Of a stretch of 64,000 bases of DNA, positions 1 to 64,000 are shown piece by piece. The stretch is from Cyanobacteria bacterium FACHB-DQ100 (GTDB lineage Bacteria; Cyanobacteriota; Cyanobacteriia; Leptolyngbyales; Leptolyngbyaceae), in the NCBI GenBank assembly GCA_014695195.1, contig JACJNW010000022.1:62001-126000 (forward strand), given 5' to 3'. How positions within the stretch are numbered: the first letter of the stretch is position 1; each line of letters opens with the position of its first letter. The notes below the pieces were generated by a model, which was given only the letters and a program-made list of their open reading frames with translations, had not been told where the DNA came from and made no database searches. The position numbers and the translations under genes were made by a program.

Positions 1-1005
1 TTCTTTGTCCTCTTGCAAATCTTTGTTGTAAGCGAGCGGCAGTCCTTTCATCAGCACCAACATTCCCTGCAAATGCCCGAAGACTCGCCCTGTTTTACCG
101 CGCACGAGTTCTGGTACATCGGGATTCTTTTTTTGCGGCATGATGCTCGATCCTGTAGCGCAGCTATCTTTCAGCGTGACAAAACTGAATTCTTGAGATG
201 CCCAAAAAATTACTTCTTCGGACAAGCGGCTAAGATGCACCATGATCAAGCTTGCAGCGCAGAGGAATTCGATCGCAAAATCTCGATCGCTCACGCCATC
301 TAAGCTGTTTTCGTACAGTCCCCCGAACTCTAACAATTCGGCGGTGTAATGTCGGTCGATCGGAAAGGTTGTTCCCGCTAGCGCCCCTGATCCCAAGGGT
401 GAAACGTTGACTCGCTGATAAATTTCGCCGAGTCGCGTCCAGTCGCGCTGCGTCATCTCGAAATACGCCAGCAAATGATGTGCCAAACTAATCGGCTGCG
501 CCCGTTGCAGATGGGTGTAGCCTGGAATTAGGGTCTTAACGTGCTGCTCAGCGAGTCCGAGTAAAACGCCTTGAAAGTCTCGAAGCTGCTGACGAATTTG
601 GTGAATTTGGGCGCGGAGATAAAGGCGGGTATCGGTTCCAACCTGATCGTTGCGCGATCGAGCGGTATGCAACTTCTTACCAACATCGCCCACAATCTCG
701 GTGAGACGGTGTTCTACCGCGAAATGCACGTCTTCTGCATCAATGCCGGGTTGAAACTGTCCTTGGCGATATTCTTGCCGGATCTGCTCTAGTCCTTTGA
801 CTAACTGATCGCCCTCTTCCGCAGAAATAATGCCAGTTTTTGCCAGCATTTTTGCGTGTGCTTGCGATCCCGTTAAATCATATTCAATTAGCGCGATATC
901 AAATCCGATGCTGGCGTTAAACTGCGCGATCGCGGGATGCAATGCCGTTTCAAAACGCTGGCTCCAAGTTTGAGAAGGTTTAGATTCAGGAGACTGCTGA
1001 CTCAA
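1..1005 (-). CDS. argH: Argininosuccinate lyase (partial, C-terminus beyond window edge)
   Basis: Cytosolic enzyme that splits argininosuccinate into arginine and fumarate, the last step of arginine synthesis. The first 335 codons are present; the gene runs off the left edge, so roughly a quarter of a usual ~460-residue lyase is missing. The fumarase/aspartase-superfamily signature [11 protein letters not shown] lies about 50 residues before the edge and is followed by NKDLQEDKE, both typical of ArgH. No ATG lies near the N-terminus; the best start is a TTG at 1005 giving [10 protein letters not shown], with a purine-rich AAAGAG upstream. The start is less certain than the identity. Confidence 0.93.
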
Positions 1006-1113
1006 GGGAACTCTTTGTCGATCGACTGCAAGTTCTAAGCCTACCGCAAACGGTTGAAAAGAAGGGATGAAGCTCAGATTAATTTTTCATCCCAGTAAAG
1101 AGACTCGCCGGAA

Positions 1114-1344
1114 TTAGCCGAACGAAGTAAAGGTTCTGACGAAGTACCCTAGTCCAGCTCCTAACACAAATGCCCAAACCTGACCGGTTCTGACAAAGTG
1201 ATTCCAGCTTTTGCCGACATTCCCAGCAATATCGGTTTGCTTGAATTCCTGAGCCAGAATGTTGACATCGATCGATTGCACAACATCGCTCAGATGAAGG
1301 GTGTGATCGAACCAGGTGGATAGATCTAAAACAAGATGAATCAT
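1114..1344 (-). CDS. Small conserved-looking protein of unknown function
   Basis: A 76-residue protein if it starts at the ATG at 1344; a GTG at 1377 would add 11 residues. It begins MIHLVLDLSTWFDHTLHL and ends in a hydrophobic, glycine-rich segment (VWAFVLGAGLGYFVRT) that could be one membrane helix. I do not recognise a family. It sits alone between argH and the response regulator gene, all three leftward. Base composition matches its neighbours. Whether it is truly translated is not proved by the sequence; there is no clear ribosome binding site. Confidence 0.5.
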   Translation of the reverse strand: MIHLVLDLSTWFDHTLHLSDVVQSIDVNILAQEFKQTDIAGNVGKSWNHFVRTGQVWAFVLGAGLGYFVRTFTSFG

Positions 1345-1418
1345 GTGATTGTGCCGTGATTGGTTTGCTTTCAGCACAGTCTTATCACAGGAATCAAGTT
1401 AGAGAGTCCGAGAAAATG

Positions 1419-2123
1419 CTAGTTCAGAAGCGGCATTACTGAGGTCGCGATGATCGCCGCCTGCGTACGATCGCGTAGATTCAAACGCCCTAAAATGCTG
1501 GCGACGTGGTTTTTCACGGTTCCTTCTGAGATTTCGAGCGATTGGGCAATTTCCCGGTTGCTCGATCCTTCTGCGATCAGTCTTAACACTTGGCGCTCAC
1601 GAGCAGTCAGCTTAGCAAATCCAGGCGGTAAGCTAGGAGCAGGAGTACGCCGCTGGGACGGCATAAACGGCAGAACGTTCGTCATTGATGGTTCGGGACT
1701 GGTTTCTTCGATCGGCGGAGCAAGCACTTTCTGCAAAATTCCGGGACTGAGTTGAGTAAAGCCTCTGTGTGCAGTCCGAACGGCATTGGCTAACTCGTCA
1801 GGCGACATATCCTTGAGCAAATAGCCCCGCGCTCCAACTCGCAAAGCGGTTCGGACTGAGGCTTCATCATCAGTAGCGGTCAGAACTAAAACGCGGGTTT
1901 TTGGGCAGCGCTCACAAATGGCTTGAGTTGCAGTGATGCCGTCCATTTTTGGCATTTTCAAATCCATCAGCACCACATCTGGCTGGAGGGCTTCCGTTTG
2001 CTCTACCGCATCGCAACCGTTGTCTACATCTGCTACAACTTGCAGATCAGGCTCCTGCTCTAGAAGCGCTTTCAATCCTTCTCGAATGAGGTTTTGATCA
2101 TCGGCTAACAATACGCGAATCAT
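1419..2123 (-). CDS. Two-component response regulator, NarL/LuxR type
   Basis: A 234-residue cytosolic DNA-binding regulator. The receiver domain (about 1-120) has the acidic pair D8-D9, the phosphoacceptor D54 in VLMDLKMP, the Thr of LVLTATDDE and the Lys of YLLKD. After a Pro-rich linker (about 135-165) comes a LuxR-type helix-turn-helix (about 168-230), LTARERQVLRLIAEG followed by SEGTVKNHVASIL. This is the NarL/FixJ architecture, normally paired with a histidine kinase; no kinase gene is next to it, so it is an orphan here and its signal and targets cannot be inferred. Start ATG at 2123. Confidence 0.93.
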   Translation of the reverse strand: MIRVLLADDQNLIREGLKALLEQEPDLQVVADVDNGCDAVEQTEALQPDVVLMDLKMPKMDGITATQAICERCPKTRVLVLTATDDEASVRTALRVGARGYLLKDMSPDELANAVRTAHRGFTQLSPGILQKVLAPPIEETSPEPSMTNVLPFMPSQRRTPAPSLPPGFAKLTARERQVLRLIAEGSSNREIAQSLEISEGTVKNHVASILGRLNLRDRTQAAIIATSVMPLLN

Positions 2124-2364
2124 ACAGTGCTTTCCTCTTCTCAGAGATGAAGTTTAGGAATGGGGGCGATCGAAAAACTCCTGAACGCAATGAACTCGAA
2201 ATACAGTAACTGTTGAGGAAGTTGTTTTTGATAGTTTGTAAAACATCATCAAAATATTTTTTCGTTTTTATAGAAATAAATCAAGCCCTTTGTGACAGAA
2301 ATTTACCAAATTGGAGAAGAAGTCAGTATGCTGAAAGACTAGAAAAAATGGCACTGAAGTTGTG

Positions 2365-3846
2365 ATGCGAAAGACTGAGCAACCCGTCAAGCCGATCTCC
2401 TGGTTTCGGCTTGGAATCCTTGGAATATTTCTTGTGTCGCTGGGTCTGCGATTCTGGGGACTCGGACGATTTAATACACTCGTTTTTGACGAAGTTTACT
2501 ATGCAAAATTCGCGAATAACTACTTAACTGGGACAAGATTCTTCGATGGTCATCCGCCGTTAAGCAAATACTTGATCGCAATCGGAATCTGGATTGGAAA
2601 TCGTCTTCCGATCGGTCAAGACACTGTAAACAATTTGGCAGGCTCAACTTTAAGTACCTGGAGTTATCGCTGGCTTAATGCGTTAACAGGTTCCTTTATT
2701 CCGCTAGTTATTTCTGTGATCGCATACCAACTCAGCCAACGTCGTAGCTATGCTCTGATTGCCGGAATTCTTGCCGCGATGGATGGTCTATTCCTGGTTG
2801 AGTCACGCTACGCCCTGAATAATGTCTACCTTATATTGTTCGGATTGTTGGGACAATGGTTCTTGTTATTAAGTTTACGATCGCCAAAAAAATTGAATTG
2901 GTTTCTCGTTGGATCTGGAGTATTTTTTGCTGCCTCTGCTTCAATCAAATGGAACGGATTATGGTTCTTGATGAGTGCTTATTTTCTGTGGGGATTAGGT
3001 TGGTTATTTCGCCTGCTTAATTGGATGAGTCAGCGATCACAACGATTCACAGAAGTCTCTAATCATCCATTACCAACTTCACCGTTGTATCGAATTACGC
3101 AGATTAATTTGTTCTCTTTTTTACTCTGTTTTGCAGGTATTCCAGCGCTGTTTTATTGGTTAATTTGGCTACCTCATATTTATCTAAATCCTGAATTTGA
3201 CTTTATCGAAGTTCAGAGGCAGATTTTGTCTTACCATCAGCGCGTGGGTAGCGGCATGAATATTCATCCTTACTGCTCAACTTGGTACAGTTGGATACTA
3301 ATGCTTCGCCCAGTTGCGTATTTTTATCAAGTTGCAAATTCACCGACTGCTCCAATTCCAAACGGAAGTTCTGCACTAATTCTTCAGCCTGGACGGGTGG
3401 TTTACGATGTTCATGCAATTGGAAATCCAGCGCTATGGTGGTTTTCTTCAGTGGCGATCGTATTTCTCATTTGGATACTTGTCGAACACTGGCACATCTT
3501 GCCAACTCTGGTTACGGCTCAAGCTCCCAAGCTAGGCTATTTGCCGCCTCAAGAGTTATGGATTGTGCTGTTTCTAATGACTGGGTATGTAGCGAATTTA
3601 CTGCCCTGGATGCCTGTATCGCGCTGTGTGTTTCTGTATCACTACATGGGATCATCCATTTATGCCGCGATGGGACTGGCTTGGCTGATCGATCGCTGGC
3701 TTCGCAAGCGCGAATCTCGTGCGCTCGGAATTGGCGTAATCATGCTTTGTGCGATCGCGTTTGTGTTTTGGATGCCGATTTATCTGGGCTTGCCATTGTC
3801 GCAATCAGAATATGAGATGCGGATGTGGCTGAGATCGTGGATTTAA
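2365..3846 (+). CDS. Dolichyl-phosphate-mannose--protein mannosyltransferase family (GT39/PMT) membrane protein
   Basis: A large polytopic membrane protein of about 493 residues with roughly ten hydrophobic segments. The loop after the first helix contains FDEVYYAKFANNYL and then DGHPPLSKYL, the DE-Y and HPP features of the PMT/GT39 glycosyltransferases that use a polyprenyl-phosphate sugar donor on the outer face of the cytoplasmic membrane. Bacterial members O-glycosylate exported proteins or modify lipids; which applies here is unknown. A GTG codon directly before the ATG is an alternative start. It is divergent from the response regulator gene and is followed by a strong hairpin. Confidence 0.83.
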   Translation: MRKTEQPVKPISWFRLGILGIFLVSLGLRFWGLGRFNTLVFDEVYYAKFANNYLTGTRFFDGHPPLSKYLIAIGIWIGNRLPIGQDTVNNLAGSTLSTWSYRWLNALTGSFIPLVISVIAYQLSQRRSYALIAGILAAMDGLFLVESRYALNNVYLILFGLLGQWFLLLSLRSPKKLNWFLVGSGVFFAASASIKWNGLWFLMSAYFLWGLGWLFRLLNWMSQRSQRFTEVSNHPLPTSPLYRITQINLFSFLLCFAGIPALFYWLIWLPHIYLNPEFDFIEVQRQILSYHQRVGSGMNIHPYCSTWYSWILMLRPVAYFYQVANSPTAPIPNGSSALILQPGRVVYDVHAIGNPALWWFSSVAIVFLIWILVEHWHILPTLVTAQAPKLGYLPPQELWIVLFLMTGYVANLLPWMPVSRCVFLYHYMGSSIYAAMGLAWLIDRWLRKRESRALGIGVIMLCAIAFVFWMPIYLGLPLSQSEYEMRMWLRSWI

Positions 3847-3863
3847 CGACTCTGAAATAAACG

Positions 3864-3891
3864 AAACGGGTTCCATTGAATGAAACCCGTT
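3864..3891. terminator. Hairpin between convergent genes
   Basis: An 8-bp stem AACGGGTT/AACCCGTT with a 12-base interior lies between the PMT-family gene and the convergent coiled-coil gene. It could serve both transcripts; neither side has a long T run, so it is a moderate terminator call. Confidence 0.6.
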
Positions 3892-3917
3892 GAACTTATC
3901 CCGATTTTGCTGAGGCT

Positions 3918-4772
3918 CTATTTGATCTTGCTATCTTCGATGTCAATTTGAGTGGGGGGCAATTTTGGTGCGTCTTCTGTCCTATTAGAAGACTTCGATC
4001 GCGCCTCTCCCGCTTCTCTCACCATATCGGTTGCTTGTTTTAGCAAGTCTTTGAGCATTTTTCGCACTTGCCGTTCCCGTTGTGCCAGAGCAACTCCCGC
4101 TTCTCCAATTTGTCGATCGAGGTCTGCCATCTTTTGATCCGCTTGGGTCTTTGCGGATTCGGCTTGTGGTCGGGCTTGGTCGTACCACTCTTTTGCTTCG
4201 TTCAGATGAGCTTGAGCGCGATCGTGATAATCCTCGCTGCGTGCAGCCAGGTTTGCCCGCAGAATGGCTAACTGTGCCTGCACTTGAGCATAGCGTTTCT
4301 TTAACAAACCCGCCTCCTCGCTGTTGCGAATCGTCTCGATCGTCGTCTCGATCTGTTCCCGAACTTCAACAGACATATCTCGTGCGGCTTCCTTCAGCCC
4401 TTCCATGCCCGCTTCGACTTGTTGCTCTAGTTCGTCTTCTTGTTCACTGAGTTGAGTCTGTAGCCGCTTCACTTCTGCTTCAGTTTCAGCAATACGCTGT
4501 TGACGAGCGCGACTAATTCCTTCGACGACTCCTTCAACCGAAGCGGTGATGTCTTCTTTGATATGTGTCCCGCCTTCTTGCAAGCTTGTTGCTGCACTAG
4601 AAAACGCATCCTTGACGATCGACCGAATATCTCCGGTTCCTGCTTTCAATTCGGAAGTGATTTGGTCGATCGCGCTTCGCATAATTTCTCGAATGCGATC
4701 GGTGCGGAGCTGTCCCACTTCTTTTGCTTGCTTCAGGTCAGATGAGATTTTCTCTTTGACAGAATTAGCCAT
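3918..4772 (-). CDS. Long coiled-coil protein of unknown function
   Basis: A 284-residue, highly charged, almost wholly helical protein with no signal peptide or membrane segment. Heptad-like patterns rich in Glu, Gln, Lys and Ala run from about residue 85 to 250 (for example EAEVKRLQTQLSEQEDELEQ). The last 30 residues are probably disordered and end in DIEDSKIK. I recognise no enzyme motif. The look is that of cyanobacterial conserved proteins of unknown role, perhaps structural or scaffold-like, but that is inference from composition only. Start ATG at 4772. It is monocistronic, converging on the PMT gene. Confidence 0.72.
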   Translation of the reverse strand: MANSVKEKISSDLKQAKEVGQLRTDRIREIMRSAIDQITSELKAGTGDIRSIVKDAFSSAATSLQEGGTHIKEDITASVEGVVEGISRARQQRIAETEAEVKRLQTQLSEQEDELEQQVEAGMEGLKEAARDMSVEVREQIETTIETIRNSEEAGLLKKRYAQVQAQLAILRANLAARSEDYHDRAQAHLNEAKEWYDQARPQAESAKTQADQKMADLDRQIGEAGVALAQRERQVRKMLKDLLKQATDMVREAGEARSKSSNRTEDAPKLPPTQIDIEDSKIK

Positions 4773-4861
4773 ATGAATCCTCTAATTAAAACCTTATTAT
4801 TTCTTCCTCTAGTCTGACGTAGGATTTCTTTAACATCCTCTTTCTTAAGGTTAATAAGAAA

Positions 4862-4886
4862 AGCTCCTGATAAAATACCAGGAGCT
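4862..4886 (-). terminator. Intrinsic terminator of the small exported protein gene
   Basis: Perfect 8-bp stem AGCTCCTG/CAGGAGCT followed, in the leftward direction, by TTTTCTTATT. It lies about 75 bases beyond the stop codon of the gene at 4960-5487, which fits a rho-independent terminator for that gene. Confidence 0.78.
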
Positions 4887-4959
4887 AAGCTTTGAATTAG
4901 ATGACCTTAAGCTTCAACAAAACGCTAAGCAAATTGTGTTCAGATTGCAATTCAGGAAA

Positions 4960-5487
4960 CTAGAATCGCAGACCTACACCACCAACAATGCTCAGTGAAC
5001 CATTGCCGCTTCCTTGATAAGCGTTGATGCCATATTTCGCATCGCTATAAACAACAACGCCTTTTGCAACTTCTGATTCAACACCTGCTGAAATAACGGC
5101 AGAATCTTTGTTGCCAATTTGAGAAGTTTGACCGTCTTTTTGCACAAAACCGTAGCCAGCACCTAGATAGACGTTCGTGTTTCTAGAAACAGGAAGATCA
5201 TAGGTCAGCGAAGGAATAACCGCGCTGTTGTCGCCGTTGAACATAACGGAACCACGAACAGAAACAGGCGCATTTGGAATTGCAAATCGACCTTGAATGT
5301 TTCCACCAAATACTGCTTCGTCATTACTGACTCCGCCGCTGGTCACACTACCGCCAACCCCAGCTCCAACATAGCTTCCGTCGAAGCGAACAGATTGGGC
5401 AGAAGCAGAACCTGCGAAGAACAAAGGAGACAAAGCAAGGGCAGAAAGAGCAGAAAGAGTTGCTACCGATTTGAGAGAGAGTTTCAT
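4960..5487 (-). CDS. Exported small protein, probable outer-membrane beta-barrel
   Basis: A 175-residue protein. It starts MKLSLKSVATLSALSALAL and has a clear Sec signal peptide ending at GSASA-QS. The mature part is rich in Gly, Ser and Val, with alternating hydrophobic residues and a final aromatic VGGVGLRF, a pattern often seen in outer-membrane barrels. I therefore infer, without naming a family, a small porin-like or OmpA-like barrel in the outer membrane. The open frame extends upstream to 5730, but the ATG at 5487 is chosen because AGGA lies 8 bases before it and the signal peptide begins there. Confidence 0.75.
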   Translation of the reverse strand: MKLSLKSVATLSALSALALSPLFFAGSASAQSVRFDGSYVGAGVGGSVTSGGVSNDEAVFGGNIQGRFAIPNAPVSVRGSVMFNGDNSAVIPSLTYDLPVSRNTNVYLGAGYGFVQKDGQTSQIGNKDSAVISAGVESEVAKGVVVYSDAKYGINAYQGSGNGSLSIVGGVGLRF

Positions 5488-6214
5488 AACTTTTCCTAGC
5501 GTGACGAAGAACTTTAGTTGAGGTTTATTGCCTTCAATTCTTACTTTCAATGTCGTAAGAAGTGCTTGATGTGTTCCCAGAGTTTCAGAGGTTTTTGAAT
5601 TGGTTAGGAATTCTATATCTTTAGAAATAGTTCCAGCTTGATCAGTCAAAAACTTGAGATTACTTCTGGAAGAACCAGCAATAAATCGCATTGGTTTCTC
5701 ATATCTCTGGTATATCTTGCAGGATTTCAAATCATCTTAAACGATGGTCTGTTCTATAAGTGTCACATCATAAATGTTGTCATTTCTCTCTCTTTTAAAA
5801 CAACAAAAAAGAGGCATTCCTTGCAATTTTGTAAAAGAAAATGCCTCTAAAAAAATGATTTTTAGGCGTGAAAATTAGCGTTAAAGTTCGGTTTTCCGTC
5901 TCGTTAAATCAAGAAGTATCTAACCCAAAAGGCTGAGAATAACTACACATTATTAACTAGAATTTTCGGAAGCAATATCTTTTAGGTTTCCGAAAGAGGT
6001 CATTTGTAAAGAGCGCGGCTATAGTCATCCTAATCAGTTGTGAAATGGGGCGTGGGGTGTCGTTTCTTTTTCAACCCCCTACTCCTTTTAGCGTTCACAA
6101 CTCAAACAGGGTCGCTACACAATTTATAGATGCAGCAGCAGAATCAAAAGTTCCGAGCCGATCGCTCTGCAAAATAAAGGGACTTTTCGCTGACATGAAA
6201 CTACGGCGTGAATT
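5488..6214. other. Long AT-rich intergenic region with two hairpins
   Basis: No convincing protein gene in 727 bases. It holds the promoter of the exported protein gene (leftward), a terminator-like hairpin at 5810-5848 and a second stem at 5964-5995 (TTTCGGAA/TTCCGAAA). The part next to 6060-6100 contains a C-rich tract related to the TACTCCC-type repeats seen at 51.0 and 59.4 kb. The terminator has no obvious gene just upstream of it on its strand. Confidence 0.6.
5804..5848 (-). terminator. Orphan intrinsic terminator, leftward
   Basis: A perfect 9-bp stem AGAGGCATT/AATGCCTCT with a 21-base loop is followed leftward by TTTTTTGTTG. It would stop a leftward transcript arising between 5850 and 6214, or the long 3' end of the glycosyltransferase mRNA. 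Confidence 0.65.
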
Positions 6215-7402
6215 CTACCAATCTACCTCTGCCCGTTCGTGCAGGACGCGCCCATACACGGCTTCAGTTTGCTGTGCCAGCTTGCTCCAATCAAACCGCC
6301 GGGCTAAATCTTCATAGGCGTTCTGCACCAGCGATCGCGCAAACTCTGGACGCTTCAATATTTCCAGAATTCCCCAAGCGATCGACTCTGAGTTACTCAC
6401 CCACGTCACAATTCCAGTCCTGCCATGCCGCACAACTTCAGGAAATCCCCCTGCATCGGAAACAACAACGGGCACTCGCGCTGCAAAGCTTTCGAGCGCC
6501 ACAATTCCGAAGGGTTCATACAAACTTGGGAAAACCGCACAATCTGCAATCGTCTGAAAGCGATCGAGGTCTTGATCCGGCATAAATCCAGCGAAGAAGC
6601 AATGTCTCCAAATTCCGAGTTCTTTCGCCTGCCGCTTGAGATGTTCTGTGGGTCCACCCCCGATAAAAACGAACTTCACGCGCTGATTCATCTCATGTAG
6701 AATCTTCGGAGCCGCCTGAATCAAGCCAGAAACCCCTTTCTCGTGCGTCATCCTGCCGACGTAATAGACAATTTTCTCCTGATCGACCGCAAAACGCCGC
6801 CGAAACTCCCAATAGTCGAAATCCGGGTCAAGCTGTTTTTTTTCGCGCCGGATGCCATTGTAGACGACATCAATTTTGTCCCACGGTGCCGCGAGTGTTT
6901 GCTCAACTTCTCGCCGCATAAAGTTTGTGCAAACAATAATCCGCCACGCTTCGTGAGTTAACAACCGCTCCTTTCCGTGAACATAATGCTGCGTTGGGCT
7001 AAAAATTCCACCATGCCGTCCATGTTCTGTAGCATGAATGGTTGCTACAAGTGGCACTTTAAAGTGATGTTTTAACGCGATCGCCGCATCGCTCACCAGC
7101 CAATCATGGGCGTGAATGGCATCAAAGCCGCCTTCTTCTAAGATTAATTTACCGCCGTGCAGTCCCATGCTGTCGTTCATGGCACAGACCCATTGGAAAA
7201 AATCTTCATGTTTTGCTACGGCGACTCGATGAACTTGGACTCCCTCCACAATCTCAAAATGAGGTGCCAGTCCAAACTCCACGGTAATCAATACAATTTG
7301 ATGCCCCAGTTTCACCAACTCTGGGTAAAGTTCTCCAACATGGCGAGCAATGCCGCCCACGATGCGGGGTGGAAATTCCCAAGTCAGCACCAAAATCTTC
7401 AT
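6215..7402 (-). CDS. Glycosyltransferase family 4 (GT-B fold)
   Basis: A 395-residue cytosolic or membrane-associated glycosyltransferase. The N-terminus MKILVLTWEFPPRIVGGIAR is the GT-B start with the G-G loop, as in glycogen/sucrose-synthase-like GT4 enzymes. The C-terminal half contains YVGRMTHEKG, the acidic catalytic motif region FPSLYEPFGIVALE (EX7E-type) and DAGGFPEVV for nucleotide-sugar binding. Donor and acceptor are unknown; polysaccharide or glycolipid synthesis is likely. The frame is open to 7462, but the ATG at 7402 starts exactly at the conserved strand. It appears monocistronic. Confidence 0.88.
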   Translation of the reverse strand: MKILVLTWEFPPRIVGGIARHVGELYPELVKLGHQIVLITVEFGLAPHFEIVEGVQVHRVAVAKHEDFFQWVCAMNDSMGLHGGKLILEEGGFDAIHAHDWLVSDAAIALKHHFKVPLVATIHATEHGRHGGIFSPTQHYVHGKERLLTHEAWRIIVCTNFMRREVEQTLAAPWDKIDVVYNGIRREKKQLDPDFDYWEFRRRFAVDQEKIVYYVGRMTHEKGVSGLIQAAPKILHEMNQRVKFVFIGGGPTEHLKRQAKELGIWRHCFFAGFMPDQDLDRFQTIADCAVFPSLYEPFGIVALESFAARVPVVVSDAGGFPEVVRHGRTGIVTWVSNSESIAWGILEILKRPEFARSLVQNAYEDLARRFDWSKLAQQTEAVYGRVLHERAEVDW

Positions 7403-7759
7403 CGCTCTTAACGCCCTTTTACCAGCGGTATGTTTGTACTTTCTTTGAGTCCTTTCCTTCACCAGCGCCCAAGTGTTAGATATGGAACCTCTTACAGATG
7501 GAATCCTGATTCTATCAGTCTGTTTTTTCGAGATTGATAAAACTTTATGCTAAAAAATAGACTCAGTGTGAGGTCGTAGACTTGATCGATCCTGAATGAA
7601 TTGTCGTATTAAAAAACACTAAAGATTCAGCCACAATCCTTTATTTTTGTACTGCTACAATAAGCTTTCATCAGAGTGTTCCTGGGTACGCAAACTAGGG
7701 CAAAATGATGCAGAGGAAATCGATAAACAATCCGCTGCGATGGAGTTGAAAGAGGCGAT
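7403..7759. promoter_or_regulatory. Divergent intergenic region
   Basis: 357 bases between the leftward glycosyltransferase gene and the rightward comFB-like gene. It must contain both promoters. I see AT-rich stretches but no operator, riboswitch or repeat that I can name. Confidence 0.4.
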
Positions 7760-8305
7760 ATGAGCATTGAAAAAATCGTTGATCAAGCCCTTCAGGATGG
7801 CTATTTGACCCCCGCGATGGAAGCCGAAGTTGGGCGTATCTGCGACACCGCCTCGGAACTGTCGATCGAAGAGTATATGGCGTTGGATCGATTGATGGGA
7901 GCGCTCCTGACTGGAGAAGTGGTTGCCGTTCCCCGTAAGCAGTTTATTAACGTCATGGAAGAATTGGTCTTAACGGAAGCGATCGCACGGGTTGCAGAAA
8001 TTGAAGCGACTAGCGATCGCACCTTAGATTTAGGTGATATTGCCGCTTATGCGTTGAACCGTTTACCGCCGCTTTACGCTACGACTGAAGAAGGCGCGAA
8101 CTATCAACGGCAACACGCTAAAGAAGATTTACAAGGAATGATTTCGCAGCGAGTTGGAGAAGCGATCGCGAAAAATCTTGATAAGCCTGATTTCTTCCCA
8201 GAACGTCAGATTCTCGGCAAAAGCTCGAAAGATGAGATTCTCACTCAAGTGGGCAGTCTTTTGCAGGCGTATGCTCCCAGTTTCGAGCCAGAGCCACATC
8301 GTTAG
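7760..8305 (+). CDS. Late competence protein ComFB-domain protein
   Basis: A 181-residue soluble protein. The central part, ALNRLPPLYATTEEGANYQRQHAKEDL in two halves, matches the ComFB domain (residues about 90-150), a small conserved domain found in Gram-positive late competence operons and widely in cyanobacteria. Its biochemical action is not established from sequence; roles in signalling and motility/competence control have been suggested for cyanobacterial members. It has no membrane segment. The N-terminal 60 residues are helical. It starts at an ATG preceded by a purine-rich GAAAGAGGCGAT, and is followed by a strong terminator. Confidence 0.8.
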   Translation: MSIEKIVDQALQDGYLTPAMEAEVGRICDTASELSIEEYMALDRLMGALLTGEVVAVPRKQFINVMEELVLTEAIARVAEIEATSDRTLDLGDIAAYALNRLPPLYATTEEGANYQRQHAKEDLQGMISQRVGEAIAKNLDKPDFFPERQILGKSSKDEILTQVGSLLQAYAPSFEPEPHR

Positions 8306-8338
8306 ATATTTCTATTGTTAGATATTTTTCATGAGGTT

Positions 8339-8362
8339 AAAGGGGCGTTCTGCCCCTTTTTT
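8339..8362 (+). terminator. Intrinsic terminator after the comFB-like gene
   Basis: Perfect 8-bp stem AAAGGGGC/GCCCCTTT, 5-base loop, then a T run. Its last two bases overlap the stop codon of the convergent NUDIX gene. Confidence 0.88.
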
Positions 8363-8828
8363 ATCGAGATTGTAATCCGAGATAATGAACCATCGGGAAG
8401 CCTGCGGCTAGATCCTGCCAGAATCGATCGCGTAATTCCTCTGGATACACAGTAACTTGATCTAGCTCAATTCGCTTAAACCAGCGGAGTTCTGTAATCC
8501 AATCAGAATCAGGCGAAGTTGGGGGGAGGTGTTCGAGCGTGAGCGTACCGGAGAAGCGATCGACCACGCAGAAAAACTCACAACTGCGAACATCTGATTC
8601 ACTGTCGTAAAACTCTCGCAGATAAGCGATGCGTGACAAGCTGGCGGTCAGTCCAGTTTCTTCAAAGATTTCACGAGCGGCACAGGCAAAAATCGACTCG
8701 TCTTCCCGCTCAATGCCACCACCGGGAGGAATCCAGATTGTGCGTCCAGTTTCGGGGCATTTATGAGCAACTAATAGAATCTCATCTTCCTGCACCACTA
8801 AACCAGCCGCTCGAATTCGGTGTTTCAT
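8361..8828 (-). CDS. NUDIX hydrolase
   Basis: A 155-residue hydrolase of nucleoside-diphosphate-linked compounds. The Nudix box runs GGGIEREDESIFACAAREI followed by FEETGL (GX5EX7REUXEEXGU), about residues 38-61, and supplies the metal-binding glutamates. Substrate is unknown; such small standalone proteins include housecleaning and coenzyme pyrophosphatases. Start ATG at 8828 (MKHRIRAAG) gives the usual first strand; the open frame upstream to 8915 overlaps the transpeptidase gene and is not used. It lies just downstream of that gene on the same strand and may be co-transcribed with it. Confidence 0.88.
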   Translation of the reverse strand: MKHRIRAAGLVVQEDEILLVAHKCPETGRTIWIPPGGGIEREDESIFACAAREIFEETGLTASLSRIAYLREFYDSESDVRSCEFFCVVDRFSGTLTLEHLPPTSPDSDWITELRWFKRIELDQVTVYPEELRDRFWQDLAAGFPMVHYLGLQSR

Positions 8829-8850
8829 ACAAATAGTTTCATACAAATAA

Positions 8851-9420
8851 TTAAGGCTTAACGACGACCAGGGTTCCAATCTGTACCTGTTTGTATAGCG
8901 CAACAACATCAGCATTCCTCATTCTGAGACAGCCATGCGAAACGGCTTGCCCTAGCAAGGAATAATCTGTCGTTCCGTGAAAACCAATCAGCAGTTTACC
9001 CTGCGATGTGAATCCGATCCAGCGCTGACCGAGCGGATTATCTTTGTGTCCGGGCGCAATCTTTTCCCCTGTAATTGGATGCTGCCATGCGGGATTCTCG
9101 TACATTTGCTGCACTTTAAAGGTGCCTGTCGGAGTTTCCCAGCCCTCCTGTCCGATCGCAATCGAATAAGTTGCTTCTAATTTCTTCTGTTCATACAACC
9201 GGACTTTACGATCGCTTAAATCTACAACTAATTCTCTTTCAATCACGGGGGATGGCTCTGGAGCCGGAGTCACGCTCACTTGAAAATTTGGCAGCTCAAT
9301 TTGAGGCATTGAGATCGCCGGAAGGCGCTGCAATTGCAGAAGCGCGATCGCGCAGCCCGTAAGAACGCAAATCGTCGTTAAGGCTCTAGCAAGAGACGAA
9401 TTTTGAACCTTTGTCGCCAT
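8851..9420 (-). CDS. L,D-transpeptidase (YkuD domain)
   Basis: A periplasmic cross-linking enzyme of about 189 residues that joins peptidoglycan peptides through L,D bonds or modifies them. One N-terminal hydrophobic segment (about 12-32) serves as membrane anchor or signal. The YkuD domain follows (about 72-189), beginning ELVVDLSDRKVRLYE; the catalytic motif is HGTTDY ... AVSHGCLRM with the nucleophilic Cys in SHGC and the paired His. The ATG at 9420 is preferred over 9435 because GAAGAAG precedes it. It is upstream of, and 22 bases from, the NUDIX gene. Confidence 0.9.
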   Translation of the reverse strand: MATKVQNSSLARALTTICVLTGCAIALLQLQRLPAISMPQIELPNFQVSVTPAPEPSPVIERELVVDLSDRKVRLYEQKKLEATYSIAIGQEGWETPTGTFKVQQMYENPAWQHPITGEKIAPGHKDNPLGQRWIGFTSQGKLLIGFHGTTDYSLLGQAVSHGCLRMRNADVVALYKQVQIGTLVVVKP

Positions 9421-9698
9421 TACTTCTTCATTCAAACTGCCACAATTATCTTATTTTGCCCGGAACCCCGACTGTAAGCCTTGAATCTCTAGACGCAAGT
9501 AGACCTACATCACAGGTATACCACTGTCAAAATGTCAACGTAGTTATTACGGCGATAATTTCACTCAACCGGACGGTCGGTGAATTTGAGAAACTATAAC
9601 CATGGTTAGATGAAGTAGCACTTGACAATGGTTCAATCTGCGATTCGGAATCTACAATGCTGGGAGTGTGGTGTTTCGGTTTAGAGGAGGACGGAGTG

Positions 9699-9845
9699 AT
9701 GAAAGAAAAGTTTTTTTTGGCGATCGTAATTACTTTTTCACTGAGCTGCCTGCAAAACTGGTCAATTCCGACTGCAACACAAATAAAAGATTCCATGCAG
9801 GAGCAAACCTATCACCTCGCTCGCGTTTGGATTGACCAGCCTTAG
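9699..9845 (+). CDS. Short peptide with a hydrophobic N-terminus
   Basis: A 48-residue frame starting MKEKFFLAIVITFSLSCLQ. Support for its being real: a strong GGAGG 8 bases before the ATG, a signal-peptide-like N-terminus (two Lys, then about 14 hydrophobic residues) and position at the start of an otherwise empty rightward interval before the sigma-factor gene. There is a Cys at residue 17 but the preceding residues fit a lipobox poorly. Function unknown. It may be secreted or membrane-bound. Confidence 0.45.
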   Translation: MKEKFFLAIVITFSLSCLQNWSIPTATQIKDSMQEQTYHLARVWIDQP

Positions 9846-9994
9846 GCGTATTTCTATTGCAGGAACTCTCCAGTAAGAACGGGCACGAGATATCCTAGAT
9901 AAGACCATTCGATCGCGCCCTTAAACTCGAAGGAACTTTTTCAACCCGTGTGCTGTCATCTATAGCGGAACGTCAAACATACCGTTATCCGCCC

Positions 9995-10654
9995 ATGAGT
10001 CAGTCCCTTCCTGTATCCTGGTCATCGATCGAGCCAAAGGTTCTTCAGAGTCCAGTGCAAGCAGAAAAACTCTCTAATTACGATCTAGTGTTGCAGTGTC
10101 AGACCGGACATCGCCCAGAGAAAGCCGTGTTTTCGGAACTCATGCGGCGGTATCAGTCTCATGTCGACAAAGTTTTGTATCATCTCGCTCCGGATTGGCA
10201 AGACCGCGCCGACCTCGCGCAAGAGGTCTGGATTCGCGTCTATCGCAACATTACCCGACTGAATGAACCGGTGAAGTTTCGGGGCTGGCTCAGCCGGATC
10301 GCCACGAATCTGTTTTACGATGAGCTTCGCAAACGCAAGCGCAATGCTTCTCCGCTGTCACTCGATGCGCCGCTATCGGTCGAGGACGGTGAAATGGATT
10401 GGGAAATCGCCTCAGCGACCCCGGGGCCGGATGAAGATTTGACGACGCGGGAATTTTACGATCAGCTAAATGAAGCGATCGCTGACCTACCCGAAGTATT
10501 TCGCACGACGATCGTCCTACGCGAAATCGAAGGGATGGCATATGAAGAAATCGCTGAACTGACCGGAGTTTCACTTGGAACCGTAAAATCACGGATTGCA
10601 AGAGCGCGTCATCGCCTCCAGTCCCAACTCCAGCAGTATCTTGACGGACATTAA
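9995..10654 (+). CDS. sigG: ECF (group 3) RNA polymerase sigma factor, SigG-like
   Basis: A 219-residue alternative sigma factor. Region 2 is visible at about 45-110 (ELMRRYQSHVDKVLYHLA, DLAQEVWIRVYRN, KFRGWLSRIATNLFYDELRK) and region 4 at about 150-210 (LPEVFRTTIVLREIEG, YEEIAELTGVSLGTVKSRIA). An upstream GTG at 9950 would add 15 residues. The next gene encodes a one-helix membrane protein of the anti-sigma type, so activity is probably held at the membrane and released on envelope stress. The name sigG follows the usual cyanobacterial designation for this subgroup and is an inference. Confidence 0.88.
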   Translation: MSQSLPVSWSSIEPKVLQSPVQAEKLSNYDLVLQCQTGHRPEKAVFSELMRRYQSHVDKVLYHLAPDWQDRADLAQEVWIRVYRNITRLNEPVKFRGWLSRIATNLFYDELRKRKRNASPLSLDAPLSVEDGEMDWEIASATPGPDEDLTTREFYDQLNEAIADLPEVFRTTIVLREIEGMAYEEIAELTGVSLGTVKSRIARARHRLQSQLQQYLDGH

Positions 10655-10815
10655 ACCCGCCAAGCGACGCTACAGACTTCAGGTTGGCTTTGATATTATG
10701 CTTCTAGACGTAACCCAAAATGAGAATTGTGCTTTGAGGAGTGGTTGATTACACTGATTTCATATCTTGCAGGCATTCTCAACTCAATGTCTTACCTCAT
10801 TGATAGTGACCCTCG

Positions 10816-11331
10816 ATGAACTCCAATTTTGATTCGCTCAATAACACTATGCAACCTTCGCCCGATTCTCAGTTAAACGCCCGCGATCGCTTTGAGTTAC
10901 TCAGCGCCTATTTAGATGGGGAAGTTACTGCTAGCGAGCGCAAACAGGTTGAAGAATGGTTATCTACCGATGCCTCTGTCCAACAGCTACATGCCCGATT
11001 ACTGAAGCTTCGTCAAGCTTTCCGCTCGATGCCGGCTCCAGCGCCGTCTCAACCTGTTGAAACAACGGTAGATCAGGTGTTGGCAAAAGTCGATCGCCGC
11101 CCGAAGCTCCGCTGGGCGTGGGGGGGTGCGGCAATAGCGGCTGCCTTTATGGGTGCAGTTTCGCTGTTTAGTGTGCGTCAAGCTCAATTTGCCAAAGTGA
11201 ATCCGCCTCAACAGCCGACGGTACAAGCACAACAGCAACCCGCTTCAGAAGTAACAGGCGGAATGATGGTGGCGCTCGATCGTCCAGTGGTATCGATCAA
11301 AGCTGCTGATACTTCAAAACAACGCAACTAG
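10816..11331 (+). CDS. Anti-sigma factor, membrane-anchored
   Basis: A 171-residue protein with a cytoplasmic N-terminal domain (about 22-70: DRFELLSAYLDGEVTASERK), one transmembrane helix (about 98-115: AWGGAAIAAAFMGAVSLF) and a Gln/Pro-rich periplasmic tail. The N-terminal helix pattern LSAYLDGE is that of RseA/zf-HC2-type anti-sigma domains, but the zinc-binding His and Cys residues are absent, so it would be a zinc-free variant. It lies 161 bases after the sigma gene on the same strand, which supports a sigma/anti-sigma pair. A strong terminator follows. Confidence 0.82.
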   Translation: MNSNFDSLNNTMQPSPDSQLNARDRFELLSAYLDGEVTASERKQVEEWLSTDASVQQLHARLLKLRQAFRSMPAPAPSQPVETTVDQVLAKVDRRPKLRWAWGGAAIAAAFMGAVSLFSVRQAQFAKVNPPQQPTVQAQQQPASEVTGGMMVALDRPVVSIKAADTSKQRN

Positions 11332-11352
11332 AAAGATTTGATGAATTTCTCT

Positions 11353-11385
11353 GCTCGTAGTGCGACCACTACGAGCTATTTTTTT
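11353..11385. terminator. Strong intrinsic terminator
   Basis: A perfect 10-bp stem GCTCGTAGTG/CACTACGAGC with a 4-base loop, followed rightward by TATTTTTTT. It ends the anti-sigma transcript and overlaps the stop codon of the convergent gene at 11376-11786. Confidence 0.92.
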
Positions 11386-11786
11386 GATTGCCAAATGCCA
11401 TCAGGGGCTGGAATCCCATTTAGACGATCGACTTGATCTAGAGTCATGACATACGCCCAAGCTAGACCGATAAAATCGCCGTTGAGAGCAAAAACTTCGA
11501 TCTCCTTGCGGTCATAATTATTGTCTAAACCAAACAGGGCGATCGTTTCAGGGTCGTGCTGTTCGTAATCGTCGAGAATTTCTAGAATGGCGCGATCGTT
11601 AAAACTTAGAAGATAGCCGTAAGTCGCAGCGTTTCCAGGAACGATCGCGGGATAGCCAAGCGGTAAATGATAAAGAGCTGCGCGAACGATCGCAGGGACT
11701 GCGGAAATTACGGAATCTCTACAGAGAAAATAGCTCGTTTCATCAGGTTTTAACGTGCCATAGACGAATACGTTGATAGACTGCAT
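11376..11786 (-). CDS. Gamma-glutamylcyclotransferase-like (AIG2) protein
   Basis: A 136-residue cytosolic protein. The start MQSINVFVYGTLKPDETSYF carries the YGTL(K) motif that binds the gamma-glutamyl moiety in the GGCT/AIG2 fold, and the middle part ILEILDDYEQHDPE contains the conserved acidic catalytic residue region. Members turn gamma-glutamyl compounds into 5-oxoproline, but the small AIG2 branch is often of unknown substrate. Length agrees with that branch. Start ATG at 11786; monocistronic, converging on the anti-sigma gene. Confidence 0.85.
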   Translation of the reverse strand: MQSINVFVYGTLKPDETSYFLCRDSVISAVPAIVRAALYHLPLGYPAIVPGNAATYGYLLSFNDRAILEILDDYEQHDPETIALFGLDNNYDRKEIEVFALNGDFIGLAWAYVMTLDQVDRLNGIPAPDGIWQSKK

Positions 11787-11825
11787 TGCAACACCAAAGC
11801 AATTTTGTTAATTCTATTTACTCCT

Positions 11826-12314
11826 ATGACTGAATTACCGATTAAGCGCTTAACGCAGCCGTTGATGGACTCGATCGCCGAACAAGCCCGCTCTAGTCCG
11901 CGTCAGCGCAAGAATCACAACTTTCATGAACATCACGATCGAGTGCAGCGATTTCTAAATGTGCTGCAACCCGGAACTTATGTGCGTCCCCATCGCCATG
12001 TCCGTCCGGCAGATGCAGACGGATTTGAGTTCTTTTTGGTGCTACAAGGCGCGATCGGGATTTTGATTTTAAACGAATCGGGCAGTGTCATTCACACCGA
12101 AAAAATTAGCGCAACGGGCACGACGCGAGGGGTAGAACTTGGAGAGGGAATGTTCCATACACTGATTGCATTAGAGCCAGACACGGTGATGTTTGAATTG
12201 AAGGAAGGGCCTTATGTGCCAATGGACGATAAAGACTTTTTGCCGCAATTTCCGTTGGAGAATACGCCCGACGCAAAGCAATGGATACAAACTTGGCAGG
12301 GCTATTTTGCCTAA
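11826..12314 (+). CDS. WbuC family cupin-fold metalloprotein
   Basis: A 162-residue protein. Cupin motif 1 is visible as GTYVRPHRHVRPADADGFEFF (metal-binding His, His, Glu) and motif 2 around GEGMFHTLIALE. The N-terminal KNHNFHEHHDRVQRFLN agrees with the WbuC family, small cupins often found near O-antigen genes; the reaction is not known. There are no sugar biosynthesis genes next to it here. The ATG at 11826 (MTELPIKRL) is chosen because an in-frame ATG upstream yields only a short tail lacking family similarity. Confidence 0.82.
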   Translation: MTELPIKRLTQPLMDSIAEQARSSPRQRKNHNFHEHHDRVQRFLNVLQPGTYVRPHRHVRPADADGFEFFLVLQGAIGILILNESGSVIHTEKISATGTTRGVELGEGMFHTLIALEPDTVMFELKEGPYVPMDDKDFLPQFPLENTPDAKQWIQTWQGYFA

Positions 12315-12316
12315 TT

Positions 12317-12371
12317 GTTCTACCAAAACCTTGTATTGCTCTACCAAAACATTGTAAGCAAAACATTGTAA
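12317..12371. repeat. Short tandem direct repeats between convergent genes
   Basis: TCTACCAAAACCTTGTATTGC, then TCTACCAAAACATTGTAAGC, then AAAACATTGTAAG: two near-identical 20-21-base units and a third partial copy. They fill the space between the WbuC-like gene and the leftward DUF4359 gene. No function is evident; replication slippage can explain the copies. Confidence 0.7.
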
Positions 12372-12374
12372 GTA

Positions 12375-12713
12375 TCAAAAACACTGTCCTGCAATTCCAA
12401 TGGTCTGAACTTCTGTATCTATGAACTTTGTACGATAGATGCTGAGCAACAGATGATTTTTGCGGTAGGTATGCAATGAAGTTCCTGAAGCAGTCACAGC
12501 ATTTGGTAGAGATATAATCACCGAACAAAACATTCCAGCCACTGATTTCTGTTCACAAATCTTGTTCTTGAGCTTTTCGGCAGCGTAATGACTACACGCC
12601 TCTTGGTCGGGATTTGTGAGTCCTAATACTGTTAGCACTACTAATCCAGCAGCAATATAAATTCCCCCGGGGCGATTGGGAGGTGAAGATTGCGGTACAA
12701 ACATCTGAGCCAT
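12375..12713 (-). CDS. DUF4359 family protein
   Basis: A 112-residue protein with one hydrophobic helix near the N-terminus (about 17-33, GIYIAAGLVVLTVLGLT) followed by TNPDQEACSHYAAEKL and, at the C-terminus, LLLSIYRTKFID ... QTIGIAGQCF. This TNP-start and SIYRT pattern is what I recall of DUF4359, a cyanobacterial family of unknown function, probably anchored in a membrane with its domain outside. AGGAGG lies 9 bases before the ATG at 12713. It is last in a leftward operon behind the small membrane protein and the broken gene. Confidence 0.72.
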   Translation of the reverse strand: MAQMFVPQSSPPNRPGGIYIAAGLVVLTVLGLTNPDQEACSHYAAEKLKNKICEQKSVAGMFCSVIISLPNAVTASGTSLHTYRKNHLLLSIYRTKFIDTEVQTIGIAGQCF

Positions 12714-12738
12714 GATAACAATCCTCCTGAAATAAAGT

Positions 12739-12900
12739 TTAGCGGCGTGAAGAGTTACGGCGAGACTTTGAACGGTTGCGAACAGTCGATCGCGGTATCC
12801 GGGGAGGCTGGAGTCTAATCGGGGTTGAATGATGCCAAGCAACTACAAGCCAAAGCGCGATCGCGATTCCTAGACTGAAGCCCAATAGTAAAGCGGTCAT
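12739..12900 (-). CDS. Small single-helix membrane protein
   Basis: A 53-residue protein, MTALLLGFSLGIAIALWLVVA, then a strongly basic tail (RSKSRRNSSRR). Its ATG overlaps the TGA of the preceding reading frame (positions 12897-12900, ATGA), the usual sign of translational coupling in an operon. That preceding gene is broken in this strain. Topology is probably N-out, C-in by the positive-inside rule. Function unknown; the coupling suggests it works with the large product. Confidence 0.6.
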   Translation of the reverse strand: MTALLLGFSLGIAIALWLVVAWHHSTPIRLQPPRIPRSTVRNRSKSRRNSSRR

Positions 12901-13213
12901 GAGAGTTCCTGCACTGCGATCGTATTGTTGCGCCACCAATCCAATCGCTTCCATAGGTCACGATCGATGTCCTCGCTGAGATAAGCGGCAATCTCTGTTT
13001 CGAGCGGATCGAGCGGTGTAATTGCTTCTTGACGCACCGAGCGCAAGTGATGGAGGCGATCGTAGATTTGTGCAGGATAGGCTTGATAAAGACAGTTAAA
13101 GTGACTGATCAGATCGACTAAGCATTGATAGCCAATTCTGCTGCAAAGCAGCTTGCGACTATCTTCTAGAGAAATAGTGTGTTGCGCCGCCTTAATAACA
13201 TAGCGATAACTTA
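12897..13213 (-). pseudogene. C-terminal part of a gene broken by the IS element
   Basis: An open frame with no start of its own, reading SYRYVIKAAQHTISLEDSRK and ending DWWRNNTIAVQELS, about 104 residues. It stops within the ATGA overlap with the small membrane protein gene. If the IS element and one copy of the TTA duplication are removed, this frame is in register with the 426-codon frame at 14545-15825, separated from it only by one TGA codon and eight sense codons. I therefore read both as one decayed gene. No family recognised. Confidence 0.78.
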
Positions 13214-14516
13214 GGACTGTAGATTAAATAAAGCCGGAGATTAGACCACTTGTGGTTGAGCAGTATAGTTCCATTGCGGCAGATGCTGATCAAAGACAAT
13301 GCTCATCGTTTGCTTAAAGTCCTCTGCGACTTTTCGACCCGTCTGATAGACTTTATCGACAACGTTGACCACCACCGACAATCCGGTTTGTGTTTTGGCT
13401 CTTTCCATCAAGTCTTTCACCAGGTCCACGCTTTCAAAAATCACGCCTTGACACGCGCGTGTGAGATGGGGGAACAATCGATGTTCAATGGGGTTGTACT
13501 TGGAAGTATAGGGTGGATAGTGAGCAATCCGAATCTCAACGCCTAGCTCGTTGACTAACGCTTGTAAGTCCTGCTTGAACAGGTATTGGCGAGAGCTATT
13601 ACTACCACCTCCATCACACAGCAGCAGGATGGATGTCGCAGTCGGATAGTGATGCCGCCCATGCTCTTGCCACCAATGGCGAATGGCATCACAAGCAAAT
13701 TCAGCCGTGTCATGACTTGTGCCAATTTGAAGGTAGCCTGTATTGCGTTGAAGATCATACAACCCATGGGGAATGGCAACACCCGTCGCAAGTGACTTCC
13801 AATCTTGATCAAATACAGCAATCGCTTCATCTTGAGTGTAAACTCGACCTGCACGATAGAGTTGCCCAATTAGTTCTCTTTTTTTGTATCCATACTCAAC
13901 ATCGGATGACCTGCTGCTTCATAGCGCGAGCGAATCGCTTCAATGTTCTCAAACTGAGCATTGCGCTCCGGATGCGCTCCGGTCGCTAATCGTTTTTGAG
14001 CTTTGCGTTTGCGATAGTGGTGCTTTTCTAAAAGTTGATCCACCACGGTCACACTAATCGAAATGCCTTCTGCTTGCATTAACTGTGCAATCTCCTGACG
14101 AGTGAGATGCGTCCACTTGATCGTTTCGCTCATCGGCGACCCTGCTGTATATTGAGCAATCACCTTCAGAAATGTCTCATCTAATCCAGGGTGTGTTTCA
14201 AAGGCTGATTTACGCCCACCTCCGGCACGACGAACGCGGCTTTGATGCAACTGAGTGTCATCTTGAAGTTCTCGCTTGCCCAATTGCATCGCTTCGTCAT
14301 CACAGCCGAAGAGTTGGCTGATATAGCTCAATCCACCTCGCCCTAATTTTAGGGCTTCGACTGCTGCATACCTGCGTCGGTCTTTCTCCGATAACGACTG
14401 GTAGAAGCGTCGCATTTGTTGTTCAACTTCAGGCGGATAGGACTGCATCGATTCACCAGGTCAATCTGAATTGCTCTAGCCTATCATTTACTCCGGTCTT
14501 ATTTAATCCTTGATCC
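13214..14516 (-). mobile_element. ISAzo13-family insertion sequence, 1303 bp
   Basis: Bounded by imperfect inverted repeats of about 27 bp: left GGACTGTAGATTAAATAA at 13214, right end read inward GGATCAAGGATTAAATAA from 14516, both continuing into a CCGGAG block. A 3-bp direct duplication TTA flanks it (13211-13213 and 14517-14519), in keeping with a family that makes 3-bp or no duplications. The single transposase gene is read leftward, in two frames. It is inserted into an unknown gene transcribed in the same direction. Confidence 0.85.
13241..14448 (-). CDS. ISAzo13-family transposase, read in two frames with a -1 shift
   Basis: DDE transposase of about 402 residues. The first frame (14448 to 13870) has the N-terminal DNA-binding part and ends just after the first catalytic Asp in MLSMDTKKEN. 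The second frame continues KRELIGQLYRAGRVYT, with the second Asp in LLLCDGGGSNSSR and the Glu in TSKYNPIEHRL. The join is at a run of seven A (13879-13885 on the opposite strand), where a -1 slip restores DTKKREL. This may be programmed frameshifting or a disabling 1-base change; the sequence alone cannot decide. Confidence 0.85.
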
Positions 14517-14544
14517 TTAGATGGAGTTGAATGCGTCCTAAAAT

Positions 14545-15825
14545 TCAAGCGTAAATCACAGCAATTTCAGCTTGCTCGATCGTGAGATCTTGTCCGGGAA
14601 AAGGCAGATTCCGCGCTCCAACGATCGGATGAAACTTCTCAAAATATGTTGCCTCAGCAATTTGGTGATAGTTCTGAACTGCGATCGGATAGTGCGCCCA
14701 ATGACTATAAGGCAATACGGCTCGATACTGAAGAAAGATAATCTTATTCGGGTCGCCTGTGTCGATGTCTTGATACCCTCGTTCTCGGCTACTGTACCAA
14801 TTGAGTAACTGCGGTACATTTCTTTGATGAGCTTTATCGATTCCAAGTAAGCGAATCACAAATGTCCCATTCTCTTGGTCACAGCTTCCTTTGAGTTCAA
14901 TAAACTCGAAGGATTGTCGATCGAGCTGTTTTAGCACTCTGCCTAACTCTGTCTCTTGTGGAAATCGGTGATAAAGCTCTGTCACAACGTGCAATCCAGA
15001 AAGCTGCGGCTGCAAGGTAGCTTCAGCTTGCAGTAGCAATTGAGTTTTGAACGCGATCGGATCAGCAAGGAAAGGCAGCAATTGAGACTGATTGAGCAGT
15101 GGATTGATCAATCGTTCGATCGCGCAAGCTTCTCCCGCTTCTGGCAAAATGCGCTGATATCCTCGGCTTAAGTCTGATTCTGTCTCATGAAGACAGAGAC
15201 CATTGGGGCATTCAAACTCAGGACGATAATGAATGAGGTGCTGTTGCTCAAAGGTGAGTGGTGTTCGCAAGTCTGCAATTGATCGCTCTGCTTGTTCGAT
15301 TCGATTGAGCAACTGACTGACAATCTGTTGCAGTTGCGCTAAGGTTTCAACGCTAGCAAGATGAGCCGCTCTAGAAATCACAGCCGAATAGTATCGATTG
15401 AAAGCATTGCTTCGCGCTGAGTTCCAGGGTTGTAGCTGTGATGCAATCTCTTGTTCGATTTGGGCGCTACGGAATCGATAGAATGGTGCTTGTCGTTTCC
15501 GTTCAATCTCCTCTAAACACTCTGGTACTTGTGTTGCAAATAAATCTAGGCACTCTTGGTATTGATTCACCTGATCATCAAATCGCACAATGTCTTCGCC
15601 TGCTTGGGTTTGAATGCGATCGAGCCATTTCAACAATTGCTCTAGAAACTGTCGAATTGCACAAAGCCCTGATGTTCGGAGTTTAATCGCCTCGGATAAG
15701 GATGTCGATAAAGACCAGGAAAGCCCAGTTCGCAGAAAGGCATGTTCATGACCGACTGAGAAAATATCATGTCCTCGATGAATTCTCACAAAGTAACTTT
15801 CATCCCTTCTGTTATCTGCTATCAA
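14545..15825 (-). pseudogene. N-terminal and middle part of the IS-broken gene, unknown function
   Basis: A 426-codon frame with no canonical strong start (TTG at 15825 or a GTG a little further in) that ends EIAVIYA and a TGA. Read through the TGA, it continues ILGRIQLHL and then into the fragment beyond the IS. Its own sequence is helix-rich to about residue 190 (many QxxL repeats), then mixed alpha/beta with CPNGLCLHE, and ends with LPYSHWAHYPIAVQNYHQI. I recognise no family. The first 40 codons overlap the opposite-strand gene at 15702, so the true N-terminus may also be missing. Confidence 0.6.
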
Positions 15826-16964
15826 AAATTAATGCTCATCGCGCCAAGCTATACATTTTTGCGTCTGTATCCGTACCTAGTGACGGTCGCCAGTGGGATA
15901 ACCTCACTCTACCGATTCGACTGCTGGAGAAGGCGCGGATATATGCGGCTCAGGATGGTGCAACATCAGAATACAGCTATTGGTCTGCCTACCAGAGCTG
16001 GTGCTATCTTATGCTGGCATATCTACGCGATAGTAACCACCCTAGTTCCTCTTCTAAGCTTGCCTCGATCACCTTTCAAGAATGCACAGATTGGGCGCGT
16101 CGATTGATTGATCATGCGCTGATTTGTTACTCTTCGCTCGGTCAGCAATGCTATCAGACGATCAAAGACAACGGTGGGAGAGTGACAAAACATAAACGAA
16201 AGACCAAGACTGGGCTGAAATACTATGAAGAGTATGGCAACGTTCAGATACAGATGTTGCCTTTTATCGAAGAAAGTAAAGCTCAAGATGAAGAAAACGA
16301 GCCAAACAAGGATTCACGCATTCTTCGGCTTGATTTATCGTTGCTTAAAATAGAGCGCGAAGTCTGGCTGGGCAATAGAGATATGATTCATCTACTAGGC
16401 ACTCATTCGGCACTGTTGTTGTTTCCAATGGGAATGCTGGAACTCTGCGAGGAGCGAGATCAACCCGCACAGCTTAAGAAGAAGGTACGAAAAGCGGAAA
16501 AGCTATTTACTTATGCTTGGGCAACCGCCGGTGATGGGGTTTTGCCTGAGCTTGAGGGCGATCGCTTGTATCTCGATCGTAAGCTAGAACTTGATGATCC
16601 AATCCTGGATCGAGAAGCGCTAATTCAAGGTTTATATCCACACCGATTAACGCAGTTTGCTGACTTGGGTAAGGTGTTTGCTGCGGTTTGCAAAGTTCTA
16701 CTGCTACCGGAGAATCCTGAAGAGGCTGAGACCCAATGGAAGCAGATTTGGTATCTTCTAGATGCGTTGCATGGTGGAGAACATAGTGGCCCTGAGACGA
16801 TTCTGGAGCAGCGGCGCTACAATGGGCACCTTTCGACGCATTTCAAAAATATCCGCAATTATTTTCATCTGTTAAAGAACACTCCGCTTGAGGGCAGTAT
16901 GATTGAAAGGCGCGATCGCATCATCAAGCAAGTATTTCAATACACCCTGGGGCGCAACGAATAA
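15702..16964 (+). CDS. Unknown helical protein upstream of the Ser/Thr kinase
   Basis: A 420-residue frame, mostly helical, with runs such as LPIRLLEKARIYAAQDG and LKKKVRKAEKLFTYAWAT that look like TPR-type or armadillo-type helix pairs, though no repeat unit is clear. A charged, probably flexible loop lies at about 160-205. No signal or membrane segment. No family recognised. The ATG at 15702 makes its start overlap the opposite frame by 124 bases; protein-like sequence becomes convincing only from about residue 46 (NAHRAKLYIFASV), so the start may be artificial or the gene 5'-truncated. The kinase gene follows by 33 bases. Confidence 0.6.
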   Translation: MSIKTRKAQFAERHVHDRLRKYHVLDEFSQSNFHPFCYLLSKINAHRAKLYIFASVSVPSDGRQWDNLTLPIRLLEKARIYAAQDGATSEYSYWSAYQSWCYLMLAYLRDSNHPSSSSKLASITFQECTDWARRLIDHALICYSSLGQQCYQTIKDNGGRVTKHKRKTKTGLKYYEEYGNVQIQMLPFIEESKAQDEENEPNKDSRILRLDLSLLKIEREVWLGNRDMIHLLGTHSALLLFPMGMLELCEERDQPAQLKKKVRKAEKLFTYAWATAGDGVLPELEGDRLYLDRKLELDDPILDREALIQGLYPHRLTQFADLGKVFAAVCKVLLLPENPEEAETQWKQIWYLLDALHGGEHSGPETILEQRRYNGHLSTHFKNIRNYFHLLKNTPLEGSMIERRDRIIKQVFQYTLGRNE

Positions 16965-16997
16965 GCTATCGGCAATGAATAAGCTATTGATAGTGCA

Positions 16998-18380
16998 ATG
17001 GATCAACTGATTGGAAAAGTTCTACACGATCGTTATCAGATTCAATCACTGCTGAGTCGTCAGACTGGGCGCAGAACATTTTTAGCGACTGATTTACAAA
17101 CCGCGGCATCGGTGGTGATCAAGCTATTATTGTTTGCGCCCGATTTTACTTGGGATGATTTGAAGCTATTTGAGCGGGAGGCAGCCGTTTTACAAGCGAT
17201 CGATCATCCCGCCATTCCTCGATATCTCGATGGCTTTGAGACTGAGACGGGGTTTGCTATTGTTCAGACTTACATCGAAGCTCGATCGCTGCAAGATTGG
17301 GTACAGTCCGGGCGCACGTTTAGCGAAGCGGAACTAAAAGCGATCTCTAAAGAACTATTAAACATTCTGGACTATCTACACAGCCGCCAGCCTTCAGTTG
17401 TACACCGCGATTTGAAGCCGAGTAACATTCTATTGAGCGATCGTACCGGAAATAGTCCCGGACAGGTTTATCTGATTGATTTTGGTTCTGTGCAAACGGC
17501 GCTTCAGGCTGGAACACGTACAATTGTTGGGACTTACGGCTATATGCCACCGGAGCAGTTCGGCGGGCAGACTGTTCCGGCTTCGGATCTTTATGCTTTG
17601 GGTGCAACGCTGATCTATCTTGCAACCGGACAGCATCCGGATCAATTACCGCAGCGTGAATTAAGGATTTTGTTTGACGATCGCGTGACTCTCAGTCCTG
17701 CATTCGTGGACTGGCTGAAATGGTTAACGGAACCCAGCTTAGATTTAAGAGCGCGATCGGCACAGCAAGCCTTACAAGCATTAGAAACCTCGCAACAAAA
17801 CAGTCGCTTAGCGATCGCGAAACCAACCGGAAGCAAAGTTCAAGTCAGGCAGTCTCGGCAGCAGCTAGAAATTTTAATTCCAGCGCGGGGATTTCATGCC
17901 GGACTGATTCCGCTGATCGGATTTGCAATTGTATGGAATTCGTTTCTAGTGGTGTGGTACAGCGGCGCAGTTGCGATTTGGGCTTCTGGAGGATGGGTGA
18001 TGGCATTATTTGCGCTCGGTCATCTCAGCGCGGGTATGTGGATGATTTGGCGCATCTTGTTTGATTGGTTTGGCAAAGTTAGATTGCAAATTACCGACTC
18101 GAAGATTTCTCGCAGGATGGAGCTACTGGGAATACATACCTCTCCGACGATCGGCGATCGACAAGACATCAAACAAATTGAGCTGACCAGTGTTTCGCAC
18201 AAGTCCGATAGTGAAGGTGGAACAATTAGGATTCCACCCCAAATTAACATTTGGGCAGGTACAAAGAAGTTCTCCTTGGGAGGTGGAGACAATATTACCG
18301 AATATTTGACTCCTCCAGAATTAGACTGGCTTGTACAAGTGTTAAGCAAGTGGTTAAATCTACCGATTAAGAAGAACTGA
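16998..18380 (+). CDS. Eukaryotic-type Ser/Thr protein kinase, membrane-anchored
   Basis: A 460-residue protein. The kinase domain (about 10-265) has VVIK (Lys42), HRDLKPSN (136-143) and DFGSV (161-165), then GTYGYMPPEQ as activation-loop/APE region. The glycine-rich loop is weak (LLSRQTGRRTFLA). After a linker, two hydrophobic segments at about 297-350 anchor it, with a further C-terminal domain of about 110 residues that I do not recognise. It is preceded by the unknown helical protein gene by 33 bases and is probably co-transcribed with it. Substrates unknown. Confidence 0.9.
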   Translation: MDQLIGKVLHDRYQIQSLLSRQTGRRTFLATDLQTAASVVIKLLLFAPDFTWDDLKLFEREAAVLQAIDHPAIPRYLDGFETETGFAIVQTYIEARSLQDWVQSGRTFSEAELKAISKELLNILDYLHSRQPSVVHRDLKPSNILLSDRTGNSPGQVYLIDFGSVQTALQAGTRTIVGTYGYMPPEQFGGQTVPASDLYALGATLIYLATGQHPDQLPQRELRILFDDRVTLSPAFVDWLKWLTEPSLDLRARSAQQALQALETSQQNSRLAIAKPTGSKVQVRQSRQQLEILIPARGFHAGLIPLIGFAIVWNSFLVVWYSGAVAIWASGGWVMALFALGHLSAGMWMIWRILFDWFGKVRLQITDSKISRRMELLGIHTSPTIGDRQDIKQIELTSVSHKSDSEGGTIRIPPQINIWAGTKKFSLGGGDNITEYLTPPELDWLVQVLSKWLNLPIKKN

Positions 18381-18567
18381 CCTTGCCGTTTTCTCAACCG
18401 TTTTCTAATTGAGTTGCCAATTGTCTTGAGTTGCCGTCGCACGGTTTCCAGGGTATCCATCTCTTCCGATCGATCGTGACTGAACCAGGACGGGTAGAAG
18501 TCGGGTAATTCATCGATGTTGCTTGAGAAATTTCCTTGATCTAGTGGCTGAAACTATCCTGCCACCT

Positions 18568-18609
18568 GTGGGGATTTAGGGGGTACAAGCTGCCGACAAC
18601 GAAGCGAAA
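18568..18609. repeat. Half-copy of the C/G-run dispersed repeat
   Basis: TGTGGGGATTTAGGGGG followed by ACAAGCTGCCGACAACGAAGCGA. The second part matches the tails at 40450 (AGAAGCTGACCGCAACGCAGCGA) and 42756 (TGAAGCCGACAGCAACGAAGC), so this is a diverged member of the same family, lacking the opposite arm. Confidence 0.65.
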
Positions 18610-18634
18610 ATTCCCAACCCACTCCAAACAACAA

Positions 18635-18662
18635 AGCAGAAACCCCGATCGGGGTTTCTGCT
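18635..18662 (-). terminator. Perfect 28-base palindrome, terminator of the ferredoxin gene
   Basis: AGCAGAAACCCC-GATC-GGGGTTTCTGCT, a 12-bp stem, 54 bases downstream of the ferredoxin stop codon. It has no good T run in either direction, but is the only termination signal between the convergent kinase and ferredoxin genes. Confidence 0.68.
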
Positions 18663-18716
18663 GCAAGAACGTTTCAAGACAGAGAGTGAGAAGCGAATCA
18701 TCTCCCTGTCGGAGAA

Positions 18717-19016
18717 TTAATAAAGCGCGTCTTCCTGATGGGTCAGGATCGTGCAGTTCGAGCGCGGGTAAGCCACGCAAGTCAGCACATATCCAGCTTC
18801 AATCTGGTCATCATCCAAGAACGATTGATCGGATTGATCGATTTCACCTTCAGTGATTTTGCCTGCACAAGTCGAGCAAGCACCCGCACGACAGGAGTAC
18901 GGCAAATCCAGACCTGCTTCTTCAGCCGCATCTAGAATGTACTCATCATCGGGAACCTCGATCGTCGTGTCCAGCCCTTCGGCTTCGTTGATTAACCTGA
19001 CCTGGTAAGTAGGCAT
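18717..19016 (-). CDS. petF: Plant-type [2Fe-2S] ferredoxin
   Basis: A 99-residue soluble electron carrier that takes electrons from photosystem I and passes them to FNR and other reductases. The cluster ligands are in [11 protein letters not shown] (CX4CX2C, about residues 42-50) and LTCVAYP (about 80). The ending HQEDALY is the classical C-terminus of photosynthetic ferredoxins. GAGG precedes the ATG at 19016. It is monocistronic with a 255-base upstream region. Cyanobacteria usually carry several such genes; the close match to the major type suggests petF, but this cannot be proved from one gene. Confidence 0.95.
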
Positions 19017-19271
19017 TCGGTGATCCTCTCTAGTAATAGAAGCGGCAAAACTGCCGGAAAATTTGAGACTTAAGTTTTCTCAATCAATGCTGAGATGCCT
19101 AAGTTCTTTTCAATTCTGATACTACGGGAAAACTTAAACGTTAAATCCGCGATTTAGGGGGATCGATGAACGCGATTCCTAATAAATCAGCATGATTTAA
19201 TCTACTTATACTTATAGGACGATCTATCGGGCGCAATCGAGAGTTACAATCCGTTACCCTAATCATTTGCG

Positions 19272-20222
19272 TTAGCGATTTTCCCCAAATCTATCGGTAG
19301 CATCGACTAAGGCACTAAGAATTCCTGTCTCCATCATCGAGTGCCCTGCATCGGGAACGACGATAAATTCTGCCTTGGGTAGCGCCTGGTGTAAATCCCA
19401 AGCTGAAGCCATCGGACAAACGACATCGTAGCGTCCTTGCACAACTACGGTGGGAATGTGAGCGATACGATCGCAGTTTTGCAGCAGTTGATCATCGGTT
19501 TCAAAAAAGCCGCGATTGATAAAGTAGTGACACTCAATTCGCGCAAACGCTTCTGCAAAGTCATCTTGAGCAAACTTACTCTGCAAGTTTGGATCAACAA
19601 TTAATCGGCTGGTACTGCCTTCCCAAACTGACCAGGCTTTTGCGGCGATCGCCCGAATTTCTGCATCATCGCTGGTCAACCGTCGGTAATACGCCGAAAC
19701 CATATCGTCGCGTTCTTCGGGTGGAATGGGCGCGAGATACTGCTCCCAAGCATCGGGAAAAATCCAGCTTGCGCCTTCTTGATAGAACCAAAGGATCTCT
19801 TTACGCCGGAGTAAGAAGATGCCGCGCAGGATTAAGCCAAGACAGCGATTGGGATGCGTTTGGCTATAGGCGAGCGATAAAGTGCTGCCCCAACTGCCGC
19901 CAAAGACGACCCAGCGATCGATTTGGAGGTGCGATCGGAGTTTCTCAATGTCACCGACGAGATCCCAGGTTGTGTTTTCCCTCAGTTCAGCGTGGGGCGT
20001 GCTTTTTCCGGCTCCGCGCTGATCAAACAGGATAATCCGCCATTTCTCCGGGTCGAAATACTGTCGATAGATTGAAATGGTGCCGCCGCCAGGCCCACCG
20101 TGCAGAAAGACAACAGGTTTTCCGTTGGGGTTGCCGCTCTGCTCGTAGTAGATCGTATGCAGGTCGGAGACGGGCAGCATCCCCGACTGGTAAGGCTCGA
20201 TCGCAGGATAAAGATGACGCAT
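19272..20222 (-). CDS. pip: Prolyl aminopeptidase (proline iminopeptidase)
   Basis: A 316-residue alpha/beta hydrolase that removes N-terminal proline from peptides. HGGPGGG (about 40-46) forms the oxyanion-hole motif, GGSWGSTLSL (about 108-117) holds the nucleophilic Ser, DVVCP near 265 holds the catalytic Asp, and DAGHSMME near 295 the His. This agrees with peptidase family S33 Pip in both length and motifs. Cytosolic; no signal peptide. The start MRHLYPAIEPYQSGMLPVSD is the usual family N-terminus. Confidence 0.95.
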   Translation of the reverse strand: MRHLYPAIEPYQSGMLPVSDLHTIYYEQSGNPNGKPVVFLHGGPGGGTISIYRQYFDPEKWRIILFDQRGAGKSTPHAELRENTTWDLVGDIEKLRSHLQIDRWVVFGGSWGSTLSLAYSQTHPNRCLGLILRGIFLLRRKEILWFYQEGASWIFPDAWEQYLAPIPPEERDDMVSAYYRRLTSDDAEIRAIAAKAWSVWEGSTSRLIVDPNLQSKFAQDDFAEAFARIECHYFINRGFFETDDQLLQNCDRIAHIPTVVVQGRYDVVCPMASAWDLHQALPKAEFIVVPDAGHSMMETGILSALVDATDRFGENR

Positions 20223-20279
20223 TCTAGTTCTTGGGATAACTAACTGTAGATCATGATAGTTTCCCGCAGTTTCAACTCT

Positions 20280-20501
20280 ATGCGTAATAAGATTCCAGTT
20301 GGGTTTTTAGTGTTGTTTAGTATCGTTTTTATTGGATTTGGCGATCAGTTTTTGCCGTCTGAAGTTGGGCGATATAGCTTTCAGGCGAGAAGCACGATCG
20401 ATCAACTCTTGGTGAATGCTTTTCCCAGTTGGCAACCCAAAACAAACCCCCACCGTCGCACTGAAGAAGCGGTGAGGGATGTGAATAAAGCTAAAGACTA
20501 A
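20280..20501 (+). CDS. Small membrane or exported protein, cyanobacterial-type
   Basis: A 73-residue protein with one hydrophobic segment near the N-terminus (VGFLVLFSIVFIGFGDQFLP) and a soluble tail with PSWQPKTNPHRRTEEAV. I recall similar short proteins in other cyanobacteria but no function. The ATG at 20280 gives a compact signal/anchor; an ATG at 20253 would add 9 residues. It stops exactly where the convergent ilvC gene ends (positions 20501/20502), leaving no terminator between them. Confidence 0.6.
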   Translation: MRNKIPVGFLVLFSIVFIGFGDQFLPSEVGRYSFQARSTIDQLLVNAFPSWQPKTNPHRRTEEAVRDVNKAKD

Positions 20502-21524
<1,023 letters not shown>

Positions 21525-21567
21525 TTAATGAGGGGTCAGAACCGTTAATCTTATCAGAAAATGTGAA

Positions 21568-23046
21568 TTACCAATCGTCGTAATTTGCTTCGCCTTCTGC
21601 GGCGCGTGGAATCACGGTGGGCGGGGCTGAGTACGGGACTAATTCGAGTTGACGAGCGGGCGATCGCGGTTTGGTCTTTTGCGTCGGGTTGCGTCGGCGG
21701 GAGACTCCTTCTTCGTTGGTGTCTTCTGCCACAACTTCATACAGGATTGCGAGTTTGGTGGGATCTTTGCTTTTTCGCAGAATGCGTCCCATGCGCTGAA
21801 TGTATTCTCGTGCTGATCCGGTGCCTGAAAGCACGATCGCGATACTGGCCTCGGGGACATCCACACCTTCATTGAGGACGCGGGAGGCAACGAGCGATCG
21901 GTATTCTCCTTGCTTAAATTTAGTCAGAATCTCATGACGTTCCTTCACAGGCGTTTGATGCGTGATTGCGGGGATTAGCAAATCCTGAGAGATGCGGTAA
22001 ACGGTGGCGTTATCGTCGGTAAAAATTAAGGTGCGCTCCGGGTAGTGACGGGCAAGCAGATCGGCGAGGACTCGTAATTTTCCTTCGGTTCCGAATGCGA
22101 TCGATTTTGCTTCTCGGTGAGCTAACATGGCTCTGCGTCCGGCGGTCGATCGTGCACTTGCCTGCACAAATCGCTGCCAGCCTTGAGCATTACTAAGGTA
22201 AATATTTGATTCTTTTAGAAAGGCGTTACGAATTTGAATTAATTGATCGTAGCGTTCGCGTTCGTGTTTAGACAGCGATACTTTAATCTGAATCGCTTCG
22301 TGTTTTGCGAGTGCTGACCCGGATAATTCTTCTGCTGTTTTCCTGTAAACTTCTTCACCGATTAATAGTTTTAGATCTTCGTGTTTCCCATCGGATCGCT
22401 CAGGTGTTGCCGTTAGTCCTAATCGATAGGGTGCGATTGCGTACTCTGCAATCACTCGATTAAAGCTACTCGGCAAGTGATGGCATTCATCAAAGACCAG
22501 CAGCGCATATTGATTGCCTAGTGTTTCGGCGTTGATTGCAGCGCTATCGTAAGTTGCGATCAAAATGGGAGTACGATCGCGTGATCCACCCCCCAACAAG
22601 CCAATCTCAACATCAGGAAATGCCGCGCATAAGTTGGCGTACCACTGGTGCATCAAGTCCAGCGTTGGAACCATGATCAAGGTACTGCGCTGCGTGGATT
22701 GAATCGCTAGTTGTGCGAGGTAGGTTTTACCTGCGGCAGTGGGTAAGACGACAACCCCCAATCGTCCTGCATTTTTCCAGGCTGCGAGTGCTTCTTTCTG
22801 ATGTGGATAAGGCTCCATTTCGACCGAGGACACAAGCTCGATCGCGTCGAATCCTTTGGCGCGATCATCGATTTCGGTTCCTTCCGATCGCAGCGCTAGG
22901 ACTAATTCCCGATATTGATTTGCCGGAATGCGAAATTTTTCGATGCGATCGTCCCACACCGCAAACTCGACCCAAGCTTTCCCTCTGGGTGGCGGGTGCA
23001 GAATCAGCGTTCCGCGATCGTATGACAGACAAGGCATTCTCGGCAT
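21568..23046 (-). CDS. XPB/Ssl2-like superfamily 2 DNA helicase
   Basis: A 492-residue ATP-dependent helicase. Walker A is LPTAAGKT (about 101-108), motif II is DECHHLP (DEAH-type box reading DECH), motif III GLTATPERSDG, motif V/VI ASRVLNEGVDVPEAS and QRMGRILRKSKD. The N-terminal part is the damage-recognition-like domain of XPB-type proteins and the C-terminus is a basic tail. XPB homologues unwind DNA in repair or transcription; the bacterial role is unsettled. The same fold is also used in some mobile and defence proteins, but nothing adjacent supports that here. Start ATG at 23046. Confidence 0.85.
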   Translation of the reverse strand: MPRMPCLSYDRGTLILHPPPRGKAWVEFAVWDDRIEKFRIPANQYRELVLALRSEGTEIDDRAKGFDAIELVSSVEMEPYPHQKEALAAWKNAGRLGVVVLPTAAGKTYLAQLAIQSTQRSTLIMVPTLDLMHQWYANLCAAFPDVEIGLLGGGSRDRTPILIATYDSAAINAETLGNQYALLVFDECHHLPSSFNRVIAEYAIAPYRLGLTATPERSDGKHEDLKLLIGEEVYRKTAEELSGSALAKHEAIQIKVSLSKHERERYDQLIQIRNAFLKESNIYLSNAQGWQRFVQASARSTAGRRAMLAHREAKSIAFGTEGKLRVLADLLARHYPERTLIFTDDNATVYRISQDLLIPAITHQTPVKERHEILTKFKQGEYRSLVASRVLNEGVDVPEASIAIVLSGTGSAREYIQRMGRILRKSKDPTKLAILYEVVAEDTNEEGVSRRRNPTQKTKPRSPARQLELVPYSAPPTVIPRAAEGEANYDDW

Positions 23047-23112
23047 GATTAGTACATCTGTCGTTTAACCCTATTGCTCATCCTACCGAGTTCAGGTGAA
23101 AAAACCAAATGT

Positions 23113-24099
23113 TTAGCCGCCAATCTGTGACATGGTGCGGTGATATTTTCCAGTGGTTCCAGATTGACGCTGCTTGTAGTTAATCTCAGGTTTTAGTCCG
23201 AGTAGTTCGCTCACTTGTTGACGGAGTTCTCTGGTTGAAACGCCTGATCGCAGTTGGGTTCTGAGATCAATTTGTCCGATCTCATTCAGCAAGCAAGGAC
23301 GGAGCCAGCCATCGGCGGAGAGGCGCATTCGATTGCAGCGATCGCAAAAACATTCTGACATTTGACTAATAAATCCTAATGTTCCTTTTGCTCCTGGAAT
23401 CTTAAATACATCTGCGGGGCCGTTTCCTCTGACGTTTGCTTCAGTGAGTCCCCAGCGTTTCCGAATTTGTTGACGAATGGTTTCTGAGTCAATCCAACCT
23501 TGATCGCTGAATAATTCGCTGTTTCCGATCGGCATGAATTCAATAAATCGAACGTGCCATTCACGATCGACGCTCAATGCCGCCAAGTCAAGCACCTCAT
23601 GATCATTGATGCCCGGAATCACCACGACGTTTAGTTTAAGCGGATTAAATCCAATCCGGTAAGCGGTTTGAATTCCGCCCCAAACTTGTTGCCAGCGAGA
23701 TCGACCCCGATTTCCAATGATGCGATCGAACGTTTCTGGCTCTAGCGAATCGAGACTGATATTAATTCGTCTCAAACCAGCGTCATAGAGATCTTGCGCC
23801 ATCGATTCGAGCAAAAACGCATTCGTCGTCATCGATAGATCTTGCGTTTCGGGAAATTGCGCGATCGTTCTCACAATGTCCACCACTCCCGGACGAATCA
23901 ACGGTTCTCCACCCGTTAATCGAAACCGAGTAAACCCAACCGGAATAAAAACTTCTCTCAGCAGCGTGGTTAATTCTTCTTGAGTGAGTAAGTCTTGCTG
24001 CAATACATATTCAAGATCGCTGCCTTCAGGCATACAGTACAGACATCGAAAGTTACAGCGATCGACTAAGCTAATTCGCAAATAATCCACTTGATTCAT
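23113..24099 (-). CDS. moaA: GTP 3',8-cyclase (molybdenum cofactor biosynthesis A)
   Basis: A 328-residue radical SAM enzyme that starts molybdopterin synthesis by converting GTP to 3',8-cyclo-GTP. The N-terminal cluster motif is CNFRCLYC (CX3CX2C, about 13-20), SAM contact [10 protein letters not shown] follows, and the C-terminal second cluster is [20 protein letters not shown]. The C-terminal end is a little unusual, [16 protein letters not shown], ending with the GG tail needed for activity. moaE lies about 3.5 kb away (27595), on the other strand, with a glutathione transferase and psaB between. Confidence 0.96.
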
Positions 24100-24147
24100 A
24101 TTTCCATTCTGCCGGATTCGCTCCAGAGCATCAAAACTTTTGACATA

Positions 24148-24219
24148 GAGTTTCTAGAATTTAGGGAGTTTCTAGAATTTAGGGAGTTTCTAGAATTTAG
24201 GGAGTTTCTAGAATTTAGG
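24148..24219. repeat. Four perfect 18-bp tandem repeats
   Basis: GAGTTTCTAGAATTTAGG occurs four times without change between moaA and the glutathione transferase gene, in the shared upstream region of both. Each unit contains the palindrome TTCTAGAA. The repeat ends 20 bases before the transferase ATG and starts 49 bases before the moaA ATG. Confidence 0.95.
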
Positions 24220-24239
24220 CATTGGTTATCGGAGTCATT

Positions 24240-24938
24240 ATGCTCGATCTTTATTATTGGACAACGCCAAACGGACACAAAATCACGATGTTTCTCGAAG
24301 AAGTGGGATTATCCTACAATCTTGTGCCAATCAACATTGGTAAAGGGGATCAGTTTCAGGCAGACTTTCTGAAAATTGCGCCGAATAACCGAATTCCTGC
24401 GATCGTCGATCGTGATCCCACAGGTGGCGGTGATCCGATCTCTGTGTTTGAATCTGGTGCAATTTTGTTATATCTTGCTGAAAAAACAGGACAACTCATT
24501 CCCTCAGATTTGCGGGGTCGGACTGAAGTGCTGCAATGGTTATTCTGGCAAATGGGCGGCTTAGGCCCAATGGCGGGACAAAATCATCACTTTAGCCAAT
24601 ATGCACCAGAGAAAATTTCTTATGCGATCGATCGGTACGTGAATGAAACGGGGCGATTGTATGCCGTGTTGAATAAGCGACTGAGCGATCGGGAATTTGT
24701 GGCGGGTGAGTATTCGATCGCGGACATCGCTTGTTATCCGTGGATTGTTCCCTATGAGCGGCAGGGACAGAAACTCGAAGATTTTCCGAATTTAAAGCGT
24801 TGGGTTGAGGCGATTCAAGTCCGTCCAGCAACCATTCGAGCCTACGAGAAAGCGGAAGCATTCAAAGCAGAACAAATTAGTCCGGATCAGGCGCGAGAAT
24901 TATTGTTCAATCAATCGGCGGGAACCGTGAAACATTAA
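24240..24938 (+). CDS. Glutathione S-transferase (YfcG/Nu-class-like)
   Basis: A 232-residue cytosolic protein. The N-terminal thioredoxin-fold domain begins LDLYYWTTPNGHKITMFLEE, with TPNGHK as in the YfcG/Ure2-type (Nu-class) enzymes, and has the cis-Pro/Ser glutathione site NRIPAIVD ... VFESGAILLYLA. The helical C-terminal domain has the N-capping box SIADIACYPW. YfcG-type enzymes reduce disulphides rather than conjugate electrophiles. GGAG lies 5 bases before the ATG at 24240. Divergent from moaA. Confidence 0.92.
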   Translation: MLDLYYWTTPNGHKITMFLEEVGLSYNLVPINIGKGDQFQADFLKIAPNNRIPAIVDRDPTGGGDPISVFESGAILLYLAEKTGQLIPSDLRGRTEVLQWLFWQMGGLGPMAGQNHHFSQYAPEKISYAIDRYVNETGRLYAVLNKRLSDREFVAGEYSIADIACYPWIVPYERQGQKLEDFPNLKRWVEAIQVRPATIRAYEKAEAFKAEQISPDQARELLFNQSAGTVKH

Positions 24939-24984
24939 ACCGAATCATTCCTCAAAAATTGCTCCTCGCTAGACAATCGAAACG

Positions 24985-25021
24985 AAAAAAGGATGAAGCC
25001 ATTTGACTTCATCCTTTTTTT
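24985..25021. terminator. Bidirectional terminator between convergent genes
   Basis: A 14-bp stem AAAAAAGGATGAAG/CTTCATCCTTTTTT with an 8-base loop. The A run on one side and T run on the other make it functional for both the transferase and the psaB transcripts. Confidence 0.93.
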
Positions 25022-25050
25022 AGTATTTAGCCGCAGTTGCTAGCAGCACA

Positions 25051-27267
25051 TCAAGCAAATTTACCCGTCGTCGCAGCAATCAAGAACGCTGCATACGTCA
25101 GAATATAACCCACCGTGAAATGCACCAGACCCACTAACCAGCCTTGAACGATCGACAATGCAACAGGCTTGTCTTTGAATCGAATCAAGTTTGCCAGCGG
25201 TGTACGCTCGTGCGCCCACACTAGCGTCTCAATTAGCTCTTGCCAATATCCACGCCAGCTAATGAGGAACATAAAGCCAGTTGCCCAGACTAAGTGACCA
25301 AACAGGAACATCCACGCCCAAACCGATAGATTGCTGGTTCCGTAGACGTTGTATCCGTTGATCAACGGTGCTGAATACTGCCAGAGATAATCTCGCAGCC
25401 ATCCCATCAGATAAGTTGAGCTTTCATTGAACTGAGCCACGTTACCCGACCAGATCGCAAGATGCTTCCAGTGCCAGTAGAACGTCACCCAACCGATCGT
25501 ATTCAGCATCCAGAACGTAGCCAAATAGAAGGATTGTTCCCAAGAAGCAATTTGGCAAGTACCGCCACGACCTGGGCCATCACACGGGAAGTTAAAGCCA
25601 AAGTCTTTCTTGTCTGGCATCAACTTGCTACCGCGAGCATCCAGCGCACCCTTCAGACAGATCAGCGTTGTCACATGCAAACCAAGCGCGATCGCATGGT
25701 GTACCAAAAAGTCACCCGGCCCAATGGTCAGGAACAATGAATTCGTACCACTGTTAATTGCATCCAACCAGCCCGGTAAGTAAGCTGCTCCCGGATTCGA
25801 TGCAATACTATCTGGGTTAGACAGCAACGCATTGAAGCCATAGAGTGCTTTACCGTGAGAGGCTTGCACAAATTGAGCAAACACAGGTTCGATGAGAATT
25901 TGCTTTTCTGGTACGCCAAACGCGACTTGAACATCATTGTGAACATAGAGTCCAAGCGTGTGGAAGCCCAAGAACAGCGAAACCCAGCTCAGGTGCGAAA
26001 TCAGTGCTTCTTTATGTCCCAGCAATCGAGCTAGAACGTTGTTTTCATTGTTGTCTGGATCGTAATCTCGTACCCAGAAGATTCCAGCATGAGCGAATGC
26101 ACCCACCATGAAAAATCCAGCTAGATATTGATGGTGTGTGTAAAGCGATGCCTGCGTTGTGAAGTCTTTCGCCATGAACGCATAAGGCGGCATCGAGTAC
26201 ATATGCTGCGCCACCACTGAAAGCGCCGTTCCCAAAGCAGCAAGGTGAATCCCTAGCTGGAAGTGCAGCGAATTGTTATACGTGTCATATAGCCCTGCGT
26301 GTGGCAAGTTTCCTTGACCATTGATCCGATTACCAAAGAAGTTCTTCGCGTTGAGAATATCTTTGATGCTGTGACCAATGCCAAAGTTCGTGCGGTACAT
26401 ATGACCCGCAATGATGAAAATCACGGCGATCGCTAAATGGTGATGCGCCATGTCCGTCAACCACAGCGATTCAGTCTGTGGATGGAATCCACCCAGGAAG
26501 GTCAAGATAGCAGAACCTGAACCTTGTGCCGTTCCAAAGATGTGTTCTGCGGTATCCGGACTTTGTGAGTAAACGCTCCAGTTCCCCGTGAAGAACGGCT
26601 TTAAGCCTGCGGGATGTGGCAGCGTAAACAGGAAGTTCTCCCAACCGACGTGCTGACCGCGAGATTCGGGGATCGCAACGTGGATTAAGTGACCTGCCCA
26701 AGCCAGAGAGCTAACCCCAAACAATCCAGCCAAGTGGTGGTTTAATCGAGATTCAGCATTTTTGAACCAAGCCAAACTCGGACGGAATTTCGGCTGGAGG
26801 TGGAGCCAACCGGCAAACAGGAACAATGCCGCAATCAAGAGCAGAAAGACTGCACCTTGATACAGGTCAGCATTAGTTCTCATGCCGATCGTATACCACC
26901 AGTGATACACGCCTGAATAAGCGATGTTCACCGGATAATCGACTCCGCCTTGGGTGTAAGCCTCGATCGCAGGCTTACCAAATTGAGGATCCCAGATCGC
27001 GTGAGCGATCGGGCGAACGTGGAGCGGATCTTTGCTCCACTGAGGGAAATTGCCTTGCCATGCGACATGGAACAACAGGCTAGATGTCCAAAGAAAAATG
27101 ATTGCAACATGACCAAAGTGAGTCGCGAATATCTTTTGATACAGCTTCTCTTCAGTCATCCCATCGTGACTTTCAAAGTCGTGCGCGGTTGCAATTCCAT
27201 ACCAGAGTCGCCGTGTGGTTGGGTCTTGCGCAAGATCCTGGCTAAATTTCGGAAATTTAGTCGCCAT
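25051..27267 (-). CDS. psaB: Photosystem I P700 chlorophyll a apoprotein A2
   Basis: A 738-residue integral thylakoid protein with 11 transmembrane helices that, with PsaA, binds P700, the A0/A1 acceptors and, jointly, the FX cluster. The FX loop [12 protein letters not shown] (two Cys) is intact, as are the many chlorophyll-binding His. Length is normal. The C-terminal segment reads [28 protein letters not shown]; from memory most PsaB read (V/I)RWKDKP and QARLVGLAHF there, so this copy is somewhat divergent. psaA, normally directly upstream, is not present: a 327-base intergenic region and moaE lie there. Probably a second, solitary psaB. Confidence 0.95.
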
Positions 27268-27594
27268 ATAATTTGACTACTCGAATTTCATAAGTGGATC
27301 AGTTTAGATTGAGTTGCCCGGAGATCAAATCGCTCGATCGCTAGTTCAATAGATTAATGAAAGTTACGCTCTCAGAGCTACGACCAAAGGTAGAGAATCT
27401 GTTTGTCAAATCTTGCATTTCTTATCGGAATTTCTGATTAAAGATTAATGAAACCCTGAAATCATGCGGGTTTTCGAGCAAACGGCTTATTTTGCCAAGC
27501 ACAAAAATTTACTGAACTTAACAGAGTTGAAATTGAGGCAAGACTACGCTAGTCACCGACCGCTAAGATGTGAATGGAATGTTACACAAATGCT
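27268..27594. promoter_or_regulatory. Divergent region upstream of psaB and moaE
   Basis: 327 bases with no gene. It must hold the psaB promoter and 5' leader and the moaE promoter. There is an AT-rich stretch around 27380-27460. No riboswitch fold or named operator was recognised. Confidence 0.4.
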
Positions 27595-28071
27595 ATGGTA
27601 ATTTCTTCGATCGGGGCTAAGTCGGTTTCTGCTCATCCGAATGATCAGCTTGTGATTACGATCGCGCCCTTGTCGGTCGAGGAGGTTTATAAACAGGCGG
27701 ATGATGCGGCGAATGGTGCGATCGTGCTGATGAGCGGCATGGTTCGCAACAATAGCGAAGGCTTTTCGGTGCTGCATCTGGAGTATCAAGCCTATGAACC
27801 AATGGCGATCGCGGTGTTCAAACAGATTGCAGCAGAGATTCGCCAAACGTGGACTGACGTGACTCACGTGGTGATTCATCACCGAGTCGGACGGTTAGAG
27901 ATTGGCGAGATTAGTGTGTTGATTGCAGTAGGTTGTCCGCATCGCAAGGAAGCGTTCGAGGCGTGTCAGTATGCGATCGATACGCTCAAGCATCGCGCCC
28001 CAATCTGGAAGAAAGAGTTTTACTACGGCAAAACGGGCGAAGTGTGTTCGAGTTGGGTGAAGTGTTGCTAA
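27595..28071 (+). CDS. moaE: Molybdopterin synthase catalytic subunit
   Basis: A 158-residue cytosolic protein, the large subunit of molybdopterin synthase, which adds sulphur from MoaD to cyclic pyranopterin monophosphate. Motifs: GAIVLMSGMVRNNSEG, LEYQAYEPMA, VVIHHRVGRLEIGE, VAVGCPHR-like (VLIAVGCPHRKEAF) and the catalytic-lysine region PIWKKEFY. moaD is not adjacent. Start chosen at ATG 27595 (MVISSIGAKS). With moaA on the other side of psaB, two steps of the same pathway are encoded near each other but not as an operon. Confidence 0.95.
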   Translation: MVISSIGAKSVSAHPNDQLVITIAPLSVEEVYKQADDAANGAIVLMSGMVRNNSEGFSVLHLEYQAYEPMAIAVFKQIAAEIRQTWTDVTHVVIHHRVGRLEIGEISVLIAVGCPHRKEAFEACQYAIDTLKHRAPIWKKEFYYGKTGEVCSSWVKCC

Positions 28072-28237
28072 AAATCCTGTGAAGTCACAGGCTGAGAATC
28101 TATAGTGCTCCCCGATTCCCAACCGACAAGAGCGATCTAAGATAGAAATTAAGTCGCGTTTGGCAAAGTGAGTTATCGAAACGGTCTACGGCAACCTCAA
28201 CGGTCTAAAATCAAGCCAGATTAAGCAACTACAACGG

Positions 28238-29860
28238 TTGTATCATCAACGCTTACCCGGCGATCGCATTACCACGTCTGAGTTTGCTCAGCGTATTGCC
28301 GCAATTAGCTGCGAAATTAGTCAGCCTGTCTGTGCTTATGTGAATCGCCGCGGTCAAGTGATTCGCGTTGGAGTCGGGACGATGAGGCAAACTCAGATCC
28401 CGATGCTAGAGCTTCCACGCTACGGGGCGGAGCGCTTGTGTGGAATTCGCTGTATTGCTACCCAATTAAAGCAAGACCCGCCCGGAGAATCGATGCTGAC
28501 GGTGATGGCGCTTCAGCGTTTGGATGTGTTTGTAGCGTTAACGCTGACAGGAGGAGGATTTGAGCGCAGAGGGGGCGGTGCAACTGGCTATGTAAGAAAT
28601 GCGTATTTGGCGCATCTGGTACCACACCCAGAGGCAAATTGGACGATTTCGCCGCCGTTGAGCTTGGATGTGATCGCAGAGCAAGATTTTTTGGCGCTGG
28701 TTGAGGGCTTAGAAGAAGAGTTCCGGCGGGAGTATGTCGCGCAGCAAGTCGATCGCGCTCACGATCAGGTGCTCATTGTGGGACTGCAAACGGACGAATT
28801 CTCTCCGCAAGCCTTCAAAACGGCGCTACAAGAACTGGCGCGGCTGGTAGAAACCGCAGGTGGCGAAGTGCTGCAAACAATGACGCAAAAACGCCCGCGT
28901 CCCCATCCTCAGACCGTTGTGGGAGAAGGAAAAGTCCAGGAAATCACCTTGGCGGCTCAAACGGTTGGAGCCAGCTTGATCGTGTTCGATCGCGATCTTT
29001 CACCCGCTCAAATTCGCAATTTGGAAATGCAGATTGGAGTGCGGATTGTCGATCGTACCGAAGTGATTTTAGATATTTTTGCTCAACGCGCTCAGTCGGG
29101 AGCCGGAAAGCTTCAGGTTGAACTGGCGCAACTCGAATATATGTTGCCGAGGCTTACCGGGCGCGGACAGGCAATGTCTCGACTCGGGGGCGGGATTGGG
29201 ACAAGAGGCCCTGGAGAAACGAAGCTAGAGACTGAGCGCCGAGCAATTCAGCGACGAATCACACGACTCCAGCAGGAAGTCAACCAGCTTCAGGCGCATC
29301 GTGCCCGATTAAGACAGCGAAGACAGCATGAAGAAGTGCCTTCGATCGCGGTGGTGGGTTATACGAATGCAGGTAAATCGACTTTGCTCAATGCTTTAAC
29401 GAATGCAGAAGTTTATACAGCAGACCAATTATTTGCAACGCTTGATCCAACCACTCGGAGACTAACCGTAACAGATTCGGAAACTCATCAAAATACACAG
29501 ATTCTATTAACGGATACCGTTGGATTTATTCATGAGTTACCGCCCTCGCTGATGGATGCGTTTCGGGCAACGTTAGAAGAAGTTACCGAAGCGGATGCAC
29601 TTCTGCATGTGGTTGATTTATCGCATCCAGCTTGGCAAAGTCAGATTCGAGCGGTGATGCAAATTCTGTCTGAGATGCCGATTACTCCGGGGCCCGCGCT
29701 TTTAGCCTTTAACAAAATCGATCAGGTAGATGCAGAACAATTGGCGATCGCGCGCGAGGAATTTCCGCAAGCGGCGTTTATCTCGGCGAATGAGCGGTTG
29801 GGATTGGAGACGTTGAGACAGCGCTTGTGTCAACTGGTGCGCTATGCGATGTCGAATTAG
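28238..29860 (+). CDS. hflX: GTPase HflX
   Basis: A ribosome-associated GTPase of at least 540 residues that splits or rescues stalled ribosomes. G domain: GYTNAGKSTLLNAL (G1), DPTTRR (G2), DTVGFI (G3), NKID (G4). The HflX domain has the glycine-rich GGGIGTRGPGETKLE. The long N-terminal region before it is usual in cyanobacterial HflX. The first canonical start is a TTG at 28238, but in-frame sequence ETVYGNLNGLKSSQIKQLQR just upstream looks like the true N-terminus and has no ATG, GTG or TTG before a stop at 28169. See findings. Confidence 0.92.
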   Translation: MYHQRLPGDRITTSEFAQRIAAISCEISQPVCAYVNRRGQVIRVGVGTMRQTQIPMLELPRYGAERLCGIRCIATQLKQDPPGESMLTVMALQRLDVFVALTLTGGGFERRGGGATGYVRNAYLAHLVPHPEANWTISPPLSLDVIAEQDFLALVEGLEEEFRREYVAQQVDRAHDQVLIVGLQTDEFSPQAFKTALQELARLVETAGGEVLQTMTQKRPRPHPQTVVGEGKVQEITLAAQTVGASLIVFDRDLSPAQIRNLEMQIGVRIVDRTEVILDIFAQRAQSGAGKLQVELAQLEYMLPRLTGRGQAMSRLGGGIGTRGPGETKLETERRAIQRRITRLQQEVNQLQAHRARLRQRRQHEEVPSIAVVGYTNAGKSTLLNALTNAEVYTADQLFATLDPTTRRLTVTDSETHQNTQILLTDTVGFIHELPPSLMDAFRATLEEVTEADALLHVVDLSHPAWQSQIRAVMQILSEMPITPGPALLAFNKIDQVDAEQLAIAREEFPQAAFISANERLGLETLRQRLCQLVRYAMSN

Positions 29861-29933
29861 AAGTCGCCAAATCTCTTTCTAAAAATGCTGGGTTTTGCGT
29901 CAAAATGTCTCAGACCCAGCAGCTTATTTATGT

Positions 29934-30725
29934 ATGTTGCCCTTGCGCGAAAAAATTGCGTTTTATCTCGAAGATATTGATACACCAGTAGGAAAAGGAA
30001 TTAATCTTTTCATTACGGGGCTAGTGTTAGTTTCTTCGGGAATTTTTGTTGCAGAAACCTATAAGATTCCGGTTGAAGTTAGGCAAATTCTGGATGCGAT
30101 CGAACACCTAATTCTTGCAGTTTTCGTAATCGAATACGGTTTAAGAATTTGGTGTGCTGAGCGAAAACTGCCATTTATTTTTAGCTTATATTCGGTGATT
30201 GATTTATTGTCGATCGCGCCTTTCCTGATTGGAACGAACGTAGGTTATTTGAGAATTTTTCGTTGGTTTCGGATTCTTAGATTAATTCGATTTATTCAAG
30301 GCAAAACGATTTTTGGCTATGTTAGCAGCGAAGATGGCGCAATCTTTACGCGAATTATTTTTACGATTCTCTCGATTATTTTCGTCTTCTCAGGGCTTAT
30401 TTATCAAGTTGAACATACCGTAAATCCCAAATTTGGCACATTTTTAGATGCGGTATATTTCTCTGTTTCTACGATTTCTACCGCAGGGTTGGGAGATATT
30501 ACGCCAATTTCAGAAATAGGGCGATTGCTCACGACTCTGATGGTATTGACTGGGATTGTATTAATTCCCTGGCAGCTTGGAGATTTGATCAAACGACTGG
30601 TAAAAACTGCGGATCAAATTCAAGTTTTGTGTTCAAAGTGTGGTCTCGCGTTTCACGATTCAGATGCCTATTTTTGTAAAAACTGTGGAACTTGCTTAAA
30701 CCGCAGTCAGCAAACAGAGCAATAG
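29934..30725 (+). CDS. Six-helix voltage-gated cation channel-like protein with a C-terminal zinc ribbon
   Basis: A 263-residue membrane protein. Six hydrophobic segments fit S1-S6. S4 carries five arginines at every third position (about 107, 110, 113, 116, 119; [15 protein letters not shown]). The pore loop reads [13 protein letters not shown], in the place of the potassium-channel filter TVGYGD, so potassium selectivity is likely but not certain. A C-terminal CX2C ... CX2C zinc ribbon (Cys233, 236, 248, 251) is an unusual addition. Start ATG at 29934; the upstream TTG is less likely. Its end overlaps the convergent cobS by 30 bases. Confidence 0.82.
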
Positions 30726-31418
30726 CGCCTCTGTCCATTCCACGATCGCCCCATAGGTATCTCCGGTTTGTCCGCCCAACTTCCAATTGAACCAAGCGCC
30801 CGCTAGCACTGCGATCGCGCCTCCCGCAATCATCCACGGACGCACCACTAAACTTAGCGCGACTAAAATCACGAGCGTCGGCACCACTTCCCAGGGCGAT
30901 CGGATTGCCTCTTTATGAAACGCTCCCTTTCCAGCCGACTTGAGATAGGGATATCGAGCGATCGCCACCAGTTGCCCCCAACGCCCCCAGCCTGCCACCC
31001 CCGCCAAAAGCCACATTCGATCCTGCCCCAAATCGCTGAGCGCGATCGTTTTGAGCAACAGCAAAATTACAGCCGTCATTGCCCCAAATGCCCCGGTCGC
31101 GCTATCTGCCATCACTTCTAAACGTCGCTCAGGATTCATCACCGCCAGTCCATCGGCTGTATCCATTGCGCCATCGAGATGCAAACCGCCCGTAATCGCT
31201 ACCCAAACCGCCACCGCGATCGCGCTTCGAGTTAAGATCGGAACATCGAGCCAAGCTAAACCCCAATCTAAAGCGCCTACGATTAAACCCACCATTAAAC
31301 CCACGATCGGCGCAAATCGAGCAATTCCACGAAAGTCTAAATTTGCGGAAGTGGGAATCGGTAAACAGGTGTAAAACGTAAGCGCAGCAAGGCATTGGTT
31401 TAGGGCTTGGATAATCAT
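30696..31418 (-). CDS. cobS: Adenosylcobinamide-GDP ribazoletransferase (cobalamin synthase)
   Basis: A 240-residue polytopic membrane enzyme that joins adenosylcobinamide-GDP with alpha-ribazole(-phosphate), the last assembly step of cobalamin-type coenzymes. The hallmark [15 protein letters not shown] is near residue 78, in an acidic cytoplasmic loop. About six hydrophobic segments. The length is typical. No other cob gene is near and no B12 riboswitch was recognised in the 159 bases upstream. Convergent with the channel gene, sharing 30 bases with it. Confidence 0.94.
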
Positions 31419-31577
31419 TGTTCAGATCAATTCACATAACGTAAACTTCTAATACCTTTAGTCAGGATCGCAATCCCGATTTGCAGCCATAATTGCGATA
31501 GGAAGCATCTAACTTGAGTCAGAACTTGAGCTAGGCTTGGTCTTAACTTCCGTCTACCCTTTGACTTTGCTTGTGTT

Positions 31578-32033
31578 ATGAGCCACGATTCATTTTCTCG
31601 CAATGCTCGAATTCCTGCCCCCTGCATTATTGACGATGGCACGATCATCGACAAGCAAGATATGCAGCGCGTTTTAACCGATTTGAGCCGAGTTCGCTAT
31701 ATCCACACGCACGATGGTAGAACAACGAGCGAAGGAGAAGGCTGCATTCTTGAGGTGTTTGCTGATCCACATCGAGCAACGATGGTGGCAAACCAGACGC
31801 TTTATCTCAATGTCTACAGTTTTGATTACATTCAGTTGAGCAAAACCGCAGACGGTTCGCAGTTTGATCTGATTCAGGACGATCGCCGCTTGCGCCTGCT
31901 TCCCCTAACCAATCCGATGCAGAATCAAGTCGATCGTGGCATTAATGCGGCAGAGCTTGAAGCGATGGTGGCTGAAGTATTGTCTGCTAGTTTAGATGTG
32001 CAGATTGACGACGAAGAAAATTTCTCGCTTTAG
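31578..32033 (+). CDS. Conserved-looking cyanobacterial protein of unknown function
   Basis: A 151-residue acidic cytosolic protein with no signal or membrane segment. It has a beta-rich middle part (YIHTHDGRTTSEGEGCILEVF, TLYLNVYSFDYIQL) and an acidic C-terminus DVQIDDEENFSL. I recall similar proteins across cyanobacteria but no function. It starts at an ATG after TTGCTTGTGTT; no clear ribosome binding site. Flanked by cobS (divergent) and the metal-binding lipoprotein gene (same strand). Confidence 0.7.
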   Translation: MSHDSFSRNARIPAPCIIDDGTIIDKQDMQRVLTDLSRVRYIHTHDGRTTSEGEGCILEVFADPHRATMVANQTLYLNVYSFDYIQLSKTADGSQFDLIQDDRRLRLLPLTNPMQNQVDRGINAAELEAMVAEVLSASLDVQIDDEENFSL

Positions 32034-32097
32034 AGCGATCGAATTGCTAAACACTTCACGATAAATTGGTTTCCGTCAGAGAAATCGGTGAGGAGCC

Positions 32098-33048
32098 ATG
32101 AGACAGGGGTTGAATCGGCGGCAGTTTGGGCAATTCATTGCTGGAGGTACGATCGCGCTTTGGCTGCATGGCTGCGGGCAACAGGAGCAATCGACGAATC
32201 AGAAGCCGCAGGTGGTTTCCACCAGTACGATTTTGACGGATTTAGCCTCGACGATCGCGGGTGATTCGGTGCAGGTGATTGGAATTCTCAAGCCGGGAGC
32301 CGATCCGCATACCTACGAGCCTGTTCCGGCGGATACTGTCGCAATGGAAAAGGCGAATTTGATTTTGTATAACGGCTATAACTTAGAGCCGGGATTGATT
32401 CGCTTGATAAAGGCCGCCGGAGTGAATGCGCGTCAGGTCGCTGTGGGAGAAGTGATTACGCCGCTCCAGCTTGAAAAGGAGGGGCAAAAGGTTCCTGATC
32501 CGCACGTTTGGGGAGATGTGCAAAATGTGGCAAAAATGACGATCGTGGTTCGGGATGCACTGGTTCAACTGGTGCCGAACGATCGCGAGAAGATGACGCA
32601 GAATGCCGATCGTCTGATTGCCGAGTTGAATCGCTTGGATGGCTGGATTAAGCAGCAGGTTCAGACGATTCCTGCCGCAAATCGTCTCCTTGTAACGACG
32701 CATGATGCGTTTCAGTATTACGGCAAGGCGTATCAATTGGCGATCGCAGGGACGCTGATTGGGATTAGCACAGAGGAGCAACCGAGCGCCCAGACGGTGC
32801 AGCGATTGGTGCAGTCGATTAGGTCGGCGCGGGTTCCAGCGATTTTTGCAGAGACGACGATTAATCCAGCGTTGATTCAAACGGTGGCGCAAGAGGCGGG
32901 GGTGAAGTTAGCGCCCCAACAGTTGTATTCGGATTCGATCGGTGCTGTGGGAAGTAGTGGGGAGACGTACATTAAGATGATGGCGGCGAATACAACGACG
33001 ATCGTGCAGGCGCTTGGTGGCAGGGTGATTCCGTTTCAGGCGGGATGA
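32098..33048 (+). CDS. Metal ABC transporter substrate-binding lipoprotein (ZnuA/MntC/PsaA family)
   Basis: A 316-residue cluster A-I solute-binding protein for Zn2+ or Mn2+ in the periplasm. The N-terminus RRQFGQFIAGGTIALWLHGC gives a signal with an RR pair and a lipobox-like end at Cys26. Metal ligands are expected at the conserved GADPHTYEP His (about 79), the DPHVWGD His (about 139), the TTHDAF His, and the ETTINP/YSDSIG acidic residues. There is no His-rich loop as in many zinc-specific ZnuA, which leans to Mn. No permease or ATPase gene is adjacent. GAGGAG precedes the ATG. Confidence 0.88.
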   Translation: MRQGLNRRQFGQFIAGGTIALWLHGCGQQEQSTNQKPQVVSTSTILTDLASTIAGDSVQVIGILKPGADPHTYEPVPADTVAMEKANLILYNGYNLEPGLIRLIKAAGVNARQVAVGEVITPLQLEKEGQKVPDPHVWGDVQNVAKMTIVVRDALVQLVPNDREKMTQNADRLIAELNRLDGWIKQQVQTIPAANRLLVTTHDAFQYYGKAYQLAIAGTLIGISTEEQPSAQTVQRLVQSIRSARVPAIFAETTINPALIQTVAQEAGVKLAPQQLYSDSIGAVGSSGETYIKMMAANTTTIVQALGGRVIPFQAG

Positions 33049-33207
33049 GATGTCAAAATATTCGCACTACTTTTGGGTGATCGCACTATAACTTGCAAAT
33101 GCTTAAGTCCCGGCAACAGGACTGAAACGCACAACGATTGAAGAAAGGCAATTCTCGCAAATTAAAAAGATGTTGGCGCAACGCATGGGCGAACGAAAGC
33201 ATCAACC

Positions 33208-33687
33208 TTAAAACGATCGCAACACATCCCGCACAACCTGACGCATCACCTCAAACGGTTGACCCCCAGGCGGCAGCAAGCGCTCAGTTGAGAATACATA
33301 ATAAATCTCACCCGCATCACTCACCTCAAAATTCGCATCATACTCCCGCGCCCACAGATCAAGATGCCGCTGCGCCATCTGAGGCTCCAACTGCGTCGCC
33401 CTAGAAAACTCAAGCACCGAAATCCGCCCCTGCCGCAAATGCAGCAACTGAAAAAAGCGATCGCGAATCGCCCGACGATGCGCCTTAGAACTCACATAAA
33501 GCAGCAACCCCCCGATCGCGCTCGGAGCCAAGCCAAAAAACACCAGCAAAATCGACAACAGCGCCGAAGCCCACGCCGGAGGATGCAGCGCCAAGATCAA
33601 TAAAAACAGCGAGATCGAAACGACACCCCCAGCGCAGAGAAATACACTACCAAACGCCTTACTTGCCACGCTCCAAACCCGATTCAT
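33208..33687 (-). CDS. Membrane protein with a C-terminal winged-helix-like domain, unknown function
   Basis: A 159-residue protein with two hydrophobic segments (about 12-36 and 42-65) and then a basic cytoplasmic part beginning SSKAHRRAIRDRFFQLLHLRQG. The segment ISVLEFSRATQLEPQMAQRHLD followed by DANFEVSDAGEIYYVFS reads like a winged helix-turn-helix. GGAG lies 7 bases before the ATG at 33687, which rules out the in-frame ATG at 33705. A membrane-bound regulator is possible. Codon and base use are like the neighbours. Confidence 0.7.
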   Translation of the reverse strand: MNRVWSVASKAFGSVFLCAGGVVSISLFLLILALHPPAWASALLSILLVFFGLAPSAIGGLLLYVSSKAHRRAIRDRFFQLLHLRQGRISVLEFSRATQLEPQMAQRHLDLWAREYDANFEVSDAGEIYYVFSTERLLPPGGQPFEVMRQVVRDVLRSF

Positions 33688-33874
33688 GCCGCGTCTCCTT
33701 CGCATCGCGTTATTCCTAGACTAACCTGTTTTTCCGCGATCGCTTGGACGGTTATCCGAAACTTTCAACCGATGCAAACGAGTCCTCTTCCACCCCAGAG
33801 TAGATAGCTGAAACCATCACGTTTACGCTACTTTAGGAGACAGTGTTCGCCTTCACCCTAACCGGATTTCTTTC

Positions 33875-35527
33875 ATGTTTTCTAGACTTGTCCAAACCAG
33901 TTCACGTCAAGGTGAAATCGTAGAAGTTGTCCTACGAAACGGGTGGGACTATATGCGGCGACTGCTCACCGGAGGCAAAGTCGATGAACCCAAACTGCCA
34001 CCGCCCGCCGTACTTCGCAACATTCTGGTCGATTTAGGCCCCGTTTACGTCAAACTTGGGCAACTCCTCAGCACCCGTCCCGACCTCCTGCCCGCCGAAT
34101 ACATCGATGCCCTTTCTACTCTACAAGCCGAAGTGCCACCGATCGACTGGGCAGAAGTCGAAGTCATGTTGCGCAAGCAATTTAGCCAGCCGCTCGAAGA
34201 AATTTTCGCCTCCATCAACTACAAACCCGTCGCCGCAGGATCGATCGCCCAAACTCATCGCGCCGTTCTCAAAGACGGTCGCCCTGTTGCACTCAAAGTC
34301 CAGCGCCCCGGGCTCAGCGCCGTGGTCGAGCAAGACATCTCCCTGATTCGCTTCATCGCTCGTCTAGTTGCCCAGACCGAATTTGGTCAGTATTACGATA
34401 TCGTCTCGATCGCAGAAGAGTTTGCCGAAGCGCTCAGATATGAACTCGATTTTACTCAAGAAGCTCGATATACCGATCAACTGCGGCACAACTTAAGCAA
34501 TACGCGCTGGTTCGACTCCAAGCAGTTAGTCGTGCCTCAAATCTACTGGGAATACACCACCGATAAACTAATTGCAATGGAATGGCTCGATGGAGTCGCA
34601 ATCTTATCTGCGCTTCCGCCGATCGGCTTTGATGGCACCACGGACTTGAAGCAGCGAGAAGATATCTCCACTCTATTGCTCAGAGCCTTCTTTCAGCAGA
34701 TCTGTTTAGATGGCTTCTTCCACGCTGATCCGCATCCCGGTAACGTTTTCTATCTCAATGATGGACGGGTCGCACTGCTCGACTGTGGCATGGTTGGGCG
34801 GCTTGATCCCCGCACTCAGCAATTGATTCTGGAATTAGTGTTAGCGATCGTCAATCTGGATGCTCAGCGCTGCACTCAGCTAGTCTTACAGCTTGCACCC
34901 CCTGTTCAGCCGATCAATCGCGTCAAGCTCGAAACTGAATTCGATCGCCTATTGCGGCGCTACTATAGCTTGAACATTTCTCAAGTGAACTTCAGCAAAT
35001 TGGTGTATGAAGTGCTGCAAATTGTTCGAGATAACAAAGTGCGGGTTCCTGGCAACTTAGGACTTTGTGCAAAAGCGATCGCCAACCTAGAAGGCATTGC
35101 TCGATCGCTTGATCCAAACTTCAATATCCCAAATAAAATTCGCCCGATGATGACTGAAGTATTTCAGCGGCAGATTGTGGGTGAAGCGCCTTTAATTGCT
35201 TTATTGCGAACCGCGCTCGACGTGAAGAACCTCTCACTCCAGTCTCCGCGCCAAGTGGAACTCTTGCTCGATCGCGTGACTTCAGAAACTTTGCAGTGGA
35301 ATCTTTCCATTCGAGAAGCAGAACCGCTCCGCCGCACGATCGATGCTTCTGCAAATCGCATGTCATTTAGTATTGTGGTCGGATCATTGATTATGGGTGC
35401 AGCGATCATTTCTTCCAACACTCAATTGAGTCAGGTGACTTGGGTGAGCGATGTTCTGTTTGCAGCAGCAAGCTTCCTAGGGCTGTGGTTGATTTTGAGC
35501 ATTCTGCGATCGGGCGCTCTCCGTTAG
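33875..35527 (+). CDS. AarF/UbiB/ABC1 family atypical kinase
   Basis: A 550-residue member of the ABC1/ADCK/UbiB family: KXGQ motif VKLGQLLSTRPDLLP (about 59-73), Ala-rich loop AAGSIAQTHRAVL (about 122-134) in place of the glycine loop, Lys in VALKVQRPG, HADPHPGN catalytic segment near 284 and LLDCGMVGRL for metal binding. The C-terminus has two hydrophobic helices (about 492-545) that anchor it in a membrane. UbiB-type proteins support isoprenoid-quinone synthesis; several paralogues occur in cyanobacteria, with roles in plastoquinone or tocopherol metabolism. The individual role is unknown. Confidence 0.92.
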   Translation: MFSRLVQTSSRQGEIVEVVLRNGWDYMRRLLTGGKVDEPKLPPPAVLRNILVDLGPVYVKLGQLLSTRPDLLPAEYIDALSTLQAEVPPIDWAEVEVMLRKQFSQPLEEIFASINYKPVAAGSIAQTHRAVLKDGRPVALKVQRPGLSAVVEQDISLIRFIARLVAQTEFGQYYDIVSIAEEFAEALRYELDFTQEARYTDQLRHNLSNTRWFDSKQLVVPQIYWEYTTDKLIAMEWLDGVAILSALPPIGFDGTTDLKQREDISTLLLRAFFQQICLDGFFHADPHPGNVFYLNDGRVALLDCGMVGRLDPRTQQLILELVLAIVNLDAQRCTQLVLQLAPPVQPINRVKLETEFDRLLRRYYSLNISQVNFSKLVYEVLQIVRDNKVRVPGNLGLCAKAIANLEGIARSLDPNFNIPNKIRPMMTEVFQRQIVGEAPLIALLRTALDVKNLSLQSPRQVELLLDRVTSETLQWNLSIREAEPLRRTIDASANRMSFSIVVGSLIMGAAIISSNTQLSQVTWVSDVLFAAASFLGLWLILSILRSGALR

Positions 35528-35642
35528 CAGCAGAATGCGCTTAAACTACGTTCAGCGTGCACCCTAACATTGCAGCATTTAACACGATCGAGCAAAAGCT
35601 CCACACAGATCAGAATCTCGCGCTATAATAAGAAAACATCAC

Positions 35643-36030
35643 GGGGCTGTAACGGTTTCGACAGGTTGGCGAACGTTCCGTCGAGATGCAGGTCGAGAGG
35701 GAGTCCACTCTCGTAAATCTAGGCTCAAAACAATAGATGCAAACAACATCGTACCTTTTGCTCGTAAAACTGCACCTGTTGCAGCATAAAACACCTCTAA
35801 TTCAGGTTCGAGCGCTTACAGTCTGACACCGTTAAAGGCAGTAAGCAAACCCCAACGGTTGCGCTAAATCTTCACCTCTGGTTGGCGGTTTAGCTAAGAC
35901 AATACCAGAGCATCCTATTATCCGGGATAAAGGATAGTTCCCGCTTCGAGGATTAGAGAAGCTAAACCTGTGAACGATTGACAGAGTAAATACCCAGTTT
36001 GGACACGGGTTCGACTCCCGTCAGCTCCAC
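35643..36030 (+). ncRNA. ssrA: Transfer-messenger RNA (one-piece)
   Basis: Starts GGGGCTGTAACGGTTTCGAC and ends GGGTTCGACTCCCGTCAGCTCCAC; the ends GGGGCTG and CAGCTCC form the acceptor stem, and the T arm with TTCGA is plain. The mRNA-like part encodes the tag ANNIVPFARKTAPVAA (codons 35740-35787) followed by TAA, in the usual cyanobacterial style. Rescues stalled ribosomes and marks products for degradation. Uninterrupted: both halves are in one gene. The full CCA end is not encoded, so the 3' limit is good to about two bases. Confidence 0.97.
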
Positions 36031-36060
36031 TTAGAAAACTACGCCATACCTTTTGGCTGC

Positions 36061-36855
36061 TCACAAGAGTTTAAACAAGCTACGAGGATCTAGCTTTGCT
36101 TGAAACTCAGAGAATGTCGCGAACGTACCGAGCGCGCTGACCCACCTCAAATAATTCTCCAAGCGATCGAGCATTTCCCGCCCCGATCGCGTTTTAATAT
36201 ATCCCGGTAATTGATACCCTCGAATATTCGTAAATTCCCAGGGATGAAAATACAAATTGATGTAAGAATCCCAATTTAATGTAATTCGAGAAGCGAGCTT
36301 ATAAAGCGGTAAAGGCAGGTTCTTAAAGCTTAACCAAAACAAAGGAAATCGAATGAAGGGTGTCACCGAAACTGGAATATTTAATAAGCGATCAGAATGA
36401 TAAGGAATTCGAGGTTTAGAAAGATTGTTGTAGCGACCCGGTAAATAAGTAGGATTCATCGAGGAATTGTAACGATATCCGGCTTGTTGAATCTCTCGAT
36501 CGCTCACAGGTTGCAGCCGCGCCATTCTAAATCCAGCGACTTCTTGATGCGTAATTTCTTCTAGTGCCTGCTTCGATCGGGCTAAATCTTCCACACAAAA
36601 CGAAGCATGATAAAACCCATGCGAGGCGATTTCATGCTTTTTTGCAATTTCGAGAATTGTTGAAGGGTGATGAATAGCGAAATTTGCAGTAATGAAAAAA
36701 GTGGCTCGAATATTTAAGCGATCGAGCAACTCCAAAACCTTGTCCAAGCCTTCCGCCGAGACTTTGAATTTCATGCTTTCTGGTAGAGTTTGACCGTATT
36801 CTTCGGGCACATCAAACTCTTCGACATCAAAACTCAGCAGAATTAGCTTATCCAT
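36061..36855 (-). CDS. Polysaccharide deacetylase (NodB homology domain)
   Basis: A 264-residue carbohydrate esterase family 4 type enzyme. ILLSFDVEEFDVPEEYG gives the catalytic Asp region, and IASHGFYHASF the His of the metal site; the second His (HxxxxH/HP) is in LYFHPWEF at about 195. This arrangement resembles the deacetylases of exopolysaccharide gene sets. No signal peptide. Its ATG at 36855 lies 8 bases inside the end of the acetyltransferase gene, so the two are translationally coupled. The open frame further upstream to 36930 overlaps the neighbour and is not used. Confidence 0.85.
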   Translation of the reverse strand: MDKLILLSFDVEEFDVPEEYGQTLPESMKFKVSAEGLDKVLELLDRLNIRATFFITANFAIHHPSTILEIAKKHEIASHGFYHASFCVEDLARSKQALEEITHQEVAGFRMARLQPVSDREIQQAGYRYNSSMNPTYLPGRYNNLSKPRIPYHSDRLLNIPVSVTPFIRFPLFWLSFKNLPLPLYKLASRITLNWDSYINLYFHPWEFTNIRGYQLPGYIKTRSGREMLDRLENYLRWVSALGTFATFSEFQAKLDPRSLFKLL

Positions 36856-37369
36856 GCAAACCGTGAAACTCATTCTTGGAGATAGCGTAATACACAACGT
36901 CAGTTTTGTAATAGTGCGCGTTCTTCTCAAACGTCATGCCCACTTTTTGCATCACTCGTTGCGATGCCAAATTTTCAGGCTGTGAGATCGCAACAACTCG
37001 CTCTAATCCCACTTGCTCAAATCCAAATCGCAGACAGGCGATCGATGCCTCTGTCGCAATCCCCCGATTCCAGTACGCCTTATCCAGGGCATATCCTAGC
37101 TCGATTTCTGGCGTTCCATCGAGATAAATCAATCCACATCGGCCTAGCAACGTTTGACTTGCTTTCTCAACCACTGCCCACATTCCAAACTCAGAACAGT
37201 TGTAGCGCTGAAGGATCATGGGAAATTCTGCTTCGAGTTGCGATCGCGTCTTTGTTCCAGACGCAATGAATCGCATCACCACCGGATCGCCAAAAATTTC
37301 TGCCATCCGATCCAAATCTTCTCGCCTGAACTGACGTAACCACAAGCGTTCTGTCTCTAATTCCTGCAT
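36848..37369 (-). CDS. GNAT family N-acetyltransferase (RimJ/RimL-like)
   Basis: A 173-residue cytosolic acetyltransferase. The start QELETERLWLRQFRREDLDRM and the later IELGYALDKAYWNRGIATEA with the acetyl-CoA loop (R/Q-x-x-G-x-G/A: NRGIAT) and ASQRVMQKVGM are the RimJ/RimL (Acetyltransf_3) pattern. These transfer acetyl groups to amino groups of proteins or small molecules; the substrate here is unknown. It overlaps the deacetylase gene downstream by 8 bases, suggesting a two-gene operon. Confidence 0.9.
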   Translation of the reverse strand: MQELETERLWLRQFRREDLDRMAEIFGDPVVMRFIASGTKTRSQLEAEFPMILQRYNCSEFGMWAVVEKASQTLLGRCGLIYLDGTPEIELGYALDKAYWNRGIATEASIACLRFGFEQVGLERVVAISQPENLASQRVMQKVGMTFEKNAHYYKTDVVYYAISKNEFHGLHG

Positions 37370-37449
37370 TGATAATGACGCTCTCCCCTAGCTGACATCT
37401 CCTAATACTGGCACAATGATCTGTACTCATTTCACGATGATGAAACACT

Positions 37450-38184
37450 ATGATTTCTACGCTACAAACTGCTCTCGCTCAAGGTCGCGCTCTCAAAGTC
37501 ATTAGCGGCTTGAACAATTTTGATGCAAACAACGTTGCTGCGGTGATTAAGGCTGCCGATCGTGGCGGTGCTACTTTCGTTGATATCGCTGCCGATGCCG
37601 ACCTGATTCGCCTGGCGAAACAACTAACCAGCCTGCCGATTTGCGTCTCTGCGGTCGAGCCTGAACAATTTTTCATGGCGATCGAGTCCGGCGCAGATTT
37701 AATCGAAATCGGAAACTTCGACAGTTTCTACGCTCAAGGTCGTCGCTTTGAAGCTGAGGAAGTTTTGGCACTGACTCAAGCAACTCGCGCTCTCCTGCCT
37801 CATGTCACGCTCTCCGTCACTGTGCCTCACATTTTGCCTTTGGATCAGCAAGTCCAACTGGCAGAAGAGCTGGTGAAAGCAGGTGCGGACATGATTCAAA
37901 CCGAGGGCGGAACTTCTTCGAGTCCTGCACACTCCGGCGCGTTAGGATTGATTGAAAAGGCAGCTCCGACCTTAGCAGCAGCTTACGAAATCTCAAGAGC
38001 GATCAACATTCCAGTTCTCTGTGCATCTGGTTTGTCGAGCGTAACGGCTCCGTTGGCGATCGCTGCTGGTGCTTCGGGTGTGGGCGTGGGAAGCGCAATT
38101 CACAAGCTCGATAGCGAAGTCGCAATGATTGCAGCCGTTCGATCGCTGGTTGAATCTCTCGATCGCGCTTCGGTCAACGTTTAA
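37450..38184 (+). CDS. ycf23: Ycf23/DUF561 family protein
   Basis: A 244-residue TIM-barrel-like protein conserved in cyanobacteria and some algal plastids. It has barrel-strand motifs such as LKVISGLNNFDANNVAAV, GATFVDIAAD, ADLIEIGNFDSFYAQG, VTVPHILPLDQQV, ADMIQTEGGTSS and a final GASGVGVGSAI resembling a phosphate-binding loop. No enzyme activity is known. The name follows the plastid open frame. Start ATG at 37450; followed by a strong stem-loop. Confidence 0.9.
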   Translation: MISTLQTALAQGRALKVISGLNNFDANNVAAVIKAADRGGATFVDIAADADLIRLAKQLTSLPICVSAVEPEQFFMAIESGADLIEIGNFDSFYAQGRRFEAEEVLALTQATRALLPHVTLSVTVPHILPLDQQVQLAEELVKAGADMIQTEGGTSSSPAHSGALGLIEKAAPTLAAAYEISRAINIPVLCASGLSSVTAPLAIAAGASGVGVGSAIHKLDSEVAMIAAVRSLVESLDRASVNV

Positions 38185-38190
38185 ACGCAA

Positions 38191-38230
38191 AAACCCGTAA
38201 CGGTCATAACAATACGATCGTTACGGGTTT
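38191..38230. terminator. Stem-loop terminator between convergent genes
   Basis: A perfect 12-bp stem AAACCCGTAACG/CGTTACGGGTTT with a 16-base loop. It ends ycf23 and possibly the convergent DUF4870 gene. Flanking A/T runs are short. Confidence 0.82.
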
Positions 38231-38250
38231 AACAGTGATTTTGGAAATTT

Positions 38251-38625
38251 CTAGAATAATCGGAAAATAAACGGATAGCGGAACGGCTCATCGGGTTTGC
38301 TTAAACAATGTGCAAGCGCCCAAATTGTCAATCCCCAATGTAGCAAAAAGCCAAATCCAATCACCGGGAAGAACAGCAATCCACCCAATCCAAAGGTTAA
38401 GAACGATAGAATTCCGACCGGGATACCAATCACCGCCGCCCAGAACCAAACATTCAGGTGAAAATTCATCGATTCTTTAGCGTTAGCTTTGACCACTGGG
38501 TCATCCGACAGCAAATTGATTGCAATAGGAACGCCGATCGAGAACAAGGTTGTACTAAAGAAAATTGCGCCATGACTTAAGCAGGATAACAAGCGGCGCT
38601 GATTAGTATCGAATGTGGTCTGCAT
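38251..38625 (-). CDS. DUF4870 (Tic20-like) membrane protein
   Basis: A 124-residue protein with three or four hydrophobic helices. It starts with the soluble TTFDTNQRRLLSCLSHGAIFF, continues VKANAKESMNFHLNVWFWAAV and ends LTIWALAHCLSKPDEPFRYPFIFRLF. These features, including NAKESMNFHLN and the final FRYPFIFR, are the DUF4870 family, distantly related to the Tic20 translocon protein. Function in bacteria unknown. A 4-base-spaced purine tract AGGAGAAATCC is upstream of the ATG at 38625. Confidence 0.9.
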   Translation of the reverse strand: MQTTFDTNQRRLLSCLSHGAIFFSTTLFSIGVPIAINLLSDDPVVKANAKESMNFHLNVWFWAAVIGIPVGILSFLTFGLGGLLFFPVIGFGFLLHWGLTIWALAHCLSKPDEPFRYPFIFRLF

Positions 38626-39157
38626 CCTGGATTTCTCCTATAGTGCTTTTTCCTTACAGGCTCGATCGTATCCTTCTAATCAATGCCCGTAGTAGTGCAG
38701 TTTACCGTACTTAAAAAACCCGTCGCCTTTTACCTTGGATAGATTAATTTTAAGAAACGATAACGATCGGGCAACGCTTCAATGCTCAATTCACGATATA
38801 ACGCGATTTTTACGCATAGCGCGATTAGAGATGTGAAGAAAGATTTAGTAACTCCTGCTACTCATTCTCGCGGTAGAGGCTGAAATTAAGCGAAGAAATC
38901 TAATGTCAGATAGATGGGGATCGCGATTAGTAACTAATCTCTGAACTTCAAAAGTAATAGAACTAGGAACTAATACGATCGCTATTTTGTTGCTGTGTTG
39001 AAACAAGGAAAGTCTATACAAAACTCAGCAGTATAGCTTCTATTTCTACTCTTCCTGAAGTAGCAAGCTGACGCTGTTAAGTTCCTCGCAAATCTGCAAC
39101 ACAGTAACTAAAGAATCTCCGCGTTCGCTACAAGACTCAGACTCTAGGACGGCAGAA
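38626..39157. promoter_or_regulatory. Long divergent intergenic region before the sugar transporter
   Basis: 532 bases with no open frame worth calling. It contains the promoters of the DUF4870 gene (leftward) and the sugar ABC transporter operon (rightward). Direct short repeats such as TAGTAACT (38880, 38930 area) occur. No riboswitch or named operator recognised. Confidence 0.4.
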
Positions 39158-40357
39158 ATGAAACGTTTTTCAAAACTAATTTACAGCTTTTTACCATTAA
39201 TGAGTGTGGCGCTGTTTGCAGCCTGTAGCAGTCAAAACAATGCTGCGAATAATTCTGCAAACAATCCCACTTCGGGCACAAACACGGATACAAGATTTGC
39301 CGCAGCAAAAGGCTGCAAAAACATTGGTGTTCTCTTACCCGAATCTGACTCGTCGGCTCGATACGAAGCTTACGATCGACCGTTGCTCGAAAAGGAAATC
39401 AAAGCCCAACTTCCAGATGCCACCATCCAATATGCCAATGCTAACAACAATGCAGATACTCAACAAAACCAAGCGGAGGCAGCATTAACCAAGGGTGCCT
39501 GCATTCTCGTTGTTGATCCACAAGACAGCGACAAAGCATCGGTGATTGTGCAAAAAGCCAAAGCGAGTCAAGTCCCAGTCATCGCTTACGATCGCTTCAT
39601 CCAAGACCCAGACGTAGCTTACTATGTATCATTTGATAATGTGCGCGTCGGCGAACTCCAGGGACAATACATCGCGGATCAATTCCGCAGAGGCGCTTAT
39701 GGTCTCAAGCCTGGTGCAAACTTGGTGATGATTAATGGTTCGCAGACCGATAACAATGCTCTGCAATTCCGGGAAGGTGCATTAAAAGCATTGCAACCCT
39801 TGGTCGATAGCAAACAGTTGAATCTAGTGTTTGATCAGTACACGCCAAACTGGGACAACGCCAGAGCGCAATCCATCATGGAAGGCATTTTGACGCAGCA
39901 GAGAAACAATGTCCAGGCGGCGTATGTTGCCAATGATGGCATGGCAAATACTGTGATTGCAGCTTTGAGAGCGCAAAAACTCGATGGCAAAGTTCTCGTC
40001 ACCGGACAAGATGCCACCTTGACCGGAATCCAGAACATTCTCACAGGCGATCAAGCCATGACCATCTACAAACCGATCGCTAAAGAAGCTCAGGTCACTG
40101 CACAGTTAGTTGCAGCATTGAGCAAAGGCAGCGAACCGGGCGCGATCGTCAATGGACAAACCGCACTCAAATCAGGCGGACAAGTTGCATCGGCGCTAAT
40201 TACTCCAGTCGCAGTCGATAAAACTAATGTTCAGCAAACCGTTCTAGCAGATGGCTATCTAAATAAAGCTCAAGTCTGTAATGGACTAAGCGGTGACACC
40301 ACTGGCATTTGTCGAGGAGTCGCACAAGAGGGTTCAGATCGACAAGGGTCGCTCTAA
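39158..40357 (+). CDS. Sugar ABC transporter substrate-binding lipoprotein (XylF/RbsB-like)
   Basis: A 399-residue periplasmic binding protein. Signal peptide MKRFSKLIYSFLPLMSVALF ends in a lipobox FAAC (Cys23). The mature part is a type I sugar-binding fold: NIGVLLPESDSSARYEAYD, ACILVVDPQDSDKASVIV, PVIAYDRFI, VNDGMANTV-like AYVANDGMANTVIAALRA and VTGQDATLTGIQN, as in xylose-, ribose- or multiple-sugar-binding proteins (XylF branch). The specific sugar cannot be fixed. First gene of a three-gene operon with the ATPase and permease. Confidence 0.9.
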   Translation: MKRFSKLIYSFLPLMSVALFAACSSQNNAANNSANNPTSGTNTDTRFAAAKGCKNIGVLLPESDSSARYEAYDRPLLEKEIKAQLPDATIQYANANNNADTQQNQAEAALTKGACILVVDPQDSDKASVIVQKAKASQVPVIAYDRFIQDPDVAYYVSFDNVRVGELQGQYIADQFRRGAYGLKPGANLVMINGSQTDNNALQFREGALKALQPLVDSKQLNLVFDQYTPNWDNARAQSIMEGILTQQRNNVQAAYVANDGMANTVIAALRAQKLDGKVLVTGQDATLTGIQNILTGDQAMTIYKPIAKEAQVTAQLVAALSKGSEPGAIVNGQTALKSGGQVASALITPVAVDKTNVQQTVLADGYLNKAQVCNGLSGDTTGICRGVAQEGSDRQGSL

Positions 40358-40418
40358 TTCTGTCTCTTAGATATTCGATTGCCTCTAAATTCTGAATTTT
40401 GTACCGAAATTGGCTTAA

Positions 40419-40472
40419 AGTCCCCCACGAGTGGGGGACTTAGGGGGCTAGAAGCTGACCGCAACGCAGCGA
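40419..40472. repeat. Palindromic C/G-run repeat copy between transporter genes
   Basis: AGTCCCCCACGAGTGGGGGACT is a perfect 10-bp-armed hairpin, followed by TAGGGGGCTAGAAGCTGACC and GCAACGCAGCGA. It lies between the binding-protein gene and the ATPase gene, where it could attenuate expression of the downstream genes. Related copies: 18568, 42653 and 63617. Confidence 0.88.
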
Positions 40473-40546
40473 GAAAGCCATCGAGCGAACGAAAGTGGGT
40501 GATTTCGCTTCTGAATCACCCCGCCTCAGCAATCAACCCAGAAAAC

Positions 40547-41374
40547 ATGAACAACTCAGTTTTACCAACCCAAACAGAACCGCACTCCGACCGACTCCAA
40601 CCGCGCCTGCAACTCCGCAACATCAATAAATCATTCGGAGGAGTCCAAGCGCTGAAAAACGTCGATTTTGAGGCGTATGCAGGCGAAGTGGTCGGTTTAG
40701 TCGGAGACAACGGTGCAGGCAAATCAACACTGGTTAAAACCATGTCTGGCGCATATGTTCCAGACTCCGGTGAAATTTTGATTGATGGACAACCCGTGTC
40801 GATCGCGTCACCGCAAGATGCCACTCGATTAGGAATTGAAACCGTTTACCAAGACTTAGCGCTTTGTGACAACCTCGATGTTGTGGCGAATTTGTGGCTC
40901 GGTCGAGAAGCCTATCGATGGGTCATTCCAGGCGTTCTCAAAGCGCTCGATGAAACCGAAATGGAACGCCGCACGATCGAAGTTCTCAGAACGCTCAATG
41001 TCAAAATTCCCTCGGTTCGTCGTCCCGTGGCGACGCTTTCCGGTGGACAGCGGCAATGTATTGCAGTGGCAAAAACAATTCTACGGCAGCCTAAAGTCGT
41101 CCTACTCGACGAACCAACTGCTGCGCTGGGAGTCGTACAAACTCGGCAGGTCTTGAATCTCATTCTCCGCCTCAAACAACAAGGTCTAGCCGTTGTGGTG
41201 ATTTCCCACAATTTGCACGATGTTTTTGAGGTCTGCGATCGCGTCATTGTGATGCGTTTGGGTCAGCGCACTGCCACCTTTGACATCAAAAATTCCACTT
41301 CAGAACAAGTTGTCGCCGCCATTACAGGCGCAGAACATCGCGATCCTGCCGTTCCTACTCCAGAAATGACATGA
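40547..41374 (+). CDS. Sugar ABC transporter ATP-binding protein, single domain
   Basis: A 275-residue ATPase with one nucleotide-binding domain: Walker A GDNGAGKST (53-61), signature LSGGQRQ, Walker B VVLLDEPTAALG, switch His in VVISHNLHD. Sugar transporters of the XylG/RbsA type usually have two fused domains of about 500 residues; here the second is absent, as in the FrcA type, so the protein must act as a homodimer. The ATG at 40547 is preferred: sequence upstream in this frame is the palindromic repeat. The last codons overlap the permease start by 4 bases (ATGA). Confidence 0.92.
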   Translation: MNNSVLPTQTEPHSDRLQPRLQLRNINKSFGGVQALKNVDFEAYAGEVVGLVGDNGAGKSTLVKTMSGAYVPDSGEILIDGQPVSIASPQDATRLGIETVYQDLALCDNLDVVANLWLGREAYRWVIPGVLKALDETEMERRTIEVLRTLNVKIPSVRRPVATLSGGQRQCIAVAKTILRQPKVVLLDEPTAALGVVQTRQVLNLILRLKQQGLAVVVISHNLHDVFEVCDRVIVMRLGQRTATFDIKNSTSEQVVAAITGAEHRDPAVPTPEMT

Positions 41375-42606
41375 AAACTAATACACGCCAAGACGATCGC
41401 TCCTCGGTGAATGCAGAAATGAGCGATCCACAATCTAATCTTCAGCGATCGTCGTTTAGCTTGCGATCGCTCATGCGAGGTGATTTAGGATTCCTTCCTG
41501 TTGTTTTCACTCTTGCATTAATCACGCTATATTTCCAAGTCACAACGGGCGGTGTCTTTCTCCAAGCTCGAAATTTAACCAACCTGACTCAACAAATTGT
41601 TGTTATTAGTATTCTCAGCACTGCTGCGGTTTTGGTTCTACTTCTGGGTGAGATCGATTTAAGCTTAGCAGCCGTGGCGCAAGCTTGTGCCGCAGTCATG
41701 GCGACCGTCTCGGTTTACCAAAATTGGGGGGCAATTCCTTCGATTCTAGCTGCACTTGTGATTGGCGCATTAATCGGCTTAGTCAATGGATTCTTTATCG
41801 CAATCTTGCGGGTTCCCTCGTTCATTGTGACGTTGGCGGGGTCGATCGGTTATGCCGGATTTTTGCTGCTGGTGTTGGGACGACAAACGACTTTGATTGT
41901 GCGTGATCCAGCGATTCGGGCGCTGGCACCGACCTATCTTAATCCGATCATCGGTTGGGGGCTGCCGCTTGCAGTTGCTGCTTTGTATGCGATCGGGGTT
42001 TGGTATGAACGTCAGCGACGAGTCAAAGCCGGACTCCCGGTGAAGCGCCCCACAACGTTGATCGCTCAAGTTGCAGGGATTTTTGCCAGCATCATCTTGA
42101 TCGTATTCCTATTCCAAACTTATCAAGGTGTTCCTCAAGCCGTCCTGATTTCGCTGGGAATCGTCCTTGTGTTCTGGCTGATTTTGAGAAAAACGCCGTT
42201 TGGTCGTCACCTCTATGCGGTGGGTGGTAATGAAGAAGCGGCAAGACGTGCCGGGATTAATGTCATTGGCATGAAGATGACGGTCTTTACTTTGGCATCC
42301 GTTTTAGCCGCCCTAGCGGGCATTATGCTGACTTCGCGCAGTACCGCCGTTGCCACTCAAATTAGTGCGACATTGTTGTTAAATGCGATCGCGGCGGCGG
42401 TTATCGGTGGAGTCAGTTTATTCGGAGGACGCGGCTCAGTTTGGGCAGTGATTTTGGGTGCGCTGGTCATTGGCAGTTTAGACAATGGCTTGGACTTGCT
42501 CAACCAGGATCAAAGCATCAAGAATATTGTCCAAGGTGCGGTGCTAGTGTTGGCTGTTACGGCAGATGCTTTAGTCCGACGAGCTAATCCGGTACGCGGC
42601 AAGTAA
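41371..42606 (+). CDS. Sugar ABC transporter permease (XylH/RbsC-like)
   Basis: A 411-residue inner-membrane protein with about ten to twelve hydrophobic segments. LLLGEIDLSLAAVAQACAAVMA and AIVLRVPSFIVTLAG-like AILRVPSFIVTLAGSIGYAG, and GGNEEAARRAGINVIGMKM (coupling region contacting the ATPase), with the closing ALVIGSLDNGLDLL are the family BPD_transp_2 pattern. It is longer than RbsC (about 320), as XylH is. Start ATG at 41371 overlaps the ATPase stop. Together the three genes make one importer, with the ATPase as a homodimer. Confidence 0.92.
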   Translation: MKTNTRQDDRSSVNAEMSDPQSNLQRSSFSLRSLMRGDLGFLPVVFTLALITLYFQVTTGGVFLQARNLTNLTQQIVVISILSTAAVLVLLLGEIDLSLAAVAQACAAVMATVSVYQNWGAIPSILAALVIGALIGLVNGFFIAILRVPSFIVTLAGSIGYAGFLLLVLGRQTTLIVRDPAIRALAPTYLNPIIGWGLPLAVAALYAIGVWYERQRRVKAGLPVKRPTTLIAQVAGIFASIILIVFLFQTYQGVPQAVLISLGIVLVFWLILRKTPFGRHLYAVGGNEEAARRAGINVIGMKMTVFTLASVLAALAGIMLTSRSTAVATQISATLLLNAIAAAVIGGVSLFGGRGSVWAVILGALVIGSLDNGLDLLNQDQSIKNIVQGAVLVLAVTADALVRRANPVRGK

Positions 42607-42652
42607 AGAACGCGAGTTCGACGAGGTTTTCCGCTTCGGTTTGAGCGGTTTT

Positions 42653-42755
42653 GCCCCCTAAATCCCCCATTCTGGGGGACTTTGAAAGCTAGAGAACTAC
42701 TTCATTTGGAAATTCCCTTTTCTCCAAGTCCCCCAGAATGGGGGATTTAGGGGGC
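42653..42755. repeat. Large perfect inverted repeat (30-bp arms) of the C/G-run family
   Basis: The left arm (42653-42682) and right arm (42726-42755) are exact reverse complements over 30 bases, each containing CCCCCTAAATCCCCCA and a smaller inner hairpin. Between them is 43 bases. It lies just beyond the stop codon of the sugar permease gene and before the convergent YfiH gene. The form, nested palindromes in a compact unit, is that of a MITE-like or REP-like element. Confidence 0.92.
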
Positions 42756-42796
42756 TGAAGCCGACAGCAACGAAGCTTTAGACTGCGGAACTACCA

Positions 42797-43576
42797 TCAG
42801 CCGCAGGCTGCTCCACGACTCACAATACCCGACCATTGCACCTTCTTCAGCTTCTCCCGCCGATACGAGAAAAAGTTGGTCGGATCTTGATACGTACAGT
42901 GAGGCGCGATCGCAATCTGTTCTGCCGTCATTCCCATTCGTTCTAATTGGATTGCAATCACCCGCCGGACATCTAAGCGCGATCGTCCCTCTGTCGAGTC
43001 CCTTAAAATGGGCGAATTCGGCAAACTGATTAATCTGTCTAAATCTGGACTCGGCTCGATCGTTGCTCCCACTTCTAGCGCCACTTGATGTGAAACTTGG
43101 TAAACTTCACCCGAAATCGCGGGTCCTAAAGCAATGCGTAAATCTTCAAGCCGGCTCCCTTGCGATCGCAGCTTCTCGATCGCTACAGGCACAATTTTTT
43201 GCGCCGTTCCCCGCCAGCCCGCATGCACCGCTGCAGCATTCCCCGTTTTCACATCTCCAATCAAAGCGGGCGTACAATCTGCACTACACGCCCAGACCGC
43301 CTGCTGCGATCGCTCCGTCATTAATCCGTCTGCCTGAGCAAAATTCTCGCGATCGTGTGGGTTCTCCAACTCAGAAGGCGATAAAACCACATTGCCATGC
43401 ACCTGATGAACGCGGTAAATCTCAACCGTCGGATCAAGCACCTCGGTGAGTTCAAACGGCGATCGGGGCGAAAACTGTTGCGTAAAAAAGCCGTGCTGCC
43501 AAGGTTCTAGAAGGCTGCAAGTGAGATAAGGCAGATCGTTCCAGGTTTGCCAGTGCCAAGTGTGCATGAGGGGCAT
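42797..43576 (-). CDS. YfiH/PgeF family (multicopper polyphenol oxidoreductase, laccase domain)
   Basis: A 259-residue cytosolic protein. The family's conserved residues are present: HQVHGN, CSADCTPALIG and HAGWRGTAQKIV, which form a metal-binding catalytic site. Bacterial YfiH is associated with peptidoglycan precursor proofreading (PgeF) and purine nucleoside phosphorylase-like activity; family names stress laccase activity. Length and motif spacing agree. The start MPLMHTWHWQTWNDLPY is probable. Convergent with the sugar transporter operon. Confidence 0.88.
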   Translation of the reverse strand: MPLMHTWHWQTWNDLPYLTCSLLEPWQHGFFTQQFSPRSPFELTEVLDPTVEIYRVHQVHGNVVLSPSELENPHDRENFAQADGLMTERSQQAVWACSADCTPALIGDVKTGNAAAVHAGWRGTAQKIVPVAIEKLRSQGSRLEDLRIALGPAISGEVYQVSHQVALEVGATIEPSPDLDRLISLPNSPILRDSTEGRSRLDVRRVIAIQLERMGMTAEQIAIAPHCTYQDPTNFFSYRREKLKKVQWSGIVSRGAACG

Positions 43577-44037
43577 CCACGAAATTCTGTTGCCATCGTA
43601 ACGGTTTATTGAGCTGCTAGTGTAGTAGGCTCCTCCAAGATTAAAGTTTTTGTGAATTTACGACAGGTCACAACTGAGACAACTGCGGGAGACTACTGTA
43701 CCTTCAAGCTGCAAAATTCGGCGCTTTTACTCAGTGCCAAATCCTCTTTTATTCCAGAAAGGTGTTCTCACTCGCGAGAAATCAGGCATCATAGCGGACG
43801 GAATTCCATAGCAGCAGACTTCACAGCCAAATCTGTGCAAATATGTGGATTCCGTAAAACTAAGCCTACCCCTCCGGACTTGTACCCAAAAACCGGTACT
43901 ATGTCTCTGGAATATAGTTAATTAGTGTAAAGAAATCGCCCGACGTACCCACCGTGCAGCGCAGCGATCGAGTGGAACTTAGTCAGAGTCATCATCGACG
44001 AATGAACACGAGCAAGCCTGAGAGAGGACATTACCGT
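43577..44037. other. Intergenic region with no supported gene
   Basis: 461 bases. An 89-codon open frame at 43652-43921 has no ribosome binding site, composition unlike a folded protein and no recognised motif, so I do not call it. Promoters for the leftward YfiH gene and the rightward M23 peptidase gene lie here. Confidence 0.5.
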
Positions 44038-45159
44038 ATGACGCAGCGACCCACCCCGATTCGACCCCTTCGCAACCGCAAGCAATTATTAAGACGGCTC
44101 GGATGTTTGAGTAGTCTGGGGGTTTTTAGTAGTGGGATAACGCTGGCGCAAGCTGCTCCGACAACTTCGCTGCAGACAAGCGTGGCCGCTTCGCCTTCTC
44201 CGGTCGTTGTTGCGCCCACGGCTGCGGACTTAACGCCGACTGCATCGGCATCATCGCCTACCACTCCTGCACCCGCCGCTCCGGAAAAAGAAGCTCCTGA
44301 TCCGACACCACCCGTTGAAATCGAAATCCCAGAGTCTTCTCCTGTTTCGGAATCTCCCTTAGTCAAGCCGCAGGCTGCACCGGAGAATCCGGCACCTAAC
44401 TACGTGCCCCCTAGCTCGATCGTGATTGAAAAACGTGATTCCGCCCCCAAAGTAACGACGGTGAAGCCTAAAACGACTGGAATTGCCAACGCGGTTTCCA
44501 AAGCAATTTCTGGAGTGATTCGTCCGAAATTCAACCCGGCTCAGCCTGAAGCTGAAGCTGAAGCTGAAGCTCCTTCAACGGAAACTGCTTCAAGCTGGGC
44601 ACCACCTTCGATCGTACCACCCTCGTTTGTCCAAGATTACTTCAATCGCACGGTTCGTCCGCTCGGTCTTCCCGGTAACGGGGATGTCCGCTTACTCTTC
44701 CCGCTCTCGATTCCCAGTGCGATTACCTCTGTCTTTGGTTGGCGGGTTCACCCCATCACAGGCGATCAGCGACTGCACACGGGGACAGATTTGGGCGCAC
44801 CGATGGGAACTCCGGTATTAGCAGCACTCACCGGTCGCGTGATTATGGCGGATTTCTTTGGGGGATATGGGTTAGCGATCGCGCTAGAACACACAAATGG
44901 ATCGCAGCAAACGCTATATGCTCACTTGTCAGAAATCTTCGTGAAGCCCGGAGATGTCGTGAAGCAAGGAACCGTAATTGGTCGGGTCGGTAGCACCGGC
45001 AACTCGACGGGGCCTCACTTGCATTTTGAGTTCCGTCAGCAAACTCCAGAAGGCGGTTGGGTAGCTCAAGATGCAGGAGCCTCGCTAGAACAGTCAGTCG
45101 CGCAGCTCGTTAAGTCGATGCAGGTGACACAACAGAATCCGCAAAATCCAGGTTCTTAG
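44038..45159 (+). CDS. M23 family metallopeptidase (LytM/NlpD-type)
   Basis: A 373-residue exported peptidoglycan peptidase. Basic N-terminus with hydrophobic stretch (CLSSLGVFSSGITLAQAAP) as signal peptide, then about 150 residues of Pro/Ala/Ser/Glu-rich low complexity including an EAEAEAEA repeat, then the M23 domain (about 225-345). Zinc ligands: HTGTDLGA (H..D), YAHLS and HLHFE. The ATG at 44038 is preceded by GAGAGGA; in-frame starts at 44002 and 43954 lack one. Cuts or binds peptidoglycan in the periplasm, possibly as a regulator of amidases. Confidence 0.9.
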   Translation: MTQRPTPIRPLRNRKQLLRRLGCLSSLGVFSSGITLAQAAPTTSLQTSVAASPSPVVVAPTAADLTPTASASSPTTPAPAAPEKEAPDPTPPVEIEIPESSPVSESPLVKPQAAPENPAPNYVPPSSIVIEKRDSAPKVTTVKPKTTGIANAVSKAISGVIRPKFNPAQPEAEAEAEAPSTETASSWAPPSIVPPSFVQDYFNRTVRPLGLPGNGDVRLLFPLSIPSAITSVFGWRVHPITGDQRLHTGTDLGAPMGTPVLAALTGRVIMADFFGGYGLAIALEHTNGSQQTLYAHLSEIFVKPGDVVKQGTVIGRVGSTGNSTGPHLHFEFRQQTPEGGWVAQDAGASLEQSVAQLVKSMQVTQQNPQNPGS

Positions 45160-45162
45160 TTG

Positions 45163-45184
45163 AAAAAAGCCCCACGCAGGGGCT
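45163..45184 (-). terminator. Intrinsic terminator for the leftward small membrane peptide gene
   Basis: 6-bp stem AGCCCC/GGGGCT with a 5-base loop; read leftward it is followed by TTTTTT. Rightward there is no T run, so it does not suit the M23 gene. Confidence 0.78.
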
Positions 45185-45196
45185 AGAAGAAGTTGT

Positions 45197-45225
45197 TGAC
45201 CTCACAATCTAACAGTGTGGGGTCA
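45197..45225 (-). other. Stem-loop right after the small peptide stop codon
   Basis: TGACCTCACA ... TGTGGGGTCA forms a 10-bp stem (one G-T pair) that starts within the stop codon of the gene at 45223-45366. With the terminator just beyond, it makes a structured 3' end for that short transcript. Confidence 0.6.
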
Positions 45226-45366
45226 CATTTTTTTACCAATCAACCAGAGAAGTCCAGCATCAATGAAGGTGAAGGGACTGTCCAAGGTTCCAGCAAGAAG
45301 GCTGAGAAAAAGGAAATAACTAAGCGAAGCGACTGCGACGAATTTAATTAAAACGAAGGTTGCCAT
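45223..45366 (-). CDS. Small membrane peptide (47 residues)
   Basis: MATFVLIKFVAVASLSYFLF, then a second hydrophobic part (LSLLAGTLDSPFTFIDAGLL) and WLIGKKM. It would be a one- or two-helix membrane peptide. Support: an ATG, typical peptide composition, position in a 467-base gap whose only terminator points leftward, and structured RNA at its 3' end. There is no clear ribosome binding site. No family known to me. Confidence 0.5.
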   Translation of the reverse strand: MATFVLIKFVAVASLSYFLFLSLLAGTLDSPFTFIDAGLLWLIGKKM

Positions 45367-45626
45367 AGCAGTTGAAGAGAAAACTAGGTGGATGTAGAAT
45401 AATGCGTCTAAGTTATTTTTTGGCTAAGCCTTAACAGAATAGATCAAAGCTTATAAGTTTTATAAAGATACAACACATTTTAATAATTATCACTGAGCAA
45501 TTCCTCTTACTCAGTTCTGAGAAGTTGAATAGATAGCTTCTAGCTAAAGACATACCGCAGACGAAGCCACAAAACCGGAAGCTGCAAAAATTCGCAACGA
45601 TCGTAAAACTTTTCCGAACCCTAGCA

Positions 45627-48095
45627 CTAAGTTAAAATCGCGCCGCCCATGAGTCTCCGGTAGCGATAGTCAAGTTCGGCTTTCATGGCGTTCCACCGCT
45701 CGATCATTGGGTCTTTCTGTATAGTTCTTTCTGCTGCATCTCGCGCCATTTCCAGCACTTCTTGATCTTCAACTAAACTTGCTAGCGCAAAATCTGGTAA
45801 GCCCGATTGCCGTGTTCCAAGCACCGCACCCGGCCCTCGAAATCGCATGTCCATCTCAGAGATGAAGAAGCCATCTTGCGACTGTTCGAGAACTTTTAAT
45901 CGCTGTCGTGCAGTTTCGCTCTTGGAACTGCTCATCAGCAAGCAGAACGACTGCGAGCCGCCGCGTCCGACTCGACCCCGAAGTTGATGCAGTTGTGAGA
46001 GTCCAAACCGCTCTGCGTGTTCGATCATCATCACAGTGGCATTCGGAACATCGACCCCAACTTCGACAACCGTAGTGGATACAAGAATTTGAGTTTTGTT
46101 GTCACGAAACTCGGTGATAGCTTCGTCTTTTTCGGCAGAAGTCATGCGACCGTGGAGTAACCCGACATTGAAATCTGGGAAGATATCATCTCTGAGGTGT
46201 TGGTGTTCGTCGATCGCAGACTTGAGATCCAATTTCTCCGACTCTTCGACCAGAGGCAAGACGATGTAAATTTGTCGTCCTTGAGCAATTTCGCGCTTCA
46301 TCAGGTCATACGCCTGTTGACGATCGCGCCCAGCTAGTACGGTTGTTTGAATCGGTTTGCGTCCGGGTGGCAGTTCATCGATCTGGCTCACGTCTAAATC
46401 TCCATGCAGCGTTAGCGCCAGAGTGCGCGGAATCGGCGTTGCGGTCATGGTGAGGACGTGGGGATGTTCGCCCTTTTGCTGAAGTCGGGCGCGCTGTTCG
46501 ACTCCAAAGCGGTGCTGCTCATCGATCACCACCAAGCCTAAGCGATCGAAGCTGACCGTATCTTGAATTAGGGCATGGGTTCCAACCAGTAGCGGCAGTT
46601 CCCCGGTTTGTAACCCGTTGTGGATTTCGCGACGTTTGGCGGCTTTGGTTGATCCCGTCAGCAGTTCGACCGGGAGATGCAGTTGATTAAACCAGCCGAC
46701 CAATTTGCGGTAGTGCTGTTCTGCAAGCACCTCGGTCGGAGCCATAAACGCAGCTTGATAGCCCGATTGAATTGCTGCCAGAATCGTGATGACAGCGACA
46801 ACGGTTTTTCCGGATCCAACATCGCCTTGGACTAAGCGATTCATCGGGATCGGTCTTTGCAGATCGTTGAGAATATCGTTGACCACTCGTTCCTGAGCAT
46901 TGGTCAGTTCAAACGGTAGCAGTTTGTGAAAATCGTCGATTAGTTTTCCAGTTGATGCAAGAACGGCACTGGCTTGAGTTTGTCGTTGTTCGTATCGACG
47001 TTTGAGCAAACCCAGTTGGAGATAAAAGAATTCATCAAAGACTAACCGACGACGCGCCAACTCCAGCGCATCAGAATCAGCGGGAAAGTGAATATTTGCG
47101 ATCGCCTCTTGAATTCCAGTCAAGTTATATTCAGTTAACAGTCCTTTGGGGATCGGTTCATGCAAATTCACGATCGCAGGCAGAGAAGCCGTCACCGCTC
47201 GACGCACTAAATCGGCTCCAACTCCTTCGGTTAGGGGATAAACCGGAACAATCCGCCCCACCGTCGGAGAAGTGAGGGAATCTCCAGAATCATCGAGCAC
47301 TTCGATATCGGGGTCTTCGAGACTGACTCCGAATTTTGTTTGCTTGACTAATCCGGAGGCTGCGATCGAGGCTCCTTTTGGATAAAGCCGTTTTTGCTGT
47401 TCTTGCCATCCACGGCTGGCGAACCGACTGCCCATATAAAAGCGGCTAATCTTCATCTGTCCGCTTGAGTCTTGAATCGTCAACTCTAAAATCGTAAGTT
47501 TGCTGTTTCGCGGACTGGTGAAGCAGTTGCAGTTTTTGACCGTAGCAACGATCGTCACCGTTTCCCCGACTTCAAGTTCGCGGATATGCACTTGGCGGGC
47601 GTAGTCGATGTAGTCGCGTGGGTAGTAGTACAAGACATCCCGAACATAATAGAGTCCGAGTTTGGCAAGTTTTTCAGCGCTTTTCGAGCCAATCCCGGCG
47701 AGATAAGTCACCGCTTGCGTCAGCGGAATATCGCGAGTCGGGGTTTCTGGAGTGGGAGCAACAGAAACCACAGCAGGACGCGGAGCAGCTTTCTTTTCCT
47801 CAGTTTTAGGTGCCAACTTTTCGGCTACCTTCTCTTCAAATTTTTTAACTTGGTAAAGAAAGCGACGAGTCTCAGCGACGAGATGCTGACGCTGTGAGAA
47901 TTCAAGTTCTGGATATTTGGCGTATTGACTCGCGATCGAGCGACACCGTTCTTTTTCCGATTTGGGCAGTTCGTTAGTCGATTCGCTCAGAATCAGATGC
48001 AAAAATTCGCTGAAGCGGTACTGGTTCCCCTCCAGATCATTAAATCCGCGATCGGCTTCCACCGATAGCGCCTTTTGTAACCGTACCAAATCCAT
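45627..48095 (-). CDS. recG: ATP-dependent DNA helicase RecG
   Basis: An 822-residue helicase that reverses stalled replication forks and branch-migrates Holliday junctions. The N-terminal wedge (OB-fold, about 150-260) is preceded by about 130 residues of cyanobacterial extension. Helicase motifs: GDVGSGKTVVA (Walker A), DEQHRFG (motif II, DEQH), MTATPIPRTL (III), STTVVEVGVDVPNAT (V), QLRGRVGRG (VI), and a C-terminal TRG-like region. Longer than E. coli RecG (about 690) because of the N-terminal extension. Third gene of a leftward operon after a lipoprotein and a NUDIX gene, spaced by 24 bases. Confidence 0.96.
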   Translation of the reverse strand: MDLVRLQKALSVEADRGFNDLEGNQYRFSEFLHLILSESTNELPKSEKERCRSIASQYAKYPELEFSQRQHLVAETRRFLYQVKKFEEKVAEKLAPKTEEKKAAPRPAVVSVAPTPETPTRDIPLTQAVTYLAGIGSKSAEKLAKLGLYYVRDVLYYYPRDYIDYARQVHIRELEVGETVTIVATVKNCNCFTSPRNSKLTILELTIQDSSGQMKISRFYMGSRFASRGWQEQQKRLYPKGASIAASGLVKQTKFGVSLEDPDIEVLDDSGDSLTSPTVGRIVPVYPLTEGVGADLVRRAVTASLPAIVNLHEPIPKGLLTEYNLTGIQEAIANIHFPADSDALELARRRLVFDEFFYLQLGLLKRRYEQRQTQASAVLASTGKLIDDFHKLLPFELTNAQERVVNDILNDLQRPIPMNRLVQGDVGSGKTVVAVITILAAIQSGYQAAFMAPTEVLAEQHYRKLVGWFNQLHLPVELLTGSTKAAKRREIHNGLQTGELPLLVGTHALIQDTVSFDRLGLVVIDEQHRFGVEQRARLQQKGEHPHVLTMTATPIPRTLALTLHGDLDVSQIDELPPGRKPIQTTVLAGRDRQQAYDLMKREIAQGRQIYIVLPLVEESEKLDLKSAIDEHQHLRDDIFPDFNVGLLHGRMTSAEKDEAITEFRDNKTQILVSTTVVEVGVDVPNATVMMIEHAERFGLSQLHQLRGRVGRGGSQSFCLLMSSSKSETARQRLKVLEQSQDGFFISEMDMRFRGPGAVLGTRQSGLPDFALASLVEDQEVLEMARDAAERTIQKDPMIERWNAMKAELDYRYRRLMGGAILT

Positions 48096-48119
48096 AAAAC
48101 TCAGTCAGGTGAAGCGATC

Positions 48120-48542
48120 TCACCCGTTTTTCTTGATGAAGTCTAGCAAAATTCGCTGATGAATTGCGCCGAGCGGTCGAATCTGGCTTGCTCGATCGCT
48201 AAATCGCTCCCCTTGCTCAATTTGCGAGCGCGTAAATAATCCCAAATCCCACCCTTCTAATAAAGTAAGTTCATTGATCCCCACCGTCAGAGGAGCCGCA
48301 AAAACATGACGAAGGGCGCGATCGTCTTCGTAAACGCCAAATTTGACCGCATTCGGCGGTGAATAGCAAATTTCCTCTTGTAGCTCACGCACCAATGCGA
48401 CCTCCGGAGATTCATCTGCTTCGATATGCCCACCGAATAAGCCCCAATGCCCCGGATACGCAATGTTTGGAACGTTATCGCGCAACTGTAAGAGAAACTG
48501 ATCCTGCTGATAGAGGATTGCAATTGCGACTTCTGGCTTCAT
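48120..48542 (-). CDS. NUDIX hydrolase
   Basis: A 140-residue protein. The Nudix box GLFGGHIEADESPEVALVRE followed by LQEEICY supplies the metal ligands. No family subtype identified; substrate unknown. Its start overlaps the stop of the upstream lipoprotein gene by 4 bases (ATGA at 48539-48542) and recG follows 24 bases after its stop, so the three are probably one transcription unit. Confidence 0.88.
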   Translation of the reverse strand: MKPEVAIAILYQQDQFLLQLRDNVPNIAYPGHWGLFGGHIEADESPEVALVRELQEEICYSPPNAVKFGVYEDDRALRHVFAAPLTVGINELTLLEGWDLGLFTRSQIEQGERFSDRASQIRPLGAIHQRILLDFIKKNG

Positions 48543-48922
48543 TGCTGCTCAATGTAAAGGGCGCTTTGATCCTGTCCAGCTAAATCGATTTTCTGCAAGC
48601 GTACCTTGCCTTGAACGCTCACTTGGCTTCCTGTTGCGGGAACTAGCTGACCGGTCACAATCCAAATGCTTCCAGTATCGTCTTGCACTTCATACGCCCG
48701 CTGCCCGCCCATTAACGGCGCTTGCGCTTTGATCTTGCCTTCAACCTGCACCGTACGATCGCGCTTTGAACCCAGATCGCGCACCTTCACCCGCTCCCCA
48801 GCCTGCACCAGCGACAGCACGTTATTTGAGGCCACAGGTAAATCCGGAGAAGCACTACAGCCGATCGCGAAACACGACAACCCCAACCCAACTGCCACTA
48901 ACCCAACGTTTGAGAACCGCAT
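48539..48922 (-). CDS. Small lipoprotein with an OB-fold-like domain
   Basis: A 127-residue protein. Signal peptide with lipobox SCFAIGCSA (Cys about 22). The mature part, about 40-125, reads VEGKIKAQAPLMGGQRAYEV and DDTGSIWIVTGQLVP ... VSVQGKVRLQKI, a pattern like bacterial OB-fold (nucleic-acid-binding-type or tOB) domains. Periplasmic, membrane-tethered; ligand unknown. First gene of the operon with NUDIX and recG; the link between a lipoprotein and recG is probably only positional. Confidence 0.75.
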   Translation of the reverse strand: MRFSNVGLVAVGLGLSCFAIGCSASPDLPVASNNVLSLVQAGERVKVRDLGSKRDRTVQVEGKIKAQAPLMGGQRAYEVQDDTGSIWIVTGQLVPATGSQVSVQGKVRLQKIDLAGQDQSALYIEQQ

Positions 48923-49117
48923 ACCTTTAGCCTCAGCACATCGTCAAAATCCGTTGCAGTTCACGCAACACGGCGCGAATCTGCCAAACTATAAAAGTCA
49001 ATCTTCAAGAATGCAAAAGATTGCGCCCAACAACCGGAAAAATTCATCAATCTTGGTTCACATTTTGAACGATCTTTTCCGGTTTGGCTGACTAAATTTT
49101 GCATCGAATTAGTTCCT

Positions 49118-49993
49118 ATGTCTTCGATCGCCCAACTCCTCGACGGAAAAGCGCTTGCCCAGAAAATGCAAGCCGCACTAACCGAAAAAGTTCAAGCCCT
49201 GACTGCTAAAAATGGTCGCCCTCCCGGTCTCGCTGTCCTGATGGTCGGGGACAATCCAGCCAGCGCAGCTTATGTCCGCAACAAAGAGAAAGCTTGCGCC
49301 GCCGTTGGCATCGCCTCTTACGGCAAACATTTTTCCACCGAAACCACCCAAGCCGAACTTGCTGAGACGATCGCTCAATTAAACGAAGACGATCGCGTCG
49401 ATGGCATTCTCGTGCAGCTCCCCTTACCGGAGCACCTAGATAGCGTTGCACTTTTAAACCAAATTCATCCCGATAAAGACGCAGACGGCTTACACCCGAC
49501 CAATTTAGGGCGCTTAGTCCGAACAGAACCCGGATTGAGAAGCTGTACGCCCTACGGTGTGATGCGACTTTTAGAAGAATACAAGCTTGATCCCAGCGGA
49601 AAAAAAGCCGTCGTCGTCGGCCGCAGTATCCTTGTCGGCAAGCCGATCGCGCTGATGCTGCTCGATGCCAATGCCACGGTGACGATCGCTCACTCTCGCA
49701 CCCCTGATCTCGCAGAAGTCACCCGCAGCGCCGATATTCTCGTTGCCGCCGTGGGCCGTCCGAATTTAATCACAGCAGACATGGTAAAACCTGGCGCGAT
49801 CGTGGTGGATGTTGGAATTAACCGAATCACCGATGACACGGGAAAAAGTCGCCTCGTCGGAGATGTAGATTTTAATGCCGTCCAGTCGGTTGCGAGCTAC
49901 CTTACCCCCGTTCCCGGTGGAGTTGGTGCGATGACTGTGACCATGCTGTTGCACAATACAGTATGGAGCTATGAACAACGCTTCCAACATTAA
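49118..49993 (+). CDS. folD: Methylenetetrahydrofolate dehydrogenase / methenyltetrahydrofolate cyclohydrolase
   Basis: A 291-residue bifunctional cytosolic enzyme that interconverts 5,10-methylene- and 10-formyl-tetrahydrofolate with NADP+. Motifs: [18 protein letters not shown] (catalytic Lys and Tyr region), [36 protein letters not shown] (cofactor) and [15 protein letters not shown]. Length typical. crtE starts 48 bases after its stop codon on the same strand, and probably shares its transcript. Confidence 0.97.
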
Positions 49994-50040
49994 GCTAACT
50001 TTACAAGAATCGCGTAGTGGAAACGAAGGAGGATATCGGA

Positions 50041-50964
50041 ATGGTCGTGACAGGACAAACGCACTCAAATCAAGCCTCCCAATTTGATTTGAAAGGCTAT
50101 CTCGCGGTAAGACAGCAGCAAGTTGAAACCGCCCTCGATCGAGCATTTCCGGTGGTCTATCCCGACAAAATCTATGAAGCGATGCGCTATTCGCTCTTCG
50201 CAGGCGGGAAAAGATTGCGTCCGGTGCTTTGTCTTGCCACCTGTGATCTGCTCGGCGGTACGACTGACATGGCAATGCCGACCGCCTGCGCTCTGGAAAT
50301 GATTCACACAATGTCGCTAATCCATGATGATCTGCCCGCAATGGATAACGACGATTACCGACGCGGGAAACTCACCAATCACAAGGTCTTTGGGGAAGCA
50401 GTAGCGATTCTTGCCGGAGATGGCTTGTTAGCGTATGCGTTTGAACATATTGTTGAGGAAACGAAAAATGTACCGAGCGATCGCCTGATCAAAGTAGTGT
50501 CTCGTTTGGGTCGGGCAGTCGGAGCCGCTGGGCTGGTTGGCGGTCAAGTCGTGGATCTTGACTGCGAAGGCAAGAAAGATGTCAGTCTCGATACGCTGAA
50601 TTTCATTCACACCCACAAAACAGCGGCACTGCTTGAAGCTTCGGTCGTGAGCGGTGGCATTCTGGCGGGTGGTTCAGATTCAGATATTCAGCGATTGTCG
50701 CGCTACGCTCAGGCGATCGGACTGGCATTCCAAATTGTCGATGACTTACTCGATATCACCTCCACGCAAGAAGAACTCGGCAAGAGTATCGGCAAGGATA
50801 TGAATGTTGAGAAAGCTACCTATCCGCGCCTTCTAGGAATGGAAGAATCGCGCCGTCAAGCGGAACAACTGGTCGAAAGCGCGAAAGCCGAAGTCGCGGG
50901 ATTTGGTGAAGTGGCATTCCCGTTAATGGCGATCGCAGAATACATTACCGCCCGCAAAAACTAA
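50041..50964 (+). CDS. crtE: Geranylgeranyl diphosphate synthase
   Basis: A 307-residue prenyltransferase that makes C20-diphosphate for carotenoids, chlorophyll phytyl and quinone side chains. First Asp-rich motif [10 protein letters not shown] (DDXXXXD type) and second [15 protein letters not shown] before the first motif binds isopentenyl diphosphate. The DDX4D form is typical of the larger GGPP/GPP family in bacteria and plants. GGAGG lies just before the ATG at 50041; the GTG at 50017 lies upstream of that site. A PAP2-like gene follows after a repeat. Confidence 0.95.
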
Positions 50965-50970
50965 ATGGAA

Positions 50971-51030
50971 AGTAGGGAGTAGAGAATGTTCTACCCCCTA
51001 CTCCCTATCCCCTACTCCCCACCTACCTCT
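50971..51030. repeat. TACTCCC-type repetitive tract
   Basis: AGTAGGGAGTAGAG, a short spacer, then CTACCCCCTACTCCCTATCC and CCTACTCCCCACCTACC: an imperfect palindrome next to degenerate heptamer-like TACTCCC units. A close relative is at 59404-59478 and a faint one near 6070. Such short tandemly repeated C/T-rich tracts are common between genes in cyanobacteria. Confidence 0.8.
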
Positions 51031-51045
51031 CTACCTCATAAACGA

Positions 51046-51546
51046 ATGCAGGACTTTGGTCACATTATCGATAACAGAGTGCTGCTCCTAGCCCTCATCG
51101 CCTGTTTGATTGCCCAAGCCACGAAGCTAGTGGTTGAATTGATTGTGCATCGCAAAGTCAATTTTCGCGTTCTTGTCGAGACAGGCGGAATGCCCAGTTC
51201 CCATTCGGCACTGGTGACTGCACTAGCAACTGGAGTCGGCATCACTGACGGTTGGGACAGCACCCAATTTGCGATCGCCACAGTAGTTGCCTTTATTGTT
51301 ATGTACGATTCCCAAGGCGTTCGGCAAGCAGCAGGCAAGCAAGCGAAAATTTTGAACCAAATTATCGATGAGTTTTTTACAGGCGATCATCATTTCAACG
51401 AAGCTCGCTTAAAAGAATTGCTCGGACATACCCCAGTTCAGGTGATCGTCGGCTCATTATTAGGAGTTGTGGTTTGTGTGGCGGGAGATTGGTGGCTGGG
51501 CGGCAATTGGCGATCTCTGTTTGGGCAGATTGCAGGCGTTCATTAG
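51046..51546 (+). CDS. Divergent PAP2 family membrane protein (DUF212)
   Basis: A 166-residue membrane protein with about four helices. VETGGMPSSHSALVTALATG is the conserved loop that resembles the PAP2 phosphatase PSxxSxH motif (PSSHS), and YDSQGVRQAAGKQAKILN the second half. Its substrate is unknown; related plant and bacterial proteins may dephosphorylate prenyl or lipid phosphates, which is plausible next to crtE but unproven. The ATG at 51046 follows the repeat tract; an earlier in-frame ATG is inside the repeat and is rejected. Confidence 0.88.
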   Translation: MQDFGHIIDNRVLLLALIACLIAQATKLVVELIVHRKVNFRVLVETGGMPSSHSALVTALATGVGITDGWDSTQFAIATVVAFIVMYDSQGVRQAAGKQAKILNQIIDEFFTGDHHFNEARLKELLGHTPVQVIVGSLLGVVVCVAGDWWLGGNWRSLFGQIAGVH

Positions 51547-51609
51547 TCTTTAGACTCAGGCTGACTGATATCTTCTGCGTTAACCCCAGAAAAGCGTTTA
51601 TATCAATCC

Positions 51610-52026
51610 ATGTCTCAGTCGATCGTCTACTCCGAAGACCGTGAAGTTCAACCGCAGCATTGCGATGTGCAAAATCACTTGAACAATGTGGTTTACGTAC
51701 AATGGATTCAGGACATTGCGATCGCTGCTTATCGGTCTAAGGGCTATTCCCGCGAATTCGATGAGAACAATCACATCATCTGGTTTGTTCGGCGGCACGA
51801 AATTGACTATTTATCGCCTGCATTTGTGGGAGATGTCGTTCGATTAACGACTTGGGTGGAGGGTGGTACGCTATCGACCTTTTTCCGACGAGTTGAATTT
51901 GTGCGGGTTTCAGATCAAAAAGCGCTGTGTCGATCGCTCACCGAGTGGTGCTACTTTGATGCCAAACGCAACCGACCTGCGAAAATTCCAAGCGAAATCA
52001 AAGCTGTTTTTCTTCCAGAATATTGA
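51610..52026 (+). CDS. Hotdog-fold acyl-CoA thioesterase (YbgC/FadM-like)
   Basis: A 138-residue hotdog-fold protein, CDVQNHLNNVVYVQWIQDIA is the catalytic helix loop (4HBT type), with the active-site Asp replaced by the DVQNHLNN arrangement, and then VRRHEIDYLSPAFVGDVV. Family members cleave acyl-CoA or acyl-ACP thioesters; 1,4-dihydroxy-2-naphthoyl-CoA thioesterase for phylloquinone is one possibility in cyanobacteria but I cannot confirm it. Same direction as crtE; no operon signature beyond a 63-base gap. Confidence 0.85.
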   Translation: MSQSIVYSEDREVQPQHCDVQNHLNNVVYVQWIQDIAIAAYRSKGYSREFDENNHIIWFVRRHEIDYLSPAFVGDVVRLTTWVEGGTLSTFFRRVEFVRVSDQKALCRSLTEWCYFDAKRNRPAKIPSEIKAVFLPEY

Positions 52027-52083
52027 CCTCTTCCGAACCGCTTCTCTCGATCGTGCAAAACTTGCTATCTGTCTGTTGAAGAG

Positions 52084-52578
52084 TTAGGTGCGGTGATGAT
52101 GGATAACATTGAAGGCTTCATCGTCCGAAGGTTCCTGAAAATACTTCGTAATCGCATCAAACTCAGTCTCACTCGTAAACGCTGAACCCTCAGGAAGTTC
52201 CTTGCTCCGCTCCCGTAACTGTCGCTTGCACAACTCGTCCGGCACATCGACGTAATGTAACTCATGATTGGCATTCGCAGCTTCAAACAACTCTCGAAAC
52301 CAAGCCCGCTGCGTTCTCGTGTTACCAGGAAAGTCAAGCACAACCGATAAACCCTGTGAGAGCAGAGCAGAAATATGCCCTGTAAGCACGCTTCGTAGCC
52401 TGGATGAATATTTCACGAAACCAGGAATGTCTGTTATTTCGCCTGGAAACAACTGATCCAGCCACTCATCCTGCACCATCAGAACGGCATTCTCTCGCCG
52501 CGCGATCTCCTTTGCAAGGGTAGATTTTCCCGCCGCCATCTTTCCACAAAAGAAGAAAAGCTTTCCTGACTGCTCCAT
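52084..52578 (-). CDS. P-loop kinase/ATPase of the AAA_33 type
   Basis: A 164-residue P-loop protein. Walker A CGKMAAGKSTLA (about 11-22), a Walker B-like LSVVLDFPG near 81-89, and a lid of Arg residues (CKRQLRERSKELPEG). The overall pattern is the zeta-toxin/gluconate-kinase-like AAA_33 family, small-molecule kinases of unknown substrate. No antitoxin-like gene is beside it, so a toxin role is not supported. Last of the leftward run from pdxJ, 22 bases after the preceding gene. Confidence 0.82.
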   Translation of the reverse strand: MEQSGKLFFFCGKMAAGKSTLAKEIARRENAVLMVQDEWLDQLFPGEITDIPGFVKYSSRLRSVLTGHISALLSQGLSVVLDFPGNTRTQRAWFRELFEAANANHELHYVDVPDELCKRQLRERSKELPEGSAFTSETEFDAITKYFQEPSDDEAFNVIHHHRT

Positions 52579-52600
52579 GTCCTTTGCCTCCTAAAACGTT

Positions 52601-53290
52601 TTACTGACCACTCATTCCAGGGTTAGTTTGAACCACCGGCGTGAGCAATGTCACTCGATCACTCCTCACCAGCATCGCCGCAAATCCGCGATCGTTTAAT
52701 CGCCGCAAAATTGCAGCCGCAGTCGCACGATCGTTGGTATGGATCGCTAGGAGATAAGGACGCTGCTCAAAGGAAGCCAGCCCAATATTTCGATTCAACA
52801 CTCGTTGAATTTGTGCAGCAACTTCAGGACGATTATTGTGATCGACAATCACAGCAAAACCCCCGCGCAAGCGTTGTGGATTAAAGGCTTGAGCAGGGGT
52901 TACGTCAGGTTGATCGACTTGTTGCGATCGGGGCGCTTCGGCTTGAGCAGCGATCGCCGCTCCGGGGGGAACTGCCACGAATGCTCTAACGCGAACTGTG
53001 TCATTGAGATAATTGACCCAAGATTGTGCCGTATCCGCATCTCGGTAGCCGCCAACTCGCGTAACGGTCTGACCGAGATAACTACAAACGGAGACTTCGG
53101 CAGTGCGAGAGACGACGCTACGAACACGGGCTTGGGATTCCGAAGTTGGGGTCACAATCAGAAGCAGGAATTCGTTCGATCGTGGCGCTCGGCAATTCGG
53201 GAGTTGGGCTTGAGCAGAAGAAATTCCGGTCAGCGTTAAAGCAAGTCCAGCGAGTCCTGTAAGAACCGATTGAAGCGTCGTCTGAGGCAT
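52601..53290 (-). CDS. Exported protein with SPOR-like repeats, unknown function
   Basis: A 229-residue protein with a signal peptide (LTGLAGLALTLTGISSAQAQ). The mature part contains two similar segments, about 45-100 (LIVTPTSESQARVRSVVSRT) and about 140-215 (FAVIVDHNNRPEVAAQIQRV, then LLAIHTNDRATAAAILRRLND), each with the beta-alpha-beta style of SPOR (peptidoglycan-binding) domains. A proline-containing linker lies between. Probably periplasmic. It sits 13 bases downstream of ycf54 on the same strand. Function unknown. Confidence 0.72.
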   Translation of the reverse strand: MPQTTLQSVLTGLAGLALTLTGISSAQAQLPNCRAPRSNEFLLLIVTPTSESQARVRSVVSRTAEVSVCSYLGQTVTRVGGYRDADTAQSWVNYLNDTVRVRAFVAVPPGAAIAAQAEAPRSQQVDQPDVTPAQAFNPQRLRGGFAVIVDHNNRPEVAAQIQRVLNRNIGLASFEQRPYLLAIHTNDRATAAAILRRLNDRGFAAMLVRSDRVTLLTPVVQTNPGMSGQ

Positions 53291-53303
53291 AGAAGTTTAG
53301 GAA

Positions 53304-53630
53304 CTAGGAAACAGGTTCCAGAGATCCAAGCGGGTTCGGAATCGCGTCCGACTGCTGGTACTCTCCGGTGATGACATATTCTAGACGCAGCTTCAGCCAA
53401 GTAATAAATTGTTTGTTGCTGGAGACGATCGCGACGCAAGGGCGCGGACATTTTGCTTTGATTTCTGCCATTTCTGGCGCTTCTAAGAAAGCAGGTTCTT
53501 TGATTACCCAGAAATCAATTTCCCTTTTCTTTTCTTCGTAGTCGCGATAGCGTTCCCGAAGAACCTCGTCCATCGGTTCTTCTTCCAGCAAAAATTTCTG
53601 GCTTGCCAAAACGTAGTAGTAAGTTGTCAT
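53304..53630 (-). CDS. ycf54: Ycf54 (Mg-protoporphyrin IX monomethyl ester cyclase subunit)
   Basis: A 108-residue soluble protein with the family pattern TTYYYVLASQKFLLEEEPMD, the core VIKEPAFL and CPRPCVAIVSSNKQFITWLKL followed by RLEYVITGEY. Ycf54 is a conserved auxiliary factor of the oxygen-dependent AcsF cyclase that closes ring E of chlorophyll. It lies between pdxJ upstream and an exported protein downstream, in the leftward run; acsF is not nearby. The length is normal. Confidence 0.95.
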   Translation of the reverse strand: MTTYYYVLASQKFLLEEEPMDEVLRERYRDYEEKKREIDFWVIKEPAFLEAPEMAEIKAKCPRPCVAIVSSNKQFITWLKLRLEYVITGEYQQSDAIPNPLGSLEPVS

Positions 53631-53675
53631 GGGGTCTTCCTATTTGATCAGTCTTTGAGTGAAAAATCCGGAGCG

Positions 53676-54398
53676 TTAGAGTTCGCCGCGAATGGCTTGT
53701 TTCATTTCTCGCACTGCTCGTTCAAGTCCAACGAGAACGGCGCGACTAATGATCGTATGTCCAATATTCAATTCTTCCATGCCAGGGAGTCGTGCGATCG
53801 GATGAACATTCCAATAGGTCAAGCCGTGTCCAGCGTTGATGCGGAGTCCAGCAGCGAGCGCAATTTCACAGCCCTGCGCCAGAATTTCTAATTCTTTGGC
53901 TTGTCCTTCTTCGGAATATGATCCGGCATACTGTCCGGTGTGCAGTTCGATGAATTTTGCACCCGCTGCGGCAGAAGCATCGATTTGTTCCGGGTCAGCA
54001 TCGATAAACAAACTTACAGGAATTCCGGCAGATTGCAGCGTACTCACGACTTCGGTCATGCGATCGAGCGCGCCTACAATATCGAGTCCGCCTTCAGTGG
54101 TAACTTCCTCGCGCTTTTCGGGAACGAGCGTGACGTAATCGGGTTTGAGATCGAGCGCGATCGACACCATTTCATCGGTCGCTGCCATTTCCAGGTTTAG
54201 ATGTGTCCGCACGGTTTGCCGCAGCAATCGGACATCATGATCCTGAATATGGCGGCGATCTTCGCGCAGGTGAACGGTAATGCCATCGGCTCCAGCGAGT
54301 TCAGCGAGAACCGCAGCAGCGACGGGATCAGGTTCGATCGTGCGTCGGGCTTGGCGGATGGTTGCGATGTGGTCAATATTGACACCAAGAGTAGGCAA
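53676..54398 (-). CDS. pdxJ: Pyridoxine 5'-phosphate synthase
   Basis: A 240-residue TIM-barrel enzyme that condenses 3-hydroxy-1-aminoacetone phosphate with deoxyxylulose phosphate to pyridoxine phosphate. Motifs [40 protein letters not shown] and [14 protein letters not shown] are typical. Full length. First gene of a leftward run with ycf54, the exported SPOR-like protein and a P-loop protein (gaps of 45, 13 and 22 bases). Confidence 0.97.
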
Positions 54399-54552
54399 GG
54401 TCTTGTTCCCAAAGCTTCAGCCAATCATTTTACCGTGTTCGTTTGAGGTTCTGCGTTTAGACAGAGACCGAAGCGATCGAGAATGCGTAATCTGAGAGCA
54501 AGTTGCAATTCTTAATTCGTTCGATTAAAAATCGTTTCCGAACGTAAAGAGC

Positions 54553-54575
54553 TTCATTAAGATTCTCTTAATGAA
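54553..54575. promoter_or_regulatory. Perfect 10-bp inverted repeat upstream of the cytochrome b6-like gene
   Basis: TTCATTAAGA-TTC-TCTTAATGAA, 33 bases before the ATG at 54608. An AT-rich, symmetric element of this kind could be a regulator-binding site or a hairpin in the leader. No gene lies between it and the start. Confidence 0.55.
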
Positions 54576-54607
54576 AGCAAATAATTTACTCACCACAGAA
54601 CCTTGTC

Positions 54608-55294
54608 ATGCTTAATCCTGCTTTCATTCTGCGGCGGCTCTCGACGATTCTCGCCGTTGCCATCCTTACCCTGACGCTAGTTGGTGTCACTTCTGGAATC
54701 TTGCTTGCGTTCTACTACGTCCCGACAGCGGGTGGAGCATACGACTCGCTGCAACAGATTGATCAAAACGTGCCTTACGGTTGGTTAGTTCATACCCTGC
54801 ACAACTTGGCGGGTAACTTTGTCATCGGGTTGGGTCTAGTGCAGATTGTGGTGATGTTTCTGGGTGAGCGATTCCGTCGCAGTTGGTTGACGGCTTGGAT
54901 TAGCGGCATTCTATTTACCTTGAGCGCGATCGGTTTAAGCTGGACGGCGATGATTCTCAACTGGAATCAAATCGGCTTCTGGCGGCTGAAGATTGAATTG
55001 GGCACGATCGAAGCGATTCCCTTTATTGGTGCAACGTTGCGCGACATCATCACAGGTGGAGCAGTGGGAGGGCTGACGGTGGCTCATTTGTATACGCTGC
55101 ACAGCTACGTCGTTTCGTTGGCTGCGGTTGGCTTGTCGATCGTGCATTTAGGTGGACTGCTGTTTCAGGAGAAAGAACTGCAAGCCGAGCGCATGGCTGC
55201 ACCTGTGGCAAAACCTGTTCCGCCAGTTCAGATCGAGCAATCTCAAATCGAGCCGCCTGCAATGGCAGATTCAGAAGCTCAATTTCCAGCGTAA
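54608..55294 (+). CDS. Cytochrome b6-like N-terminal-domain protein
   Basis: A 228-residue protein homologous to cytochrome b6 (PetB): LLAFYYVPTAGGAYDSLQQI, WISGILFTLSAIGLSW and NWNQIGFWRLKIELGTIEAIPFIG align with the b6 helix A-C region, and HLYTLHSYVVSL with helix D. Four transmembrane helices, then a Pro/Glu/Gln-rich cytoplasmic tail. Haem ligands: His65 and His165 are in place; at the second pair position 79 is Gln instead of His, with His180 present. The covalent-haem Cys of b6 is not present. No Rieske or subunit IV gene is adjacent. Confidence 0.85.
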   Translation: MLNPAFILRRLSTILAVAILTLTLVGVTSGILLAFYYVPTAGGAYDSLQQIDQNVPYGWLVHTLHNLAGNFVIGLGLVQIVVMFLGERFRRSWLTAWISGILFTLSAIGLSWTAMILNWNQIGFWRLKIELGTIEAIPFIGATLRDIITGGAVGGLTVAHLYTLHSYVVSLAAVGLSIVHLGGLLFQEKELQAERMAAPVAKPVPPVQIEQSQIEPPAMADSEAQFPA

Positions 55295-55356
55295 AAACCG
55301 TTTAATCATTTAACTCTCGGTTACGATCGATCTGCATTTTCCTTAGAAGCCTCCTC

Positions 55357-57969
55357 ATGTGGCTATCGAGATTTAGACTGAGTGCGGTTTCACCCAAGCA
55401 GCTTGCGGTATTTGAAGCCTGTTTAATTGGATTAGTATCGGGACTCGCAGCGGTTGCCCTGAAGCGCGGGGTCGGTTGGCTGGGTCAAGAGCGACTTCAA
55501 ATCGCGACGGTTCACCCTGCTTGGATTGTGCTGCCTGCGATCGGGACTGTAGCGGGACTGTTAGCAGGTAGCATTATTGAGCGGCTGGCACCGGAAGCCG
55601 CAGGCAGCGGCATTCCGCAAGTGAAAGCGGCTTTGGGGGGGGTGACGAGTGCGCTCAATCTGCGAGTTGCGATCGCAAAACTTGCGACCACCTTGCTTGC
55701 CCTGGGATCAGGATTAAGCATCGGGCGGCAAGGGCCTACGGTTCAGATCGGAGCCGCGATCGCGGCTCAGTTGAGCGATTGGGTTCCGACTTCTCCGATT
55801 CATCGGCGGCAGTTGATTGCAGCAGGAGCGGCGGCGGGATTAGCAGCCGGATTTAACGCGCCGATCGCAGGCGTTTTATTTGTCGTTGAAGAACTGTTAC
55901 AGGATGTTTCTGGCTTGACGTTGGGAACGGCAATTTTGGCATCGTTTGTCGGTGCCGTGGTGTCGCGTCTGTTGGGAGGAGACGGACTAAACGGCAGAAC
56001 AAACTCGTTGGAGATTATGACGAGTTTTAACCTGGAGGCGATTCCGGTCTTTTTAATCGTCGGCATTGCATCAGGCTTGCTTGGCTCTCTGTTCGTGCGG
56101 GGAGTTTTGTTCAGTCTGAAATTTAATAACAAAGTGATGAAGTGGAGTTTGCCCCTGCGGATTGCCTTTGCCGGGGGAGTTTCAGGAGCTGCGATCGCAA
56201 TTCTTCCCGATGCGCTGCGGGGAAATGCGAGCTTACAAGAAGTTTGGATTACCAGTGAGTTTGGCTGGCGGATTACGGCAGTTATTTTCATTACGAAGTT
56301 TGTCTTAACCCTGGTGGCATTTGGGTCTGGTGCGCCGGGGGGATTGTTCGCTCCTTCGTTGATTTTGGGTTCAGCGTTAGGGTATCTCATTAGCTTTGCG
56401 GCTCAAAGTATTGAAAATGCGGGAGTTCCATTGGGGTTAGATCTGAGTGGGTCGCTCACGACTACGGCAGCACTCACTGGAATGGGGGCATTTTTTAGTG
56501 CAGTGACTCGTGGCCCGATTACCGCGATCGTCATCGTATTCGAGATGACCACAGACTTTAACATCGTGCTGCCGCTGATGATCGGGTCTGTGACGGCTTA
56601 TTTAGTGGCAGAGAGTTTGTTTAGCGGATCGATCTATAAGCATCTACTCGCATCCAGAGGCATTCATCTGCAATCGAATCCAGACTTGGAAACGCGGCTG
56701 GCTGGCTTGACTGCTGCGGATTTGATGCAGCCACGAGTCGAAACTCTATCCAGTGAGATGAGATTGGATGAAGCGATTCAAGCGTTTTCACGATCGCATC
56801 ATCGCGGCTTTCCGGTGATTGATAACGGCAGGTTAGTGGGAATTGTCACACAGACAGACTTAGGGCACATTGCAGAACGGCAGCTACAACATAGCCAGCC
56901 GCTCAGCGAAATTATGACTCCCCGCCCGGTCGCAGTCCATCCAGATGATCCACTCAGCCAGGTTTTGTATTTATTAAACCGCTATAAGATTAGTCGATTG
57001 CCCGTGGTGGATCGTCGGAAGTTAGTCGGAATTATCACAAGAGCAGACATTATTCGAGCGGAATCCGACAAACTCAGCGACACCGCAAAAGTCGGGCCGC
57101 GATCGGAGCCGTCGTTTGTGGTGTATCAAACTCGTGCCCCCGAAACCGGGAAAGGTCGGGTGCTAGTACCAATTGCCAATCCTCGAACTGCCGGACGACT
57201 CCTCCAGATGGCAGCAGCGATCGCGCACGAGCGCGACTATGAACTGGAATGTTTACAGGTGATTCCGATCGCCCGCCATCGCACTCCTGCTGAAACTGGG
57301 GTTTCAACCACAATCAGCCGTAAACTTTTAAAGCAAGCCGTCTACTTAGGCAAGCAATGGAATATTTCAGTGCATACTCAAGTGCGGGTGACGCATGACA
57401 TTGCTCAAGCCATCCTAGAGACGATTAAGGAACGGCACATTGATCTGATGATTATGGGCTGGAACGGCGAAACTTCTACATCCGGTCGAATTTTTGGCAG
57501 CATTGTCGATACGATGATTCGGCAAGCAAGCTGTGATGTTGTACTCGTGAAACTTGGGACTGATAAAGGGATGGCGCTCGATCGCTGGCTAGTTCCCACA
57601 GCAGGCGGTCCTAATTCCCGGCAAGCAATTCGGCTGATGCCCGCCTTGGCGCAACTCTCTAAGGCTCCAGAAGTTTGTCTGTGTCAGATACATCAGCCGC
57701 AGCGTGATCTTCCTGATCCAACTCCACTGAATGAAGCGATGCGATTTTTAAACGCACGTCTCGCCTGTCCGGTTGCTCTCAAGCCTGTTTGCGCCGATTC
57801 AGTGTCCGATGCGGTGATTGATTTGGCGCAGCAGGGTCAGTGTGATGTGATTGTGTTAGGGGCGACCCGTGAAGGGTTTCTACAACAGGTGATTCAGGGC
57901 AATATTCCAGAAGCAATTGCGCGGGGCTGTAACTGTACCGTAGTTCTGATGCGGGGCGCGATCGGGTGA
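55357..57969 (+). CDS. ClC chloride channel/transporter with CBS and universal-stress domains
   Basis: An 870-residue membrane protein. ClC core about 15-430 with GSGIPQVK (83-90), GRQGPTVQIG (123-132), VVEELLQD (176-183) and SGAPGGLFAPSLILG. Two CBS domains follow (about 450-570: DLMQPRVETLSSEM, EIMTPRPVAVHPDD) and two Usp-like domains (about 595-720, 725-870). The second glycine-loop residue corresponding to the gating Glu is Gln125 (CAA at 55729-55731). It follows the cytochrome b6-like gene by 62 bases. The cytosolic domains suggest nucleotide-regulated ion flow. Confidence 0.92.
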   Translation: MWLSRFRLSAVSPKQLAVFEACLIGLVSGLAAVALKRGVGWLGQERLQIATVHPAWIVLPAIGTVAGLLAGSIIERLAPEAAGSGIPQVKAALGGVTSALNLRVAIAKLATTLLALGSGLSIGRQGPTVQIGAAIAAQLSDWVPTSPIHRRQLIAAGAAAGLAAGFNAPIAGVLFVVEELLQDVSGLTLGTAILASFVGAVVSRLLGGDGLNGRTNSLEIMTSFNLEAIPVFLIVGIASGLLGSLFVRGVLFSLKFNNKVMKWSLPLRIAFAGGVSGAAIAILPDALRGNASLQEVWITSEFGWRITAVIFITKFVLTLVAFGSGAPGGLFAPSLILGSALGYLISFAAQSIENAGVPLGLDLSGSLTTTAALTGMGAFFSAVTRGPITAIVIVFEMTTDFNIVLPLMIGSVTAYLVAESLFSGSIYKHLLASRGIHLQSNPDLETRLAGLTAADLMQPRVETLSSEMRLDEAIQAFSRSHHRGFPVIDNGRLVGIVTQTDLGHIAERQLQHSQPLSEIMTPRPVAVHPDDPLSQVLYLLNRYKISRLPVVDRRKLVGIITRADIIRAESDKLSDTAKVGPRSEPSFVVYQTRAPETGKGRVLVPIANPRTAGRLLQMAAAIAHERDYELECLQVIPIARHRTPAETGVSTTISRKLLKQAVYLGKQWNISVHTQVRVTHDIAQAILETIKERHIDLMIMGWNGETSTSGRIFGSIVDTMIRQASCDVVLVKLGTDKGMALDRWLVPTAGGPNSRQAIRLMPALAQLSKAPEVCLCQIHQPQRDLPDPTPLNEAMRFLNARLACPVALKPVCADSVSDAVIDLAQQGQCDVIVLGATREGFLQQVIQGNIPEAIARGCNCTVVLMRGAIG

Positions 57970-58132
57970 CGTTAAAAATTCCTGCAATTCCTACGGGATT
58001 TAGCAATTCTTGATAATTTGATGTGGTTTGGAATACATTTTACAATCGCCCGAATTCGCAATAATGCGATCGTCAGAACCCGATTCGGCTTCGCTCCCAC
58101 ACCTCACCTTTCTGTTTTGGTTTGTACAAAAT

Positions 58133-59377
58133 ATGACACAGTATTGGCTTTCTAGATTTCTCCAACAAGCTGGATTCGCAATCGCATTAGGCTCGATCGT
58201 GGGAGCCTGTGGTACAGGCGGCACCTCCAATCAAAATCAAACGGCAGCTTCTCCCAATGCAGCGGGTGGTGGCGATTATGTGATCGGGATGGTGTTAGTC
58301 GGACCAAAGAACGACGCTGGATGGAATCAAGCACATTTTGAAGGGATTGAAGGCGCGATCAAAAACGTGCCTGGAACGAAGTTGGAATTCGTCGATAAGG
58401 TGAATCCTGCCGACCGTCCCAACGTCAAAGGTTCTCAGGTTGCGGATGACCTAATTGCAAAAGGCGCAAAGCTTGTGATCTTTAACTCGGATGACTTTAA
58501 AGACGACGCACTCGAAACTGCGAAAAAGCATTCCGACGTGAAAGTAATTCACGCTTCTGGTGACTATGCTTGGAAAGAAGGGCAAAACTTTAAAAGTCAA
58601 GCGAACCTGACCAATATCATGGGACGGATGGAATACGGAAAAATGCTGGCAGGCTGTGCAGCGGCGTTGGGCACAGAAACCGGAAAGATCGGCTATTTAG
58701 GCCCATTGATCAATGACGAAACTCGGCGCTACACTTCTGGGGCGTTCCTGGGTGCAAAATACTGCTGGGAGAACTATCGTAAAAAACCCGCTGCGGATTT
58801 GGATTTCAAAGTCACCTGGATTGGATTTTGGTTCAACATTCCTGGCAAGACGCTTGACCCGACCAAAGTTGCAGATGACTACTACAACGGTGGCTATGAT
58901 GTGGTGATGAGCGGCATTGATACGCCAGAAGCAGCCGTACAGGGCAAGAAGGCAGCAGAGGCAGGTAAAAAAGTGAAGTATGTTCACTATGACCTGGAAA
59001 CAGGCTGTTCGCTGGCTCCGAATATTTGTCTGGGGGTGCCGTTCTATCGCTGGTCGCTGCCCTACACAGATGCGCTGAAAAAAGCAAAATCTGGCAACTA
59101 TCCGAGCGAGTTTGTTTGGTCGGGGCCTGACTACCAAAACCTCTCTGCACCTTCAAGTGGAATGATTGGTTTCAACGTGGGGCAAGCCCTCGGAGACAAT
59201 AAGAAGTTTCTCGATGAGTTTGCTAAGGGTATGGCAGACGGCAGTATCAATCTGTACAAAGGCCCGATTAAATTCCAGGATGGCTCAGATTTTGTCAAAG
59301 CTGGCGCCACAGCAACGGAGCAGCAAATCTGGTACATGCCGCAGTTGTTAGCGGGAATGGAAGGCCCAAGTAAATAA
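58133..59377 (+). CDS. BMP family ABC transporter substrate-binding lipoprotein
   Basis: A 414-residue basic membrane protein (BMP)-type binding protein, the kind used for purine nucleosides. The N-terminus MTQYWLSRFLQQAGFAIALG ends with a lipobox GACGTGG (Cys about 24). The mature fold starts VIGMVLVGPKNDAGWNQAHF, has ADDLIAKGAKLVIFNSDDF, NLTNIMGRMEYGKMLAGCAAA and GKIGYLGPLINDETRRYTSGA. Binds its ligand in the periplasm and delivers it to the ATPase/permease encoded next. The ATG at 58133 is preferred to the in-frame ATG at 58028, which gives an unlikely extension. Confidence 0.9.
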   Translation: MTQYWLSRFLQQAGFAIALGSIVGACGTGGTSNQNQTAASPNAAGGGDYVIGMVLVGPKNDAGWNQAHFEGIEGAIKNVPGTKLEFVDKVNPADRPNVKGSQVADDLIAKGAKLVIFNSDDFKDDALETAKKHSDVKVIHASGDYAWKEGQNFKSQANLTNIMGRMEYGKMLAGCAAALGTETGKIGYLGPLINDETRRYTSGAFLGAKYCWENYRKKPAADLDFKVTWIGFWFNIPGKTLDPTKVADDYYNGGYDVVMSGIDTPEAAVQGKKAAEAGKKVKYVHYDLETGCSLAPNICLGVPFYRWSLPYTDALKKAKSGNYPSEFVWSGPDYQNLSAPSSGMIGFNVGQALGDNKKFLDEFAKGMADGSINLYKGPIKFQDGSDFVKAGATATEQQIWYMPQLLAGMEGPSK

Positions 59378-59403
59378 AGCGGTTCGTGTAGAGTGAATTT
59401 TCT

Positions 59404-59478
59404 GAGGGTGAGGAGTGGCGTTTCGCAAGAGAAGCAAAACTACTTCACCCTTTACTCCCCATCCCCTACTCCCCACCT
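59404..59478. repeat. TACTCCC-type repetitive tract
   Basis: GAGGGTGAGGAGTGG ... CTTCACCCTTTACTCCCCATCC followed by CCTACTCCCCACCT: the same style and partly the same words as the tract at 50971-51030 (TACTCCCYATCCCCTACTCCCCACCT), with a short inverted copy on its left. It lies between the binding-protein and ATPase genes of the BMP transporter and may shape expression within the operon. Confidence 0.8.
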
Positions 59479-59501
59479 TTTTACTGCTGTGTGAATAGCT
59501 T

Positions 59502-61013
59502 ATGAAAATCGAACTTCAACAGATAACAAAGCGGTTTGGACAAGTTTTAGCAAATGATCAGGTGTCGATGACTGTGGAGGCTGGAAGCATTCATGGTCTA
59601 TTGGGTGAAAACGGAGCAGGGAAAAGCACGATCGTTAAGGTTCTGAGCGGCTTTATCAGTCGAGATTCCGGAACAGTTTTATTCGACGGCAAACCCGCAA
59701 GCGTAAAAACTCCAGCAGATGCGATTCGATCGGGCGTGGGAATGCTGCACCAAGATCCGCTAGATTTCCCGCCGTTGACGGTGCTGGATAATTTTATGGT
59801 CGGTCGGGGTGAGGTGCTATCGAAGGGGATTTTTTCAGGACTGAAGTTTGTGAATCCCGATCGCGCTCGTCAAGAATTTCTGCGTCTCACCGAAACCTTT
59901 AACTTTTCGCTCAGTCCCAACAGCCGTGTTTCTGATCTCACCGTCGGAGAGCGGCAACAGCTTGAAATTATTCGGCTACTCTCGCTCGGCGTGAAGACGT
60001 TGATTCTGGATGAGCCGACCACTGGGATCTCTGCGGATCAAAAAATAGCCTTGTTCAATGCGGCAAGACAGCTTGCTTCAGAAGGAAAATCAGTCATTTT
60101 TGTGTCGCACAAGCTCGAAGATGTGGAGGAACTGTGCGATCGTGTCACCGTTATGCGAGCCGGAAAAGTGGTCGGCAATGTTCAGGTTCCTTGTCCTGAT
60201 TCAGTGCTGATTGATCTCATCTTTGGTAAAGAGCTTGCGCTGCCGATGAAACCTGTGACCCGGCAACCTGAACCGATGTTGGAATTGCACAATGTCTTGA
60301 TCAGAGACGATCGCCTAATGCTGAAAATGGGTAACTTCACTGCCTATAAAGGGGAAGTGATTGGACTTGCAGGACTCGAAGGCAGTGGACAGCAATTATT
60401 GTTACTACTCTGTGCGGGATTGATCCGAGCCGCGACGGGAACTGTGGCTGTCGATCAGGTCGATATGACCCAAAAGCCTTATGCAATGTATCTTAAGCAT
60501 GGAATTGGTTATTCTCCCGCCGATCGACTGAAAGATGGATTGATTCGAGGTCTGTCGATTCACGAGCATGTGATTTTGCGGAGTCAATCGCGGCGATTGA
60601 TGATCGATTGGAAAGGGACTCATCAGCAAGCAATCGACGCGATCGCAACCTTCAACATTCGGGGTAAACCGCACTCCTATGTCGAACGGCTTTCGGGTGG
60701 AAATCAACAAAGAACCCAGCTTGCATTGTTACCTGTGCCGTTGAATCTATTGTTAATGGAGCATCCCACACGCGGACTCGATATTGAATCGACGCTGTGG
60801 GTGTGGAAGCAATTGATTGCGAGATGTGAGACGGGGACAACCATCTTATTTATGTCTTCGGACTTGGATGAGATTATGCAGTATAGCGATCGAGTTTTAG
60901 TTTTTAGTGGAGGTCAGGTGTCTGCACCGATTGAAGCCTCAAAACTAACCGCTGAAAAGCTCGGACAGATGATCGGGGGTCGATTTGTTGAAGTAGAACC
61001 TGCAAGTATTTAG
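59502..61013 (+). CDS. ABC transporter ATP-binding protein (two domains, nucleoside/BMP type)
   Basis: A 503-residue protein with two fused nucleotide-binding domains. Domain 1 is canonical: Walker A GENGAGKST (35-43), signature-like LTVGERQ, Walker B LILDEPTTG and VSHKLED. Domain 2 (about 260-500) has the degenerate Walker A GLEGSGQQ and SGGNQQRTQLAL, and Walker B LLMEHPTRGLD, as usual for the RbsA/YufO group, so only the first is likely catalytic. It follows the binding-protein gene by 124 bases and leads the permease by 5 bases. Confidence 0.92.
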   Translation: MKIELQQITKRFGQVLANDQVSMTVEAGSIHGLLGENGAGKSTIVKVLSGFISRDSGTVLFDGKPASVKTPADAIRSGVGMLHQDPLDFPPLTVLDNFMVGRGEVLSKGIFSGLKFVNPDRARQEFLRLTETFNFSLSPNSRVSDLTVGERQQLEIIRLLSLGVKTLILDEPTTGISADQKIALFNAARQLASEGKSVIFVSHKLEDVEELCDRVTVMRAGKVVGNVQVPCPDSVLIDLIFGKELALPMKPVTRQPEPMLELHNVLIRDDRLMLKMGNFTAYKGEVIGLAGLEGSGQQLLLLLCAGLIRAATGTVAVDQVDMTQKPYAMYLKHGIGYSPADRLKDGLIRGLSIHEHVILRSQSRRLMIDWKGTHQQAIDAIATFNIRGKPHSYVERLSGGNQQRTQLALLPVPLNLLLMEHPTRGLDIESTLWVWKQLIARCETGTTILFMSSDLDEIMQYSDRVLVFSGGQVSAPIEASKLTAEKLGQMIGGRFVEVEPASI

Positions 61014-61018
61014 GAACC

Positions 61019-62053
61019 ATGACACTAAACCGAACGCTTACTTATCAAATTGGCGCGATCGTGATGGCGCTTGTGGTGACGATGATCATCATTTTGCTTG
61101 CAGGAGCATCGCCGATCGCAGTATTTACTGAGATTGTTTCGGGTGCATTTGGCACACCCGGGCAGTTTGCGCGAGTGATTGCAACCTTAGCACCCCTATT
61201 GATTATTTCCTGTGGACTGCTGTTTACCTTTACTGCTGGATTGTACAACTTAGGGATTGAAGGACAAATCGCGTTTGGCGGCATTGCCACAACGTTTATG
61301 CTGCGGCTGACACAAGATAGCTTTCCGCCGGCGATCGCCCTGACTTTAGCAATTTTGGCGGGTGGAGTCGGTGGAATGCTCTGGGGAGTGTTTGCAGGCG
61401 TTCTAAATATCTATGGACGGATCAACGAAATCTTTGCAGGATTGGGGTTGAACTTTCTTGCCGATGGCTTGGCGCTGTATTTGGTGTTTGGCCCTTGGAA
61501 GCGTCCGGGGGTAGCTTCAATGAGTGGAACGGAACAATTTCCAGAATCATTATGGCTGCCAACTTTTGGAAATACGGATGCAAGCCCGATCGCTCTGTTG
61601 ATTGCACTGTTGGCGATCGCGACGACGATCGTCGTTCTTGGTAGAACACGCTTTGGTTTGAAGCTTCGAGCGGTCGGACAAAATCTTCGCGCCTCTTATG
61701 TGTTGGGCATTCCCTCGGTGCGTCAGCTTCTAAGTTCATTTGCAATCTGTGGAGCCTTTGCCGGGATCGCCGGGGCGCTGCAAGTGGTGGCAGTGTTTCA
61801 CCGATTGATTCCGAACATTTCGAGTGGATTGGGATTTCTGGCGCTGTTGGTGACGCTGCTCACGGGAATGAATGCTTGGTTATTGTTGCCGATCGCGTTC
61901 TTCTTTAGTGCGCTGAATATTGGAAGTTTGCAGCTTCCATTGGATCTGAATTTAGAATCCTCATTGGCAGGTGTAATTCAAGGAACCCTAGTGCTGTTTG
62001 TGATTTTGGGTAAGGGCTTGAGCGAGTGGAAGCGCGGGACGGTAGCCCGATGA
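61019..62053 (+). CDS. ABC transporter permease (BPD_transp_2, nucleoside type)
   Basis: A 344-residue inner-membrane protein with about ten hydrophobic segments, e.g. TYQIGAIVMALVVTMIIILL, and TAGLYNLGIEGQIAFGGIAT, KLRAVGQNLRASYVLGIPSV (coupling loop) and ALLVTLLTGMN. This is the larger permease (YufP/NupP-like) of the BMP transporter. Such systems usually encode a second permease (YufQ-like) directly after; here the next gene is convergent, on the other strand, so only one is present locally. Start ATG at 61019 follows GGAACC. Confidence 0.92.
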   Translation: MTLNRTLTYQIGAIVMALVVTMIIILLAGASPIAVFTEIVSGAFGTPGQFARVIATLAPLLIISCGLLFTFTAGLYNLGIEGQIAFGGIATTFMLRLTQDSFPPAIALTLAILAGGVGGMLWGVFAGVLNIYGRINEIFAGLGLNFLADGLALYLVFGPWKRPGVASMSGTEQFPESLWLPTFGNTDASPIALLIALLAIATTIVVLGRTRFGLKLRAVGQNLRASYVLGIPSVRQLLSSFAICGAFAGIAGALQVVAVFHRLIPNISSGLGFLALLVTLLTGMNAWLLLPIAFFFSALNIGSLQLPLDLNLESSLAGVIQGTLVLFVILGKGLSEWKRGTVAR

Positions 62054-62141
62054 TCTGCCGTAATATTGCATTTTGCCAAATTACTAACAGAAAAGCGCGA
62101 TCGCTAGATTGAAACGATCGCACTCTACCTTGCTAAGCTGA

Positions 62142-63491
62142 TTAACAATTCCGCAATCGAGTTAAAGCAACGACTAGACTGTCTACTGAAGCTCGAACCG
62201 TTGAAGGAGAATGATTCGAGTTGACGATAATGCTAAAGACGATCGGCGAATAGTTCGGCGGGGTCACATAGCCCGAAAGCGCTACCACACCCGAAATGGT
62301 TCCAGTTTTGGCAAACACAATTCCTTGTGCTGGGGTATTCCGAAATCGATTGCTTAAGGTTCCACTCACGCCACCAACGGGGAGCGATCGTCGAAATACA
62401 TCCACATCGGGTCGTTGCGCCATTGCTTGCAAGGTCTGTACCAATGCTTCAGCACTGGCGCGATTGCGACCGGCAAGCCCGGAACCATCGACCATACTGA
62501 ACCGATTCGGATTTACGCCTAGCTCGGTCAGAATCGATCGTACTGCCGCGACTCCGCTGGCTGTGGAGTCTGAACTATTTGGGTCTTGCAACCGTCCCAG
62601 TGTCTTCAACAGCGCTTCTGCATAAGCATTATCGCTGTCTTGATTGGTTGTAAAGATTAAACGCGATAGGGGAGGAGAAATCACCGATGCGAGTTCAACT
62701 TCTCCGGGGGGTGCGGGTGTCCGTTTTACCAGCGTTGAACTTTTAACTTGAACGCCTGCACCCGCTAATCGTTGGCGAAACTCACCCACAAAATAATTAC
62801 CCGGATTGGAAACCGCACCCTCACCGATCACATTTTGATTCAACATTAGGCTATTGACTGGAGGGGCATATGCTTCCCCGCGATCGTCTGCATCCCAAAA
62901 AAGATTGTAGTCGGCTCCCCGAAAAATGGTATCGTCTCCGATCAACTGTTGCACCTGACGAATCCCGCGCTGACGTAATTGTTGGGTGAGTGAATTGAGT
63001 TGCGCGGTTCCGAAGCTTGGATCACCTTGACCAATCACCCGCAGCGTTAATAGATCGGGACTATTGGTATTGCCAAAAACCGGAGTGCGAATTTGATGCT
63101 GTGCGCCTAATTTTGCGAGGGCTGCTGCGGTTGTAAAAATCTTGTTGTTAGACGCGGGAACCAATTGCGTAAACGGATTACGAGCATAAAGATTCTGGCG
63201 CGTACCGCGTGGTGCTTGGGTCTGCACCAACACACCCCAGTTGGCAGTTAAGCGATTAATAATTCCGTCTAAGGTTCCACCAAGTTGCGCTGGACAGATG
63301 CCCCCGTTGACCGGAGCCTGAACTGGGCGCGTCGGTGCTGGAGTTTGAGGCGGTTGAGGGAGCGGCGAGGGCTGTGTGGAAGGCGGAAATAGGGGAGCTT
63401 GAGCGCGGACAGGTGCGGTTAAACTTTCCAGTGAGACAGACAGAGCAAGCGTTGCACAAAACATTCCGTGAGACAACAGCGCGAACTTCAT
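62142..63491 (-). CDS. D-alanyl-D-alanine carboxypeptidase/endopeptidase (PBP4, DacB type)
   Basis: A 449-residue periplasmic penicillin-binding protein of family S13. Signal peptide MFCATLALSVSLESLTAPVR; then a Pro-rich linker (about 33-70). Active-site motifs: SNNK in LVPASNNKIFTTAAAL (SXXK), SDN in NQDSDNAYAEALLK, and KTG in FAKTGTISGVV. Trims or cleaves peptidoglycan cross-links. The ATG at 63491 (MKFALL) gives the signal peptide; the longer frame to 63554 does not. Convergent with the BMP transporter operon. Confidence 0.93.
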   Translation of the reverse strand: MKFALLSHGMFCATLALSVSLESLTAPVRAQAPLFPPSTQPSPLPQPPQTPAPTRPVQAPVNGGICPAQLGGTLDGIINRLTANWGVLVQTQAPRGTRQNLYARNPFTQLVPASNNKIFTTAAALAKLGAQHQIRTPVFGNTNSPDLLTLRVIGQGDPSFGTAQLNSLTQQLRQRGIRQVQQLIGDDTIFRGADYNLFWDADDRGEAYAPPVNSLMLNQNVIGEGAVSNPGNYFVGEFRQRLAGAGVQVKSSTLVKRTPAPPGEVELASVISPPLSRLIFTTNQDSDNAYAEALLKTLGRLQDPNSSDSTASGVAAVRSILTELGVNPNRFSMVDGSGLAGRNRASAEALVQTLQAMAQRPDVDVFRRSLPVGGVSGTLSNRFRNTPAQGIVFAKTGTISGVVALSGYVTPPNYSPIVFSIIVNSNHSPSTVRASVDSLVVALTRLRNC

Positions 63492-63616
63492 AGAGGGCAG
63501 TCCCGGGTAACATTTCCATCGGCATTGACTAGAACGCCGAGGAATTTGTTGCACGATCGATCCGCGAGTTAATGTCAGTCCGATTAAATTTTTGCTTCGT
63601 TGTTAGCGGATGTGTG

Positions 63617-63721
63617 CCCCCTAAATCCCCCACTCGTGGGGGATTTAGAAAAAAGATGTTCCCCAAAAGCGAAGGATTCCTTCACCTTCAAAGTCCCCCA
63701 GAATGGGGGATTTAGGGGGCA
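63617..63721. repeat. Nested inverted repeat of the C/G-run family
   Basis: Outer arms GCCCCCTAAATCCCCCA (63617-63633) and TGGGGGATTTAGGGGGC (63705-63721) are perfect 17-base reverse complements. Each arm also begins an inner hairpin (CCCCCACTCGTGGGGG at 63628-63643 and CCCCCAGAATGGGGG at 63695-63709). The right arm's inner part is identical to that at 42726-42755. It lies in the leader of the carboxypeptidase gene. Confidence 0.9.
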
Positions 63722-63808
63722 ATCCGAGGATATAAACGCAGCAAAGACCATTTTGCTGAACTCACATCATTGAATAACTGCGATCGATCGTGCAATAAAT
63801 CGCTGCCA

Positions 63809-64000
63809 TTATACGCTCATCGCCAGCATTTTCTCGATCGGTTGTAAAGCGGCAATCCGAGTCGATTCTGGCAAGGTGATTTCAGGCGTTTTGTGTTTCA
63901 TTGCTAGGTAAAGTTTTTCCAGCGTGTTTAGCCGCATATGGGGGCATTCGTTACACGCACAGTTGTTGAGCGGGGGAGCCGGAATAAATTGTTTATCCGG
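63809..64000 (-). CDS. nadA: Quinolinate synthase (partial, N-terminus beyond window edge)
   Basis: The last 63 codons of NadA, the [4Fe-4S] enzyme that condenses iminoaspartate with dihydroxyacetone phosphate in NAD synthesis. [20 protein letters not shown] contains the C-terminal cluster-ligand Cys of the family, and the end is IEKMLAMSV then TAA. The remaining part of the gene lies beyond the right edge. The identity rests on this strongly conserved segment. Confidence 0.9.

Follow-up and report, generated by a model that had tools for sequence, protein, structure and literature searches.

The locus analyzed here is, with a probability of roughly 0.9, the remnant of a recently decayed operon that once encoded a large, divergent protein of the FtsZl1 (Tubulin_2) type and was transcribed away from P1093, the label used here for a divergent 1093-codon gene and its family. 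It lies in a window of 64,000 nucleotides from Cyanobacteria bacterium FACHB-DQ100, and its features are listed in Table 1. In a genome of the same genus, "Cyanobacteria bacterium FACHB-63", the tubulin-like gene is intact (locus L004), has 967 codons and carries no insertion sequence (IS). In the window the gene lies on the minus strand, and four lesions set it apart from the intact sister locus: two large deletions (3468 and 1369 bp), one nonsense codon (TGA) and one ISAzo13-type insertion.

Table 1. Features of the decayed locus and its neighbours, in window positions.
Feature	Position	Strand	Basis or remark
DUF4359 protein, 112 aa, intact	12375..12713	-	Pfam E 1.2e-08, 35.9 bits, cut-off 27
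Small 53-aa protein, one apparent membrane helix (by eye)	12739..12900	-	start overlaps tubulin-like gene stop
Tubulin-like gene remnant beyond the IS, C-terminal codons ~864-967	12897..13213	-	alignment, codon comparison
TTA target duplication, left copy	13211..13213		sequence
ISAzo13-type IS, 1303 bp	13214..14516	-	two transposase frames, 14448-13870 and 13762-13241
TTA target duplication, right copy	14517..14519		sequence
Tubulin-like gene remnant, codons ~480 to 864 of 967	14520..15670	-	alignment and codon comparison; broken by one TGA (codon 855)
In-frame TGA	14545..14547	-	tryptophan codon (TGG) at same position in FACHB-63
First 52 codons of 426-codon frame	15670..15825	-	foreign to tubulin-like gene; antisense to fragments of truncated neighbouring gene
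Deletion junction 1	15670..15671		3468 bp of FACHB-63 L004 (10147-13614) absent; no microhomology seen
62-bp island between the two deletions	15671..15732	+	codons ~207-227 of divergent 1093-codon gene
Deletion junction 2	15732..15733		1369 bp of FACHB-63 L004 (13677-15045) absent; ~1 bp overlap
P1093 C-terminal remnant, codons ~684-1093	15733..16964	+	alignment to FACHB-63; uncharacterised family
Serine/threonine kinase, intact neighbour	16998..18380	+	Pfam match made on 95%-identical relative

Window positions 14521-15670 aligned with positions 8997-10146 of locus L004 without gaps at 92.5% identity, and the C-terminal remnant was one codon longer at its end than its FACHB-63 counterpart. 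A preliminary description of this DNA had proposed one large decayed gene; the interruptions by TGA and IS were found as it described them, but it missed both deletions and the original length of 967 codons. The 1303-bp length that it gave for the IS agreed with ours, as did the TTA target duplication. Both transposase ORFs matched Pfam DDE_Tnp_ISAZ013 (E 8.6e-67 and 2.6e-24) and the ends of the element were related inverted repeats. The element thus has the domain in both frames, terminal inverted repeats and a short target duplication, all as in ISAzo13-type elements. Its transposase is split into two frames that meet at an A7 run. This run is common to a 70%-identical relative, which suggests that the transposase may be made by -1 frameshifting.

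When the empty IS site was closed by script, the stretch between the TGA and the final stop was in frame over 345 nt (AVIYA*ILGRIQLHLSYRYVIKAAQ...), confirming that removal of the IS joins the fragments in one frame with a single TGA. The closed site gave a gapless alignment (72/84 bases) with the IS-free site of FACHB-63, the kind of empty site that the preliminary description had suggested looking for in related strains. The TGG in FACHB-63 agrees with the proposed origin of the TGA by point mutation, and the FACHB-63 gene runs past this position, as had been expected of intact homologues. The overlap of the final stop with the start of the small gene (ATGA) was seen in both genomes, the small gene is intact in both, and the downstream pair of a single-helix protein and a DUF4359 protein was likewise found as described.

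The 967-aa protein of FACHB-63 matched Pfam Tubulin_2 (PF13809; E 8.5e-15, 55.3 bits, cut-off 27) at residues 9-356, spanning profile positions 5-355 of 356, and a second search gave E 1.4e-15. Using hhalign against 25 canonical cyanobacterial Tubulin_2 proteins, a probability of 99.6 and E 2e-23 were obtained with 912 columns over residues 1-967; three control proteins gave at most 0.1. Profile comparison identifies the intact protein as a highly divergent relative of FtsZl1/Tubulin_2, a family that the preliminary description had not recognised. A narrower HMM, built from 30 canonical cyanobacterial N-terminal domains, did not retrieve it at E 1e-3. The match from plain HMM search with the full-length profile (E 6.1e-16) fell within residues 267-800, where the abundance of helices may inflate HMM scores. 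The helical part also drew Pfam/NCBIfam matches to VasL (18.1 of 27.3 bits), HBL (18.5 of 29.1) and NheC (24.9 of 420), all under their cut-offs, which we regard as chance and not as evidence of secretion or a toxin. A sequence search of the PDB with the intact protein gave 0 matches at E 1. Structure predictions were made from almost no alignment and were unusable (mean pLDDT 35.0 and 35.7); helices were predicted at 428-613 only in the low-confidence model with mean pLDDT 35.

According to Makarova and Koonin (2010; PMC2875224), the FtsZ-like 1 family (FtsZl1, Pfam PF13809 Tubulin_2) consists of proteins of ~1000 aa with an N-terminal FtsZ-like domain, an extended coiled coil and a mostly helical C-terminal domain. 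The same paper places its genes beside those for a vWA protein, a protein kinase, a GTPase or an OmpA-like protein, notes a Sulfolobus member that a transposon has disrupted, and proposes that the family is at the centre of membrane-remodelling complexes. Among the paper titles found under that name there was no experimental study of these proteins, alternative names being incompletely covered; in PMC3961180, the string FtsZl1 denotes a mutant of ordinary FtsZ. The FACHB-63 protein resembles this family in its length of ~1000 residues, its tubulin/FtsZ-like N-terminal match, its full-length profile match to cyanobacterial members, its patchy distribution and a protein kinase gene close by, directly past the divergent 1093-codon gene. 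However, it keeps neither nucleotide loop: the letters aligned to the T1 loop (GxGGTG) are VGTTPG, and those aligned to the T4 loop (GGTGSG; signature GGGTG(S/T)G) are GGFASG. Both glycine loops are kept in 24 of 25 canonical Tubulin_2 frames longer than 800 aa, the limit of this count, which left out a 310-aa frame caught by the canonical HMM (L053 8114-9046). The exception is a gene with its N-terminus in a different frame. For canonical Tubulin_2 neighbourhoods the analysis covered 24 loci drawn from the 112 matching genomes, with a Pfam scan of the proteins of 6 loci. Among the five L004 proteins scanned, Pfam recognised no vWA, GTPase or OmpA protein.

A full-length homologue was found in only one of 387 other genomes (G007), and the same one came up among the 41 other genomes of the taxonomic family. 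Seven matches passed E 1e-3 in the 388-genome search, of which those in the window's genome and G007 were genuine; the other five were partial, with 22-26% identity and E between 1e-4 and 7e-4, and were discounted. In the 42-genome search three passed, and G002 and a third own match (contig C32) were likewise weak and discounted. In six further congeneric genomes the tubulin-like gene was not detected, and plasmid searches with the protein and its remnant gave no matches. Only one intact relative is known, which is a caveat on the decayed-operon reading.

P1093 is a wider, unnamed cyanobacterial family, and the divergent neighbour of the tubulin-like gene is a member. Two cyanobacterial homologues were 45% and 43% identical to the 1093-aa protein, for which no match was found in Pfam, NCBIfam or PADLOC. 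Matches occurred patchily, in 33 of 388 genomes. In plasmid searches it was found once, on a conjugative plasmid (pPSE7367.01; WP_015146215.1, annotated 'hypothetical protein'). The neighbourhood survey took in 28 loci, most of them chosen for their strong matches, in 27 of the 33 genomes where the family occurred. It excluded the genome of the window as well as G137, G188, G226, G253 and G347, several of which had matches in pieces. Some of the omitted loci were fragmented or cut by contig ends. In the surveyed loci the P1093 frame had at least 1067 codons, so the short C-terminal frame of the window appears to be the derived state; as the loci were hand-picked and the omitted ones partly broken, this polarity rests on the chosen set. 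A tubulin-like gene adjoined P1093 in FACHB-63 but in none of the other surveyed loci (1/28), and with a single full-length homologue elsewhere the conserved operon anticipated by the preliminary description did not emerge. At the position divergent to P1093, 3 of 28 loci had small proteins whose DxSxS motif was judged vWA-like by eye (without a Pfam match), and DUF4359 occurred there in another count of 3 of 28, FACHB-63 included.

These neighbourhoods also bear on function, as distinct from decay, since the intact locus might be a defence or other conflict module instead of a cytoskeletal one. One P1093 homologue locus (L047) adjoins a caspase/HD-CE protein and a frame that looks by eye like a STAND-WD40 protein, and the patchy occurrence of P1093, once on a conjugative plasmid, would fit such a role. 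Against this, the 967-, 381- and 1093-aa proteins had no PADLOC match better than E 0.07, and the kinase matched many PADLOC kinase models, as expected of any kinase. We consider a defence or other conflict role unlikely.

The age of the decay was judged from codon comparison with FACHB-63. The three remnants had dN/dS values of 0.164, 0.127 and 0.114, compared with 0.017-0.222 in seven intact neighbours. The highest of these (0.222) was that of the operon's own DUF4359 gene; the six genes outside the block reached at most 0.142, slightly below the larger tubulin fragment (0.164). One stop was present in the 477 codons compared, whereas simulations of neutral drift, run at 0.12 changes per site, gave 7.8, with 1 or fewer stops in 0.4% of 1000 runs. 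Since the remnants evolved at dN/dS near that of their neighbours and carry too few stops, the inactivation looks recent. The low dN/dS is also compatible with fragments still in use, that is, with the C-terminal helical tubulin-like part and the C-terminal P1093 part being made as separate proteins, and neither a frameshift in the 477 codons nor any stop in the 409 codons compared of the P1093 remnant was found. However, the tubulin fragment is interrupted by a transposon, both starts have been deleted along with the presumed promoter, and the low dN/dS follows just as well from recent inactivation, so continued use is very improbable.

The deletions removed ~480 N-terminal codons of the tubulin-like gene, including the only domain above a Pfam cut-off, together with the upstream 381-codon gene and, in the 1093-codon gene, most of the 5' portion, codons 1-206 and ~228-683 being missing in the window. 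The entire Tubulin_2 domain was thus lost from the window copy, and no Tubulin_2 match was left in a profile search of the window's genome. Both deletions may perhaps have arisen in one complex event. The 426-codon frame from 15825, which had been taken as the gene's own sequence, is by this alignment a chimera produced by the two deletions. That it is the true 5' part, damaged by nothing but the nonsense codon and the IS, is hardly conceivable: the frame is open throughout and joins in frame, but in FACHB-63 the counterparts of its codons 1-52 are antisense pieces of a different gene, and the intact gene, which rules this start out, has ~480 different codons upstream with the Tubulin_2 domain among them. 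That part of the damage is an assembly artefact is scarcely credible either, for although the lesions are known only from the assembly of a 44-contig draft genome, every one lies inside a single 272-kb contig, the only other copy of the IS found in the genome is a partial 92% match, and a clean TTA duplication flanks the IS.

Under the decayed-operon reading, the remnant would yield no working protein. The divergent intergenic region, 161 bp in FACHB-63, is deleted in the window; the original promoter presumably lay there and would have gone with it, probably leaving both the small gene and the gene for DUF4359 as orphans. In FACHB-63 the intact protein may be a membrane-associated scaffold with a degenerate tubulin-type head and long helices, its translation perhaps coupled to that of the one-helix membrane protein. 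Having lost both nucleotide loops, it is unlikely to go through GTP cycles in the manner of FtsZ. More tentatively, and with considerable doubt, FACHB-63, and until recently the strain of the window, may hold a new branch of vWA/FtsZl1-type membrane systems in which a loop-less tubulin-like protein acts with P1093 as a pure scaffold. As the divergent position is variably vWA-like or DUF4359, P1093 may represent the invariant core of a membrane system that is modular and rapidly gained and lost.

The window itself is mostly a case of ordinary, recent gene decay. Its intact relative is of more consequence: a member of the tubulin superfamily that lacks the nucleotide loops and is paired with a protein of the large P1093 family. 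The natural series of FACHB-63 with the intact locus, the window strain with a gutted one and six other genomes of the genus in which none was detected offers a handle on the purpose of the system.

In the window, the decayed frame lies within a 272-kb contig of the 5.5-Mb draft genome, and its two flanks are separated by an insertion sequence, the coordinates of which are listed in the table. Both transposase frames of this element matched DDE_Tnp_ISAZ013. When the flanks were joined with a single TTA, the stretch from the TGA (14545-14547) as far as the terminal stop measured 345 nt, all in frame; the closed empty site aligned without gaps to the IS-free site of Cyanobacteria bacterium FACHB-63, a same-genus relative (72/84 bases). 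In the window and in FACHB-63 alike, the terminal stop and the start codon of a 53-aa gene overlap as ATGA; the 53-aa protein has one apparent membrane helix and is followed by a 112-aa DUF4359 protein. The preliminary description of one frame with an IS, a TTA duplication, a single TGA and an ATGA overlap was therefore correct. The transposase frames meet at an A7 run (GATACAAAAAAAGAG). This run was also found in a partial 92% copy from the same genome (L143) and in a 70% relative (L144), which suggests programmed -1 frameshifting of the ISAzo13-type transposase.

In a set of 57 other genomes chosen as relatives, the gene was present in one, FACHB-63 (G007, contig JACJNX010000077.1). There it has 967 codons, no IS and a tryptophan codon at the position of the TGA, so that both the proposed read-through and the IS-free site sought in a relative were borne out. 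On one strand, the FACHB-63 locus encodes a 381-aa protein (SLH match below threshold, at 16.5 of 20.8 bits), the 967-aa protein, the 53-aa protein and DUF4359. A 1093-aa gene (its product and family here called P1093) diverges from the 381-aa gene across 161 bp, with a serine/threonine kinase gene beyond it.

Coordinates of features at the decayed locus and at related loci
Feature	Position	Strand	Length	Remarks
426-codon frame	window 14545-15825	minus		one flank of the insertion sequence
C-terminal fragment of tubulin-like gene	window 12897-13213	minus		other flank of the insertion sequence
Insertion sequence, ISAzo13-type	window 13214-14516		1303 bp exactly	related inverted ends, TTA on both sides
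Loss 1 in window	L004 (FACHB-63 locus) 10147-13614		3468 bp	alignment to FACHB-63
Loss 2 in window	L004 13677-15045		1369 bp	alignment to FACHB-63
Island between both losses	window 15671-15732		62 bp	alignment to FACHB-63
P1093 homologue on pPSE7367.01	NC_019690.1 204515-207946			L148
P1093-flanking genes in L047	1015-5580 and 13227-19432
Genus members showing synteny break				L140 from G001; L138 from G004 (additional intervening stretch)

Alignment of the window to FACHB-63 gave collinear blocks that are 90-93% identical and showed that the window has two losses, whose junctions overlapped by none or about 1 bp. The two losses and the island between them indicate that codons 1-52 of the 426-codon frame are antisense pieces of the divergent P1093 gene. 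About 480 codons are missing from the N-terminal part of the tubulin-like gene, nothing is left of the 381-aa gene, and the P1093 gene lacks codons 1-206 and about 228-683. The pseudogene reading was right in outline, but its gene model missed half of the gene. The short state is taken as derived on two grounds: the FACHB-63 N-terminus is a complete Tubulin_2 domain, and P1093 frames have at least 1067 codons in 28 surveyed loci, picked mostly from the best matches, with some loci outside the set in pieces.

Residues 9-356 of the 967-aa protein matched Pfam Tubulin_2 (PF13809, the FtsZl1 family) above the cut-off. A profile built on 25 long canonical Tubulin_2 proteins of cyanobacteria, drawn from 24 loci, aligned with residues 1-967 (probability 99.6, E 2e-23, 912 columns); the controls, namely the kinase and the 1093-aa and 381-aa proteins, scored a probability of 0.1 at most. 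With this 25-protein profile a plain HMM gave E 6.1e-16, but the match fell in the helix-rich residues 267-800, and the protein fell short of E 1e-3 with a narrower HMM, built from 30 canonical N-terminal domains. Both glycine-rich loops, present in 24 of the 25 canonical frames, are altered (VGTTPG vs GxGGTG; GGFASG vs GGTGSG). For these reasons the 967-aa protein is a divergent variant of the FtsZl1 kind (PMC2875224) and no standard member.

Within the class, 112 of 388 genomes had a Tubulin_2 match, which in 105 exceeded the cut-off, and the same profile search found no Tubulin_2 match left in FACHB-DQ100. Class-wide and family searches found the 967-aa protein only in the window, as pieces, and in FACHB-63, the latter also being the sole hit in a separate scan of genome contigs. 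In five genomes (G386, G358, G296, G301 and G222) Tubulin_2 matches were split over at least two pieces that adjoin each other but lie in different open frames; Tubulin_2 genes that are either broken or misassembled therefore recur among cyanobacteria. Of six canonical loci with some neighbours scanned, five (L049, L050, L058, L067 and L071) had an adjoining gene for a periplasmic-binding-protein domain (PBP_like_2 or Peripla_BP_6), two of these five also with weak zinc-ribbon matches, and the sixth (L068) had a sub-threshold vWA match in its place.

P1093 was found in 33 of the 388 class genomes and had no match in Pfam, NCBIfam or PADLOC; a homologue annotated as hypothetical lies on conjugative plasmid pPSE7367.01 of Pseudanabaena sp. 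PCC 7367. Its divergent neighbours vary: across the 28 loci, the tubulin-like gene occurred in one, DUF4359 in three and, likewise in three, a small protein that lacks a Pfam match and shows by eye a vWA-like DxSxS motif. At the thresholds used, none of 24 canonical Tubulin_2 loci contained P1093, DUF4359 or the 381-aa gene. With the 967-aa protein found in two of the searched genomes only and a tubulin-like neighbour in one of the 28 P1093 loci, the idea of a conserved operon was not supported. In seven of the 28 loci (L102, L105, L106, L107, L108, L114 and L116) a protein of about 70-100 aa, which by eye resembles a histidine-rich zinc ribbon carrying one membrane helix, is encoded divergently upstream of P1093. 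In L047 (G026) a P1093 homologue is flanked by a caspase/HD-CE/Hsp90-associated protein and, by eye, by a papain-type protease and a STAND-WD40 protein, gene company resembling conflict-type gene islands.

The FACHB-63 block from DUF4359 to P1093 sits where synteny breaks off. Two genus members retain several of the upstream genes, and their similarity to L004 stops with the gene preceding DUF4359; the best relatives of the kinase in G004 and G006 (72-73%) lie more than 1 megabase from that gene. P1093 was not found in the six other genomes of the genus, so the block was either gained in the ancestry of the FACHB-DQ100/FACHB-63 pair or lost by the other members.

Against FACHB-63, the two tubulin fragments had dN/dS values of 0.164 over 374 codons and 0.127 over 102, and the P1093 remnant one of 0.114 over 409. 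Values for seven intact neighbours ranged from 0.017 to 0.222, the top value being DUF4359 and the six outside the block not exceeding 0.142. The tubulin remnant had one stop and no frameshift over the 477 codons compared. In simulations of neutral change, a rate of 0.12 per site (roughly half of the dS observed, on the assumption of equal branches) gave a mean of 7.8 stops, and one stop or none in 0.4% of 1000 runs (7.6% at 0.06 per site, 34% at 0.03). The observed stop count is too low for whole-branch decay, so the gene probably stayed under selection during most of the time since the two lineages separated, and was broken recently.

By comparison with FACHB-63, the four lesions comprise the ISAzo13-type element with its TTA duplication, a stop-making point difference and two missing pieces that total about 4.8 kb. 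The window locus would yield no functional product, and the promoter, probably within the deleted divergent intergenic region, would be gone. The intact 967-aa protein may act as a scaffold linked to the membrane, its tubulin-type head being degenerate (structure predictions were of poor quality), and translational coupling may tie it to the 53-aa membrane protein. The locus itself shows ordinary recent gene loss; the lost gene encoded an unusual relative of an already known group.
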